From the NCBI RefSeq assembly GCF_028372415.1, contig NC_092875.1:51460771-51524770 (forward strand): DNA of 64,000 nucleotides, read 5' to 3'. The DNA is from Notamacropus eugenii (lineage: Eukaryota; Chordata; Mammalia; Diprotodontia; Macropodidae). The notes beneath the pieces were generated by a model, which worked only from the letters and a program-made list of their open reading frames with translations, was not told where the DNA came from and did no database searches. The position numbers and the translations under genes are program-made. Of this stretch, positions 1 through 64,000 are shown one piece after another (the stretch's first letter is position 1; every line of letters begins with the position of its first letter).

Positions 1-559
1 TATCTAAATTTCCTTTAGTTTTTACTATGTTCAATAAGCCTTGTGATCATATTATAGTAAATACTTCAAGTGGGAGCTCTATAGTGAAAGGGGAGAAATT
101 TAGGTATCTGTAGTATGAGTCCTCTAGTGGCCAGTGGAGATAATGCAGCATTTTAGGATGAGAATTCTACATCTCCTTGTGATTCTGACAAACTATTGTG
201 ATGGTGGCTCAAGTAGAGTGCCATCTGGTGGCCACATAGACAGCACATTTCCTCGCTAGTGTCTTTCTGTAGACTTCACATGGGCTGCAGGGTAGCCTCA
301 TGATACAAAGAAGAAACCTGAGGGGTCACACAAAGTAATTCCAGGGGGCAGTTATATAAGGGGGACATGCCTTAGAAAAGTCCTCACGTATTTCTTTGTT
401 GATATTGTGAGTTATTTTTGGTTTTCATTTCCTTCTCTAAACTCTCAGCAGCAGCATTCACTCCCATGGCTTCAAATGTCGTCTTTATGCACATAAGTAC
501 ATAACTAGAATACAGTGCCAGTGAATTAGAGGGCACTACCTCCCTCTAGTTCAACACTA
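1..559. other. No gene seen; CTCF-like motifs
   Basis: No open reading frame or recognisable repeat is visible. On the minus strand, 217-234 reads GTGGCCACCAGATGGCAC, which fits the published CTCF core consensus (CCASYAGRKGGC). A weaker relative lies at about 119-133 (core CCACTAGAGGAC, one mismatch). Binding is inferred, not shown. Confidence 0.35.
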
Positions 560-1325
560 TCTAGACAAGAAGAATAAGAGACAGTGTTGGAATCATCCTT
601 GAATCTTTCTTCTCCTTCACTCCTTCATCCAATTAGCTGCCATGTCCTGAAGATTTATCTCTTCAGCATTTCTCAAATCCATTCCCTTCTTACTACTCAC
701 TTTGTCATTATTTTAGTATAGGTCTTTATACCTTCTCAGTTGGACTAGTTTCCCTATCTCTCGTCTTTCTCCTTCATCTTTCCTATAACATTTTTAGTCT
801 TACTATGGAATAAGGCTGGTCATGTTTCTCCCGGGCTCAAAAAACCTTCTGTGGCTCCCTATCAGCTCTAAGATAAGAAACAAAATCTTTAGGCTGGCAC
901 TGAAAGCCCTCTACAAACTGGCTATGACCTATCCTTCCAGTTTTACCTTTCATTAATTTCTGTGACATGCTTGACATACCTGTCAGACTAGAGTACTAAT
1001 GCCTCCCCAACTTGGTACTGTATCTCTTGCCTCATAGGTTGTCCTCCCCATGCTTGAAATGCACTCCTTTCTCTCTTTTGTCTCTCAGTATTCTCAAATT
1101 CCTTTCTTGACTCAGGGGTCATCTCCTCCATGAAGACTTCCTGATGCTACAATTAAAATTGTTTTTTTCTTTCTTCTCAAATTTCCCTAGTATTTTGCCT
1201 AAATCTCTTCTATGACCTCATCAAACTTAAATCTGTACTTTACTTGTAGGCATACATATCATGTATTCCAATAGAATGTAAGCTTCTTGAGAGGAGGAAA
1301 TATGCCATCTTTAAAAAGGAAAAAA
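560..1325 (+). repeat. CR1-clade (L2-type) LINE, 3' portion
   Basis: The sequence follows the familiar L2/L3 3' layout: a block around 'GCCCTCTACAAACTGGCT', then 'TCCATGAAGACTTCCTGA' and 'AGAATGTAAGCTTCTTGAG' near the 3' end. It reads sense on the plus strand and is heavily diverged. The exact subfamily is not assigned. Confidence 0.6.
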
Positions 1326-1339
1326 AAAAACAGGAAAAA

Positions 1340-4300
1340 CATGACTTATTTTATAATGTTATCCATTGTGTTAAATACTTGGATTTATTGGGAATAGTGA
1401 AAAAATGTGAAAAAATTAGTTTTGAGAATGTGAGACATCAGAACGCTGTATAAACACTTGTTTCTACTCAAACTTATTCTAGATTGGAATTTGTAAATAT
1501 CAGTTTTAAATTCTACTTCTGGCTTATTTCTTCTGGTTTTGTTGTAACTGCACTTTGCTCACTTGCAGTTTTATTGATTTTATTTTCTGCTTTCTTCTTA
1601 ATCAAATTAGCTTTAGACTTATTTTATTAGTCTTTTGAAAGCATGCTTATAATTTATTATTTATATATATGCAAAATTATATGTATAAATAATAATTTGT
1701 AATTTCCAAATTTTTTTTGTTTTCCAATTTACCCTCTAATTTTTAGTATCTTCTCTTTTATGTTTATTTTGGGTTTGTTTATTTGTTGGCTTTCTAATTT
1801 CAAAAATGCATATTAATTTTCTTTTTGTTTTGTTAATGCATGTTTGTAGGGATATCATTTTACTCCTGAGAACTACTTCAGCTGTATTCTAGAAATTTTA
1901 GCATGTTGTTTTTATCATAATTATTTTCTTTCACATGCTTATTAATTGTTTTTGTGATTTGTTCTTTGATCTACTCATTATTTAGGACTTCATTGTTAAG
2001 AATACATTTGGGTCTGTGTTTTTATTTGTTGTCCTTGAACCAATGACTTTTTTATTGTGTTTTGGTCTATAAAGGATTGTATTTACTATTTCTGCCATTT
2101 TACCCTCGTTTGCAATATCTCATTGACCTAAAATATCATCAATTTTTGTAAAAGTTCCATGTGGTACTGAGAAATACACGTATTCTTTTGCAGTCTCCTT
2201 TAAAAGATAACACAAGTTTTTTAGCTCTAGTTTCTCTAATAATTTGTTCAGTTTCATATTGTCATCTTTTTTGGTTTTGGTTTTTTTTTGCTTTCTCCAA
2301 AACTGAGTGAGAGACATTGAAGTGTCCTGCCACTACTGTGTTACTGTCTATGTCTTTGTGTATCTCAGTTAATATTTCCTTTATGAATTTGGATGTGAAG
2401 GCACTTGGAGCACATAAATTTATTATTGATATTTGCTTGTCTATGATTCCTTTCTGCATAGTTTCCTTGTTTCTCCTTTTTTATTTTTTGAATATTTGCT
2501 TTTGCTTTGTTAGATAATCTGATGGCAATTCCTGCATTTTTGAATTCACTTAATGCATAGTAAAAATTTTCCCATTCCCTCAATTTTATTTTGTACGTCT
2601 TTGTTTTTTAATGTGTTTTTGAAAGCAACATATTGGAAGGTTTTATATTTTTATCCAATCTGTCACTTTTTCATTTTACTGAATTGTTTAATCCATTCAT
2701 ATTTAAAGTTACAGGTTAGGTTTATATTTTCCTCCATTTATCTCTAATTGGGAGTTTTTTAAAGTTATGATTTTTCCCCTCTTCCTCTGTAAACACAGTA
2801 CTATGTCTCTTTGCTTACTTTATATATTTTTTAAGTGGACTTATTCCCAGGGACTCTCTTTCCCTCATCCCTGAACCCCTTCTTCCATCTTTTGCCCTTT
2901 TCCTTTGAAATTTTGCTTATTAGTTCCCTTTTCTCTCCTGTTTTACCTGGTTATTTAATTCTTTCCCAATTTTTCTTATTCTTTAGTGGGTTAAGTAGGT
3001 TCACTTCTCCTCTCCTCCCCTTTAAATAATTTGCATCAGTTTTTAAAATGTCACTTTTTTTGCACTTGTTTCCAGAGAGAATTTCTCTCTTTCTCTTCTT
3101 TCTCTTTCTCTTTCTGTCTAGTCTACATCCTTATTCTCTTGTTTGTGATCGCTATATACTCATCTAGTATTTCTTGATTCTCTAAATTCCTCATGGAGTC
3201 AATACTTCTGAGGTATCCATTCGGGGTTCTCCCCTCTATTCCGTTTCTGCCGCTGCCTTATAGAACTTGAGCGGTCTTTTCAAGCACCAAAACCTGGCAG
3301 ACAACTTCTAGGACTTCTCTCCCTTTACATAACATCTTTCTTCATTTATGAGAGATTCATCAGTGCAACCCCCTCCCAACATCAAAATAAGGTCTCTCTC
3401 CCTCTTTTTACTCCCCATTTCAATCCTTTCTCCCTCTTCCTCACTCACTCCCCTGTAGGCTCTTCTCTTCTTGGGAGACCACAAGGATTACCCTCTTCTC
3501 ATTGCTAGCCCTTAATTTGACCAGGGCATATTACACATTCCCCTTTATTATACCCCTTCCCTTTCCATTTCCACAAATTCTCCTATTTTGTAAAGTAATC
3601 CCACAAACCCCCCCCAAAATAACCCCATTGACTAACCTGTAGGTGAAGTGTTGGAAAATTCTGTCCACAGTGTCCTAGGCTTGCCTCTCCATCATTACCT
3701 CCACCTTATTTCTGCCTTCATCTCTGTCTCCTTGTGTAAATTTAGAATGAAGTCTCTTGTTCTCTCTGCTGTCACCCTGTTTTTGTTGCTGTCCATGGCT
3801 GATTTATTTATTCCCTCTTCCTGCCTTTCTTCTTGTTGTCTGGGGTGATTAAGAAGCAAATAATTTCTTCAGTTCTGGTTTTCTTTCTAAGAATATTTCA
3901 AATGCCTTTTTATTACTGAATATCCATCTTTTTTCATTTAAGATGAAGCTCAGATTTGCAGGGTAGGTCGCCTTGGACTGTATCTTGTTCTTAACACACT
4001 ATTCTATTCTCTCCTACATTTTCTGGTGGGTGCAGAATAGTTTTGTATTGTTCAAATTTTTTTCCTGTGCATTTAAGTCTTTTTCTTGGTTGTTTGCAGA
4101 ATTTGTTCTTTCTGAATTGAATTGTTAAATTTAACTACTGTATGTCTTGGGAGTTTGCAGCCTTGGTTTTTTTTTTTTTCTGGAGGTGATGTATGCATTC
4201 TTTCAGTTAGTATTTAATTTTCTGTTTTCAGACGTTCTGGACCATTTTCTTATATTATTTCTTGGTTTATAATGTTTAGGTTTTTCTATTTACTTATGTT

Positions 4301-5080
4301 CTTCTTGGAGAGTTATAATTCTTAGGTTGACTCTTCTCATTTGTCTTCAAGATCAATGTTTTGCTTGAATAGAGAACCATATTATCTTAATGTTATTAAT
4401 TTTTGCTTTTTTTCTTCTAGATTGTCCTTTACATCTATGCATTTGTATTTCCAATCAATTTTTCTCTCCTTAGATGAGACTTACCACATCATATTCAAGG
4501 TTTTCTGTTTTACTAACTATCTCTGTTGTACAGTTCATAAATTCTATTCTCATGATTCTCATTTATCTTTTAAAACACTCAGGAACAGTATGTTATGGTA
4601 CCATGTTCCCTTAAATTTCACAGAGTCCTCCATCTCATCAATTGTTGTTATTTTCCTTTATTTTACAGTATTTATTTATAGATGCCTGAGTTCATTGACT
4701 AGATCTGGAGAAGATATTTCCTTCTGCCATTTTCCCTGTTGATTAATCTGCTTATGTTCAATATCTTTGAGATTTTTTTCCTCTTGAGATCTTTGGTAAT
4801 TTAAATTCCCTCCTATTGATCCCTTTCTGACTCCCTCCCCTCTGATTAGCAGTTTCCTCAGGGGCTGGATTTCAAAATGTCTCAGCTTCCTCCCAGACTG
4901 GATAATTCATTGTTTGCCAGCCTAAGTCTCTGCCCCAAGTAACTTTTGCTGAAACAGAACTGGCCCCAGTTGGATGCTGGGCTTTTCCCTTCATATTTAG
5001 TGGAAAGCTATAAAGACACCCTCTTCTCCAATATTATGGTATTCCACTTCCATTATTTCTCTGTTCTCCAGCTTGCCATT
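1340..5080 (-). repeat. Old L1 LINE, 5' portion (ORF1 and ORF2 endonuclease)
   Basis: T-rich plus-strand text is antisense L1. Minus-strand frames at about 2060-2640 contain L1 ORF2 endonuclease signatures in the right order: 'NAGIAIRLSNKAKANIQK', 'ISIINLCAPSAF', 'DSNTVVAGHFNVS' and 'YFSVPHGTFTKIDDILG'. These match human L1 'KKAGVAILVSDK', 'LTILNIYAPN', 'DSHTLIMGDFNT' and 'YTFFSAPHHTYSKIDHI'. The 3.8-4.8 kb part resembles antisense ORF1 and 5' sequence. The frames are interrupted many times, and the reverse transcriptase and 3' end are missing, so this is an old truncated copy. Boundaries are approximate. Confidence 0.65.
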
Positions 5081-6365
5081 TCAGAGCACTGTGATGCTGG
5101 TGCTATTGAAAGTTAAGGTGATTTCTGTCCTTTGGAGTTTAGAAATTCAAAGCTCTGGTGGTGGTGGAGGTGGTAGGGTGATAGGGCTGTGGGGTTGACT
5201 TCTATTTCAAGCCCAGATATGTGTCCTACTCCTTTCCCTCTGTTTCTCTGCCCTCCTGAGGAGATCTTTTCCAGCATAGAATGCTGCCAAGGCTTCAGCA
5301 AATTTCTGCAATTTGGAACTTGGATCTCCATGTCAATGGAAATAGGAAGGAGAAACTGAAGTGTGAGGTAGTGTGTTGTTGCAAGTGTGTGGATTAGCTT
5401 GGCTAGTACAGCTTTGCTGACAGTAGATGGCAGGCGGTTGGGAAGGTGAGTGACCTCAAATTATGTATTAACTCGTGGTGTTTTTAATTTGGGGAGGGTG
5501 CCCTGGTGTCATGGAGACAGCTGAAATTGCTCTATCTTTGGCATGTAATATTTGTTTTGAAAAAAGTTTGAGAGGTCATGAGTATTAAAAAAAAATCTAG
5601 TTCCCCATTTTATTGATCACATGACTCAGAAGTCCTAAAACTGTCAGATAAAAGAAGACCGTTATTTAAATTTAAATTGTGATGTCCATTAACATTACAT
5701 ATGGTCAAACCTTAAGGCAAATACTTAACAAATGTTAATACTGCACCAAACAAAAGGATCCAAGATTGTTGATCCTAAAATCTCTCTAGAGTACATGTGA
5801 CTCATTCTAATCTTTAAGATGTGCCTTTTTGACATAATTGTTGGAGGCAATATTAGCATTCCTGTACTACAGAGATGCCAAAAATGTTGTTTTTGTTCAT
5901 TTCCTGCTTTGAGATAGCTTCCTTCAGGGGCCATCGTGATGAGACAGTTTGTAAGTTCTCAGATCCCACTGAACTTTTCCAGATCTGTCCTAAAATCTCA
6001 TTCAAGGTCATAGTAGATTCAAGGAAACATGAAATCACAGACAGGAATGTATTTCTTTTTCTATGTTTAAAGTTTTATGTTACATACATGTATACAAATA
6101 AGCACATAGATATTCTTATATACCTTAATCATTCACTGAAGTCTTAGTTTGCAGTGTTGGCATAGAGGTGACCTTTGGTTCTTGAAGGCAGACTTTTTAT
6201 CAAGCTAGAAAGACTTAAAAGTATGGATACCTGTATGCCTCTTATCAAAAAACTAGTGTAGATAGGTTTAAAGTGGTTTATCACTAGCCATCAAGTGATA
6301 AATTTGGGGGACACACAGAAACTTATGAAGATTGTCTACTGTGGTTGTAATCTGTGTCAAGTCGA
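5081..6365. other. No gene or clear repeat seen
   Basis: AT-rich unique-looking sequence. The frames here are short and have no recognisable domain, splice context or codon bias. Confidence 0.4.
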
Positions 6366-6735
6366 CAAGTCAATAACCATTTATTAAGGACTTACTATGT
6401 GTTAGGCATTATCCCAAGTACTTTTCTTGTTGAGTCATTTCAGTCGTGTCTGACTCTTTGTGACCCCCTTTGGGGTTTTCTTAGCAAAGATACAAGAATG
6501 GTTTGTCATGTCCTTCTCCAACTCCAAATGAGGCAAACAAGGTTAAATGACTTGCCCAGGGTCACACAACTAGTAAGTGTTTAAGATCAGATTGGAATTC
6601 AGGTACTATGCACTAAGTATGCCTCCTCTCCCCCCTAAAAAGGCAAAAAGATAGTCTTTGCTTTCAAGGCGTCCAGAATCTATTGGAGAAGATAGCAACT
6701 ATTTATTAACAAGATGAAGACAGGAAAAATTGGAG
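6366..6735 (-). repeat. CR1-clade LINE 3' end, split by a SINE
   Basis: The antisense 3'-end text 'CCATTTATTAAGGACTTACT' and the following 'AAAAAGGCAAAAAGATAGTC' belong to one LINE 3' end seen repeatedly in this window. They are separated here by the SINE at 6427-6610, a nested insertion that makes the SINE younger. Confidence 0.5.
6427..6610 (-). repeat. Marsupial tRNA-type SINE, antisense
   Basis: Contains 'TCATTTCAGTCGTGTCTGAC', 'TTGGGGTTTTCTTAGCAAAG' and 'ACTTGCCCAGGGTCACACAA'. These are the reversed tail and body of the same SINE family that occurs sense at 39485, 41765 and 53310. Confidence 0.7.
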
Positions 6736-6739
6736 ACAG

Positions 6740-7599
6740 TCAATGGAAGGAAGGCACTAACATTAAGGGGATCAATAAAGTATTCTTGTAAGGGTAGAAT
6801 TTTTGTTGATGAAGGGAGTAGTCATCCATTGAAATCAGAGTTCCTAGAAACAGCAAAGTAAGTTTCCAGCCAACACATACATCAACATGGAAATCCCCTA
6901 AATTCATTATCAAGATCTTGTTTTGATCAATATGATGGGCTTCTGTTATATAAAAAAACTTTCTTTTCAAAAAAAATTAGAAAAAGAAAGAGGAGATTAA
7001 ATTTGTCATAGATCTTGCATTTTTAAAGTGACTTTATGATTGCAGACAGCTTAAGGATCCTATTAACTTTTGCCACGATGATAAATTCATAGTTGCATAG
7101 TTTTTATAATTTTAAAACTTAAACATTAATTTTCAGATAATAATAAATTATATATCTGATGATTTGCTTGTTATTTCTATGTCTATAAATATTTAGATAA
7201 TAATAAATGATAAGTTCAAAGTCTTTATAATGTACCAAGACAAGATAAAACCTACTTCAGCTGTTTTTGAAATAATGAAAATTTAGAAAACTTATTTCTG
7301 GGGATTTTTTATATTTATATATACATACATGTGTATATATATTACATATATACACACACACACACACACAACAAATTTGCTTCTAAAAAGTTAGAGGAAG
7401 TGTTTTTTTTCTTTTTGAGACTAGGTTAGAAGTGCAGCAGACAATCGCTGCTGTTTGACATGGAATCTCTAATTTGATTCATTTCTGATCTGAGCTGGCT
7501 GACCCCTCTTTAAGCAGTCAGGTAGATACATCCCTAAAGACTTCTTTCTTCTTTTGATTTTGATTGCTTCAAGGCTCGCAAAAAAGACTGCCTTGAGAC
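6740..7599. other. AT-rich intergenic sequence with TA/CA microsatellite
   Basis: No gene seen. A short TATA/CACA microsatellite lies at about 7310-7370. Confidence 0.5.
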
Positions 7600-7830
7600 T
7601 ATGCCATTTATTACTGTTATTAATAACATTTGTGTGGTGCTTTAAGGATCGGCAATCTCAGGTGAGTCTCACAAAAACCCTGTGAGGTAGATTCTATTGT
7701 TATCTCCATTTTGCTGATGAGGAAACTGAGGCAGATGATGATTAAGTGACTTGCTCAAGGTCACACACCAAGTAAGATCTTCCCTACTCCAGGTCCATTA
7801 TTCTATCTACTACATCACCTAGCTACCTTT
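7600..7830 (-). repeat. CORE-SINE (MIR-like), antisense
   Basis: Antisense CORE-SINE text: 'CTCACAAAAACCCTGTGAGG', 'GATGAGGAAACTGAGGCAGA', 'TTGCTCAAGGTCACAC' and a terminal 'CACCTAGCTACC'. Confidence 0.7.
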
Positions 7831-7839
7831 GTATCAACA

Positions 7840-8401
7840 AATAATAATGTTGATAAGGCTAACAATACTGACTTGCTGAAATGGACCCATGATCTCACCA
7901 ATATGAAAGTTCCCTTTGATGATGCGGATTGGAACCCATCCAAGGGTTGACTATCCTGTGCACTTCTTGCCCATTTTCTCTCATGAGTTTTCCACTGGGG
8001 GTCCATCCAACTTGCTCCTCTTGATACCCAAGGGTGACATGGAACACTCTGTCTAGCTCTTTACTTGTCATCTTTCCTCTTGGCATGTGACCAGTCCATC
8101 TTCTCTTTATACCCTAAATTTTCCTGATGATATGTCTTTTATTTTCATTCTTCTTTGAAGTCTTTCATTGGTTATATGTTTCAGCCTGCTCACATACACT
8201 GTACACTCTCCATTGTCCTCCATATCACAATTTTTTATACTTCCGAGACTGTTGTATTTCATATCTCTCCACCATACTGTAACATGGTAGGATGTTGGCC
8301 TTTGTTTCCATGAGAAGTTTAGGGTCATTAAAACGAGTTTTTACAATTTTCCAAAGGCAACTCATCTTAAACAGCAAATGGAGTGATTTAGAAAAACTTG
8401 T
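7840..8401 (-). repeat. RTE-like LINE C-terminal remnant
   Basis: Minus-strand frames carry 'RLKHITNERLQRR', 'GHMPRGKMTSKELDRV' and 'GWTPSGKLMRENGQEVHRI'. The order resembles the post-RT C-terminus of RTE-like LINEs (a 'T.EL..R' block, then 'GHV.RM', then 'RP.GRP..RW'). It is frameshifted and old. Another LINE clade with a similar tail is possible. The VAMP4 processed copy inserted at its right edge. Confidence 0.4.
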
Positions 8402-8414
8402 GAGCAACATTCTT
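8402..8414. repeat. Target-site duplication, left copy (VAMP4 retrocopy)
   Basis: GAGCAACATTCTT, identical to 10092-10104. It directly precedes the poly(T) that is the minus-strand poly(A) tail. Confidence 0.85.
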
Positions 8415-10091
8415 TTTTTTTTTTGTCTTTCATTATTTATTAAGTGAAAATAGGTCAAGAAAAATGTCCAACTTTGAATGTTAGCCAGCATGTAACTTTT
8501 CAGATACAGATGATCCATCTGTGGATTACTCAGGCTCCCAAGAGCTTCTCCTAGGTCTTGCTGCTTACTTTTTGGCCATCTCATGGCACATTAGCACATC
8601 TCTCAAAGGAGAGATGGTGAGTAGGCAATGGCAGTCAAAGTCATAGCAACTGAGTTTTGTTACTTGTTAGCAGCTCTGCAAGGAGGGTTTGTTGAGGGTA
8701 AATACTGGAACAAATTGAGCATCTATGGATTTCCTTTACTCATCATCTCTTAATTTCTCTCCAATTATTACTGGAGTGAAATGAAAACTTTTTTATTACA
8801 ATGTGCCCACATGTAGGAGTCATTATTCCCAAACACTCCACGGATGCTCTCCTTTCCTTCAATCTCATTTCCTGCCTTAATTGTGCCAGACTGTGCTTTA
8901 AAATTGATCAGAATACACTACCATAGCCCCAAAGTAAAAACAAAAAGTTGTCACAAATTCTACATACAAACAAAATAGGTTTACTGGAATGTCTTTAGTC
9001 ACAGCTGAAAGTAGCAGTATTGAAAACATTAGTTTCTCCATAAATATATGGAAACCATTTCCAAAATCTAATTTTTTACATGAGAAAAATTATACACTTC
9101 GTAATCATTAACTAAATGGTTTCCATCCCCTATTATATAATGTTTCATCTCTTACCTCTCACCCTATCCCTGAACTTGATGCAATAAATCTCCACCTCTC
9201 TAGTTTACAGTAGGAAATTGTGTTGAATTATAAATATCATCGTCAATGTTTAACTCTATATACAAATGATGTATTGGCAAGTATCTAGTTTCAAATTAGG
9301 TTCCTATAACATGGCAAAGTAGATGTTTCTGTTTTAAAATAAATTAATGAGAGCATTTTTTTGTGAAGGGGAGGAAGTTAATCAGGAACTTGTCAATGTT
9401 CCAATTTGAACTGGACACTTGCCTTTTCACTTCTTGAGAAAAAACACTTTTGAAAGTCATATACATATTTCATTAAATTATGCAGCAATCGTCTTTTTTT
9501 TAAATTGTCCCAGATCTGTTTTACTGAAGATCTCTGGTCATCAAATCAAGTCCGGTATTTCAGGACAATAGGAATGATAATCACCAGCAAGAGGATGAGA
9601 GCAACCAGAGCCACGATGGTCTTCATTTTGCATCCACGCCACCACATTTGTCTTCGAAGCTGTTTAGATCTGTTGCTAAAAGCTGTTGCATTATCTGATA
9701 AGCTTTCTGATTTGTCTTGCAGCTCATCCAGTCTCTCTCCTCTTTCAATCACTTTTGTAATATTCTCTTGCATGACATCAATTACTTCATCCACCTGATT
9801 TTGTACATGCCTAATTTTGTCATTCCAAGGTCCAAATTTTGGTCCAGATGAGCCCCTTAGGAAAAAATCCTCTTCTTCATCTGAATCTTCTTCCAAAAGG
9901 TTTCTCCTTTCACTTTTCACAGAACCAGTGACATCATCATCATCATCATCATCGCTTGAATTTAGGAGGCATCTTTATTACTCAAAAAGTTGTTTTCCTT
10001 TTCCCACCTTTAAGAGGCAGATATCCACCACCTGGGTGTCCGCTGGGAGGCTCCTGGTCGCCCCTGGGAGCCAGGCCAGGCTGGGCGGAGG
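8415..10091 (-). pseudogene. VAMP4: Processed retrocopy of VAMP4 (v-SNARE), near full length
   Basis: The minus-strand frame 9546-9920 encodes 124 residues closely matching VAMP4 from the N-terminal acidic segment to the C-terminus. It has the R-SNARE heptads ('QNQVDEVIDVMQENITKVIE', with the central layer Arg in 'ERGERLDELQDK'), the 'WWRGCK' juxtamembrane block and a C-terminal membrane anchor. VAMP4 is a trans-Golgi/endosome v-SNARE. The copy has no introns. A poly(A) tract (8411-8424 on the minus strand) follows an AATAAA, and a GC-rich 5' UTR lies at about 10020-10090. Perfect 13-bp duplications flank it, so it is an L1-mediated processed copy. The initiating ATG (about 9971-9973) is out of frame with the rest. 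Relative to the parent, about 8 nt are missing after the 'KFKR' codons, beside a run of seven GAT codons. The membrane segment also carries a Pro ('IIIPIV'). Except near the start the frame is open, so the copy is fairly young or was preserved by chance. Confidence 0.92.
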
Positions 10092-10104
10092 GAGCAACAT
10101 TCTT
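10092..10104. repeat. Target-site duplication, right copy (VAMP4 retrocopy)
   Basis: GAGCAACATTCTT, identical to 8402-8414. The bases after it (TTAAT...) give a minus-strand TT/AAGA cleavage context, as expected for L1 endonuclease. Confidence 0.85.
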
Positions 10105-10992
10105 AATACATGTCACCATACCAAATATTCATCATCTTCAAACTACTTAGGATGAAAACCTTTGAAAATACAGAAACCTTGTAGAGGAGTTCAGAATCCT
10201 GTGGGAACAAAATAATTTCTTTGGATCTCAGTTTCCTCACTTGTAAAATGAAGGTGAGGGTTGAACCAGATGATCTCCTATCATCCCATGTGCAAGTGGA
10301 GTTGAGCTGAGGATGCTTTTGGTGAACTTACAGACAATGAAATTATATTCTAATACTTTTATTAAGCTACAAAAAAATAATCACTTTATCCCTCTCTGCA
10401 ATAGTTTATAGAATATTAAATAGAAAAGAATACTAGTACATTGGTAGCTTGTCTGAAGACTTTCTCTCTGATCCAATAAAAAAGGCATACAATGATGATA
10501 ATAGTAGACATGGGATGTAAACAGCTGGGCTCAAGACAGGGAATGCTCTGCCTCTGACACATTCTTCCTGGTATACAGTAGGGATTTAAAAAGTACTAAT
10601 CAGCTATAGAACAGGTGCTGATTTTCATGAGCAGAAGGAGTTTTCTCAAGGAGAGTTCACTCCACCCACCAATGAAAGCACAAATCTGTCCAAAAAAGTC
10701 ATCTTGTCAGCTGGACAAACATTTATTAAACTCGGCCTGTTTACCAGGTGTTGTGCTGGGTGCTGGGGTTATAAAGATAAAAATGATCGTCCCTGCTCCC
10801 AAGGAGTTTACATACTACTAACTAGGGGATGGATACACACACAGGTTATTATGGAAGTTACTAATAATAGTAGTTGACATGTATGCATATACGTAATACA
10901 CACTTAAATGTGTGTCAAATTCTGTCGCTGCTTCTTGTTTTACCTTCCATATTATTAAACTTCCCTGGGTCTCAGTTTCTTCATTTGTAAAA
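10105..10992. repeat. SINE and LINE fragments
   Basis: About 10215-10290 is a sense CORE-SINE tail ('CTCAGTTTCCTCACTTGTAA'). About 10715-10850 is an antisense CR1-clade 3' end ('ACATTTATTAAACTCGGCCT' to 'CTCCCAAGGAGTTTACAT'). About 10955-10992 is a SINE tail running into the GT array. No gene is seen. Confidence 0.5.
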
Positions 10993-12190
10993 TGTGTGAG
11001 TGTGTGTGTGGTATGTGAGTGTGTGAGTGTGTGTTGTGTGTGTTGTGTAGTGTGTGTGAATGTGTTTTGTGTGTGTTGTGTGTTGTGTGTATGTGTGTTG
11101 TGTATGTTTTTGTGTGTGTTGTGTGAATGTTTTGTGTGTGTTGTGTAGTGTGTGTGTTGTGTGAATGTGTTTTGTGTATGTGTTGTGTGTTGTGTATGTT
11201 TTTGTGTGTGTTGTGTGAATGTGTTTTGTGTATGTGTTGTGAGTGTGTTGTGTGTTTTGTGTGTTGCGTGAGTGTGTGTTGTGAGTGTGTATGTGTTGTG
11301 TGTTTTGTGTGTGTATGTTGTGAGTGTGTGTTGTGAGTGTGTGTTGTGTGTTTTTTTGTGTGTTGTGTGAATGTGTTTTGTGTGTGTATTGTATGTGTGT
11401 ATGTTGTGAGTGTGTGTTGTGTGTGTGTATGTGTGTTGTGTATTGTGTGTGGTGAGTGTGTTGTGTGTTGTAAGTTTGTGTGTGTTGTGTATGTTTTTTG
11501 TGTGTTGTGTGAATGTGTTTTGTGTGTGTATTGTATGTGTGTATGTTGTGAGTGTGTGTTGTGAGTGTGTATGTGCGTTGTGTATGTTTTTTGTGTGTGT
11601 TGTGTGTTGTGAGTGTGTATGTGTGTTGTGTATTGTGTGTGGTGAGTGTGTTGCGTGTTGTAAGTTTGTGTGTATGTTTTTGTGTGTTGTGTGAATGTGT
11701 GTTGTGTGTGTTGTGAGTGTGTGTTGTGTGTGTTTTTTTGTGTGTTGTGTGAATGTGTTTTGTGTGTGTATTGTATGTGTGTATGTTGTGAGTGTGTGTT
11801 GTGAGTGTGTATGTGCGTTGTGTATGTTTTTTTTGTGTGTTGTGTATTGTATGTGTGTGTGTTGTGAGTGTGTGTTGTGTGTTTTTTTGTGTGTTGTGTG
11901 AATGTGTTTTGTGTGTGTATTGTATGTGTGTTGTGAGTGTGTGTTGTGTGTTTTTTTGTGTGTTGTGTGAATGTGTTTTGTGTGTGTATTGTATGTGTGT
12001 GTGTTGTGAGTGTGTGTTGTGTTTTTTTGTGTGTTGTGTGAATGTGTTTTGTGTGTGTATTGTATGTGTGTGTTGTGAGTGTGTATGTGTGTTGTGTATT
12101 GTGTGTGGTGAGTGTGTTGCGTGTTGTAAGTTTGTGTGTATGTTTTTGTGTGTTGTGTGAATGTGTGTTGTGTGTGTTGTGTGTGTGTAG
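10993..12190. repeat. 1.2-kb GT-rich variable array with higher-order repeats
   Basis: Almost pure G/T plus a few A, built from TGTGTTG, TGTGAATG, TGTATG and TTTTTTTG variants. Long segments recur almost unchanged, for example about 11499-11590 and 11737-11830, and about 11621-11720 and 12087-12185. The array has therefore grown by block duplication as well as slippage. The long minus-strand frames over it (His/Thr/Asn only) are composition artefacts. Confidence 0.95.
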
Positions 12191-12410
12191 GACTAGATGG
12201 CCTCTGATCTTTAGGTATGACCACAATAATCAGTTCGTACTTCAAAGACGACATGCATTTTTATGAAGCGCTTTCTTCACAACAACCCCGGGACGTAGGT
12301 AACGTAAGTTTTATGATTAAGATTTTTTCAGAGGGGGAAACTGAGGCCCAGCAGGCAGCTTTACAATCGCGGTTCTTCCGCGTTTTTTGCGCCTCAGTTT
12401 CCTAGACCAC
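12189..12410 (-). repeat. SINE tail after the GT array, then antisense CORE-SINE
   Basis: 12189-12215 reads 'GGACTAGATGGCCTCTGATC', the usual continuation of the SINE text that stops at 10992. About 12240-12400 is an antisense CORE-SINE ('TTCTTCACAACAACCCCGGG', 'GGGGAAACTGAGGCCCAGC'). Confidence 0.65.
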
Positions 12411-12482
12411 TGCGCAGGGGGCTCCTCGTAGGAGAACTAGATTAGGAAGAGAACGTCGCCGGCACCCGCCCCGCCCCCTCAC

Positions 12483-12630
12483 GCCTGCGCTCTCCGGTCA
12501 GGGCAGCGCCCTCCTCCTTTCTGCGCCTGCGCTCTCTAGTCAGAGCAGCTCCCTCCTCCTTTCTGCGCCTGCGCTCTCTAGTCAGGGCAGCTCCCGCCTC
12601 CTTTCTGCGCCTGCGCTCTCTAGTCTGGGT
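12483..12630 (+). repeat. 42-bp tandem repeat with NRF1-like sites
   Basis: Copies begin at 12483, 12525, 12567 and 12609 (the last partial), exactly 42 bp apart. Each carries GCCTGCGCTCT, and three read CTGCGCCTGCGC, a close fit to the palindromic NRF1 site. Between them are 'CAGGGCAGC' and 'CCTCCTCCTTT' segments. Copies differ at only a few positions. Confidence 0.9.
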
Positions 12631-12689
12631 TATTCCTGCCGAGACCCGCCCCCTCCCTCGGATCTGGGCGGGTCTCGGCTCGAGCTGAC

Positions 12690-12774
12690 AGCTCTGTCTG
12701 CGCCTGCGCCCGCCCTGGTCTTTTACGGCCGCCGTAAAGAGGCTCTGCCTTCGGCCGCGGCTTCGAAGGGCCTG
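12690..12774 (+). other. TRAPPC5: Probable TRAPPC5 noncoding exon 1
   Basis: The exon end is set by a strong donor, GGCCTG|GTGAGT, at 12774/12775. The 5' limit is a guess within the CpG island. It would splice to 15028 (after CCCCCAAG) or 15044 (after CTGCCCAG), both just before the coding ATG. Confidence 0.55.
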
Positions 12775-13029
12775 GTGAGTCTCCTCGGCCCCCGGGCCTC
12801 GTCCCCATGTGAAGAAAACGCGCGGGGTTTCCCCGGCCCGGGAGCCGGAGTCTCGGAAGACCGAGGCCTCGGGGCCCGCGCCCGGCCTGTGCTGTGCTGC
12901 CCGGGCCGGCCGCTGCCCGTCTCTGGGCCTCCGCCTAACGCGGCGATCTCCGAGCGGCCGCCTCCCGGGCCCGGGGCTGGGACTGCGGGTGGGGGCCTGT
13001 CCGGCGTCTAGAGGCCATCGCTGGGCCCA

Positions 13030-14400
13030 GCGGCCCTAGAGAGGTCAGCGTTCGATTTAGAGCCGGAAGCGACCTCCCAGAGCCCACCTCCCCTTCTTTT
13101 ACAGATGAAGAAACCGAGGCCCAGGAAGGTTAAGGGACTTACCCAAGGTCCCACAGGAAGGAAGTGGCGGGGTTGAGATTTGAGTCTGGGACCTCCATGG
13201 GGGAGAGGGGTTGGAAGGGTCATTCCCAGGGAATTCCACGACTGGGGATGTATGGGAGATCTAGGCCCGGACTGGGGAGCCTTGGCCTTGGGGGGGGGGG
13301 GGGCTTACAAAGGCTCTCAGACCCCAGACCCTGAAAATCAATGACTTTCAGCCAATAAAAGCCCCAGTCCTCCCCATCAACCTCCCGAGAGTTCCCATCC
13401 TGCCTCTGACATTTGCTTGCTGTGAGACTGAGCAAGTCACTTAAAGGGTTTGTGACTCAGTTTCCTCATCTGTAAACTGAGGATAGGTGTAGCGCCCCCC
13501 TCCCTCCTGCGCAGGTTGTGAGGAGATAACTATTTTGTAAAGCCCTGTGCAAACCTTACATGCTTCCTATCCTTGTTTATTGGGCCTTCAAGGATTTGTG
13601 ATTGACCTTGAACTGGTCTGACTGGTCCCAGAGATCAGGTCTTTGGGGAGAGGATCTTGAGCAGCCATGAGGCTGGAAGAAGAGTCATTCTCGTTGTCTC
13701 AGAGCCTTCGTGTTTAGCTAGGTGACAATCCATCCATCCCTAGCCCCACCGTACAAGCCTGTTCAGCCAGGGAGCACTTGCCAGAGCTTGCATGTTTTAT
13801 TGGCATAGCTTTTGAGAGCTCAGAGACATCTCCATGCGATGATGGTCAGTTCACATAACTGCAGCTTATAAAGCTCTTTCTTTACAATAATCTTGGGAAG
13901 TAGGTAATAACGTAATAGCTAGCATTGATGGAATTTTACAAAGCCCATTATAAATGGTATCTCAGTTGATTCTTACAACCACCCTGGGAAGTAGGTGCTG
14001 TTATTTTCCCTATTTTACAGGTGAGGAAATTGAAACAAAGAGAGTTAAGTTTTTAACTCTTGGTTCACATGAGTAGTAAGTGTTTGAGGCAGGATTTGAA
14101 ATCTTCCTGACGTTTCATCTGTATCACCTACAGGTAGTGTACACATTACTATCTTCATTTTACAGAGAATGAAACTGAGACCCAGAAAGACTTATGTGGT
14201 TAGATACTGGTTTGTATGGGAATTTAAGTGAACTGAAAGCTCTCTGTGAGGCAATGGTCTGATTTGACAACTAGAAGTGAGTTCATTGAGAGGTCTAGTG
14301 TCCAGAATTCAGTTCAATTCAGATCCACGCAATAAGCATTTTTTAAACACCTGCTGTATGCTAGAGGCTGGAGAAACAAAGACAAAAGAGGATATATTCC
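13030..14400. repeat. SINEs in TRAPPC5 intron 1
   Basis: CORE-SINE copies lie at about 13035-13200 (antisense, 'GATGAAGAAACCGAGGCCCA'), 13390-13570 (sense), 13850-14050 and 14080-14170 (antisense). A CR1-clade 3' end is at about 14305-14400. A 12-base G run is at about 13291-13302. No further exon is seen. Confidence 0.6.
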
Positions 14401-15048
14401 TGCTCTAATTGGTCAATATTGGTAGTACTCAATTTTTTGTGGTTCCCAATATTTTGGGATCACTTTTTAGAAAAGATATTGGCAGGTTTACCAAAGCTAA
14501 GGTGACACTATTTGATCATATTCCTAGCATTCTTAAGTACCTCACACTGATACAATTACAGATACTTGTAACAAGTGCGAGCATGTCCAGAGGAAGTGAC
14601 CATGGCAGTGGGGAAAGTAGAGGAAGGAGCTAGGTATATTTGACCTGGAAAACAGAAGACGGGTTTGGTGGAATGCCTGACTTTGAGCATATAAAGAGAT
14701 AGCATGAGATGGTGGGTGGAGAGCTGGAATAAATCCAAGGAGACAGCTTTGTTCAGATCTGACCTTCAGCACTAGCTGTGTGATTCTGGGTAAGTCATCT
14801 CCTCTTTGTGTGCCTTACTACTAAGTCCAAGGCTGGCTGGGGCAGCAGTCTGAATTGGTGGAGGCACTTTGGTAATGTTGCTCAGTTGAACTGATCTTTT
14901 GTGAATTTGTGTCATATGAGAAAGGGATTAAGTTTGGTCTTTTTGGCCCTAGAGGACAATGAGGAAAATGGGGTGGAAGTCTCAGAGAGGCTGATTTAGA
15001 TCTTATACTATTGCTTCTTCCCCCAAGGTTGTCCACTGCCCAGAGGCC

Positions 15049-15615
15049 ATGGATGCACGATTCACAAGGGGAAAGTCGGCCATCCTGGAGCGATCACTAG
15101 TGAGGCCCAAGACAGAGGTGAGCCTGAGTGCCTTCTCCCTGCTATTCTCGGAGCTGGTTCAGTATTGCCAGAATCGTGTGTACTCCGTGGCAGAGCTGCA
15201 GGCACGGCTGGCAGAACTGGGTCAGCAGGTAGGCGCCCGAGTGCTGGATGGCCTGGCCACTCGGGAGAAGGGCGGCCGACGCGAGACTCGGGTACTGGGC
15301 GCATTGCTCTTTGTCAAGGGTGCAGTGTGGCGGGCACTCTTTGGCAAGGAGGCAGACAAGCTGGAACAAGCCAATGACGATGACAAGACCTACTACATCA
15401 TCGAGCGTGAACCACTGATCAACACCTACATCTCCGTGCCCAAGGAGAACAGCACACTCAACTGTGCCAGCTTCACAGCAGGTGTGGTTGAAGCTGTACT
15501 CACCCACAGTGGCTTCCCTGCCAAGGTCACCGCCCACTGGCACAAGGGTACCACACTTATGATCAAGTTCGACGAGGCTGTCATTGCCCGGGACCGAGCC
15601 CTGGATGGCCGCTGA
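15049..15615 (+). CDS. TRAPPC5: TRAPP complex subunit 5
   Basis: Single coding exon of 188 codons, the same length as human TRAPPC5 and clearly similar along its whole length. Diagnostic stretches are 'FTRGKSAILER' at the N-terminus, 'SLSAFSLLFSELVQYCQ', 'AELQARLAELGQQVGARVLD', 'ALLFVKGAVWRALFGKEADK', 'YYIIEREPLINTYISVPKE' and 'HWHKGTTLMIKFDEAVIA'. The protein is a Bet3-family (yeast Trs31) core subunit of TRAPP. This complex tethers ER-to-Golgi vesicles and activates Rab1-type GTPases on the cytosolic face of Golgi membranes. The ATG sits in a strong context (GGCCATGG), 5 bases after a possible acceptor. The frame is intact and G+C-rich compared with its flanks. It has a CpG-island promoter 2.3 kb upstream and lies tail-to-tail with FCER2, matching the eutherian gene order. 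Confidence 0.98.
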   Translation: MDARFTRGKSAILERSLVRPKTEVSLSAFSLLFSELVQYCQNRVYSVAELQARLAELGQQVGARVLDGLATREKGGRRETRVLGALLFVKGAVWRALFGKEADKLEQANDDDKTYYIIEREPLINTYISVPKENSTLNCASFTAGVVEAVLTHSGFPAKVTAHWHKGTTLMIKFDEAVIARDRALDGR

Positions 15616-16585
15616 ACAGAGGACAGGCTAGGGAATGCATTTTTGAATGATGGTCCTTCGTACCCCTGGACTGTTCCCATTGGCAGATGAGCAGTCTTCT
15701 CCCCTACACCTACCCTCTGCCCCTGCCCCCAACCTACCATGATGTGAATCCTCATCATTTTCCCTGGCTCTTGACTCTCTGCATTCAGTCACCAGACATT
15801 GTCTGTGTGTAGTTTTTGGTATCAGGGAGCATATTCCCTGGCATGCTCAGGGATACAAGGCTCAGATTCTTCTAGGTTTGATCAGGCTAACCTCCACAGT
15901 CTGGGTTTGGCCTGTTTTTATTTTTTTATTTTTATTTTTATTTTTCATATATCATCTTCTGGATGGTATAGGGATGAGTGGGGATGGAAAGAGGGGAGGG
16001 TCCAGTTTTTGTTACCTGGGTTTTCTTAATCTGTGACTCTTCTCTGCCTGCTTTCTTGGGTAGCTCAGTGTAGGGGCTTTTGTATATTGTCAGTTGAAGA
16101 AGAATCAGGCAGTAAGTCTAGCCAGGGAAGACAGGCAGTTTTCCTTGAAGAAATTTTGCAGTCCTCTTGCCCAGACCCTCTAGGGAGTATCTATTTAGAG
16201 GACCCCATGACTTTATATCTGCTTCCTGGGGTGCGGGGTTGGGGGAAGGAGGGTCCCACACAGTTCTATCCCATGACACACTGGCTAGGGACCAGAAATT
16301 GAGCTGTTCTAGTGGTTCCTACTCCTGTTTGAGTAGGGGATAGTTCCCTTGATCAGCCCCAAACCTGGTCTTTTTAGTTCTAGGGAAGGAGTATAGTCAG
16401 ATGCTTAATCCCTGTCTCACCCCAGGATTCCTCTGCCTTTTCTCAGTTCCTTTCCCCCTTGTCCATCTGAGTCTTGGATGATAGTTCAGTCCTCATAATA
16501 TCTTTTGGATATTTTTCTCTGAGGACAGTGAATTGCTGCTAGAACAGTGTGATATACATTAAAGCTAAGTGTTCCTAGAGATAAA
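15616..16585 (+). other. TRAPPC5: TRAPPC5 3' UTR (inferred)
   Basis: There is no AATAAA between the stop and 16557. The first plausible signal is ATTAAA at 16558-16563, giving a 3' UTR of about 970 nt. A T-rich ATTTTT run lies at 15917-15945. Confidence 0.45.
16558..16563 (+). terminator. TRAPPC5: Candidate poly(A) signal ATTAAA
   Basis: ATTAAA in 'GATATACATTAAAGC', followed about 25-35 nt later by a T-rich stretch (TGTTGTCCTTTTCTTTC) suitable as a downstream element. Confidence 0.4.
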
Positions 16586-17039
16586 TCTGTTGTCCTTTTC
16601 TTTCTTTGGTCACCTCACCCAGAGCAGAGCTTCCTGTGCCTACCAGGGCTCCTGTCTTCTCTTCTTCCTGCCCTTTTCTGTATTTTTGGATACTTTTTCC
16701 TGAGCTTTGAGCCTGAGAGCTCAGGGTTGGAGTTCCAGCCCACATTCCTAGTGGTCATGAGCCATGTGGGTGGGAAAAGGGGCTTAACCATCTCTTGTGC
16801 TTGTTATCTCCACAGCTCTGGGTGCTGTAGTTGAGTTTGCCTTGGTGAGTAGATGGTTAGGGATGTGAACTTGGCCAAGAAGTTGAGGGCAGGCCCTGCC
16901 ATCTTCATTTTACAAAACCTTTTTTGGATGATGTCGAGTTTAGCACTATTTGGGGAGAGCCATTTAGGCTGGAAGTTCATCGACTGCAGAAGTAGACAGA
17001 GGACATAGAGGCTTCTGCTATCTATATTGTAGTCAGGAA

Positions 17040-17215
17040 GCAGTCTGCTGAGCTCATGAGTTGGAGGAGCTAAGTTTAAATCGTTGCTCTGCGCTTTTCT
17101 ATCTTTGTGACTTTGAACAAATCCTTTTCCCTCTTTGGCCCTCCTTTTATTCAGTAAAATGAAGGGATTGAACTAGATGATCTCTGAGATCCTGTCCAAC
17201 TTTAAATCCTATGGC
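17040..17215 (+). repeat. CORE-SINE (MIR-like), sense
   Basis: Contains the family's 'TGTGACTTTGAACAAATCC' and 'TGAAGGGATTGAACTAGATG' blocks. Confidence 0.65.
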
Positions 17216-17559
17216 TTATTATCATTCTGTTTATGCTTAATTTCCCAGACTAATTGTGTATTTAGTGAAAAGGACAGGCCTGGATGAAAGACTCTAGGTG
17301 TCACTCGGAACTGGAAGGGACTTGAAATGACACCTCCATTTAAAAAAACTCCAAAACTGTAGTTTCCCAAGGAACCCTCTCCACCCCACAATAAAAGTTG
17401 TCCTTGTAACAAAGAAATGTAATTTATCAAAACAAGTCAACACATGGACTGTGTCTGACAAATTTATGTCTCATTTTCTACCTATACTCCCCCGTCTCTC
17501 TGCCAGAGGAAGGAGAGATGTTTCATTATTAGTCCTTTGGAGTCTATATTTCCTGGTTT

Positions 17560-18655
17560 GTCAAGGTGATTCAATTCAATTCAGTTCAGTCCAATAAGTA
17601 TTTATTAAACCTTTATTAAAAACCGTTGTGCCAGGCACTGTGATAAGCTTGGTGCAGACAAACAAGGAATAACTTTTGCCCTCAAGGAGCTTACAGTGAG
17701 CTTGGGGTGGGGGGAGGTATGGAGTGGTGGGAACAACACGTGTACAGATAATTAAATACAAAATAAATACAAAAGTACAAGACAATTTTTTTTGGGGGCA
17801 GGGGGACCCAAATAACTGAGCGAATCTGGGAAAACCTCTTACAGGAGCAAAACCTTGAAGGGATCTGGTGATTGTAAGAGATGGATATGTGGAGAATGTG
17901 TTGTATGCCACCTTTGAAAAGGTAAGGAAAAGGCTGCTTTACAGGAGTCTAGTTCATGAGAGGGTGTAATGAGAACTCAGTCTGAAAAGAGGCTGGAGGT
18001 AGATTGTGAAGGGTCTGTATGGGACACTAGAAGCAGTAGGCAGCCACTGAGGCTTTCTGAGCAGGCAGTGACATGGTCAGATCTGTGCTTTAGGGTTTAT
18101 TCTGTTTGCTGCCCTTTGGAAGATGTATTAGAGCAACAATAGACTTGAAGCAGGGGCACCAATATGGAGGTGATTGGAGTGGTTTAGGAGAGAGATGGCA
18201 AAGGTCTGAGTTAGGGTGGTGGCTTTGAGTCGGGGGAAGGGATCGAATGTAAAGAATGGTACTTAAGTAGGATCAACAAGACTTGGTAATCGATTAAATG
18301 TGAGGTGTGAGGGAGCGTAGAGAATGGAGAAGGATTTCCATTTGTGAGTTTGTATGCTTGGAATTTTGGTGGTGTCCCTGGACAGAAGGAGGGGAATTAG
18401 AAGAAGGTGTGGGTGGGCTTAAGGGGAAAGATGAATTTGGTGTAGGATCTACTGAGTTTGAGATTGTGATGGGTCATTAAGATTGGGGGATACCCTGCGA
18501 GTCTTTGGTTAGGATTGGAGCACAGGAGATAGGTGAGAATTTAATAGTTAGATTTGGGAGCCATGTGCATGTAGATAATAGAATAGTGGGTACTGAGAAA
18601 GAAGAGGGTGATTGAGGCAAGGACAGATCCCTGAGATACCGAGTTCTGATGCCTT
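17560..18655 (-). repeat. CR1-clade (L2/L3-type) LINE, antisense 3' part
   Basis: Starts with the 3'-end text 'AATAAGTATTTATTAAACC' and 'GTGCCAGGCACTGTGATAAG', then 'CTCAAGGAGCTTACAGTGAG'. It continues through the antisense RT region ('GACATGGTCAGATCTGTGCT'). The same family is at 31385, 40575, 54620 and 55930. Confidence 0.6.
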
Positions 18656-18656
18656 T

Positions 18657-18905
18657 GATTATTTTTCCTTTACTTAGTTATTTACAGTTTTATTTTCTTG
18701 GTTCTCCCTTCTTACTGCATCATCTCATACAAGTCTTCTCAGATTTCTCCAAATTCTTCATTTTCATCTCTTACAGCACAAAAATATTCAGCTGCATTCA
18801 CATACCATAGGTTTGTTCAACCGTATCTTAGTTGATGGGCACCTACTTTTTCCAGAATTTTGCTGCCATAAAAATTACCCCTGTGATTAAATACTTTTAT
18901 ATATT
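18657..18905 (-). repeat. L1 3'-end fragment, antisense
   Basis: 'TTCATCTCTTACAGCACAAA' and 'GTTGATGGGCACCTACTTT' match the antisense L1 3' text that is better preserved at 47470-49110. Confidence 0.5.
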
Positions 18906-20440
18906 TAGGACCTTTTCCTCTGAGACCATCTAGTCCAACTCTCACATGCGAAACAACCCCAGAGAGAGAAAGCAAGTCAGTTGGCAATATATTGGTTAGA
19001 CCTGGGCTGTCAAATCTTGACTCTGTCACCTACTTTGTGGCCTGGGGCCTTCGGAGGCCTTATTTTCCCTCTTTACAAAATGAAGAGTTTGGATTTGCTG
19101 ATGTCTAAGCCCCTTCTAGTGTTAGTTTCTGTGACTCTGACACTAGTTACTGCCTTTATTTCCATGGGCATGTTTGAATGGCCCAAGGCTTTTGTTTGGC
19201 CCAAGGCTTTTGTTTGCCCCAAGCAAGTTACTCATGGTTAGTTCTCCCTCAGCCTAGGGGAGTACCCCTTGCTGATAGAGTCCAAGGACTCTTGCACCTC
19301 CTTATGCCTTATGCCAGTGAGCCACCTTAAAGACTGAATGGGAAATAGGAGAGTGAATAGAACTTCCAAGCTAAGGATTTGGCCCTTATGTGCCTGTGGG
19401 GGAGGCCTCCCTGCATCAGCATGAACATAGGTAGCTTGGAAAGCTCCCCAGTGAGTAGTTCAGTCAGATTGTGGTCCTTTCTGACAGCCCTTATTCTCTG
19501 AATATCTCTGGGCAGCTGGGGGCATGGGGAGCGAGGGAGCCAAGCCCTGTTAATGAAATCCCAGACCTGAGTTTCTCATTAGAGAAACACTGGATGTCCT
19601 GGATGAACGTTTGTTGAATCAATGAGCTGAGGAGAACTCAGGATAAAACAACAGGAGGCTTTTGTGGTCAATAGATGCAGAAATAAGACCATAGTTTGTA
19701 CTGGGAATGTGCTACATTCTGTGACTGGGAGGAGAGAGTGTCAGGAGAAAGGGTCAGCACTTCATTTGGGTGAAAACAAGCTTGGGAAAGTAGTCATGGG
19801 AGTTCAAGAGCTGGCTGGGGTGGGGAGTGGGGGGCCAGGGCAATGACAAAGCAGCTCTTCTATGATCAGTTCTGGAAGAATTCCCAGAGAAGCTGTCACT
19901 AATTCTTTAAGTAATGAGGGAGGCACAAGGGTGGTGGTTTGTTAATGAGTTAGTCTAGACTCAGACTCCACTTTCACAACAAGAAGATCCCATAGAAAGT
20001 GCTGCATAATAGGATTTAGAACCCGAAGGGGCCTTTAAAAGCCTTCTGGCCAACTTCATTTTTATACAAGAGGAAACAGGGTTAGAGAAGAAGAGAAACT
20101 TGTCCAGCAAGGCTCCGGTGGACACTGGCAGGCTGTCCTGGCTAGCAAGCTGAAGGGTTTGTGAGCTTCTGAACCTCAGGCATTGTTGGGGGAGGAAGGA
20201 CATGGACTGACAGGACCTGGGCCAGACTGATGGAAAGGGGATCTGTACAGGCTTTGGGGAGAAAGTCTTGGATCTGGAGTCAGAAGAACTGGGCTCCAAT
20301 CTCAGCTCTGCCATTTAGTTATGCCTACTGATCCTGAGTGGATCACTTATCTCTGGGCCATGTTTTCCCCAAATGTAAGATGAGGAGATTGAACTAATTG
20401 ATCTTTAGGGGCTCATCCATCTCCAAATCCTATGGGAGGG
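18906..20440. repeat. SINE fragments between unique sequence
   Basis: Sense MIR-like text lies at about 18990-19140 and 20265-20440 ('TCTGGAGTCAGAAGAACTGG'), with an antisense fragment at about 20015-20100. About 19141-20010 holds no feature I can identify apart from a short direct repeat, GGCCCAAGGCTTTTGTTT, at about 19181-19215. Confidence 0.5.
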
Positions 20441-21454
20441 AGATAATTGCCTTTTCTATCTATATACATTTGTTCTTTCAAGCTTTCTGGAGACACCGGG
20501 GACCAGGATTTCATGATACCCCTCCCAAAAACTTCAGCCTCTTGTGTGTCTAGGAGTGGAGCTGAGGGACGGAGAGCAAAAGTGAGACTTGGGGAATGAG
20601 GTCTGGTGGGACTGGGGTTGGGAACAGGTGGAGAACTTGGAACATCACTATCAGAGAGCTAGATTTGGCTGTGGCTCGGGTGGGTGTGCAGTCCTAGACT
20701 TTTAGTGTGCCATGGACTGGGCTGAAGCCTTAGTGTTCCCATCTATAAATGGGGTGCTGCTTTTGAACTTAGGTCAGAGCCTGGGTCATGTGCAGGACCA
20801 GAGATGGTGAGGGAAACTCAAGAGGCTTCTGGTTGCAAAAGAACAGAAAAAAAGCCTCCAGCCTCCCAGGTGGGCTGCTGTTGACCTGGCCTTTGAACAC
20901 AATTCCTCTCTTGAGAGAACAGTGTAAAGTTGACCTCATTCTTTGACCCACTGGGGCAGAGTGGGAGAATGGGAAGAGTCAGGACACAGTTGGCCTTCCC
21001 CAGCATACCTTGGAAGCTATCCAAGAGTCTTTGGTCGGTGAGGAAGTAGGTAAGGATGTGAGCATCTGGACAGCTTGGGAGGGAAGACTGAGAGTTTAGG
21101 GAAGGTTGGAAATGGAAGTCTGGCCTTTCCTTCAACCTCAGGGAAAGTGGGTGCTGGAGGAAGGTTGTTATTCCTTCCCAGGTCAGGGAAGGGACTAGAG
21201 CCTGGGGGTTTGAGGTTTGAGTCATAGTCTAGGGATAGGAAGGCCTGGAGTAGGGCAGGGAGCCAAGGGAATAGGAAGGCCAGAAGCTGGGACAGGGTGC
21301 AGGATCAGGGACATAAGGTTTCTGGTCTGGGCTTAGGAGGGAAATTCCTTCCTGTTCCTTCTCGATGAGAAATAAGAAACCTTTTGACCCTGCCATGCCA
21401 GGGATAAAACTGGGTGCCAGCCTCGGGTCATAGGTCTTGGGCCACGGTCAGTGG
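20441..21454 (-). other. FCER2: FCER2 3' flank / 3' UTR
   Basis: Downstream of the FCER2 stop on the minus strand. No canonical AATAAA or ATTAAA is found within about 1 kb, so the true 3' end is unknown. No other gene is seen. Confidence 0.35.
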
Positions 21455-21596
21455 TCAGCATGTGGCCAGCTTCTCACAGATCCAGCCCTCCTGTTGCCCC
21501 CGGCAGAAGGCATCATTCCAACGGCCGTTGTTGGCGCGCATTGCCACACAGTCCTCCCCCTGACCCTGGTTGTTGGGCTCCCCTGGGCTCCAGTTG
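21455..21596 (-). CDS. FCER2: FCER2 last coding exon (lectin C-terminus)
   Basis: The acceptor TTTCAG lies just above 21596 and the TGA stop is at 21455-21457. It encodes 'NWSPGEPNNQGQGEDC', 'RWNDAFC' and 'GWICEKLATC', with the stop directly after that Cys. The eutherian C-terminal extension is absent. Confidence 0.93.
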
Positions 21597-24500
21597 CTGA
21601 AAGCAGATAATTTCCAGAAAGAGAGAGGGATGGAGGAAGAGAGACAGAGACAGAGACTGTGATTGCTCTACAGCCCTGGCTGGGAGCTTTCGCTCCATCC
21701 CACTTCCTCGGATCTTCCTCCAACTCACCTGTAGTTCAGGGGACTCCCATCCATCCATATGAATTCTCCTTCCATGTCCAGGTCTCGGAGGCCAATCCAG
21801 GAGCCCTTCTTGTTGGCCTTCTGGGTTAGGAAGGCCTGAAGAAAGGTCAAACAATTGATTACAGCCCCCAAAGGTAAGGGCCAGGATGTCTGGGTCCCCA
21901 GGCTTGCCTACCTTAGGACCCATCACCTCATGGCGCATCAGACATCATTTTTACAGAGCCCCTCTATCTTTCCCCTAAGTAGAGCTATTTCATCCTAGCC
22001 CCATCAGTCTACCCCTCTGAAAAGGGAGGAAAGCATCCCTAGAGCTTCCCAGGGCTGGGCCCTTAATCCCTATTAAAACCCTCTACATTCTAAGAGGGCT
22101 CTACCTAGGGACCTTGCCTGGAGCCTACTCTGGTCACTCAGCTTCCCTTTTTCAACTGAGTTCATCTGAAACCCCCTTGGATCTCAGACCCTGAGATGTC
22201 CTACCTGCTCCTCTTTGTTTTTGATGCTGACGAGCCGGCCTTGAAGGTTGATGCAGGCAAACTTGGCCTGGGGCCATGTCTTGGGCTCATTCCCAAAAAA
22301 ATAGCATTTTTTCTGGAACAGTTGCCAGTCTTTTGGGCAATTTTTGCAGACAGAGCCTATAACAAGAGAAAGAGTCAAACAAAGGGGTCAGGAATAAAGA
22401 AGCTTCCAGCCACCCCTCATGGCCACCTTCAGGTTTTTTCTTATAAGCAAATGGAGCCTAAGATAAGGAAAGAAGCACAGAATCTTATCATTGGAAAGGA
22501 TGTTGGAGGTCATCACCATCATCATATCACTCCCATCACTTCTGTGGATAGCTATTAACATCCTCACCTCCACTGTCATTATCACGCTCACCATCACCAT
22601 TATTACCATCATCATCTCCACCATTACAATAGTCACTATTAATATCACCACCACCATCACTGTCATTGCCAACTTCTCTCACTGCCACCATCATCATTGT
22701 CTTTATTACCATCACTCCCACCACTTCCACCAGGTGGCTAGGTGGTGCAGTGGATAGAGAGCTGGATCTAGAGTCAGAAAGACTTGAGTTCAAATCCAGC
22801 CTCAGACGCTTTACTAGCTGTGTGACCTTGGGCAAGTCACTCTGCCTCAACTGTGAAATGGGGATGATAGGACCTACCTCCCAGGATTGTTATGAGAATC
22901 AGATGAGATAAAATTTATAAAGGGCTTAGGAGAGTGCCTGGCACATAGTATGTGTGCAAGTAAATGCTTGTTCCCTTTTCCATTTCCACCATCACTAACA
23001 ATCACCACCACTACTATGCACTGTTATCTAAAACCACTATTAACCTCGCTGATGCCATCATCATTATAACTGCCATTATCACCACCACTCTCATTGTCAG
23101 CATCACCAAAGGTGTCACCATCCTCACCACCACCAGTTCCATCATCACCAACATCACAGCCATTAGCTTCATCATCTTCACCGCTGTTTTCAGTAACAGC
23201 ACCACCACCATCCTTTCAGTCTCTTTACCATCGTCAATGTCACCATCACCATCACCATCACAATCAACAGCCTCACTAGCGCTTCTCTACCGTACCATGA
23301 TCTGTTGTCCCTATGAACATCACCACCATAAACATCGTCACCGGAATCATCATGACCATGAATTCTACCAACATCATCAATCTGTGTTCTCAGTTTCTCA
23401 CCCTGGGTTGGCATGGCTGTGTGGTCTTCTTCAAGCCTGTCCAGTCCTTGGGAGGGCTGAGAAGCAGTGGAGTGTGGGGAAGGGGAAGAGGGGAGAACTG
23501 TCCATCCTAGACAGAGGAGCCATCACCATCATTATCACCATCACCACCACCAACTACCACCGTCGTTACTAAGTATTAAGTGTGGAGGACTTGGTTTGGA
23601 CAGTGGCTAGACAACCCTTGTTGGGGAAGCTGTAGAAGTGATCCCTGTCCTGAGAGGGAATTTGGATTGGAAACAGTGGAAGGCTCTACCCTTGGGGTCT
23701 GAGACTGGGCTGTATGAGTGGGGAGGAGAGCAGGCTGAGAAATGAGAAAGGAAGATAGAGATGGTAACACAGAAACTCTATTGATGAATCCAGAAAGGCT
23801 GAAAGGTGGAGATGAAGTTTTGACCCCACTTCCCAGGGTCTGGGGAGTCTGTTGGGTCAGATTATTCAGTTTTGAGGAAAGGGCTACGTGGAGGAGTAAA
23901 AGGGAACCGAGTTGGGGAAGCTTGGAAGGGAAGATCCCACCCTCACCATTTGCCCTTTGGAATTCGGTCCAAAGCTTCTCAATCTCTTCTTGCAGTTTTT
24001 CCAAAGCTTGAGTAGCAGTGTTTTTCTCATTCAGCACTGTGGAAATTTGGGCACATTGGGGGTGGGAGAGGAGATTTTAGTATTGATGTCTTTCTGGGAC
24101 CAAGTTCATCTCTCCACTCCTCCTTCACCCTTTTCTGTCCCCTTCCTTCAGGGCTTGGTTCTGTGTTCCCATAAGCCTCCTCCTCTATCCCCATCTGCTC
24201 ACCCTGGGACCTGAAGGTTGTTCCGTCTTCTTGAAGTCTGTCCACTTGTTGAGATATCTGAGAGGCTGGGGTGGGGAGGGAAGAGGGGAGAACAGTTCAT
24301 CTTAGGCAAAGGAGTAAACCATCATCCTCTTAGGACCTCTGTCCCTCATATCCCTCAGGACAACTTCCCCTCATAGTCTCCCTCTCCCAGGGCTCCCTCC
24401 CATATGCCTTATGTTCCTTAGGGTCCTTAGTTCCCATCTCTGTTGTTCCTCATCTGTATTCCCCCAGCCACTATATTATCCATTTGCCTATTTGACATCC

Positions 24501-27040
24501 CGCATGTCTCTAAGCCCTGAGATCTTAAGGCTATCTGTTTAGCTGGAGGTTCCTTCAGGGTTCTGGGAAACTGACTTTTGAAGAACAGGGTTGGTTTGTG
24601 GGGGCAAACTTTCCCTTCTGGGCAGAAAGTCTTGGAGTTTCCCTGTCCTCAGTTCCTTGTCCTATGATCCTCTCTGGAGCCTAGAGGCCACCACAGGTGA
24701 ACTCCTAAACTCATTTCTCTGGATTGATTCACGGTTCCTTCCTTTTCCAGGGCTGATGCCTCTGGGCCTCTGCTATTCTACGCCTTTGCCCCACCCCATT
24801 GAGAGACTGAACCAGCTCAGAGGCTGGTGCCAGGCTTTGGGGCCCAAAGGCATAAAGTCATGATCCAGGAGTCTTGGGGAAAGTTCAGGTGTTTGTCTTT
24901 GCTAGCAAGGAAGGCAAAGATTCCTCATACTTTGTCCTCAGCAAAAAGCCATCCTGCCATCATGGAACTTTCTCACCTTTAGATTTCAGGGTTGTTTGGT
25001 CTTCCTGGAGTTTGTTCACAGCCTTGGAGAGCTGAGGGACTTCAAAGGAAAGTGAGAACAAAGTTGATTTGGGGATGGATGCTGCCTCCAGAACAGAGGG
25101 TTTGTAGTCCTAGTTTCCACCCAGGGCCAGAGATTTGGAAGGGATCTTATAGTCCATCTCTTTACTCTGCCAACTCTATTTCCAATAAATGATCATCCCA
25201 TTTCTGATGGTAGACGTCTGAAGGGCTTCTAAGGGTAGTCCATTTCAATTTGGGACAACCATATTTGTTAAGAGACTTTTCCTTATATCAAGTGTAAATT
25301 TGCCCCTATAATTTCTAGCTTCCATTACTGGTTCTGTCTTCTGGGGTCAAGCAGAATAAGTCTCTTCTCTCTCTTTTTGACAACTCTGCAGATGCTTGAA
25401 GACAGCCCTTCATTTTCCTTTTCTCTTTACCACATTAGACATCCCTACTTGCTTCAACTAAACCTCATGGGCATGAAACAAGGTCCTTCACTATCTTTGC
25501 TGCTCTCTGAGACAGTTTCCAGAAAGACAATCAGTGTCTTTCCTAAGTGGTGATACCTGTATTGGAACATGATACTGATGAGGTCTGACCAGGATAACTC
25601 AATGGAACATTGCGTTTACCACTACCACCACCACCAACCCTGGACACTAGAGCTCTCTCAATGCAGCTTAAGAACATGTTCATTGTTTTGGCTGTCATAT
25701 CACACTGTTGATCCATACTCCACTAAATCTCCAGGTTTTTGTTTTTGTTTTTTTTTTTTGAAGAAAAGGAGGGAGTCAGGACTCTCCTCACAGGTCTTGG
25801 TGGTATGGTAAGGAGATTGGTGAAGTCATATCCCATGTGTCAACCCATATCCCATGATATGTCCCAGGGACCGGTAAGGCAAAATGACCTGTCTTTGTCC
25901 TATGGGTTCAGAGAGGGGATGGGACTTCCTCAAGGTCACACAGTTTCTCTACACCACCTCCTCCCCCAATCCTGGCCTTCATGTTGACATGGACCTGGCT
26001 CTCCTGTTGTCCCACAAACTGACTGAGACCCATTCCTCCAGCATGACCCTAGATAACACCTAGTCTGAGATTTACCATCATTTTTGAGGTCCCATTGATC
26101 CACCTGTAGCCTCCTGATGATAGTCACAATCCCAGAGTCTGAAAGAAGAGAGAGGAAAAAGTCAGGGCTTGGGCCAGAAGAGTCATTCCAGAAGATAAGA
26201 AGTGGCGTGACATTCTAAGAGACCATCTATCTAAGAAGCCATTTTGTGGTCTGGGGGTGGGGGTGTGATTTTTATGGATCAGGGATTATTTCAGGATTAA
26301 TAGGTCATTCCTTAGAAGGGCACAGAGTCATTTTGGGTTCTACAAGCCTAGGGAAGAGGAATGTGAAAAGCAGGCAGAGCTGAAGAGTCTAGAGACTTGA
26401 GTTCTAGACCAGTCTGGTTCAGCCCTAGTTCCCTTGTGACCTTGGATGAGTCACGTTCCTTTCCAGAGACCCAAGGTTCCTCATCTGCAAACTGTATTGG
26501 TTGTGTACTCTGTGATTCTGGGAGATGTGGGAGGGGGCGGTGGAATTGGAAAATAAAAAATAATTATGGGGTGAAGCTGAGAGGCAATTGGGATCTTTGG
26601 GTCTTAGGAGGGGAATACAACATCTTAAGGTCTCATTGGGTGATATACATACCGTTGTGATACACACAGGACTCCTGAAGCTTCTCCACGTCCTGAGCTA
26701 TTTTTTTGACTAGAGGAAATCAAGGCAATATGAGTGCTCACCTTTTGTACATGCCCCTTTCCCTGGCCAAACTTTCTTCCTCACCCCCATCCCACCTTCA
26801 CCCCCACAGCCTTTGAGCCCTTTTCATTGGGTTTTCAGGTTAATGGTTTGAAGAATGGGTCCTGGAGTAAGAAGCAGGGGCCAGAGGGTCCTGAATGGAA
26901 GTATAGGGTGGGGAGATTCTTACACCGAGTTAGGAACAAGAATAAGAGTGTTCCCCATAGGACCACAGAGATCAGCAGCACAAAGGTAAAGAGAAGTACG
27001 CTCTTCTCGCAGGTCTTCTGGCCAGGCAGCTTGGTGAATC
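21455..27040 (-). CDS. FCER2: Low-affinity IgE receptor CD23 (C-type lectin), supported exons
   Basis: Nine minus-strand coding exons with matching phases: 26924-27040 (membrane), 26653-26709, 26076-26138, 24977-25039, 24203-24265 and 23947-24036 (stalk), 22205-22356, 21729-21835 and 21455-21596 (lectin). The lectin domain fits FCER2 best: 'SVCKNCPKDW', 'KKCYFFGNEP', 'GRLVSIKNKEEQ', 'GSWIGLRDLDMEGEFIW', 'SNWSPGEPNNQGQGEDC', 'RWNDAFC' and a final 'EKLATC'. It has all eight lectin cysteines plus the EPN and WND calcium/ligand motifs (human has EPT, mouse EPN). The stalk of 63-bp exons is characteristic of FCER2 and forms the trimeric coiled coil. CD23 is a type II B-cell surface protein that binds IgE and CD21. 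Tail-to-tail placement with TRAPPC5 matches eutherians. With two candidate distal 5' exons the model is 326 residues (human 321, mouse 331). Other lectins of the cluster (CLEC4G, CD209) fit less well. Confidence 0.93.
21729..21835 (-). CDS. FCER2: FCER2 lectin exon 2
   Basis: 107 bp between CTTCAG and GTGAGT, phase 0 to 2. It encodes 'AFLTQKANKKGSWIGLRD' and 'GEFIWMDGSPLNYS', matching CD23 'GSWIGLRNLDLKGEFIW'. Confidence 0.93.
22205..22356 (-). CDS. FCER2: FCER2 lectin exon 1
   Basis: 152 bp, with acceptor TTATAG and donor GTAGGA. It encodes the neck-lectin junction 'SVCKNCPKDWQLFQKKCYFF' and 'GRLVSIKNKEEQ'. The length equals the usual first lectin exon of this cluster. Confidence 0.93.
22735..22980 (+). 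repeat. Marsupial tRNA/CORE SINE, sense, well preserved
   Basis: Starts 'GGTGGCTAGGTGGTGCAGTG', continues 'TGTGTGACCTTGGGCAAGTC' and ends with the CORE/tail block 'AATTTATAAAGGGCTTAGG' and 'GTGCCTGGCACATAGTATG'. It is inserted in the trinucleotide array. Confidence 0.85.
23402..23464 (-). pseudogene. FCER2: Decayed duplicate of an FCER2 stalk exon
   Basis: A 63-bp segment whose last 55 bp keep the stalk frame ('GLDRLEEDHTAMPTQ') and end at a good donor, CAGG|GTGAGA. The position matching the acceptor of the exon at 24203-24265 reads TG instead of AG. Homology continues into the upstream intron: 'AAGAGGGGAGAAC' then 'CATCCTAGACAGAGGAG' here, 'CATCTTAGGCAAAGGAG' at about 24295. It lies between the last stalk exon and the first lectin exon, where eutherian FCER2 has none. 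Splicing at the inner CTCAG would break the frame, so it is probably unused. Confidence 0.7.
23947..24036 (-). CDS. FCER2: FCER2 last stalk exon
   Basis: 90 bp, phase 1 to 1, with acceptor CCACAG and donor GTGAGG. It encodes 'LNEKNTATQALEKLQEEIEK', matching human 'LNERNEASDLLERLREEVTK' directly before the lectin domain. Confidence 0.9.
24203..24265 (-). CDS. FCER2: FCER2 stalk exon (63 bp)
   Basis: Acceptor CCCCAG, donor GTGAGC, phase 1 to 1. It encodes 'SQISQQVDRLQEDGTTFRSQ', one coiled-coil repeat unit. Confidence 0.88.
24977..25039 (-). CDS. FCER2: FCER2 stalk exon (63 bp)
   Basis: Acceptor TTGAAG, donor GTGAGA, phase 1 to 1. It encodes 'PQLSKAVNKLQEDQTTLKSK', a sister of the neighbouring unit. 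Confidence 0.88.
26076..26138 (-). CDS. FCER2: FCER2 stalk exon (63 bp)
   Basis: Acceptor TTTCAG, donor GTAAAT, phase 1 to 1. It encodes 'SGIVTIIRRLQVDQWDLKND'. Confidence 0.85.
26380..26530 (+). repeat. CORE-SINE fragment, sense
   Basis: 'CCTTGTGACCTTGGATGAGT' and 'TTCCTCATCTGCAAACTG' are MIR-like blocks in an FCER2 intron. Confidence 0.5.
26653..26709 (-). CDS. FCER2: FCER2 first stalk exon (57 bp)
   Basis: Acceptor CTCTAG, donor GTATGT, phase 1 to 1. It encodes 'KKIAQDVEKLQESCVYHN'. It adds a Cys in the stalk that could form an inter-chain disulphide (inference). Confidence 0.82.
26924..27040 (-). CDS. FCER2: FCER2 transmembrane exon
   Basis: 117 bp, acceptor TCCCAG and donor GTAAGA, phase 1 to 1. 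It encodes a short basic segment ('KLPGQKTCEK') followed by a hydrophobic span ('SVLLFTFVLLISVVLWGTLL', 'FLFL') ending at 'TR', a type II signal anchor. Human CD23 has 'IVLLGLVTAALWAGLLTLLL' at this point, including the Leu-Trp. Confidence 0.85.
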
Positions 27041-27279
27041 CTGGGAACCAGGGGAAGAAGAAAGGAGGAAGAGGTGAAGGATGGGTTTGGGGAAGTAAGG
27101 CTCTGTTCTTCTCTTGTCTTAGTCTGGCATTGGGCCTTTATCTTGGCCATGGAAGGCCTGACTTTAGCCTCTTTCCTCGAGTCTAAGACTCAGGGTTCCT
27201 TAGGCAGGTGATGGGATCCTGAGTGAGGTCAGTTGGCCAGGGGGGGGGCCCAATAGAAGGATTCCTTCAGGATAGAATT

Positions 27280-27400
27280 CAGTTCAGCCAGCATTTGCTA
27301 AGCTCCTACCTTGTCTCAAGAACTATGCTAGACCTTGAGGATATAGAAACAAAAATACAAATATGGTTTACAGATGAAGAAAGTGATTTGTTCAAGGTAA
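27280..27400 (-). repeat. CR1-clade LINE 3' end fragment, antisense
   Basis: 'TTCAGTTCAGCCAGCATTTG' to 'GAGGATATAGAAACAAAAAT', a diverged copy of the 3' end seen at 17560 and 46700. Confidence 0.45.
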
Positions 27401-27474
27401 CGTAAGTGTTAAATGTCTCTCAGGGTAAGATTTGAACTCAAATACTCTGACTCCACTGGAAAACATGCTGGTGG

Positions 27475-27645
27475 TGAGAAAGACTGAAGGCAAAAGGAAA
27501 AGGGGATGTCAGAGAATGAGATGGCTAGATAGTGTCATGGAAACAATGAACATGAGCTTGGACAGACTTTGAGAGACAGTGGATAGAAAGGTCTGGCATG
27601 CTGTGGTCCACATGGTTACAGAGTCGGATATGACTGCACAACAAC
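27475..27645 (+). repeat. RTE-type LINE 3' end
   Basis: 'AGAATGAGATGGCTAGATAG', 'TGGTCCACATGGTTACAGAG' and 'GTCGGATATGACTGCACAAC' match the well-known BovB/RTE 3' terminus (ending in '...CACGACTGAACAAC'). Confidence 0.65.
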
Positions 27646-28642
27646 CTCTGACATCAAATACCAGACTCTATTGTATGACCCTGTCAGCTTGGCCATGTGG
27701 TTCCATGCCCTTGAGTGGCAGAGATGCCCATTGTTAGACCGTTCCCTTAATTATTGGCTCAGGGCAGGAAGAAACTCAGGGGTTTGGGGTAAAGGACTGG
27801 AGCAGCCACATACCTTCATGCCCTTTTCTGTCCCCATCACTGGAGCCCCAATCTTTGGTCCTTCCAACTTCCCTGAGTCTGGTTCAGCCCTAGTTCCCTA
27901 AACCCCCTGATGATTCTCCTCTCCCCACTTCTTCCCCATTGCCTGCGATTCTGATTCTATTTTCATTAACTGTTTCCCTCCTTGAACCCACTACTACCTT
28001 TAGAATCATGCAACCACAGAATGTTAGAATTGGAAGGGATCACAGAGGCCGTCTAGTGCAACACACACTCAGATAAGGATTTCTGCTATTATATACTAGA
28101 CACTAGTAACTAGGTGTTAGGTCCTCTACTACTTCTGCTTGGAGACCTCCAGGGAAGGGGTCACCTATTCCATAGAAGAATGTCTAGTCCTCTGTTCTCC
28201 AACTCCTGGATCCATCCTTGCCTCTATCTCCCATACCTGAATCTCCCCATTCTTATCTGTTTATTTCTGTATTATCTATATCTATACCATTTCCACATCT
28301 GTCTATTTAATCATTTGTATCTATTTCCCCATTCTTATAGATAGGAGTATGTGTGTGTGAGCATGTATGTACACATATATATGGATATCTATAGATATAC
28401 AGACATAGATGTGTATGTGTATGTGTGTGTAGGGTTTTTCTTAGTGGGTAGGGAAACTGGCTCTCCTGACTTCACTCAGACTGGAAGTGCAGTGGCCACT
28501 CATGATTCTAACCCCATTACTGATTGACACAGGAGCTTTGACCTACTCTTTTTCCAATTTTAGCCTGTTTCACCCTCCTTGGGCAGCCTGGTGGTCTCTT
28601 GCTACCGGGGGCTTATCACTGGTACAGGACTTAGTCTAGAGC

Positions 28643-28843
28643 CAGGGATGGGGAACCTGTGGCTTTGAGGCCACATGTGACTTTCTAGGTCCCTGGGTGC
28701 AGCCTTTTGATGAGTCCAAGTTTTATAGAACAAATCCTTTTATTAAGGGATTTGTTCTGTGAAGTTTGGATTCAGTCAAAGGGTTGCACATGAGGACCTA
28801 GAGGACTGCATATGGCCTCAAGGCTGCAGGTTCTCCACCCCTG
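28643..28843. mobile_element. Palindromic hAT-like MITE
   Basis: A 201-bp near-palindrome. The ends are CAGGGATGGGGAACCTG and its complement-related CAGGTTCTCCACCCCTG. The arms pair through 'GGACCTAGA' and 'GATTCAGTC' type segments to a centre near 28743 (ACAAATCC...GGATTTGT). Flanks share an imperfect 8-bp duplication (GTCTAGAG / GTCTAGAC), as hAT elements make. It has no coding capacity and depends on a transposase from elsewhere. Confidence 0.8.
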
Positions 28844-29089
28844 GTCTAGACCCTGTAGCTCAGAACTCCTAAGTTCAAGCTATTCACTATCCTCACCCTC
28901 CTTGGTAGCAAGGATTACAAGCATGCACCATTCTCATACTCTGAGATATACATGCTCAGCTGCATTCTCATGTTCTGCTTCCTTTCATATTCTTGTCTTT
29001 AAAGTCCCTTAATATTGTCTCTCCATTATCCCATGTGCCTATCTGTGGTGTCTATGCTGCTACTTATTACCTGTGTGACCTTGCATTAG

Positions 29090-29885
29090 TTAGGTGACTT
29101 AGTGGATAGAATGACAGACTAAGAGGAAGTTCTGAGTTCAAATCCTACCCTTCCATCTTTCATAGGTGTGATCCTGGGCTAGTCACTTTACCTTTGTCTA
29201 CTTCAGGTTTTTAATCTGTAAAAGGAGGATAATAACAGCACCTGTCTCACAAGGTTGTTGTGAGGATCAAATGAGATAATATTTATAAAGTGCTTGGCAA
29301 ATCTCAACGAACTATTTAGATGTTTACTACTAAGACAGCCTCTATGAGTCTCAAATTACTCATTTATAAAATGAATTGGTTGGACTAGATGACCTCTGAG
29401 GTTCCTTTCAGCCCTGAATCTGTGATCCTGTGACCTCATTTCCCTGTCTTTCCATATTCCAAACCCTGTTCTCTAAGAGCATACTTCCCTCTCTCTCCAT
29501 TAACACATCCTAAATTCTCCTCTCTCCCCTTAACTCCCTATGTCTAGAGTGTCTTTGATTTTGTCATAGGATCCTAGGGACTAGAATCTTAGAGATTATC
29601 CTTGTAAGAACCTTTCATTTTATGTATGAGTAAACTGAGGTCCAGAGAAGAGATGGGATTCTTTATCCTCTCCTCTCTTCTCCTGCACCCTCTCTAATCA
29701 CTAGCATTATAACAGAGAGATAAACAGTCAGAAAGACCTGGTTTTGAATTTTGCCTCAGATTCTAGCTCTATGACCTTGGGCAAATCACTTAACTTCCCT
29801 GTGCCTCAGTTTCCTCATCTGTAAAGTGAAGGAGGTTGGAATCTATGACCTCTAGGGACTTTTCCAACTATAAATCTATGATCCT
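29090..29885 (+). repeat. Three CORE/tRNA SINE copies, sense
   Basis: About 29090-29330 has 'AGGTTGTTGTGAGGATCAAA' and 'TTTATAAAGTGCTTGGCAAA'. About 29335-29440 is a tail. About 29710-29885 has 'ATGACCTTGGGCAAATCACT' and 'CTCAGTTTCCTCATCTGTAA'. Confidence 0.7.
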
Positions 29886-31384
29886 TTGATCTACCCAAGA
29901 ATCAGAAGATGGGGTGCCTGGGGAAGGTCTGACCTAGGCCCAGATAGCCTGGTCAGGGAACATGAGCCTTGGAAGGATGCCATCTTATGGGGCTCAGTCA
30001 CCTCATCCTCTGGCAGCCATCAGACCCTAGAAAGCCCACTGAATGCCAAGAGCCTGGAGTTCACTGGAGGGAGAGAGGAAGGCAGGAGGTACAGCACAGC
30101 CAGCTTTTAGTCATCTCCAATACTCCCAGCACCCCCTGTCTCCTACCCCATCCCTGCCCCACTCCATACATATGCCCTCACCCTGGCTTCTTGGGGACAT
30201 CCTGCTGAATTCCACTTGCTCTGTGCTGCCGTTCCACTTGGCCTCTGGCTCCATCAGAGGTCTAGAGGCTACAGCCTGGTTTTGTAGTGGGGAAGAATGA
30301 CTAAAAAGAGGGAGGGCGGGGCCTTTGCCCGGAAAGCCACCATAAGGCTTTCTTCTTCCTTCTCCTCCTCTTTTTCTTGCATTTAAACTTTCCTAGAAAT
30401 CCCCAGGATTAGGAAAGAGGAGAAAGCTCAGTGTGCTCTGAGCGATCTCCCTGCTCCTCTGCCCTCCATCATGCTCAGGCATGGGAGAGTGAGTCCTAAA
30501 CGAATTTGGGCCAAGCATAAAAAATGCACATGGGTCCTCTCCTCCTCCTCCTCCTCCCAAGCTGATCCTTCTCAGTTCTTCTTCTGTGTCTGTTGCTGTT
30601 GGATCAAGGGTACTAGAGACACCAGTCAGTGTGAGGGTCTTGCAGAGGTGGTAGTGATCTTGCTTAGCTTTCTTTCCTGATAGGAGTCCTCTAGCATCTG
30701 CCAAAGAGCCTGCTTTGGCAATCGTTCCATCGTGAGTAAAGGTCAAGTCTTTGGTTCAGAGTAGAAGGGTTAAGTTAGAGGGAGGGTTTGAGTAAAGGTC
30801 AGAAGTCAACAATTTAGTTCATTCCAGCAAAACAACTGTGATAAAGGCCTCCTAAAAGCACCAAGTCTGAGCATGTGCCACCCTCTTCCCCTCTACCCAA
30901 ATTCAATTGACTCCTCTGGCTGTGTGTGTTGTCCAGGATCAAACATAAAGTCTGGCTTTTCATAACCCCCCCCTTTCTTAACTTTACAGAATTCTTATTC
31001 TTTCCTTTTCCATATACTCGGTGATGCAATGACAAAGGTCTCCTTGCTGTCTTAGCACTAGGCACTCCATCTCCTGACTCCAGGGAGTTCCACATGCTGG
31101 GCCTCATGCCTGGACCTCTCTCTCCCTCTCTTAATCTCTGCCTCCCAGTTTCTCCAGCTTCCTTCAAGTCTCAGCTAGAAGAAGCCTTTCCTTATCTCTT
31201 CTAATTCTAGTCCCTTCCTCCAGCTGATTATCTTCGATTTGCCATGCTTATATATTGTTTGTACGTAGTCATTTGCATGGTGTCATTTGCATTAGACTGT
31301 GAGCTTTTGGGAAGCAGGAACTATTTTTTGCCTTTTTTCGAATTCCCAGCATTTAGCTACTTGGCACACAGTAGGGGCTTATTA
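29886..31384. other. No gene seen
   Basis: Mostly unique-looking. A (CTC)n tract (polyglycine/serine in shadow frames) is at about 30537-30557. About 31130-31400 resembles a sense L2-type 3' end ('CTTCCTTCAAGTCTCAGCTA', 'AGACTGTGAGCTTTTGGGAA', 'ACACAGTAGGGGCTTATTAA'). Confidence 0.45.
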
Positions 31385-32480
31385 AATGCTTGTTGACGAT
31401 TAACTGACATTTCTTAAGCACCTACTAGGTGTCAGGCAATATGCTAAGCATGAGGAGGCAAAGAACAGAAAGGGAAATGACCCAGCCCTCAGAGAGCTGC
31501 TATTTTTCTAAGGCAATCCAATAGGTACATAGATTCAGTAAGCACAACAAACATACAAAAAGTCATTTCACAAGAGGGAGAGAGCATCCACAATTGGGGG
31601 AGGAGAGAGAATTGGGAAAAGCCTCATGTTGGAGGAGGTGGCACCTGAAGAAACTGGGGACTTGAAGATGAGACAGGGGTCCAGAGTGGCAGCATTCTAG
31701 GCATGAGGAACCACTTGTGCCAAGGCACAGAATTAGGGATGGAATCTTGTGCAAAGCTATCAAGTGAGCCTGACCAGAAGAGAGGGCATAGGAGAGGAAT
31801 AAAATGAAATGAGATGGGAAAAGCAGGCTGGAGTCAGATTGTGGAGAACTTTAAATGTCAGGCTGATGACTTTGTGTTTTATTCTAAATAATAATGATTG
31901 AGAACATTTATTTGGAGTTCAAAGTGCTTTACCTAGGTTACCTTATTTGCTCTTCATAGAAGCCCTGGGAGGTAGGGGCCATTTTTATTTCCATTTTACA
32001 AATGAGGAAACTTGAGGTAGACAATTGAAGTGACTTGCCCAGGGTGACATAGCTAATGTCTAAGGCGGAATTTGAACTTGTTTTTCTGACTCCAGGAATT
32101 TTACAATTGCACCTAGCTGTAATTCTAAAGACTAAAGGGAGCTCCTAAAGATTCTTGAATACGGGAATAACATGGTCAGATCTGTAGTATAAAAAGAACA
32201 GTTTGGCAGCTGTGTGGAGTATCTATGGGAGAGGGAATGATGAGAAACAGTGGGGAGGCTATTGAAGTTGTCTCAGTGAGAACTAATGAGGGCCTTCTAG
32301 GGTGGGGGCTGTGTGGGTAAAGAGGAAAGGGGCACATGATAAGATATATTGTGGAGACCGAACTGGGAGGATTTGGCAATGGTAAGTGAGAGAGAAGGAA
32401 AAGTGAAGTATGACTCCCAAGATTTTGAACCTGGGTGACCAAATAGGTTAAGGATGTTAAGGATGTCCTTAACAAAAATA
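31385..32480 (-). repeat. CR1-clade LINE, antisense 3' part, split by a SINE
   Basis: Begins with 3'-end text ('TTCTTAAGCACCTACTAGGT') and continues to 'ACATGGTCAGATCTGTAGT'. It is interrupted by an antisense CORE-SINE at about 31890-32110 ('ATGAGGAAACTTGAGGTAGA', 'GACTTGCCCAGGGTGACATA'). The order shows the SINE is younger than the LINE. Confidence 0.6.
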
Positions 32481-32517
32481 GTTTATCATCTATAAAGTAC
32501 CTACTATGTGTAAGACC

Positions 32518-32640
32518 AGGTCAGGGTTTAGAGTTTAGGTTGACATTGAAGGTTAGCTTTAAGTTTAGAGTGAGAGAATAATGTTTGGTGTCAGTGTTTA
32601 GGGTCAGATTAAAGGTTAGTATTGAGCTTTCTGGGACCTG
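32518..32640. repeat. Degenerate GGTTTAGRGTTTAG-type repeat
   Basis: Recurring GGTTTAGAG, GTTTAGGTT and AAGGTTAG words over about 120 bp. They are imperfect and not a clean telomere repeat. Confidence 0.4.
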
Positions 32641-32854
32641 ATCTTCTCTCCATCCAATAATATTTGGGGTAGATTCATCCATTCTGGGGCTCCTATGGTG
32701 TCTCCCAGGTCTCTCCAGTTTTCCCCAGTTGGCCAAGCAAGAGCATGGGTATTTGAGTAGAAGGAGGGGACCCCAAATAGAATTGGATAGTGGGGGTTGG
32801 TATCCATCCCACCTTCTCCTTGATCCCCAAGCTCCCTGACAGGATGCTGTTTAC

Positions 32855-32884
32855 CTGGGCATAGTCCAAATTTCCTGGTTATTG
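32855..32884 (-). CDS. FCER2: Candidate 30-bp FCER2 exon upstream of the membrane exon
   Basis: A mini-exon between a good acceptor (CTTCCCCTCTCCAG) and a good donor (CAG|GTAAAC) on the FCER2 strand. It is phase 1 to 1 and adds 'ITRKFGLCP' directly before 'GFTKLPGQ'. The phase fits both the membrane exon and the distal candidate exon at 43107-43203. Homology cannot confirm it, because N-termini diverge in this family. Inference from splice sites and phase only. Confidence 0.38.
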
Positions 32885-33119
32885 CTGGAGAGGGGAAGTT
32901 GTTAGGGATTTTGGTTTAAAAGGAAAGGGAGAGTCTGACACCTCTCCTGCTGTTGTTTTGCTGAGTTGCACTGATGGGTTGAGGAGGGGAGGGTGGAAGG
33001 GGGAAATGATGGGAAAGCTGAGTCAAAGGCACATGTTGTAACCACTATGTAACCACATGTAACCACTATAAGGAGGGCAAAGAATTGATATGAACAAAAA
33101 TAAATCAGCTTTTTTCTTG

Positions 33120-33560
33120 GTAGGGAAAAATTGGCTGTTCTCCTCCGAGGGAGTGGCTGAATAAAATGTGGAACATGACTAGGATGGAATGCTATTTTGC
33201 CATAATAAATGACCTCTGAAGTGATACAGAGCAAAGTGAACAGAACCAGGAGAATGATTTTTATAATGATAAATGTTTTATAGGAAAAGTACTTTGAAAG
33301 ATTTTAGAACTCTGATCTGATCAATGAAAAACCATGAGTCCAAGATACTGGAAACGATACATGTGCCACTCACCTTTCGACAGACAGGTGATGAACGTAA
33401 AATACAGAGAGAGACAGTTTTTTAAACACAGGCAATATGGGAATTTGTTATGCTGCACTATGCAGCTATAGATAGAGGACTTAATTTTTTGTTTGTTTTT
33501 ATTTCCTCAAGGCAGGGGGTAATGTGAGGGATAGATTAATTAAAAAATAGCAATAAAAGT
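33120..33560 (+). repeat. L1 3' end, sense
   Basis: 'GAGTGGCTGAATAAAATGTG', 'AGCAAAGTGAACAGAACCAG' and 'AACTCTGATCTGATCAATG' follow the marsupial L1 3' region. 33561-33830 is AT-rich with no clear identity. Confidence 0.6.
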
Positions 33561-34319
33561 GGAGAAAGGGAATACCTATCTGCCCTAATCAAGGCTAGAT
33601 GTGGAAAGTGAACTGTTCGTTAAATGTGTGCTTTGAATATTCTGTGGGATCAAAGTATGGCTTCGTGATGTCAAATTAAGAAATAATAGGGACCAGAATC
33701 TTGTGAAATCAATGCCAGATCATGTAAAACAAGTGATTGCAGCAGAAGGAAGATGTATCACATATAAGAAGATTTTTAAAGGTTAAAATTATTGTAAGAT
33801 TTATTGTATAAGTTAATAATCTTGGTTTTTTCCTTTGTCCCAGTTGTAAAGAAAAAACTGGCCATGGGTATAGGTAACATTGGGTAGCTTGAGTCCTGGA
33901 AAAGAAGCTGGGTTTTCTTTTGGTTCCTTATTCTTGATGGGTCAACTTCACAATAGACTAGAATGCTAGAGTGGAACCCAGGATTTTCTGTTCCAAATGG
34001 TCCACACTCAGATTAGGGCCCTGACAACCCCAGGGTTTTGTAGTGGAGTCAGGGCACAGCTTTTCCTTTTCTCCCTTAGTGAGGGAAGGTTGTTCCTGGG
34101 GAGGACTCAGGACTAGATTTTGACCCCAGGAGTCATCAGCTTTCAGTTCTAGAACTGGAAGTACTGTTTTCACAGGGTTACCTTGACTTCTCCAAGAGGT
34201 TCCCATTCTTTCAGCAGAAAAACAGGAAACCATAGCCAGATGTAGAGATCTGGTTCTGCTTTCTGATATATGGTTGACTGTCCTGAGAATGGAATGTTCT
34301 TGGTTTTTTTCCTAAAAAA

Positions 34320-35085
34320 ATCATAGACTTTGAGAATTGGAAAGGACCTCAGCAGCCATCTACTCCAACTAGTGTCCAAAGGGCCTCACAGAGGTCCTCC
34401 AGCCTCTGCTTGAAGACCTGTTTTTGGTGAGGCCAGGCTGGTTCTTTGTAATTTCTACTTTCTAGATGTTCTCCAATTATCTCTTTAATTATTTCTTCTT
34501 AGATTTTCCAAAGAATCAAAGTCATGCTCAATGACCTATAGTTTTAAGACTGTTCTCTTCCCCTTTTTGAAAATCAGGGCATTTGTATGGTCCCTAGCTC
34601 TGTCTCTAACATTTTATGTTCAGAAGATATATTCATGTGATGCAATTCAGGAAACAATAAAGCATGGTGAAGAGCACTTGAGTAAAGATCAAGGGAAGCA
34701 GACACAGGATACCACAGACTGACTGGAAGGAAAGGCTAACTAAGGCATTCAGGGAATAAATCAGAAACCTAGCACAGAGGCCTGAGACGATCATAGTGGG
34801 GAACATGAGTTCTCTGAACATAGCTGGAACTCATTCTCTCTCTCTGTTCCCTCTCTATTCTCTCTCTCTCTCCTCTCTCCTCTCTCTGTGTGCTTGTCTC
34901 TGTCTGTCTGTATCTCTCCCCCAAAAGGAGAGGGTTAATGATTTTCGGACTTACCTTAATGAAAATTCAATCCTTCAAAAATAGAGGGTAACATCTATTC
35001 TGGCCCTGCTCACCAAGAAGCACATAATTGACTGCTGGGGTGGAAATGATGGGAACCTTGAAAGGAAGTAACCACTCCATCTTAG
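34320..35085. other. No gene seen; CT-rich microsatellite
   Basis: About 34320-34640 resembles a diverged interspersed repeat ('TTGGAAAGGACCTCAGCAGC'). A (TC)n/(CTCT)n tract lies at about 34830-34920. Confidence 0.4.
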
Positions 35086-35099
35086 AATTTGTGTTTAAT

Positions 35100-35334
35100 A
35101 AAGAAGAAAAAGGAAGAGGAGGAGAAGAAGAAGAATGAGAAGAAGGAGGAGGAGAAGAAGAAGGAGAAGGAAAAGGAGAAGGAGAAGAAGGAGGAGGAGA
35201 AGGAGAAGAAGGAGGAGGAGAAGAAGAAGAAGGAGAAGGAGAAAGGGGAGAAGGAGAAGAAGGAGAAGGAGAAGAAGAAGGAGAAGAAGAAAAAGGAGAA
35301 GGATAAGAAGAAGGAGGAGGAGAAGAAGAGGAAA
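35100..35334. repeat. Pure purine tract (GAA/GGA)n, about 235 bp
   Basis: The plus strand is almost only A and G (GAAGAAGGAG-type triplets). Frames on it (Lys/Glu, Arg) and on the opposite strand (Phe/Ser) are composition artefacts. Such mirror-like homopurine DNA can form intramolecular triplex (known behaviour of the class). Confidence 0.95.
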
Positions 35335-35479
35335 CTTAGGAAGAAAACATGTTTCAAAGAAATCAGAGAAAAGATAGGTAGAATCCCATGGCCTAAGAGT
35401 CTATTAAGGAATCTGGAGACTAGAAGGGATTGAAAACTCTCAAGAATGAAATTCTAAAAACATAAAGAATGAGGAACAT

Positions 35480-35900
35480 TTCTCTTTTTTGTTTTTGTTT
35501 TTTAAAATTTATTTATTTTTAGTTTTCAACATACACTTCTATAAGATTTTTGAGTTCTAAATTTCCTCCCTTTGCTCTGCTCCCCACTCCCCAGGATGTC
35601 ATACATAAGCTATACATGTACAATCATATTAAACTTATTTCTACATTAGTCATGTTGGAAAGAAGAATCAGAACAAAAGGGAAAACCCACGAGAAAGAAC
35701 AAATGGTCTGCTTCTCTCTGCGTTCAGACTCCAAAGTTCTCTCTCTGGATGTGGATGCCGTTTTCCTTCATGAGTCTTTCGGAGCTGCCTCGGATCCTTG
35801 CATTGCTGAGAAGAGCTGAGTCCATCAAAGTTATTCCTTGCACAGTGTTACTCTTACTGCGTACAGTGTTCTCCTGGGACAAACAGTTTGAATGAGGAGG
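35480..35900 (-). repeat. L1 3' end, antisense
   Basis: 'AGTTTTCAACATACACTTCT', 'TTAGTCATGTTGGAAAGAAG', 'CAGACTCCAAAGTTCTCTC' and 'CTGAGAAGAGCTGAGTCCAT' form the standard marsupial L1 3'-UTR order, reversed. Confidence 0.7.
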
Positions 35901-36059
35901 ACAAAAGAGTTCACTCAAGAATAATGCAGATGCTTGAGGAACTTGGATTTTTAAAAAGACATATGTAAGATAGAAGCCAGGGCAGGTAACTGTTCATTTT
36001 ATAAGGGAATACAAGAATGTCATACATAATGTCAGAAATGACATAGCTCAGAATGAGTT

Positions 36060-36780
36060 CAATCTGTTAAAACCATTTAGTAAACACTTACTGTGTCCCA
36101 AGGGCTGGAGACACAGAGAAAAAAGAAGGCCTGTCCTCAAGGAGCTGACTCTCTAAGGTGGGGTGGGGAGAGGAGTGAGAGGGAAGGGATTCAATATGTA
36201 AATATCTATGAACATATAAGATGCAGAGTAGATAGAAGATGGTTTCAGAGGCAGAGCAGGAAAGGAGTGGTTGGGGTTTTTTGGTAAGTTATAATGGGGA
36301 AAAGAGGGAGGTCCAAAAAGAATATCGGAAGGCGGCTTGGGGTGAATGCTAACAATAAGAATAACTAACATTGATATGGCACTTACTATGTGCCAGGCAC
36401 TGTGATAAAGAGCTTTACAGTTGTGATCTTATTTGATCCCCAGGACAACCTAGGGAAGTGGGTGCTATTGTTTATTTCCATTTTACAGATTAAGAAACTG
36501 AGGCAAAGATTAAGTAACTTGCTTAGGGTTGCAGAGCTAGTAAGTGTGTAAGGCCAGATTCTAACTCAGGAAAGATGAATCTTCCTGACTTCAGACCTGG
36601 TACTTTTTGCCCCGTGCTACTTGGCTGCCTGGTACTATTTTACAAATGGAAAAACTGAGACAGAGAGGTTAAGTGAGTTGCCCAAAGTCACACAGCTACA
36701 ACCCCATCCTCCATTTTTCCTTGCCTTGTCGGAGGTGGCTCAAACTCAGGTCTTTTAGACTCTAAGTCCCTTTTCTCCTG
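36060..36780 (-). repeat. CR1-clade 3' end and two antisense CORE-SINEs
   Basis: About 36070-36360 is LINE 3' end ('AGTAAACACTTACTGTGTCC', 'CTCAAGGAGCTGACTCTC'). About 36362-36630 and 36635-36780 are SINEs ('GCACTTACTATGTGCCAGGC', 'AGATTAAGAAACTGAGGCAA', 'GTTGCCCAAAGTCACACAGC'). Confidence 0.65.
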
Positions 36781-36884
36781 ATAGTGCCAGTATGGGATTG
36801 GGAGGGCGAGTTCCATCCAGTCATCTAAATCCATCCTGCTGCTATGGAAGCACTGAATGAACATCTCCCTCCCTTCTCAATGTG

Positions 36885-37190
36885 TGTGTTCGTCCTTCGT
36901 TGCCAAAGAAGACCATGCCATCAGAGAAATGGTGCCATGACTTGCACTTGACTTTGTTTTGAGTGAGGGAGGGCTGTGCAGGTCACCAGCCTCACTTCTC
37001 CTCCGGAGCCATCTGAATCCAGTGACCAGACATTCATCAGGATGACTGGAGAAGATCCAGGATAAGGCAATTGGGGTTAAATGACTTGCCCAAGGTCGTA
37101 CAGCTAGTGAGTGTCAAGTGTCTGAGGTGAGATTTGAACTCAGGTCCTCCTGCACTGGTGCTCTATCCACTGCACCACCTAGCTGCCCCA
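36885..37190 (-). repeat. MAR1-type SINE (tRNA head, RTE tail), antisense, near full length
   Basis: It runs from the RTE-derived tail ('TGTTCGTCCTTCGTTGCCAA', 'AAGACCATGCCATCAGAGAA') to the tRNA-derived head ('CCACTGCACCACCTAGCTGC'). The same tail recurs at 37590-37965, 44570-44690 and 47991-48030. Confidence 0.75.
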
Positions 37191-37589
37191 TTCCTTCTCA
37201 ATATCACTTCCCTGAATCCTAAAAGTTACTAGAAAGTGTATCTATGGGCCTCTTCTTAGGTTGCCTCATCTCTAAATCCTTTCCTTGGCCTTGATACTTT
37301 AGGCTCCCTTGCATTCTCCCATGCTGCTTCTTTTCTCTCCAAGTTCAAGGATTAGTAACTGAAGCTTAAGCAACCTTAGGGTCTGAGCCAGCAGCCCAAG
37401 GGGTGGGGGTAGGGGTAACTTTGGCAAGGCCAGGAGGTTCAGAAACGGGAAATCCCTTCCCTCTTCTCCCAATCCCAATTGCCCCAGTTGGTTAACTTGG
37501 GCCCTGATTGTCTTAGAGTGAATGTAAATAGCAAATGTTTCTGTTTTGGCCAAAAACTCTGAGGGTCTTCCCCTCCCAGATTGATTTTT

Positions 37590-37965
37590 TTTTCTTTTTT
37601 TTGACTAGGTAAAAGGGGTCTTTCTCTGCCTCATTTCTTAGCTAGCCATAATTACTGAATGGGTGTTGCCTTAGTCAAACTGAGACCTGGAAAAGACCTT
37701 AGTTTAAAAAGGCCAAGATTTCCCACAGCATCCAGGGCCATCTCCAGTTGTCCTGATCTGTATCTTGCCACTGAACCCAGATGACTCCAGAGGAGAAAAT
37801 GAGGCCAGTAACTCTGCCCAGCTCTCCCTCGCTGAAATCCAACTCACTTGCATGCCATGGAATCACCTTCCTGATGTCATGGTCCTCTTTGAGAGCAAAG
37901 GATGAACAACATTCCCAATTTCCTCTGGTGAAAGAGGAAGAGGAATTCCTTAGAACTACCACTAC
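37590..37965 (+). repeat. RTE-tailed SINE, sense
   Basis: 'GGCCATCTCCAGTTGTCCTG', 'GAAAATGAGGCCAGTAACTC' and 'CCTGATGTCATGGTCCTCTT' lead to 'GCAAAGGATGAACAAC', the RTE-derived SINE tail. Confidence 0.65.
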
Positions 37966-39484
37966 TTAGGTGGCTGCCCTAAGACTCATCTAAAGTCTGA
38001 AAGCCTTTCCCTTTCTTTCCCCTCCCCCTTGCTAATCGTCTTGTGAAATACTTTGCCCCTCAGAGTGATCTGAAGAAAGGAGAAGTCACTCCCACTCCAT
38101 CCCTTTCTTGGAACATTAGAATCTATTCCTGGGCTCCTTTTTGCCTGGTTCCCCTCTTCTATGTAGGGCCCAGATGTCTCTGACACTTGAGGCTCAGACA
38201 GAGTCCAGGAGACGGATCTTCTGTTTTCTCCACAGTCCTCTCTTCATTCTCATTCTAGGGCATAGGGACATCACTTCTTATTCAAGAATTTAATGCGTAT
38301 GAACATGAAAATATGCATGAAAATAAATGAGTTCTGTGTCCACATGGGACAGAAGAGGGGAATGGTGAAGATGGGCCTTTTGAAGTGGTTACTCCAGATA
38401 TTTTTATCCCCATTTTACATGTAGTACCTGGAGGAATCCTCTTTACTCACTGGGCTGGTCCTCCAGGGGATAGCTACTCCACTTTTTAGATATTTTGTCT
38501 GCAACCCCTAAAACCATCTCTCATAACCCTCCACCTGTGTTTTTATCTTTAATATCCTGTTAATACAGCTGGTTTGAAAACAGACATTTAATGAGATAGC
38601 ATCATCTTATCATGCTATCTCCTTAAGTAGCAACAAATCACTTTCCCCCTTAAAGTGTCTCTCTCCTCCATAAAAGTCCATCAGAAGAGTGGATATGTAG
38701 GGAATGGGTGTGAAGAGACACATAGGTAAGTATATGCATGGAGGAATAAATAACTCATGCCTCTAAAGTTGCAGTTGTCTTTATTTGATGGCTTTGTCTT
38801 CTACACGGCATTGCCCTTCTTCTGCTGGACCTGCTGCAATGGTCTGGTCTCAGTCTCCTCCAGAGATGTCTTTGCTAGAAGATTCTCCATTATAGTCTCA
38901 ACCACCTCCAGCTTCTAGCTCAGTTGAAATCTTTGGTTGTCTCTTCCTCAGGGAAGGGTGGGTGCTGTGATACTTTTATAGCCAAAAGCCTATAGACATT
39001 TTCTGGCTTTTTTAGAAAAAGCAGAAATCCTTGCCTGGGAACCAGCAAAAGCCTTGACTTGGTATGAGTCTTCCTCATTCATGATTCTTGGGGCTGTTCA
39101 CCTTTCCAGCAAGAAGTTCTGGGGTTTGGGTACCAAACTCTTTAGAATGAAAAGCAGGGTCCTCTCTGTTAACAAATGCCCATAGATTTAGACCTTTTTA
39201 AAAAATTTTCAATGGACTGCTCTTCCTGGTCCAGGTTCTTGAGTGCTTCATTTATGATAAGCATTTAATAAACCTCCCCAATTTTAATTTCTGAAAGCTA
39301 AACTATAATCCAGATAGTGATTATTTGCCCAGTAGCTACTAAAAAGCTTTTGGGGTTCAGAGTTCCCCAAATTTCAGACCTTCTCTTTATTTTTATTTAA
39401 TGTAAATGAGTGGGTGGGAAAAGACATAGAGACACCCCAAGCCCAGGGGTTGGGGTTACTGTCTTTGCTGCCTGCTTAACCTCA
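37966..39484. other. No gene identified; possible processed-copy remnant
   Basis: On the minus strand, about 38770-39290 has an AATAAA (about 38772-38777). It follows a short frame 'VVETIMENLLAKTSLEETET' ending in a stop, with broken frames further upstream ('EFGTQTPELLAGK'). This could be the 3' part of an old processed gene copy. I do not recognise the parent. No duplication or poly(A) tail is evident. Confidence 0.25.
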
Positions 39485-39740
39485 TGGGGGCAGCTAAATG
39501 GTTCAGAGGATAGAGTTCTGGCCCTGGAATTCAAATTGAACTTAAATCTGAGTTCAGATTTGGTCTCAAAAACTTAGTAGTTATGTAGGCAAGTTACTTA
39601 ACCCGGTTTGTCTCAGTTTCCTCAACTGTAAAATGAGCTGGAGAAGGAAATGGTAAAATACTGCACTATCTTTGCCAAGAAAACCCCAAATAGGGTCATA
39701 AAAAGTTGGACACAGTGACTCAATAACAACACAACATTCA
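39485..39740 (+). repeat. Marsupial tRNA-type SINE, sense
   Basis: 'GGGGCAGCTAAATGGTTCAG' head, 'CTCAGTTTCCTCAACTGTAA' body and 'CTTTGCCAAGAAAACCCCAA' then 'GACTCAATAACAAC' tail. Confidence 0.8.
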
Positions 39741-40574
39741 TCCTGTTCACCTCACAGGATTGTTTTGAGAAAGGTACTTAGTAAGTCTTAAGGCACTAGA
39801 AGAATAATGGCTATCTCTTGCCCTGTTAAGGCAGGACAGTGTGGGATGGTGGGAAGGTCTTAAGTCAAAGGACCTTGGCCTGAAATTCTGATACTTAGGA
39901 CCTTTACAATCCCATCCTTCAGTTCCTTGCCCTAAAATGAAGATATTGGGAGTTTACTTGGGGTCTGTGAACTTGTGTGTATGCTTTAGTATTTTGATAA
40001 TCATATTTCCATATAATTGGTTTCCTTTATAATCCTATGTGTTTTGTTTTATGCTCTTAACAGTCTTATTCTGAGAAGGGGGTCCATAGGCTTCATGAGA
40101 CTGACTGCCAAAGGGGTTCTGGACCCCCCTACCTCCAAAAGTTTAAGAACCCTTAAGGTCTCATGATTCTGTGTCTTCATGATTCCATTCCTGTCAACTG
40201 GGTAGTGTCTAAGAGAGAATCCCATGGGGGAGAAGGAAGCCCCACTGCAGATAATCCTGCTTCCTCATGTTGCCTTTTGGGTCCAGGAATTAGTGGTGGC
40301 CTCCTTATTTGTGCCTGGAGCTACCAAAATGAAACATAGCTTTCAGATCCTCATTGAACCTCTTAGACAGACCATAAAATGGGGATATTACTCCATAAAA
40401 ACCATTCTTTCTCAGTGTTGATCCATCTGCACCTCTCCCTCTCCCTTTCTCTCCTTCCTCATTTCCTCTTGTGTGTCAGTTTCTTCCCCTCTTGTCTGCT
40501 TTTTCCCCCTCTCTTCATCTCTTTTACTGTCTCCCTTCCCCCATATCATTAAATTTTCTTATCTGTAGTCTGTT

Positions 40575-41640
40575 GTAGTGGAGATCAATCAACAAAATAA
40601 CAAACCCATCACTACTCTCAGTGAGCTTATATTTTAAACGGGAACACAAGTACATATTAAAATATATGTATGTAGCCATACACACATATATGCAGCATAA
40701 ACATAAAATTAATAAATACAAATACATACAAAGGAGATGAATCCAAGATAACATGGGAGAGTAGCTTTGTGCAGAAGATGTGGCTTGAGTCATATCTTAA
40801 AAGAAGGGAGGGACTGACCACAGAGATAAGGAGTTGGCCCACTCTGAGCAGAGGGAATGATCAATACAATATCATGGAGTCAAGAAATGGAATGTCTGGC
40901 GTGTGAGCAAGAGAGAGAGAGTTTGGCTGGATTGCTGAGGGTAGACAGGGGAGCAATGTCCGTTGAGGCTAGCAAGAAGGCTGGGGACAAGTTGCATAGG
41001 ATTTTAACATCTAAACAGAAGACTTTCTATTTTATCTTAGTGGCAACAGGAAACCACTGAAATTGATTGAATAGGGAAGTCACATGACCGGGTCAGTCTT
41101 TAAGGAAAGTCACTTTGGCAGCAGCATGTAGGGTGGATTGTAGTGTGGAGAGACCTGAAGGAGATCAGTTAGGAGGCTTTTGTAATGAAAGATCAATAAG
41201 AATTTATGAAGCACCTACTATGTGCCAGGTGCTGGGATACAAACACAAAAATGAAGCAGTTCCTGTCTGAAGAAGCTTCTATTCCATCTGGATTTGGGCA
41301 CAGAAGACCTGGGTTCCATTTCTCACTCTGCCCCTGACTTCTTGTGTAACTTTGGTCAAGTCAGTGAACCTCTCTGGACTTCATTTTCCCCATCTATAAA
41401 ATGAGGGAATTGGATTCAATTTATGAAGTCTCTGATAGCTCCAATCATTTCCATTGGTCACTTACAACATGGTAAACCTCAGGAGGCTGGTGCTAGACTA
41501 GAAAAAAAAACTCTGTGCTAGGAGATTGGAGACCTAGGTCTGGGTCCTAATTGTACCATTGACTTACTGTGTGTCCCTTACTCAAGTTGCACGTCAGTTT
41601 CCTCATCTGTGAAATGGGGAGAATGGGAAAATGGCCCCTA
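40575..41640 (-). repeat. CR1-clade LINE, antisense, followed by SINE tails
   Basis: 40575-41170 is antisense LINE 3' sequence ('GTGAGCTTATATTTTAAACG' to 'CACTTTGGCAGCAGCATGTA'). About 41175-41290 is another 3' end ('GCACCTACTATGTGCCAGGT'). About 41295-41460 and 41500-41640 are sense MIR-like SINEs. 39741-40574 has no recognised feature except C/T-rich sequence at 40430-40545. Confidence 0.55.
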
Positions 41641-41764
41641 TGCAAGAACTATCATTGAGGTGAGGTGACCAGGGTTTTGCCTATGTGGGGGGCACTACAT
41701 TTTAGAGGTCAGTGCACTTATAGGATGACAGGAGATAGAAACGACTTTCATTAGTTCTTACTTA

Positions 41765-42020
41765 GCAAAAATAATGGGAAGCTGGGTGGCATAGTGGATA
41801 GATCGCTGGTCTTGGAGACATCTTCATGAGTTCAAATCTGGCCTTAGACACTGACTAGCTGTGTGATCCTTGGCAAGTCCCTTAACCCTGTTTGCCTCAG
41901 TTTCCTCATCTGTAAAATGAATTGAAGAAGTAAATGCAAACCACTGCAGTACCTTTGCCAAGAAAAGTCTAAATGGGGTCATGAAGAGTCAGACATGACT
42001 GAAAATGACTGAACTATAAC
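41765..42020 (+). repeat. Marsupial tRNA-type SINE, sense, well preserved
   Basis: 'GGGAAGCTGGGTGGCATAGT' head, 'TGTGTGATCCTTGGCAAGTC', then 'CTTTGCCAAGAAAAGTCTAA' and 'CAGACATGACTGAAAATGAC' tail. Confidence 0.8.
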
Positions 42021-42179
42021 AAAAAGAAAGAATAAGGATTTGAAGATGTCTTTTTCATTGACACCTTGGGGAGGGGGAAGGTGTATTTTATGGATCTTGT
42101 CCTGGGGTGCCAGAGCTTGTAGTTAGTAAGGCCTCTTGCAGTACCTTCTCATAGGTGTAAATACTAGAAGTGTAGCTGT

Positions 42180-42540
42180 TTTTCAATTCAATTCAACCAA
42201 CATTCACTAAATGTGTATTGCCCCATGTATATAAAGGTGAAAAACAACACAATCCTTGCCATCCAGAGGCTTCTAGTCTAAGAGGGCGAAAATGACATGT
42301 TTGCAAAGAAATATAATAGAAGACAAAAACCATAAGTGATGTTGAGTATATGGCAAAGGATTTTCAATAGAACAGAAAAGGTCAGAGCTGGAGGAGACTT
42401 TAGATTGCTATGTTCAAACCTGTCATTTTTACAGATGGAGAAACTAAGTCAATAAGGGGAAGAGTCCTGCTGAAGGTCACAAGTCATAGAGGCAGCCAGG
42501 ACTGGATCTTAAGTCCCCTGACTTACTTAGGATCGAATTT
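42180..42540 (-). repeat. CR1-clade 3' end and CORE-SINE fragments, antisense
   Basis: 'TTCAATTCAATTCAACCAAC' through 'ATCCAGAGGCTTCTAGTCTA', then 'TTTTTACAGATGGAGAAACT' of a SINE. 42541-43106 is otherwise unique sequence. Confidence 0.5.
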
Positions 42541-43106
42541 GGGAGGCATAGCAGGCAGGGAAGGAATGAGAGTTCAGGGCTAGGGAGAAGGCAGAGTCTA
42601 CCCTCCTCTGTTTTAGCAGATAAACAGGAAACAGGGATGGTCAGGAGGTGTAAGGGAGCTAGTTCTGCAATTTGAGTTTCCTGTAGCCTTTGGGTCTGGA
42701 CACTAAGTGCAAAGTAGGGCCTGGGGGTGGCAGTGACTTAAGGCTGAGGGGACATGGGGGTAAGGTTCAGCAGGGCCCAGCCAGGAAGGCAGGTGGTGAG
42801 TGGAAAAGGCAGTGACTAAGGCAGCCTTATTCTGAAACTAGGACTGGATGAGACTGGAGGTGTGGTCAGATCTTACCTGAGAAGTCATGTTAGCTAGCTT
42901 TCTGCCTCATCTCCATAGGAACCCTGTGACTATGGCTCAGACTTTCATGGAATTTTCCCAGAGGGCAATGGATCACCAGCTGGACTAATCTAGAGAGTCC
43001 TGAGTTTTGGCTTGGGAGATCCTGGTAATTCCCTTCTGTGATTCCCCAGAATTTCCAGAACGGGCAGGATTCAAGGGAAGCAGGGATATGTTTGCCATAT
43101 ACTCAC

Positions 43107-43203
43107 CATCCCTACTTTCCTCATCTTCCCCAGATCTGGGAAGAAGTCCCAGGTTGTGGACTCCAAGTAAAGCATAAGACTCTCCCTTTTCTGGGACCCC
43201 CAT
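43107..43203 (-). CDS. FCER2: Candidate FCER2 first coding exon (cytoplasmic tail)
   Basis: An ATG-started 97-nt frame (32 codons plus one base) ending at a strong donor, GATG|GTGAGT, on the FCER2 strand. It encodes 'MGVPEKGESYALLGVHNLGL' followed by 'LPRSGEDEESRD'. The phase (1) fits both the 30-bp candidate exon and the membrane exon. Joined to the other exons it gives 981 nt, that is 326 residues and a stop. The tail would offer a Tyr-based endocytic motif (YALL) and a Leu-Leu beside acidic residues, as usual in this lectin cluster (human CD23 uses a different tail with 'YSEI'). The intron to the next exon would be about 10 kb. Alternatively this is an unrelated open frame; there is no homology proof. 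Confidence 0.38.
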
Positions 43204-43654
43204 AACGTTCTCCTCTTGGGAAGGAATTAATCCAGCTTAATCCTAAACCTGCAGCAGCCTTTCTCCTCTCCCTGTCTCAGTGGCAGTTCTATGGCCATCT
43301 CAGACCTTTCCCATCCAGTGCCTCCAAGGGTCCAGATGAGGACCACCAAATATGACCCACCAAAACCACAAAGTCCCAGCTCCCAGATTCACTGTGCACA
43401 GATCTTGAACCATGATGAGACTGAGGAGGTATTAGCCTGGCTGGATGCCCAGCCCCTCAGCGGGACCCCTGGTCTTTCCAGGAGGAAGCCTCTGCTTTAT
43501 GTTCCCTGACCGTGCCCCAGATACCTCTTCCTGTCTGACTTTTTCTGTGTTCACTTGGGGAAGGTAGAGCAGTGCCTGGCTTAGTCTTCCTGTCCTACCC
43601 AACTCCTGCCCTAATACCAGGGGCTGTAACATAACATATTAATCCTCTCTCGAC

Positions 43655-43656
43655 AT

Positions 43657-43723
<67 letters not shown>

Positions 43724-43790
43724 TTCTGCCTCTCTCTCTGTGTCTCTGTCTCTGTCTCTGTCTCTCTCTTTTTCTGTCTCTCTCACCCTA
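43655..43790. repeat. (TC)n microsatellite with TGTC variants
   Basis: About 135 bp of CTCTCT with TGTCTGTC interruptions. The Arg/Glu frame opposite is an artefact. Confidence 0.95.
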
Positions 43791-43799
43791 ACTTCCCAA

Positions 43800-45850
43800 C
43801 CTCCTCCATTTCCTGAAATTTCATGACTTACTCCTTCCTCTCCACCTCAGTCATGCACAGTGATGGCTCCATGGTGTCATCTTAGATCCCACAGATGTTT
43901 CACTTCCTTGATTGAAAATTTGATGTTCCTCTCTACCATAAAACCTCCTATCACTGCATCTCTCTCAATGCCTCGCCCCTCCTAAACTTGTTCTTTTCTT
44001 TCATTGAGACCTTTTATCTCTTCTTCCCTCAAGACTATCTCTAGTCATTATCCCTGCTCAAACTTCACTTCCTTCCTAATCTTGATCCTGTAGCTAACCA
44101 TTTCAATTTCACACTGACCTTTCATCCCAAATCTAGGACAGGACTCCCTAGTCCTATCATCACTTCTCAAACCACAGCCCTGGAGTTACTTCCACAATCT
44201 AACTCCTCATTTCCTACTTGCATGCTACTGAATAGAGGTGGAGGAAATCACACAACTGTGCAGAATGGGTATATTATCAATATATTTTTTTAGCGAATCT
44301 GATATGGGCCCTCACTGCAGCAAGACCATCCTTTTATTTCTTCCTAATTGGGTTCCTATATCGGGCCCCATAGAAGCAATTCCAAACCTTCTCTGACCTT
44401 CACACTTTTTCTTCTCTCCACCCTCTTAGCTAAGGATCTTGACTCTTACTTTTTTTGAGAAAACTGAGCTCATTTTCTGGGAGCTTCCTTTTCATGTAAA
44501 AATCCCTTGACATTCTCTGTTACTGTATTCTCATTTTCCCCATTGTCTGATAATGAGTCCTTGTCAAGGTTGTTGTGTTTGTCCTTCACTTTTGAGGAGG
44601 ACCATGACATCAGAGAAATGATGACATGACTTGCAGTTGCCAGCCTCTCTATACGTGTGATTGATCCCAGCATCCTGTCTTCTCTAGCAGACTGCCCTCT
44701 CAGTCATACCCCCATTTCTAATCTTTGAATTCTTCTATCTACTGGTTCATTTCCTCCTGTCTTCAAAAACATGCTTGACCTTCCCCCATCTTAGAAACCA
44801 AAAACCTTCACTAGACCCTACAATCCCCTCAAACTAGCATCCTATATCCCTCCTTTTTTCAGGTAAAATCTTAGGAAAAGCTGGCTACATCCACTGCTTC
44901 CAATCAACACAAATTTATTGAGCACCTGCTAGGTGCCAGGCACTGTGCTAGAAGCTCATACAAATGACTGTCTCTCACTCCCTCCAGAGCTCTCTGAAGT
45001 CTGTTTTCCAGTCTTATGCTTCAACTGAAATGTTGCTCTCAAAGTTACCAGTGATCTCCCCATTGCTAAATCTGATCCCCTGTACTAGGTCTTCATCCTT
45101 TTCCATCTCTCTGATGCGCTTAACACCTGCTGGTCACCCTCTTCTCTTGGATACTCTTTCCTCTCTGAGTTTCTGTGCCATCCCTCTTTCCTGGCTCTCC
45201 TCTTACCTATCTGACTTTTTTGGATTCATCATTGATATCTTGCCTACTCTCTTCAGCCCCCAGTGGCTATTTCTATTTCTCAAGGCTCTGTTCTGGGCCA
45301 TTTTCTCATTTTCCTTTTGGTGAGCTTATCAGCTCCTTTGGGTTTAATTATCACCTCTATACAGACAACTCACAGACGTATGTATCCAGCCCCAGTTTCT
45401 TCACTGAGCTTCTGTTCTACATTATCAACAGCTTATTGGATATTTCAAACTGGGATGTCCTGGAGGTATCTCAAATTCTATATGTCCAAAACAGAAACCT
45501 GTTATCCTTCCCTCAAACCCTCTTCTTTCAACTTTCTATTTCTGCCAGAGGGACCACCATTCTTCTGGTCTCCCAGGTATATATCCTTGGCATTATTTTT
45601 GATTCATCAGTCTCACTCATCTCACATAACCAATCAGTTACTATTTCTGTCATCAAGATATCCACTGTATTTGATCCATTCTCTCTAATCACCCAGCCAC
45701 CCATCCAAGTTTAGGCCCATGTCATTATTGCAATGGTTTCCTAATTGGTTTTCCTTCTTCAGGTCCCTCACCTCTCCAATCCATCCCTCATACAGTAAAG
45801 TTCCTTAAGTGCTTAACTGACAGTCACGTCAATAAACTCTAATAACTTCC
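43800..45850 (+). repeat. CR1-clade (L2-type) LINE, sense, long RT-bearing remnant
   Basis: Plus-strand frames carry RT-region text: 'LYTDNSQTYVSSPSFFTELL' (degenerate of the YADD box) and 'LLDISNWDVLEVSQ', then 'GIIFDSSVSLISHNQS' (family: 'LGVILDSSLSLTPHIQS'). A MAR1-type SINE tail (about 44570-44690, antisense) and a LINE 3' end (about 44900-44960) are inserted. The 3' terminus resumes at 46190-46290 ('AGAATGTAAGTTTCTTGAGG') after the GATA-type array. Many stops; old. Confidence 0.65.
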
Positions 45851-45854
45851 TATC

Positions 45855-46159
45855 AAAGATACAAGAACATCTGTGAAATGGGTAGATAGATACACAGATA
45901 GGTAGATAGATGGATAGATGTATGTATGTATGTATGGATACACAGATAGGTAGATAGATGGATAGATAGACAGAGAGAGGGATAGATAGATAGATAGATA
46001 GATAGACCAATGGATAGATAGATAGATATACAGATAGGTAGATAGATGGATAGATAGATAGATACACAGGTAGATAGATAGATACACAGATAGATAGACA
46101 GGTAGATGATAGGTAGATAGATACACAGATAGGTAAATAGATGGATGGATAGATAGATG
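45855..46159 (+). repeat. GATA-type tetranucleotide array, left arm of an inverted pair
   Basis: (GATA)n with GATG, TATG and CACAGATA variants. The first about 45 bp (45855-45897) are non-repetitive ('GATACAAGAACATCTGTGAA') and reappear reversed at the end of the array at 47213-47466. Confidence 0.9.
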
Positions 46160-46489
46160 CAAAATAAACATATCTATTTGCAAGGACATTATTAGAATGT
46201 AAGTTTCTTGAGGGTAGAGACTGTCTTGATTTTTATATTTGTACCTCTAGTGTTTAGCAGTAAGCACTTAACAAGTAATTTTTCATTCATTCAATCCTTT
46301 CCTCCCAAGGAGACAGTACTACCAAGCTCCTCACAAGCTAAGGCCCTGCCATCCTGGTAAACTTTCAGGAGCCTTGGCTATTCTCCAGAAAGTCTTGAGA
46401 TTCCAACACTGCATACCTCCAGCTATGGGGAAAAAAACCCCTAATCCTGCCTGACGTATTCAGAGGTGTCCTGAGTCTGACACTGGTTA

Positions 46490-47130
46490 TAAAAACCAAC
46501 ATTTATATAGTTCTTTCAAATTCCTGCAAGCTTTGTGTACCCAATCTCACTTGATCCTCACCAGGTCGGTACTGCTACCATTTCCATTTTACAAATATGG
46601 AAACTGGTGCTCAGAGAAGACTACTGACTCCCCCCTGGAATGAGTGTCAGAGGAGAGATCCCAGATTGTCTTGTCTCCAATTCCAGGGTCCTATTCAACA
46701 CATTGTGCTGCCTCACAATCAATCGAGCAATCAACAAACATTTATTAAGCACCTACTGTGTGTCAGACAGTGTGACATGCACTGGAAATACAAATGCAAA
46801 GAAATGAAACCATTTCTACTCTCAAGGAATTTACATTCAAATGGAAGAGATAACAACATATATAAGAATATGCAGAATAAATATAAAAGTAACTAATATT
46901 GGTATTGTATTTTAGCATTTGCAAATCAATTTACAAATATCTCATTTGATCCTCACAACAACCCAGGGAAGTAAGAACTACTATTTATCCCCATTTTTCA
47001 GATGAAGAAACTGAGGCAGAGAGAAGTTAAGTAACTTGCCCAGAGTCACACAACTATTAAGCTTCTAAGGCTATATTTGAACTCAGGTCTTCCTAACTCC
47101 AAGTCTAGCTCTCTGTATCCTGGACCACCT
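46490..47130 (-). repeat. Two antisense CORE-SINEs flanking a CR1-clade 3' end
   Basis: SINEs at about 46490-46700 and 46900-47130 ('GATGAAGAAACTGAGGCAGA', 'ACTTGCCCAGAGTCACACAA'). LINE 3' end at about 46715-46890 ('ACATTTATTAAGCACCTACT', 'CTCAAGGAATTTACATTC'). Confidence 0.65.
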
Positions 47131-47212
47131 ATAAAAGAGAATACATATAAGATAGTTAAATATAGCATCATTAGGGAGAGAAGGCACTAGTAATTTCAGG
47201 CATAAGGAAGGG

Positions 47213-47271
47213 CCTATCTATCATCTATCTGTCTGTGTATCTATCCATCTGTCTACTTGTCTACCTGTCTG

Positions 47272-47333
<62 letters not shown>

Positions 47334-47466
47334 ATCTGTCTGTCTATCTATCCCTCTCTCTGTCTATCTATCTATCCATCTATCCACCTATCTGTGTATC
47401 CATCCATCCATCCATCCATCTACCTGTGTATCTATCTACCCATTTCACAGATGTTCTTGTATCTTT
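47213..47466 (-). repeat. (TATC)n array, right arm of the inverted pair
   Basis: Twelve or more perfect CTAT units around 47275-47330, then variants. It ends with 'ATTTCACAGATGTTCTTG' in reverse-complement match to 45855-45897. Confidence 0.9.
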
Positions 47467-47469
47467 TGC

Positions 47470-49110
47470 TCTTATATCAGTGTTATTTCATGATATATCC
47501 CTTCTGTCTCTGTCTCCCAGAAAGCTATCTCTTATACCAAAGAATAAAAAAGGGGGGAAAAATTTAGCAAAACCAACCAAAGCCATCAGCCATAACCAGG
47601 TTTCCATTTTATTGCCTAATAAATGGACATTATATGCAATGTTCCATATTCACTGACTCTCTCTACCCCTACCTTTCCAAAATGGGATAGGAGGTATATT
47701 CTCATATCTTTTTTTTGGTGAGGCCAAGCTTGGTCATAATTTCATAGCATTCAATTTCATATCTTTTACTGTTCTTTTCATTTACGTTGTTGTTGTCATC
47801 ATTGTGTATATTGTTTTCCTGGACCTGCTTATTTCACTTTACAACAGTTTGTACAAATCTTCTCTTGCTGCTCTGTATTCTTCATATTCTCCATTCCTTA
47901 TGAAACATGAATATTGCATTCCGTTCATGTACCACTGTTTGTTACACCATCCTCCAGTCATGGGGCATCCACTTTGTTTCTAGGTTCTAATGTCATGGTC
48001 CTCTTTGAGAACGAAGGACAAACAACAAGTTTGTTGCTACTACAAAAAAGTGCTAATATAAATATTTTGGCATATAAGGGGCATTTCTTTTTATCATTGG
48101 CCTCCTAGAAGCATATTCCTGGCAATGAGATCTCTGGATCAAAGGACATTGTAATCACTTTCTTAGCATAATTCCAAAATGCTTCTCCAGATGGCCGGAC
48201 CAGTTCATAGCTCCATCAACAATGTATTGTCTGCCTTTCTTTCCAAAACTCTTCCAACACTGAGTATGCCATTTTTGTCATCTTTGTCAAATATAGAGTG
48301 TGAGCTGAAATGCTACAGTTAGCTGGATTCATATTTCTCATATTATTAATTATATGGGCAGTCTTTCATATAATTGTTAATAGCTTGAAGTTTTTTACTT
48401 ATCTTAAAATAATTTTTTGCATCTTTTTATTTTACATTGTCCAGATTTCTCTTCCTCTTCTCTCCCTCCCAGAAAGTCATTCCTTATAACTCAAAGAATT
48501 TAAAAGAAATAAAAAATAAAAAGAAGTGGGAAAAATGGGCATTGTATGCTGCATCATCCATGATCTCACCTGGGCAAAGGATCAGGATGGGGAACTGTTT
48601 CCTCCTACCTTTTTTGGGGAGTCAAATACATTCTTTAAAATTTTGAAACATTCATTTTCAGTTGTTTTGGAGTAATTGTTTTTTTCTGTTTACCTTGTTG
48701 TAGTCATGTGTCTTGTTTCTTGGTTCTGTTTACTTCCTTTGCTTAGTTTATGTCAGTTTTTCCCAAGCTTCACTCTATTCATTTCTTCATTTTAAATTGC
48801 TTTCTAGAATGGTTGTATTAATTCACGACTCCATCACAAATACATTAGTTACCTTTTTTTTCTACAACCCTTCTAATATCTACTGTTCCCATCTTTTGTC
48901 ATCTTTGCCAATTCATTGGATCTAAGAGGAAACCTCAATCTTGTTTTGATGTGTATGTATATTATGATTAGTGATTTGGAGCATTGTTTCTTATGGATGT
49001 CAATAGTTTGCAATACTCTTTTTGAGACCTATTTGTTCATATGGCTTGACCAACTCTATTGGGGAATGGCTTTTGGTCTTGTCTATTTGTTCGAGCTCTG
49101 GGCTCTGATA
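47470..49110 (-). repeat. Two successive L1 3' ends, antisense
   Basis: The first copy is at about 47470-48405 ('GGCATCCACTTTGTTTCTAG', 'GATCTCTGGATCAAAGGACA'). The second, at about 48410-49110, restarts the same 3'-UTR order ('TTTGCCAATTCATTGGATCT', 'TTAGTGATTTGGAGCATTG', 'TATTGGGGAATGGCTTTTGG'). A 40-bp RTE-SINE tail is embedded at about 47991-48030. Confidence 0.65.
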
Positions 49111-51340
49111 GGCGTGGAAGCAACCTTGCTTCCTCCTCAACGCCCCCCTCCCCCAGTTGGGGGGGGTGTGTGACTTAATCTTGGCTATTGTTTAAGAACA
49201 TTATAAACTTCAACTTCAGAATGGCTTGTGTTAGATTCTGACAGGCATGAGGGAAATTCTATCTATCTTTAAACCTTTCTATGCAGATATATAAATATAA
49301 TATAAAGTGATAAAATAGTTTCTGGAAGGCTAGTGCCTAAAACACAGAGTGCAGATTTTTTTTTCCACATAGGCGAGCTTTCACCTGATCTCACCTGGAA
49401 CCAGGTTTTTCCATTTTATTGCCTAATTACGCGGTGGATGCCCACCCCTTCCAAATCCATGGTTTTCTTGAGTCCTTTTGTATTTCTAGCACTTAGCAGA
49501 GTATCTGGCACATAATAATTGATGCTTAATAAATTCTTTATCATCCATTCATTCACTTAATCACACCCTACTCAACGTATTTGATGCAAAGATTTTTTGT
49601 TTATTTTGGAGTAATATTTACCATCCCTTTCTCCCCTATCCCATCCTGCTAGAATTCAGAACTCATTTTCTGCAGTTTTCTTTCTAGTCCAGCTATTTAC
49701 ATGTGTGCATCTTGGTGGTTTGCTCCAGTTTGCCTTAGGGGTTTTGCTGCACATGCTTCAGAGACCATCAAGAGTGATGTTTTAATATAGTGCCATCTTG
49801 TGGGCAGCTTATATGTTGCATTCTGTTGGTTAATTAATAAGGTGATGTTCTGTGACTAAAGGCAGGAGGGCAGTATGTAAGTCAGTGTGGGCTGCTCCAC
49901 TGCTGCAGCATCTCACATCACCATAAGATACCCTTTAAGGGAACAGTTAACCTGAAACTGGCTTTGTAATAATATATTCAGCACAACACAGACTCAGGTT
50001 TTGCTCTTCATGTAACATTTAAATAGTTAATTTGATCAGTAGGGGAATCTGATCCAAGCATCTTTCTCTCATTTTGTTTGATTGGGACTTATTGGGAGTT
50101 CCTGCAGATAATTTATCAGTTTTTCACCAGTAAAGATTACTTGACATCAATAGTGTCGACAAATGGATAAAGCACAGGGCTCGAAAAGGTGTGGTCATGG
50201 TGTCCAGTTATTTTCATAACTGGCCATTCAGCCAGTGGTCATGGACTTGTGTGATACCTGACCTTGAATCCAATGGATCTTTAGAAACAGGTAGACTAGA
50301 GTTCAGAGAAATCTTCACAGGAATGAAGCTAACTATGAGTGGTGTCTTCAGTATCAGGTGAGCTTTTTGAAATCATGTGACAGATCTCTCTATAGCTTTT
50401 TGATGAAATGTGGATGGTATGTTTGTTGTATTACTATAGCCAATTGTATTTTTAATTTCCAATGATGTATGAATGATATCAGTAGCATGTGTGTTGTGTA
50501 TGTATGTTTGTTTATATGTAACATACCTCTCCAGGTCACTTGCCCAACTCACTGGTTTGTTGGGTCCCAAGATGGACAGTTAATACTATTTTCAGAGTTT
50601 TAGGAGTTTCTCTGTGGGTAGCTATCCTCTTAAAACTAGTTCATGAGCCCCCACCAATGTCCTCCTTAAAAATCAGCCAGTACCATCAGATAAGCATTTA
50701 CTCCAATGGAATACCAAGAGATGTAGTTAGAAAGCATATTCCCCAGCATCAGGGGTACACTTTCCCATGACTACACAGAGAGTCTGTGGGAAGGAGAATG
50801 CATATGAACTTAAAGTACAGTGGTAACGAGGCATATGTGTAGGGAGCAACTCATAACTCTGAAATTCAGAGATTGATGTCCTTTTTCTCTCTGGAGGGTT
50901 CTTGTATTGTTTGCTGCAGAGCATGGGTTGGTCATGGATGACTCACTTTGCCATTCATCTGACTGACTCTTCAAAAGTGTATCGCATCATATGTAAGATG
51001 GGCCAATTCACTGGGGGGCTGGGTCAAGTAGGTCTCTCAGTGGTGTGCTAGGTCCTCAAAGAGCTTGGCTGCTGCTGGACTGGGTTAGACAGGCTGCTCT
51101 CCTGCTGGTCAGTGAGAGCAGTTCTGGTATTCTTGATGGAGCAAGGTAGACATCTCCATCCCTGGGCAGCTTCCACTGGATAGTGACAGGCTGCTGGGCT
51201 GTTACTGGTAGACTGGGCAGATGGTTTTCTTTGCTTCTGGGTTCTTTTCAGGGTATAGTGTCTCTGATGGATAGTTTGATCCACTGGGCTCTTTCTGCAG
51301 ACATCTGCCTACCTATGAGTACCTTCCTTGCTGCCTACAA
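49111..51340. other. No gene identified
   Basis: Mostly unclassified AT-rich sequence. About 49485-49545 is a SINE/L2-like tail ('GAGTATCTGGCACATAATAA'). 49790-49815 has the word 'GCCATCTTGTGGGCAGC'. The minus-strand frame at 51048-51284 has no recognisable domain. Confidence 0.4.
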
Positions 51341-52970
51341 ATATGTATTATAATAAAAATAAGCAATGGCTTTCACTTGCTCTTATCCTATATCTTTCCT
51401 TCTTTTTATAGCCAAACTTCTAGGGGAAAAAATATACGTTTGTCATTTCAGCTTCTTGTCTCTTGCTCACTTCTCAACTCTTAGCAATTTGCTTCCAGCC
51501 TCATCTTTTAACTGAAACTGCCTCCTCCAGACTTAGCGATGGTCTCTTCGTTGGTCTGTTAATATGTGCTCTGTAAAGATTATACTCTATTAGAACTTCT
51601 CTTCTTCACAGGGGAGCAGGACAATGGAGTTACACAACAACCAGTCAATTAGAAGGATTTCTGAGGCTCAGAGACACTTGACATACCAGTGGTCCTTTGC
51701 AAGTGAACTCTAGCTGAATCTGGAGATGCCTGGAGGTACCAGAAACTTCAGAACCAGCCTTGACCAGCTCAAGGGCAACCTTTAACAGCAGTTGCAGCCT
51801 GGAGACCTTGCTCAGGGCTTTCTAAACCTCCAGTTGCCTGGCTTATTGTGTCAACAGATGTTTTCTTCCTTAACTCCCTGCTCCCTGCTCAAAAGCCTGT
51901 AGCAACTATATTATCTCACACTTTTTCCACTCCTCTTTGACAGCTAAGAACTCTCTCTCTCTGGCTCTGACTCTCTCTGCTCCCTCGCAAGTTCTTCTTT
52001 TCAGACTATAAATGTGTTTGTAATCTGTGATTGGACTTTCTTTTTAGGCCCATGGATCTTCTGTTAACAGTTCAATCCTGCCTTATTGTTCTTCTGCTTA
52101 TCTGGTCATTCTCAGTTGCCTTTACTAGCCATATCTTATTCTCTAAATATGAGTAGATCCCAAGGACCTGTTCTGGGCTCTCTTTTCTTTCTTATCTGTA
52201 GCCTCTCTCAGTGATCTTATTAGCTCCTATAAGTTGAATTATCATCTCTATGCAGATGAATTTCCCAGATCTATAAATTCAACCCCAGTCTCTCTGCATT
52301 CCCATTCTGCCAAGTATCTATTGAATACTCAGGATGAATCTGTTCCTCAGACCCAATCTTCTTCCTAATTTCCCTACTTCCACTGAGGACACTGCCATCC
52401 TTCCAGTTAATCAGGTTTGAAACCTGGCAATCCTCCATTCTCTCTCATACCAATAACCAGTCATTTGTCAAGTTTTGTCATTTCCACATCCTCAATACTT
52501 CTTGTATCCAACAATGTTCTGGTAAATGTTTAACAACTGATCCTCTGAAAAAAACAAACATATCACACACCTTTAAGTTTTAACTATGTTAATAACACTT
52601 TTTCTATCAATTAAAAAAACCTAGACAATTAACAAAACAATATACCAAGGTTTGATTTCTGGTGTTGGCTGATTTACTGAGGTACAAATATTTACATGAA
52701 AAATTGAATAATTGGGTCTTGTGAGCCTATTCTGACTGGTTCTAGCATGACTCTCCTTTTATCTGCCCCCTTCTCTTCATTTACACTGCAATTATCCCAG
52801 TCCATCTTCTTATGAAATCTTGCCTTTCCTATTACAGTAGACCCTGGAGTGGGATCCTTACATCAAGTCCCTCCCCTCTCTGACTCAACCTCTGCATAGT
52901 TACCAAATTCATAGTCCTAAAGCCCAGTCTGATCATGGGACTCCCCTTGCTCCAAAAGCTTCCACAGTAA
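51341..52970 (+). repeat. CR1-clade (L2-type) LINE, sense, interrupted
   Basis: Left part 51341-51556 ('CTCATCTTTTAACTGAAACT'). It resumes at about 52070-52510 ('CCAAGGACCTGTTCTGGGCT', 'TTATCATCTCTATGCAGATGA' region corresponding to the RT YADD box). The C-terminal part is at about 52785-52970. The break at 51557-52069 holds an LTR-like insertion. Confidence 0.55.
51557..52069. mobile_element. Possible solo LTR (fossil)
   Basis: A 513-bp segment that starts TGTTAA and ends TTAACA (short inverted ends of LTR type) and interrupts an L2-type LINE. No internal region or partner repeat is seen in the window. Family unassigned. It is younger than the L2-type LINE it interrupts. The flanking bases show only a weak 4-bp similarity. 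Confidence 0.3.
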
Positions 52971-53099
52971 ATGCAAAAAGCCTGGAAAATTAGGGGGTGG
53001 CCTAACCAAGAATGGTTTAAAATACTAAAGAGAAGAGTTTGTATTTTATCCCAGACAAAGAGGTCATGTGTTTCAGGAGTATGGTTCTATGAGGATGTA

Positions 53100-53530
53100 T
53101 GAAGTTGATAGGAAAGGAAGGAAGGAAAGGCAGAAGGAAGGAAATAATCGTTTATTAAACATCTTCTATGTTCCAGTTACTGCCCTAAGTACTTATTAAC
53201 ACCAATTATTTACAAACACCAATTTTTACAAAGGGATGTTTACTTTGAATAAATAACAAGAATAGAAAAACAAACATTTACCACTCCCCCTTATATAATT
53301 TCAACCCCAGGGCAGCTAGGTGGTACAATGGATAGAGTGCTGAGCCTGAAGTCAGGAAGACTCATCTTCCTGATTTCAAATCTGACCCTGATGCAGGTCA
53401 CTTCACCCTGTTTGCTGCAGTCTCCTCATCTGTAAAGTGAACTGGAGAAGGAAATGGCCAACACTCCAGTATCTTTGCCAAGAAAACCCCAGATGGAGTC
53501 ACAAAGAGTTGGACATGACTGAAATGACCA
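53100..53530 (+). repeat. GGAA-rich tract, LINE 3' fragment and a sense tRNA-type SINE
   Basis: 53115-53145 is (GGAA)n-like. About 53150-53200 is a LINE 3' end. 53310-53530 is a SINE with head 'GGCAGCTAGGTGGTACAATG' and tail 'CTTTGCCAAGAAAACCCCAG' then 'GGACATGACTGAAATGACC'. Confidence 0.75.
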
Positions 53531-54019
53531 AAAACGAAACCCAAACAAAACCAGAGTTAAAATATACATTACTGTGAGTTCAGACTTAGTGCAACATAGT
53601 GTTGGTCCCACTAAGTTTGTGTCCAAATGTGGCATTGGTGCTGTGAGTCCTCCTCTTAGGTGCTACAGGGCATAGTCCTAAAGATTGCTCCTGACTTGAT
53701 TGGAGAATGGCTGGTTCCAAATCTGACCTGGACTTTGCTCCAGGACCTCTTGATGGTATACTCTCCTTTATTTTTCAAAAACTCACAGGGTCATATCATT
53801 TTCATTTTCATCTGAAAGAGGAAAGAATGAGCCACATGTTGGCCTATGATGGGAAGAGCTTGAGATCTCTTCCTTTAGAGCATTGTCTCTGTTCTCTCAT
53901 TGGGATATAGCCAGGCAGGAAGAAGTCAGATCAAGATTAGTCTGGATGACTAGGTCCTTTTGAAGGCTTTCCAGTTTCTACTATGCAACCAACCAAAATG
54001 GCAGGAGGTAACAGGCTGG

Positions 54020-54480
54020 TAGGAATGGGACAAACATTTGTTAAACATCTAGTATGTGTCAGGCAATGCTCTTGCAAATATTATCTTATTGATCCTCACA
54101 ACAATGTTGGGAGGTAGGTACTGTTATTATCCCAATTTACAGTTGAAGAAATTGAAGCATACAGAAATCAAGTGACTTGCCCAGGATCATATAGCTAGTA
54201 AATGGCAAAGGCAGGATTTGAACTCAGGTCTTCATGACCCCAATCCCTGTGCTCTATTCACTGTGCCACCTAGCTGCCTGGAACCCGTCACAGAAGACCA
54301 CCAACACTATGTAGCATTAAGTCTTAACCCACAGTAATAAATATTTTAACTCTAGTTTTGTTTTGGTTTTGTGTTTGGTCATTTCAGTCATGTCCAACTC
54401 TTTGAGACTCCATCTGGGGTTTTCTTGGCAAAGATACTGGAGTGTTTGCCATTTCCTTCTCCAGTATTTCCGTAACATTT
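54020..54480 (-). repeat. Two antisense SINEs
   Basis: About 54025-54285 is full ('ATTGATCCTCACAACAATGT', 'GACTTGCCCAGGATCATATA', 'CACTGTGCCACCTAGCTGCC'). About 54375-54475 is the tail part ('TCATTTCAGTCATGTCCAAC'). Confidence 0.75.
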
Positions 54481-54619
54481 CCTACTCCAAGGTATTCCCA
54501 TAACATATAATCATGCTTCTCTGAAAGTAGGCTCCCCTAACTCTTCCATAGGGGAGATTTCATCAGCTGAGCGTGCTGATCTCTGCTCACTGGACCCTAA
54601 TTACCTAAATGGTACATAT

Positions 54620-55550
54620 GAAATAAAGGTGGAGATGTTAGTTTGTGAGTGATTGTGGGGGAGTTTGTATGCCAGATGAAGTTTCTATTTTATGTGCTAG
54701 ACAATAGAGAGATGCTAGGGGTCTTTGAGTAGGGGAATGATAGGACATGACTAGGCTTTGTGTCTTGGGTAACTGTTTTGGCACCCATGTGAAAAATGAC
54801 TTGGAGAGATGAGAGACAGAAGTCCAGATTAGAAGTGATGAGGACCTAGATTATAGTGTTGGTTCTGTGTTTGAAGAGAAGGGGAATGGTTTTAAAAAAC
54901 AGAATCCCTAAGACTGGGTAATTGATTGGATGTGTGGGATGAGGGAGAGGGAAAAGTCAAAGATGGATCCAAGGTTTTAAGCCTGAGTGACTTAGATCAA
55001 TAGAAATAACAAGAACGTTAGGAGGAGAAATGAATTTAGTGGGAAAGATGGGGAGTTGAGTGTTGGATGTGCTGGTGGGGATGTCTTGTAGCCATGAGGA
55101 GATGAAGATCTGGAGTTCAGGCGAGCGCTCAGGACTATTGATAACAGTTTTGAGAATCATTAGGCAATAGAGGTGGTAGTTAAGAAAGAGAGAAGAGGAG
55201 AAAAAAGGCTGAGAACAGAGCCTTGGGGACTACTCATATTTAGGAAGTGGTAGGAGGAAGCAGAACTACAGATCGAGGAAGAACCATCAGAGAATTAGGA
55301 GGAATACCAAGAAAGCAGTGTCGCAAAAGTCAAGGAGAGAAAGAAGGAAGAAGGAGTGGTCAAAAGAGTCAGAAACATTATTTACAGAAACATCAAGAAG
55401 GATGAGAACAAGAAGAGGTCATTGGACTGAGCAATTAAAGGGTCACTAAAGACCACAGAGAGAGAAGTTTCACTCGGTGTTGGGTGAAGAATCTGGATTG
55501 CAAGGAGAGACTGGGGATGAGGAAGTGAAGGAAGTGGCTATAGACAACTC
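54620..55550 (-). repeat. CR1-clade LINE, antisense
   Basis: Minus-strand frame 'SPERSPELQIFISSWLQDI' corresponds to the 'SPELQ.RIS.CLLDIS' stretch that follows the RT YADD box in this family. The text ends near 'AGACAACTCTTTCTAGAGGT'. Confidence 0.6.
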
Positions 55551-55569
55551 TTTCTAGAGGTTTAGTGGT

Positions 55570-55840
55570 GAAGAGAATAAGCATTTATTAAGTGCATACT
55601 ATGTGCCAAGCACTGAGTTAAGTAAAGGCTTTACACATATTTCATCTTCACAACAACTTGTGAGGTAGGTGATTTTATTACCCTCATTTTACCATTGAGG
55701 AAACTGAGGCAGACAGTCACTAAATGACTTGCCCAAGGTCACACAACTAGTAAGTGTTTGAGACTGAATTTGAAGTCAGGTCTTCCTAACTCTGGGTCCA
55801 GTACTCTATCCACTGTGCCACCTAGTTGCCTCTCAGACAA
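55570..55840 (-). repeat. Marsupial SINE, antisense, well preserved
   Basis: 'AAGCATTTATTAAGTGCATA', 'TTGAGGAAACTGAGGCAGAC', 'GACTTGCCCAAGGTCACACA' and 'CCACTGTGCCACCTAGTTGC' in antisense order. It sits inside the LINE text that resumes after it. Confidence 0.8.
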
Positions 55841-57472
55841 AATATAGGATAATTGCATGAAGGATGGCAGGATAAAGGGAAGCATTCTTTTTAGATTAGA
55901 TTAGATGTGGGCATATTTGTAGGCAGTAGGTAGTCCATTGATCATTTATGAAGAGACTAGTACATTCCAGGCACTATGCTAAGTGTTAGAGATAACAAAA
56001 AAAGGTAGCCTCTGCTCTTAAGGAGTTTAATGGGGGAGAGGTACAAACAAGCTTTACATACAGGATGAATTGGAAATAATCAATACAAAGTAGGCATGAG
56101 AATTAAGAGGGATCAGAATTAAGAGGTTTCCTGGAGAAAGTAGGATTTAACAGGGATTTGAAAGGAGCCAGAAAATCCCAGAGGCAGAGATGAGGAGGCA
56201 TTCCAGACATGAGAGACAGCCAGTGAAAATGTCCAGTTAGGAAAGAGAGGATCCTGTTTGAGGAGCAACCAGGGACCAGTGTCACTGGATAGAAGGGTAT
56301 ATGGGGGTAGAGAGATGCATTGTAGGAAGACTGGATAGGTAGGAGGGGTGTCAGGTTATGAAGAGCTTTGAATGCCAAATGGTAGACTTTATATTGGATA
56401 TTAAAGGTGATAGGGAATCATTGGAATTTATTTAATAGAAGGGTGAAATGGTAAATCTTGAGCTTTTAGGAAGATTAATTTGACAGCTGAATGGAGGATG
56501 GGCTGGAGTGGTGGAAAACTTGAGGCTAGGAGAACAAAGAGCAGGCTATTGTAATAGTCCAGCCACGAATTGATGAGGGCCTGCATGAGATCAGTAACAC
56601 ATTAGAGGAGAGAAAAGGGCATATATAAGAGGTGTCATAAAGGTAAAATCGACAGACCTTGGCAACAGATTGATTATGGGGAGTGAGAGTGAGGAACTGA
56701 TGATGACCTGGAGCCTGGGTAACTGAGAGGATGGTGGTACTCTCTACAGTAATAGAACAATTGAGAAAAGGGGAGGATTTATAGGGAAATAGAATGGATT
56801 TAGTTTTGAACCTATTGAATTTAAGATATCTATGAGACATCCAGTTTTAGATGTCTAGTTGAGGATGTCCAGTTTGAGAATATCAAGGAGATAAGGTTGA
56901 TTGACAATGTCAAGGATTACAGAGAGGCCAAGAAGATATGAGAATTGAGAAAAGACCATGAAATTTGGCAATTAAGAGATCCTTGGCAATTTTGGAGAGA
57001 GCACTTTCAGTTCTGTGATATGAAGCAGTTGGAAATGAGTGTGGAAGACTGGATAAGTAGATTTGAGAATCATCAGCATACAGGTGATCATTGAATTCAT
57101 AGGAACTGATAAGATCACCAAGTAGTACAGAGGGACAAGAGAAGAGGGCCCAGAACAGAATCTTATGGGACACTCATGGTTAGCAGGTATGACCAGCATT
57201 GAGATCTACTAAGGATACTGAGGAGTGGTTAGATAGGTAGGAGGAGAATAAGAGGAGAGCCAGAATAGTTTAATGTCATGAAAACTTAAGAGAAGAGAAT
57301 ATCAAGGAGAAAATATTGGCCAACAGTATCAAAGGCTGAAGAGAGGTCAAGAAGGATGAAGATTGAGAAAAGGCCATTGACTTTGGCCATTAAGAGGTCA
57401 CTAGGAACTTTGGAGAGAGCACTCTCAGTTCTGTGATATGAGATCAGAAACCAGCTGTAGGGTTAAGAAGGG

Positions 57473-57484
57473 AGTGAGAGGGAA
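57473..57484. repeat. Target-site duplication, left copy (half-L1)
   Basis: AGTGAGAGGGAA, matching 60251-60262 (AGTGAGAGGAAA) with one difference. Confidence 0.7.
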
Positions 57485-58270
57485 TTATTGGGGGTGGAGC
57501 CAAGATGGCAGAGTAAAAAGACACACATACTCTAGCTCTTCCCCCATAGCCCATAAAATACCTGTAGAAAATGACTCTCAACAAATTCTAGAGCAACAAA
57601 AGCCACAGAATGACAGAGTGAAAGAGATTTCCAGTCAAAGATAACCTGAAAGATTGGAGATAGGAAAGGTGTATCACACAGAGCGTGGAGCAGAGTGCAG
57701 CCCAGCCTTGGTTGCATGGTACCTGGAGGAACAGGACTGGAACAGGCCTCAGAACAGAATTCCCAGTAGTAGAAGAAGTTCTCAGCCCCCTCAACCCACA
57801 AGCAGCAAATAAATCTTCAAAGTTCAGTGAGAGGGCTTTTCCAACTGAGCAAGAAGGGAGCAGCCTTAGCCCTAGCCCTAGGCTGCAACAGTGGCAGTGG
57901 CAGTGGTGGTGGTGGCAGCAGTGGAGGCAACAGCTGCAGTGTTCATTTGAGGAGCACTCAGTGTAAAGCCCCTGGGGGAATTGAGCAGCTGATCTGATTC
58001 TCAGCCCTGAGCATGGTCCTGGGGTGAGGAGGAGTGCTAGGCTGATGTGGCGGAGCTGGAGGTGGTTATGGAGAGGGAATTCTGCTACTCACAGATTCTG
58101 GGCAGAAAAGTTTTTGGTTGCTCTCAGACCAGTGTGCAGGCCAGAAGAGGAGTGAACTCCTCTCCCTTGATTGTGCTGCCTTGGAGGAACTGAGAACTGA
58201 CAGGTCCCCAGAGTATTACCCCCTCCTCCCCTTGACAAAGGACTCAAAAGTCAAGTAACTGGCTGGGAAA

Positions 58271-59260
58271 ATGCCCAAAAAGGGGAAAAAAATAAGAACC
58301 TGGTGAACAGGTATTTTCTTCCATCCTTTCAGATGAGGAAGAACAATGCATACTGTCAGAGGAAGTCAAGGTTTCTGCATCTAGTACCTCCAAAATAAAT
58401 ATGACATGGGCTCAGGCCATAGAAGAGCTTGAAAAGTGAGTCAACAGTTTGCTAAAAGAGACCCCAAAAATGCTGAAGAAAATAACACCTTTAAAAATAG
58501 GCTAACTCAATTGGAAAAAGAGGTCCAAAAAGCCAATGAGGAGAAAAATGCTTTAAAAGGCAGAATTAGCCAAATGGAAAAGGAGGTTCAAAAACTACTG
58601 AAGAAAATAGTTCTTTAAAAATGAGAATGGAGTAGATGGAAGCTAATTACTTTACCAAGAAATTACAAAACAAAACCAAAGAATGATAAAATAGAAGATA
58701 ATGTGAAATATCTCATTGGAAAAACAACTGACCTGGAAAATAGATCCAGGAGAGACAATTTAAAAATTATGGGACTACTTGAAAGCCATGATCAAAAAAA
58801 GAACCTACACATCATCTTTCATGAAATTATCAAGAAAAACTGCCCTGATATTCCAGAACCAGAGGGCAAAATAAATATTGAAAGAATTCACTGATCACCT
58901 CCTGAAAGACACCCAAAAAGAGAAACTCCTAGGAATATTGTAGCCAAATTCCAGAGTTCCCAGGTCGAGGAGAAAATATTACAAGCAGTTAGAATGAAAC
59001 AATTCGAGCATTGTGAAAATACAATCAAGATAACACAGGATCTGGCAGCTTCTACATTAAGGGATTGAAAGGCTTAGAATATGATTAAGTCAAAGGAACT
59101 GGTATTAAAACCAAGAATCATCTACCCAGCAAAACGGAGTATAATACTTCAAGGGAAAAAATGGTCATTCAATGATATAGAGGACTTTCAAGCATTCTTG
59201 ATGAAAAGACCAGAACTGAATAGAAAATTTGACTTTCAAACACAAGAATCACGAGAAGCA
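58271..59260 (+). pseudogene. L1 ORF1 (RNA-binding chaperone), broken
   Basis: The start codon context 'MPKKGKK' at 58271 soon meets a stop. Later frames give a coiled coil ('FKNRLTQLEKEVQKANEEKN', 'ISQMEKEVQKL'), then the RRM-like core ('LENRSRRDNLKIMGL', compare human 'RNEQSLQEIWDYVKRPNLRLIGV'). The C-terminal domain follows ('LKPRIIYPAKRSIILQGKKW', compare 'FQPRISYPAKLSF'). ORF1p normally binds L1 RNA as a trimer. Several stops and frame changes make this copy non-coding. Confidence 0.75.
58650..58864 (+). repeat. 215-bp inverted repeat, arm A (inside L1 ORF1)
   Basis: By direct comparison it is identical to the reverse complement of 61368-61582 at 214 of 215 positions (one A/G difference, in GGGACTACT against GGGGCTACT). 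Identity stops abruptly at both ends. Confidence 0.95.
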
Positions 59261-59380
59261 TGAAAAAGGAAAGAGAAATCATAAGGGACTTACTAAAGTT
59301 GAACTGTCTACATTCCTACATGGAAAGATAATATTTGTAACTCTTGATACTTTTCTCAGTATTTGGGTAGTTGGAGGGAT

Positions 59381-59382
<2 letters not shown>

Positions 59383-59421
<39 letters not shown>
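59383..59421. repeat. (CA)n microsatellite
   Basis: About 19 perfect CA units within the half-L1, after ORF1. Confidence 0.95.
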
Positions 59422-60250
59422 CACAGGTTGAGTTGAGTAAGAAGGAATGATATCTAAAAAAATAAAATTAAGGGCTGAGAGAGGAATATAATGGAAGGAG
59501 AAAGGGAGAAATGGAATGGGACAAATTATCCCTCATAAAAGAGGTAAGAAAAATCTTTTTCAATGGAGGAGAAAAGGGAGGAGATGAGAGGAGAAAAGTG
59601 AAGTTTACTCTCTTCACATATGGCTTAAGGAGGGAATAACATGCTCACTAAATTTGGTATGGAAATCTATCTTACACTACAGGAAAGTAGGGGAGAAGGG
59701 GACAAGTGGGGTGAGGGGATGATAGAAGGGAGGAAAAATGGGAGGAGGGAGTAATTAGAAGTAAACACTTTTGAGGAGGGACAAGGTCAAAAGAGAGAAT
59801 AGAATAAAAGGGCGACAGGATAGGATGGAGGAAAATATAGTTAGTCTTACACAACATGACTATTATGGAAGTCTTTTGCAAAACTACACATATATAACCT
59901 ATATTGAATTGTTTGCCTTCTCAGTGGGGATGTGTGGGGAGGGAGGAAGGAAGAGAAGTTGGAATTCAAAGTATTAGAAGTGAATGTTGAGAATTGTTTT
60001 GCATACAACTGGGAAATAAGAAATACAGGTAATGGGGTATAGAAATCTATCTTGCTCTTTAAGAAAAGAGAGAAGATAGGGATAAGGGAAGGGTTTGATA
60101 GAAGGGAGGGCATATTGAGGGAAGGGGTAATCAGAATGCAGGGTGTTATGGAATGGGGGAGGGGAATGATGAGGAGAAAATTTGAAACTCAAAATTTTGT
60201 GGAAATGAATGTTGAAAACTAAAAATAAATAAATAAACATTAAAAAAATA

Positions 60251-60262
60251 AGTGAGAGGAAA
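60251..60262. repeat. Target-site duplication, right copy (half-L1)
   Basis: AGTGAGAGGAAA directly after the A-rich end of the half-L1. Confidence 0.7.
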
Positions 60263-61367
60263 GGATGTAGAGGCACTTATTGTAGACAGTTTTTTCAAGG
60301 ATTTTAGCCACAAAAGACAGGAAAGATATGGGAAGATGGTTATTGGGGTTGGATGGATCAACTGAGGATGAGAGTGACAAAGACATGTATGTAAGCAGTA
60401 GGGAAGTTGCCAGTAAACAGGGAAAGATTGAAGATAAATGAGAGGGTGGGATAATAGGACAAATTGCTGGACACTATTGGATGGCATAGGATCATTTGTG
60501 TATATAGAGGAGTTGGCCTAGTCAAGGAGAGTCACTTGGTTATATGAGACAGGAGTGAAGGAGGAGATATTGGCAGAAGGTATCTGGAGTGATGTGAGAT
60601 GAGTAGAAGAAAGAGTTCATGGTGAATGACCTCAGTTTTTTTTTAGTGAAATAATAAGCAAAATTCTCAGCTGAAAGGGCTAGGTGTAGGGGAACCATAG
60701 AAAATTTGAACAGACATGAAAAGGTCTGGAAGAGCCACTGTGTTGAGTAGAATAGTGAGTTCATTAGGGAGGTATAAAAGGATTGTCTTTCAGCAGGGAA
60801 GGTACAGTTGACCTTATACAACATATATTCATAGTGAACCTCATCAGCATGGTTTCATGATTTTTTCCATCTTTTTTTTTTTAAGCAGTGCATGTATAGG
60901 AGTGAAAGGCAGCAGATGGTGGGAATGATCCAAGATTGAGAATTGGCAGGGCAATTTTGATGGTATAAAGGAGTAAAGGATTTGGAAGAAGAGGACAGAG
61001 TAGAGTTTTACTAGTTTATCAAAGGGTCAAGATGGAGAGGGAGGAAAGTGTAGCTAGTATAAGGGTGATGACCTGGAAAATAACTGCAATGTAGAAGGAT
61101 TGGAGGTCATGATATAAATGATGAATATGGTGTGGAACTTTGAGGGGGAGATAGAATGGAAATAGATTGCCAACAGATGTAGAAATTTCAAACTTCATGA
61201 ATGTAGAAGTGGTGCATTTGTGGGTGATGACAAGATCAAGGATATGACCATCTTTGTGTGTGAGGTGAGCTGGAACAGTAGGTCATGGGAAATAGAAGGT
61301 TGAGGAACTAAGGAGATTAGATTGGTGTCTTCCAGTATGAGGGTAGGAGTTGAGGAGGACAGTAAAA

Positions 61368-61582
61368 CTCTGGTTCTGGAATATCAGGGCAGTTTTTCTT
61401 GATAATTTCATGAAAGATGATGTGTAGGTTCTTTTTTTGATCATGGCTTTCAAGTAGCCCCATAATTTTTAAATTGTCTCTCCTGGATCTATTTTCCAGG
61501 TCAGTTGTTTTTCCAATGAGATATTTCACATTATCTTCTATTTTATCATTCTTTGGTTTTGTTTTGTAATTTCTTGGTAAAG
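61368..61582 (-). repeat. 215-bp inverted repeat, arm B (isolated L1 ORF1 piece)
   Basis: An internal slice of L1 ORF1, without L1 5' or 3' ends, poly(A) or duplicated flanks, sitting in CR1-clade LINE sequence. It is 214/215 identical to arm A. Confidence 0.95.
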
Positions 61583-62400
61583 GCATTTAACTCATTGAGG
61601 AAAGAAGGGGAGTGTCCTGGAGGTGAGTAGACAATTAAGTACCAGAATTTTGAGTGGGTAGTAGACAGAAAACCACAAAGGAATGGAGGATACTTAGTAA
61701 TGGAGGTAGAAGGAGAGTCTGGAAGTGACAGTGGGGAGCAAGGACTATTCCAAATCTCCCTCCAACCATTTAGTTGAAGAGAATGAATAAAAAAATAGCT
61801 AGCACTGGAAAGGGAGGCCAGGGAAACTGTGTTGTCAGGAGTAAGCCAGGTCTCAGTGAGAATCAGAAGATTGAAGGAATGGGAAAGAAAAAGATATAAA
61901 GTGCAAGCAATTGTGTTGCTTATGGAACAGGCATTCCAGAAGGCACAATATGGATAGCTTTGTGGTGAGATATTGGAGAGGGGTGGGTTGAGGGGAATGG
62001 GAATCAGTCAGTGGATGAGAAGGAACCAGATTTGAATGATGTCTTCTGGGGAGTTCAGAATTACTAAAGTGGGGGAAGGAATGGCCAGCAGCAGAGAATA
62101 GAGGCAGAGAAAGAAGATGGTGGAGGTGACCGAAGGTTAAAGATTAGCAGAACAAGAACAAGAGGACAAAAAGGGAAGGGAGGGGCAGCAATGAAGCTAG
62201 AAGAGAGTTATTGACTAAAGGAGCAGGGAGGGAATGAGAGATGTGAAGTTGTTGGAGAGGTCTGACAGAAGTAAAGCAACAAGAGCGGTAGAAGAATAGG
62301 AGTTTGTGATTGGAAAGGGGAATTTCAGAGTTCAGGACCTTGGAAGTGGATACTTTAGTTAATGGAGAGATCTAGTGTATGTCCTCTTTTTTTGATAAGG

Positions 62401-64000
62401 GAGACAGAGTGGAGCCAGAGGTCATGGGGGTTAAAGAGCTCACTTGAGGAACTGGGAAACCAGAGTCAGAAAGGTTATCAACATTAATCTTGGAGTCAAC
62501 AGGGGTGAAGACAAGGAATCATGGAATACAGAGAGATTGTGAGCCACCATAATCATCATTGTTATAACCATTACAACCCTAATGAATTGTCTGAAGTTAG
62601 GCTATGGTATAATGTTGAGAACACTGGATTTGGAAAGAGATGAACTGGGTTTATACTCTGGCTCTGTTACTGACTACTTCTTTGTCCTTAAACAAATAAC
62701 TTAATCTTCCTGAGTCTCAGCTTCCTGATCTTTAAAGTGAGGCATCAACTCCTAAGGGGTTGACTTTTAAGCTCCCTTACACCCAAGATCATCACTAGCA
62801 CCACCATTATCATCATTATCTCCTCCATAAAAATCACTGTGGTAGCTTGGGTCCCATTCATTATAGAATGCCTAGATTTCCCAGTTACAGTATGAAATAA
62901 TTTGCATAATCATAATTATGCAGATTACGACTTGAGTCCTCATCCTAGTGCACACCAGGAAGAACCCATGAGTCATTTCATTATGACAGTAACAAAGTAA
63001 ATAACAAGGTGAAATAATGGAACAATAGAACATTCTCAGCTCCCTGTATGCACATGTGCAAATCTTTACATGTTCTAAGATTCCAATCCAATCTCCCCAC
63101 TCCCCTCATTCAGTTTTCACAAATCTTCTTAGTATGATAGGGTGGGGCATAGTTGTCTTCAAGCTCACAGCCATAAAATAAAAGCTTAGAGTTCAGTGCA
63201 ATCTACCTCATGGTAATCTAAGGATTCCTCTCCCAGGTAAGACTTAAATATCTTGTCTTGGCTTTGGTTGGGGTTGTCAGGCTTCTGCTCAGATTCTTGG
63301 GCTTGGGAACACCATGGCAATATTGTCATTCTCATATTTTGTCTCCTCATTTTTTCCCATAGCCTCCAACTTGCCTGTCCTTATCTTGATTGATGAACCT
63401 GGAAACTTTGCTCTCCTAAACTTTCTGTCACCCAGAAGACCCTAAGCTCTCAGTCCTTGCCTGTTGACACCATCACTCTGTGGACTGTCATAAAGCCTCC
63501 CAGGGAATGGAATATAAGAAATTTCTCTCAATGAGAGATGCTTTCTGAACCCCAAGTATCACAGAAAGTGAAGTCTTAGGAGCATTTCCTTGGTAATACA
63601 TGTTGTACTGTCAAAGTCACTATTGGCATCATCAATTGTAAAGTGGAATGGAAAATATTCTGGATTTGAATTTAAAAGACCTAGGTTCAAAGTCCAACTC
63701 TGCTAATATGACTTATAATTCTGCTAAAAAGCACCTTGAGCAAATTACTTAATATTGGGCATTAGCTTTCTCATTTATGAAATGAGAGGTTGAACTAAAT
63801 AATCTCTAAGATCTCTTTCAGTTTTAACCTATAATTGTCATCATTGTCAAGCCTTCATGGAGAGTATCCTGTGTATTGAGCAGAATAGGAGATAGGAATG
63901 AGTCACATGCATTTGAAGTCTAGGATAAATGGCCTTTGAAGTTGTAAAGATGAATATCTTGTCAGTGCTAAGGAGAATCTATACTGCAGAAGGTCTCACG
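62401..64000 (+). repeat. Two sense MIR-like SINEs in unique sequence
   Basis: SINEs at about 62595-62780 ('GTTTATACTCTGGCTCTGTT', 'CTGAGTCTCAGCTTCCTGAT') and 63650-63835 ('AGACCTAGGTTCAAAGTCCA', 'GAGAGGTTGAACTAAATAAT'). A few ACC/ATC triplets are at 62540-62575 and 62790-62825. 62830-63640 shows no gene. Confidence 0.55.

Follow-up and report, generated by a model that had tools for sequence, protein, structure and literature searches.

The window analysed here is a 64-kb stretch of DNA on contig C14, and the genome to which it belongs (3.45 Gb, 254 contigs) was the scope of the genome searches. Within it, two arms of an inverted pair lie in two different interspersed repeats, with the following arrangement of features:

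58421-60251, plus strand: putative HAL1-like element around arm A, made up of an ORF1 region and a 3' region; the span is unbroken in 12 of 26 genome loci.
58650-58864, plus strand: arm A, the donor, a stretch from within the ORF1 region of the decayed, apparently HAL1-like element, in its original context.
60900-62065, minus strand: ancient LINE-like repeat interrupted by arm B, delimited by paralogs that align across the join of its flanks; the strand was read by eye from reading frames.
61368-61582, minus strand: arm B, the copy at the acceptor site, which matches the reverse complement of arm A at 214/215 positions and carries arm A's departures from consensus.
61368-61369, no strand: putative left-junction microhomology, CT (2 bp), which fits both the host consensus (..ACT) and the tract (CT..).
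61581-61582, no strand: putative right-junction microhomology, AG (2 bp), which fits both the tract (..AG) and the host consensus (AGGC..).

Self-alignment of the window pairs the two arms as a gap-free reverse-complement match of 214/215 bp with a spacing of 2,503 bp, as the original prediction had described, and a near-perfect match of this length is not a product of chance. The identity breaks off sharply at both ends, and the five bases by which the match could be extended beyond arm A (58645-58649) fit the host-repeat consensus, by eye, at four of five positions. Inspection of the junctions and of the host-paralog alignments found no target-site duplication (TSD), poly-A run or element end at the edges of arm B, in keeping with the sharp edges and the missing tail, L1 end and target duplication first remarked upon from the sequence. 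When the whole window, together with 61 genome loci, was compared with itself at a threshold of at least 80 bp and at least 90% identity, only two pairs were recovered, both of them inverted (arms A/B and 53441-53606/54300-54465), and no direct pair was present in the window or the 61 loci at that threshold.

The ORF1 region of the element, within which arm A falls, is followed directly by the 3' region. Comparison of 58421-60251 with 26 genome loci revealed 12 that are unbroken over about 1.8 kb, nine more whose alignment reaches the limit of the fetched sequence, and five that are broken or short; related sequence reaches upstream to at least ~57.5 kb. Among three ORF1-region pieces submitted to Pfam, the matching piece of copy L003 returned the L1 ORF1 RNA-binding domain (PF02994, E 1.5e-11), another matched coiled-coil-like models below cut-offs only, and the third matched nothing, while two short ORFs in the 3' region of L003, the one copy whose downstream part was examined, gave no Pfam match. 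HAL1 has been described as an ORF1-only element (PMC5322556), and the layout of the present element suggests that it is likewise HAL1-like, that is, ORF1-only, rather than a full L1. The decayed L1 of the earlier description would hence better be called a HAL1-like element.

The relationship between the two arms was addressed at several levels. Relatives of arm A are numerous in the genome, yet the best 40 of 2,592 candidates consist of A, B and 38 others that are at most 96% identical, so that the many equally close L1 copies named beforehand as evidence against a local origin of arm B are not found among them. As only the best candidates had scores, a pattern search was added with a 49-base string of the tract (58655-58703), allowing up to two mismatches. 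This string has 25 matches in the genome and is exact in A and B only, and the 23 matches outside the arms all have A at 58687, where both arms have T. An earlier comparison had relied on 22 copies picked by the tract itself (four of 26 loci dropped for short alignments); because choosing copies by the tract biases the tract, the divergence test was repeated with 18 copies picked by their similarity to the right flank of arm A (two of 20 dropped, the alignment being too short). Against the consensus of these flank-chosen copies, the tract of arm A shows six substitutions and two deletions, of 7 bp and 1 bp. Arm B carries 6/6 of the substitutions and both deletions. The six bases and the 7-bp gap occur in none of the 18 copies, and the 1-bp gap in one. 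In the tract-chosen set, arm A departs at eight substitutions, all common to arm B; its bases at 58687, 58779 and 58835 and the 7-bp gap occur in none of the 22 copies, and the other five bases occur in one to eight. Three of the six flank-set substitutions are not absent from the tract-chosen set, where they are found in 1, 8 and 5 of the 22 copies.

Other sources for arm B were considered and rejected. No recent duplicate of arm A came to light elsewhere, the right flank (501 bases to the right of the tract) being at most 90% identical to the best 39 others of 5,887 candidates. Two places on contig C1 share a 29-base string at the deletion junction, but they have neither the deletion nor T58687, and the string starts one base outside the tract and is hence unable to match arm B. 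Because arm B carries changes proper to arm A, and the tract string is exact in these two places only, arm B is best read, on the strength of these alignments, as a copy of arm A made after the decay of the latter. The contrast between the near identity of the arms and the decay around them, noted from the outset, is thereby given substance. With one difference in 215 between the arms against 17/334 departures from consensus in the flanks of arm A, the copying event appears recent relative to the decay of arm A, with the wide limits on its date that a single event imposes. The sole mismatch, at 58774, is A in arm A and G in arm B (in the orientation of arm A) and is probably a change of arm B's own; the position is A in 16/18 and C in 2/18 of the flank-chosen copies, and its being G in the two contig-C1 copies makes the direction of change less certain.

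The repeat that arm B interrupts is highly diverged, its left flank being 68-73% identical to the best 39 others of 2,253 candidates. It gave no Pfam match, and its minus strand, by eye, resembles a LINE endonuclease, the original prediction having placed it in the CR1 clade. Out of 29 paralogs fetched, 23 can be aligned over the junction of the two flanks, at 62-68% identity, and the junction set comprises 21, the remaining eight of 29 having no alignment that covers at least 60 bases on each side of the join. If CT and AG are assigned to the host, the joined flanks differ from the paralog consensus by one 7-bp gap, located at the insert, and because the consensus aligns in this manner some 211 new bases would have replaced about 7, leaving 2 bp of microhomology at either end and neither a target duplication nor a tail. 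It is the paralogs only, at 62-68% identity, and not an orthologous empty allele, that point to this replacement and its microhomologies. All seven host bases at the gap are present in 12/21 paralogs and at least five in 18/21. The 7-bp loss could nevertheless be older than the insert: 3/21 paralogs themselves hold fewer than five of the seven bases presumed lost, and a MAFFT multiple alignment gave a different arrangement of the host bases at the gap. Microhomology of 2 bp per end is close to chance level and carries little weight alone.

Insertions of this kind have a precedent in the human genome, where 824 repair-mediated duplications have been reported (Pace, Sen, Batzer and Feschotte, 2009; PMC2671141). 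In the proximal class defined there, the donor lies less than 5 kb away and the copies have a mean length of 162 bp and a maximum of 619 bp; the 39 proximal cases inspected display microhomology of 2-9 nt, deletion of 1-15 nt or filler (9/39 being labelled "MH+Del"), and none has a poly-A/T tract (PMC2671141). Like the members of this class as there described, arm B is at least 50 bp long (215 bp), interrupts one repeat whose parts rejoin within 30 bp (a 7-bp gap), has one other place in the genome for the insert (the exact 49-base string) and has its donor within 5 kb (PMC2671141). The empty site deduced from paralogs adds apparent 2-bp microhomology at both ends and a 7-bp deletion, arm B has no poly-A/T tail, and the authors of that study likewise used a repeat consensus as the empty site when a close relative was unavailable (PMC2671141). 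Unlike the donors in that description, arm A itself belongs to a repeat family and is recognised by its own changes, and the present genome is unlikely to be any of the ten species listed in Table 3 of that work (PMC2671141). In each feature tested, arm B thus fits the published class of proximal repair-mediated duplications (PMC2671141).

On this evidence, arm B is very probably a germline DNA-repair scar, generated as a proximal repair-mediated duplication. In the repair model, a break, or a broken fork, would have arisen in the old LINE-like repeat at ~61.37 kb, with the loss of about 7 bp of the host repeat. One 3' end would then have paired with arm A over some 2 bp, in inverted orientation and at a distance of 2.5 kb, allowing a polymerase to copy 211-215 bases from it, and the extended end would have been joined to the other side of the break through 2 bp of microhomology. 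We infer the break, the polymerase step and the identity of the invading end. The route may have been either a fork event with two switches (MMBIR) or synthesis-dependent strand annealing completed by microhomology end joining, and strand annealing, end joining and a double template switch leave identical traces at arm B. The templated insertion by strand switching or break repair initially proposed for this locus is accordingly the reading that the later comparisons favour, through the changes of arm A found in arm B, the apparent loss of ~7 bp and the 2-bp microhomologies. No function is suggested for the inverted copy.

The alternative that survives best, at a low probability, is retroposition without a tail, through a truncated HAL1 or L1 RNA, internal priming at an L1 nick, endonuclease-independent insertion or a class 2 RNA patch. 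L1-type machinery is known to make many tailless truncated copies (PMC5322556), and breaks can be filled by templated inserts of 73-414 bp for which RNA templates have been argued (Onozawa and Aplan; PMC5110952). These class 2 TSIPs resemble arm B in their length (73-414 bp, median 191 in a cell assay), in showing microdeletion and microhomology and neither TSD nor tail, and in having partial LINE-1 sequences among their templates, but they are described as having distant donors and RNA as the favoured template (PMC5110952), and the short distance to the donor here, 2.5 kb, favours a local DNA template over an RNA patch. Retroposition would require decayed arm A itself or a local transcript of it as the template, since its changes are present in arm B, and the chance that a donor drawn from 3.45 Gb should lie at 2.5 kb is very small. 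A TSD of 8-35 nt, as expected of tailless retropseudogenes and of target-primed L1 insertion (TPRT), is not seen at the insert, where the flanks differ by eye and a loss of 7 bp appears in its stead. Furthermore, a poly-A/T tract accompanies 17/29 of the other inspected copies and 0/39 of those with a donor less than 5 kb away (PMC2671141). With no tail, TSD or element end to be seen, retroposition was rejected; the comparisons demonstrate instead that arm B derives from arm A, postdates its decay and is devoid of retroposition marks.

Gene conversion is marginally less probable again, although inverted repeats separated by a few kilobases are in general able to convert one another. Under this scenario, arm B would be an older inverted HAL1-like fragment homogenised with arm A, or arm A would have been overwritten by arm B, and either process could account for the fact that, of the 19 tracts compared, that of arm A has diverged least (2.8% versus 3.1-8.1%), with six changes seen where the pooled tract rate predicts 11.5 (P 0.06). 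Scaled to the flanks of arm A itself (17/334), however, 8.1 changes are expected for the six seen (P 0.30), the direct comparison of tract (6/215) and flanks gives a Fisher P of 0.27, and the tract also lies below the flanks in the 18 other copies pooled (212/3951 versus 431/5935). In the biased, tract-chosen set, the corresponding values for arm A are 8/215 in the tract against 22/229 and 45/504 in the flanks. Low divergence of the tract would therefore be at most a weak sign of gene conversion. There is, moreover, no element sequence outside the 215 bp of arm B, and the identity stops at the ends of the copy on both sides, a limit for which conversion alone would not account; as the tract of arm A is not clearly young relative to its flanks, gene conversion was rejected. 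Least probable of all is an assembly or amplification chimera that is absent from the animal: amplification is known to produce local inverted chimeras, but the arms differ at one base, and the arms of a second, similarly built pair have diverged by 7%, which is beyond any recent artefact.

The repair reading may also be set against other classes of locally templated mutation. Template-switch mutations share with arm B a nearby reverse-complement template, a return to the original strand and a four-point geometry, but the gold-standard set described in apes has a median of 12 bp and a maximum of 128 bp, against 215 bp copied over 2.5 kb here (Walker et al., 2021; PMC7954356). Small inverted triplications, which have been put down to replication errors, likewise contain an inverted fragment (median 160 bp), but they are described with flanking direct duplications and spacers of ~30 bp (PMC13334657), which are not seen here; no direct copy of the tract or its flanks was found in 57.5-63 kb, nor in the window at 90% identity over 80 bp. 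In yeast, templated inverted insertions at breaks are reported as mostly 5-34 bp long (PMC11724301).

Arms A and B do not stand by themselves, for two further inverted pairs lie to their left:

53441-53606, plus strand: inferred donor of pair 2, the 3' part of a SINE with low-copy flank; 53541-53606 occurs twice in the genome.
54300-54465, minus strand: inverted copy of pair 2, 92.8% identical and without the 5' part of the SINE, from the self-comparison.
45855-46116, plus strand: pair 3, GATA arm 1, which begins with 28 non-repeat bases; the 28-mer occurs twice in the genome.
47214-47466, minus strand: pair 3, GATA arm 2, inverted, with a drifted GATA part and 41 identical bases at the non-repeat edge.

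The arms of pair 2 are 166 bp long and 693 bp apart, and the two genome matches of 53541-53606 are the two arms themselves. The pair does not look like SINE retroposition: it has no SINE head, it runs past the tail and it has no poly-A run. The 28-base edge of pair 3 has two genome matches at up to three mismatches, both in this region and mutually inverted, and pair 3 is likely to be one more local inverted copy, whose microsatellite has since drifted. Three inverted pairs are thus found within 16 kb (45.8-61.6 kb), with arms 0.7-2.5 kb apart. Their divergence, 0.5% for A/B versus 7% for pair 2, indicates clearly different ages, the drifted GATA pair being undatable. The suspicion that the same mechanism had acted repeatedly here, voiced at the start with regard to the GATA arms, has gained from those arms and from a pair not named at that point, both with sequences that occur twice in the genome.

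The three inverted scars lie unusually close together. In human, repair-mediated duplications occur at 0.62 per Mb of TE DNA (PMC2671141), compared with three inverted events in 16 kb here. Applying that density to all 64 kb of the window yields 0.04 expected events and a P of 1e-5 for three or more, or 0.008 at tenfold the human density, values that overstate the case in that they set one closely inspected window, picked after one event, against a strict pipeline. A control comparison was therefore made at 85% identity, 40 bp and a gap below 10 kb, with low-complexity sequence masked (which hides pair 3), over 90 kb of other sequence (40 kb of contig C2, 30 kb of contig C15 and 20 kb of the right flank). 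At this threshold, the window contains two inverted pairs and the control none, and direct pairs number one in the window, two in C2, one in C15 and none in the right flank; at 80% identity, the right flank shows two weak inverted pairs (71 bp at 82% and 44 bp at 84%). Since the chance of both inverted pairs falling in the window at an equal rate is (64/154) squared, or ~0.17, a hotspot at 45.8-61.6 kb is unproven, and 90 kb of control is too little to decide. Short doublets in mammals are described as lying mostly on the same strand, and the inverted orientation of all three pairs counts against the main reading. That inverted local repair copies arise in this 16-kb stretch, or throughout the lineage, far more frequently than has been described is rather unlikely.

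Other local repeats occur in the window. A looser self-comparison returned 104 pairs, and among the best 60 most look like members of dispersed families. An imperfect palindrome of ~217 bp at 28634-28851, 75% identical to its own reverse complement, is perhaps, by eye, a DNA-transposon relic; a tandem repeat at 12482-12625 has a 42-bp spacing and copies that match the reference at 93% over 60 bp; and 56876-57023/57295-57441 form a direct pair, 79% identical and ~270 bp apart. As candidates for further repair copies these three were set aside by eye as likely repeat-family or tandem sequences, and so were 36887-37063/37730-37908 and 23397-23532/24198-24325, as likely repeat-family copies or tandem repeats.

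Arm B is hence real and explained, its class is already published (PMC2671141), and the cluster of three inverted events is what most deserves to be followed. On the one hand, the locus offers a clean and datable germline break-repair scar, in which the donor is known by its own mutations, the empty form comes from paralogs and the junctions can be placed at base level. Inverted arms of such size may, in turn, seed later hairpins and rearrangements. On the other hand, if either a hotspot or a high rate in the lineage were true, this region would be a place to study why some loci mend their breaks by copying a neighbour backwards.
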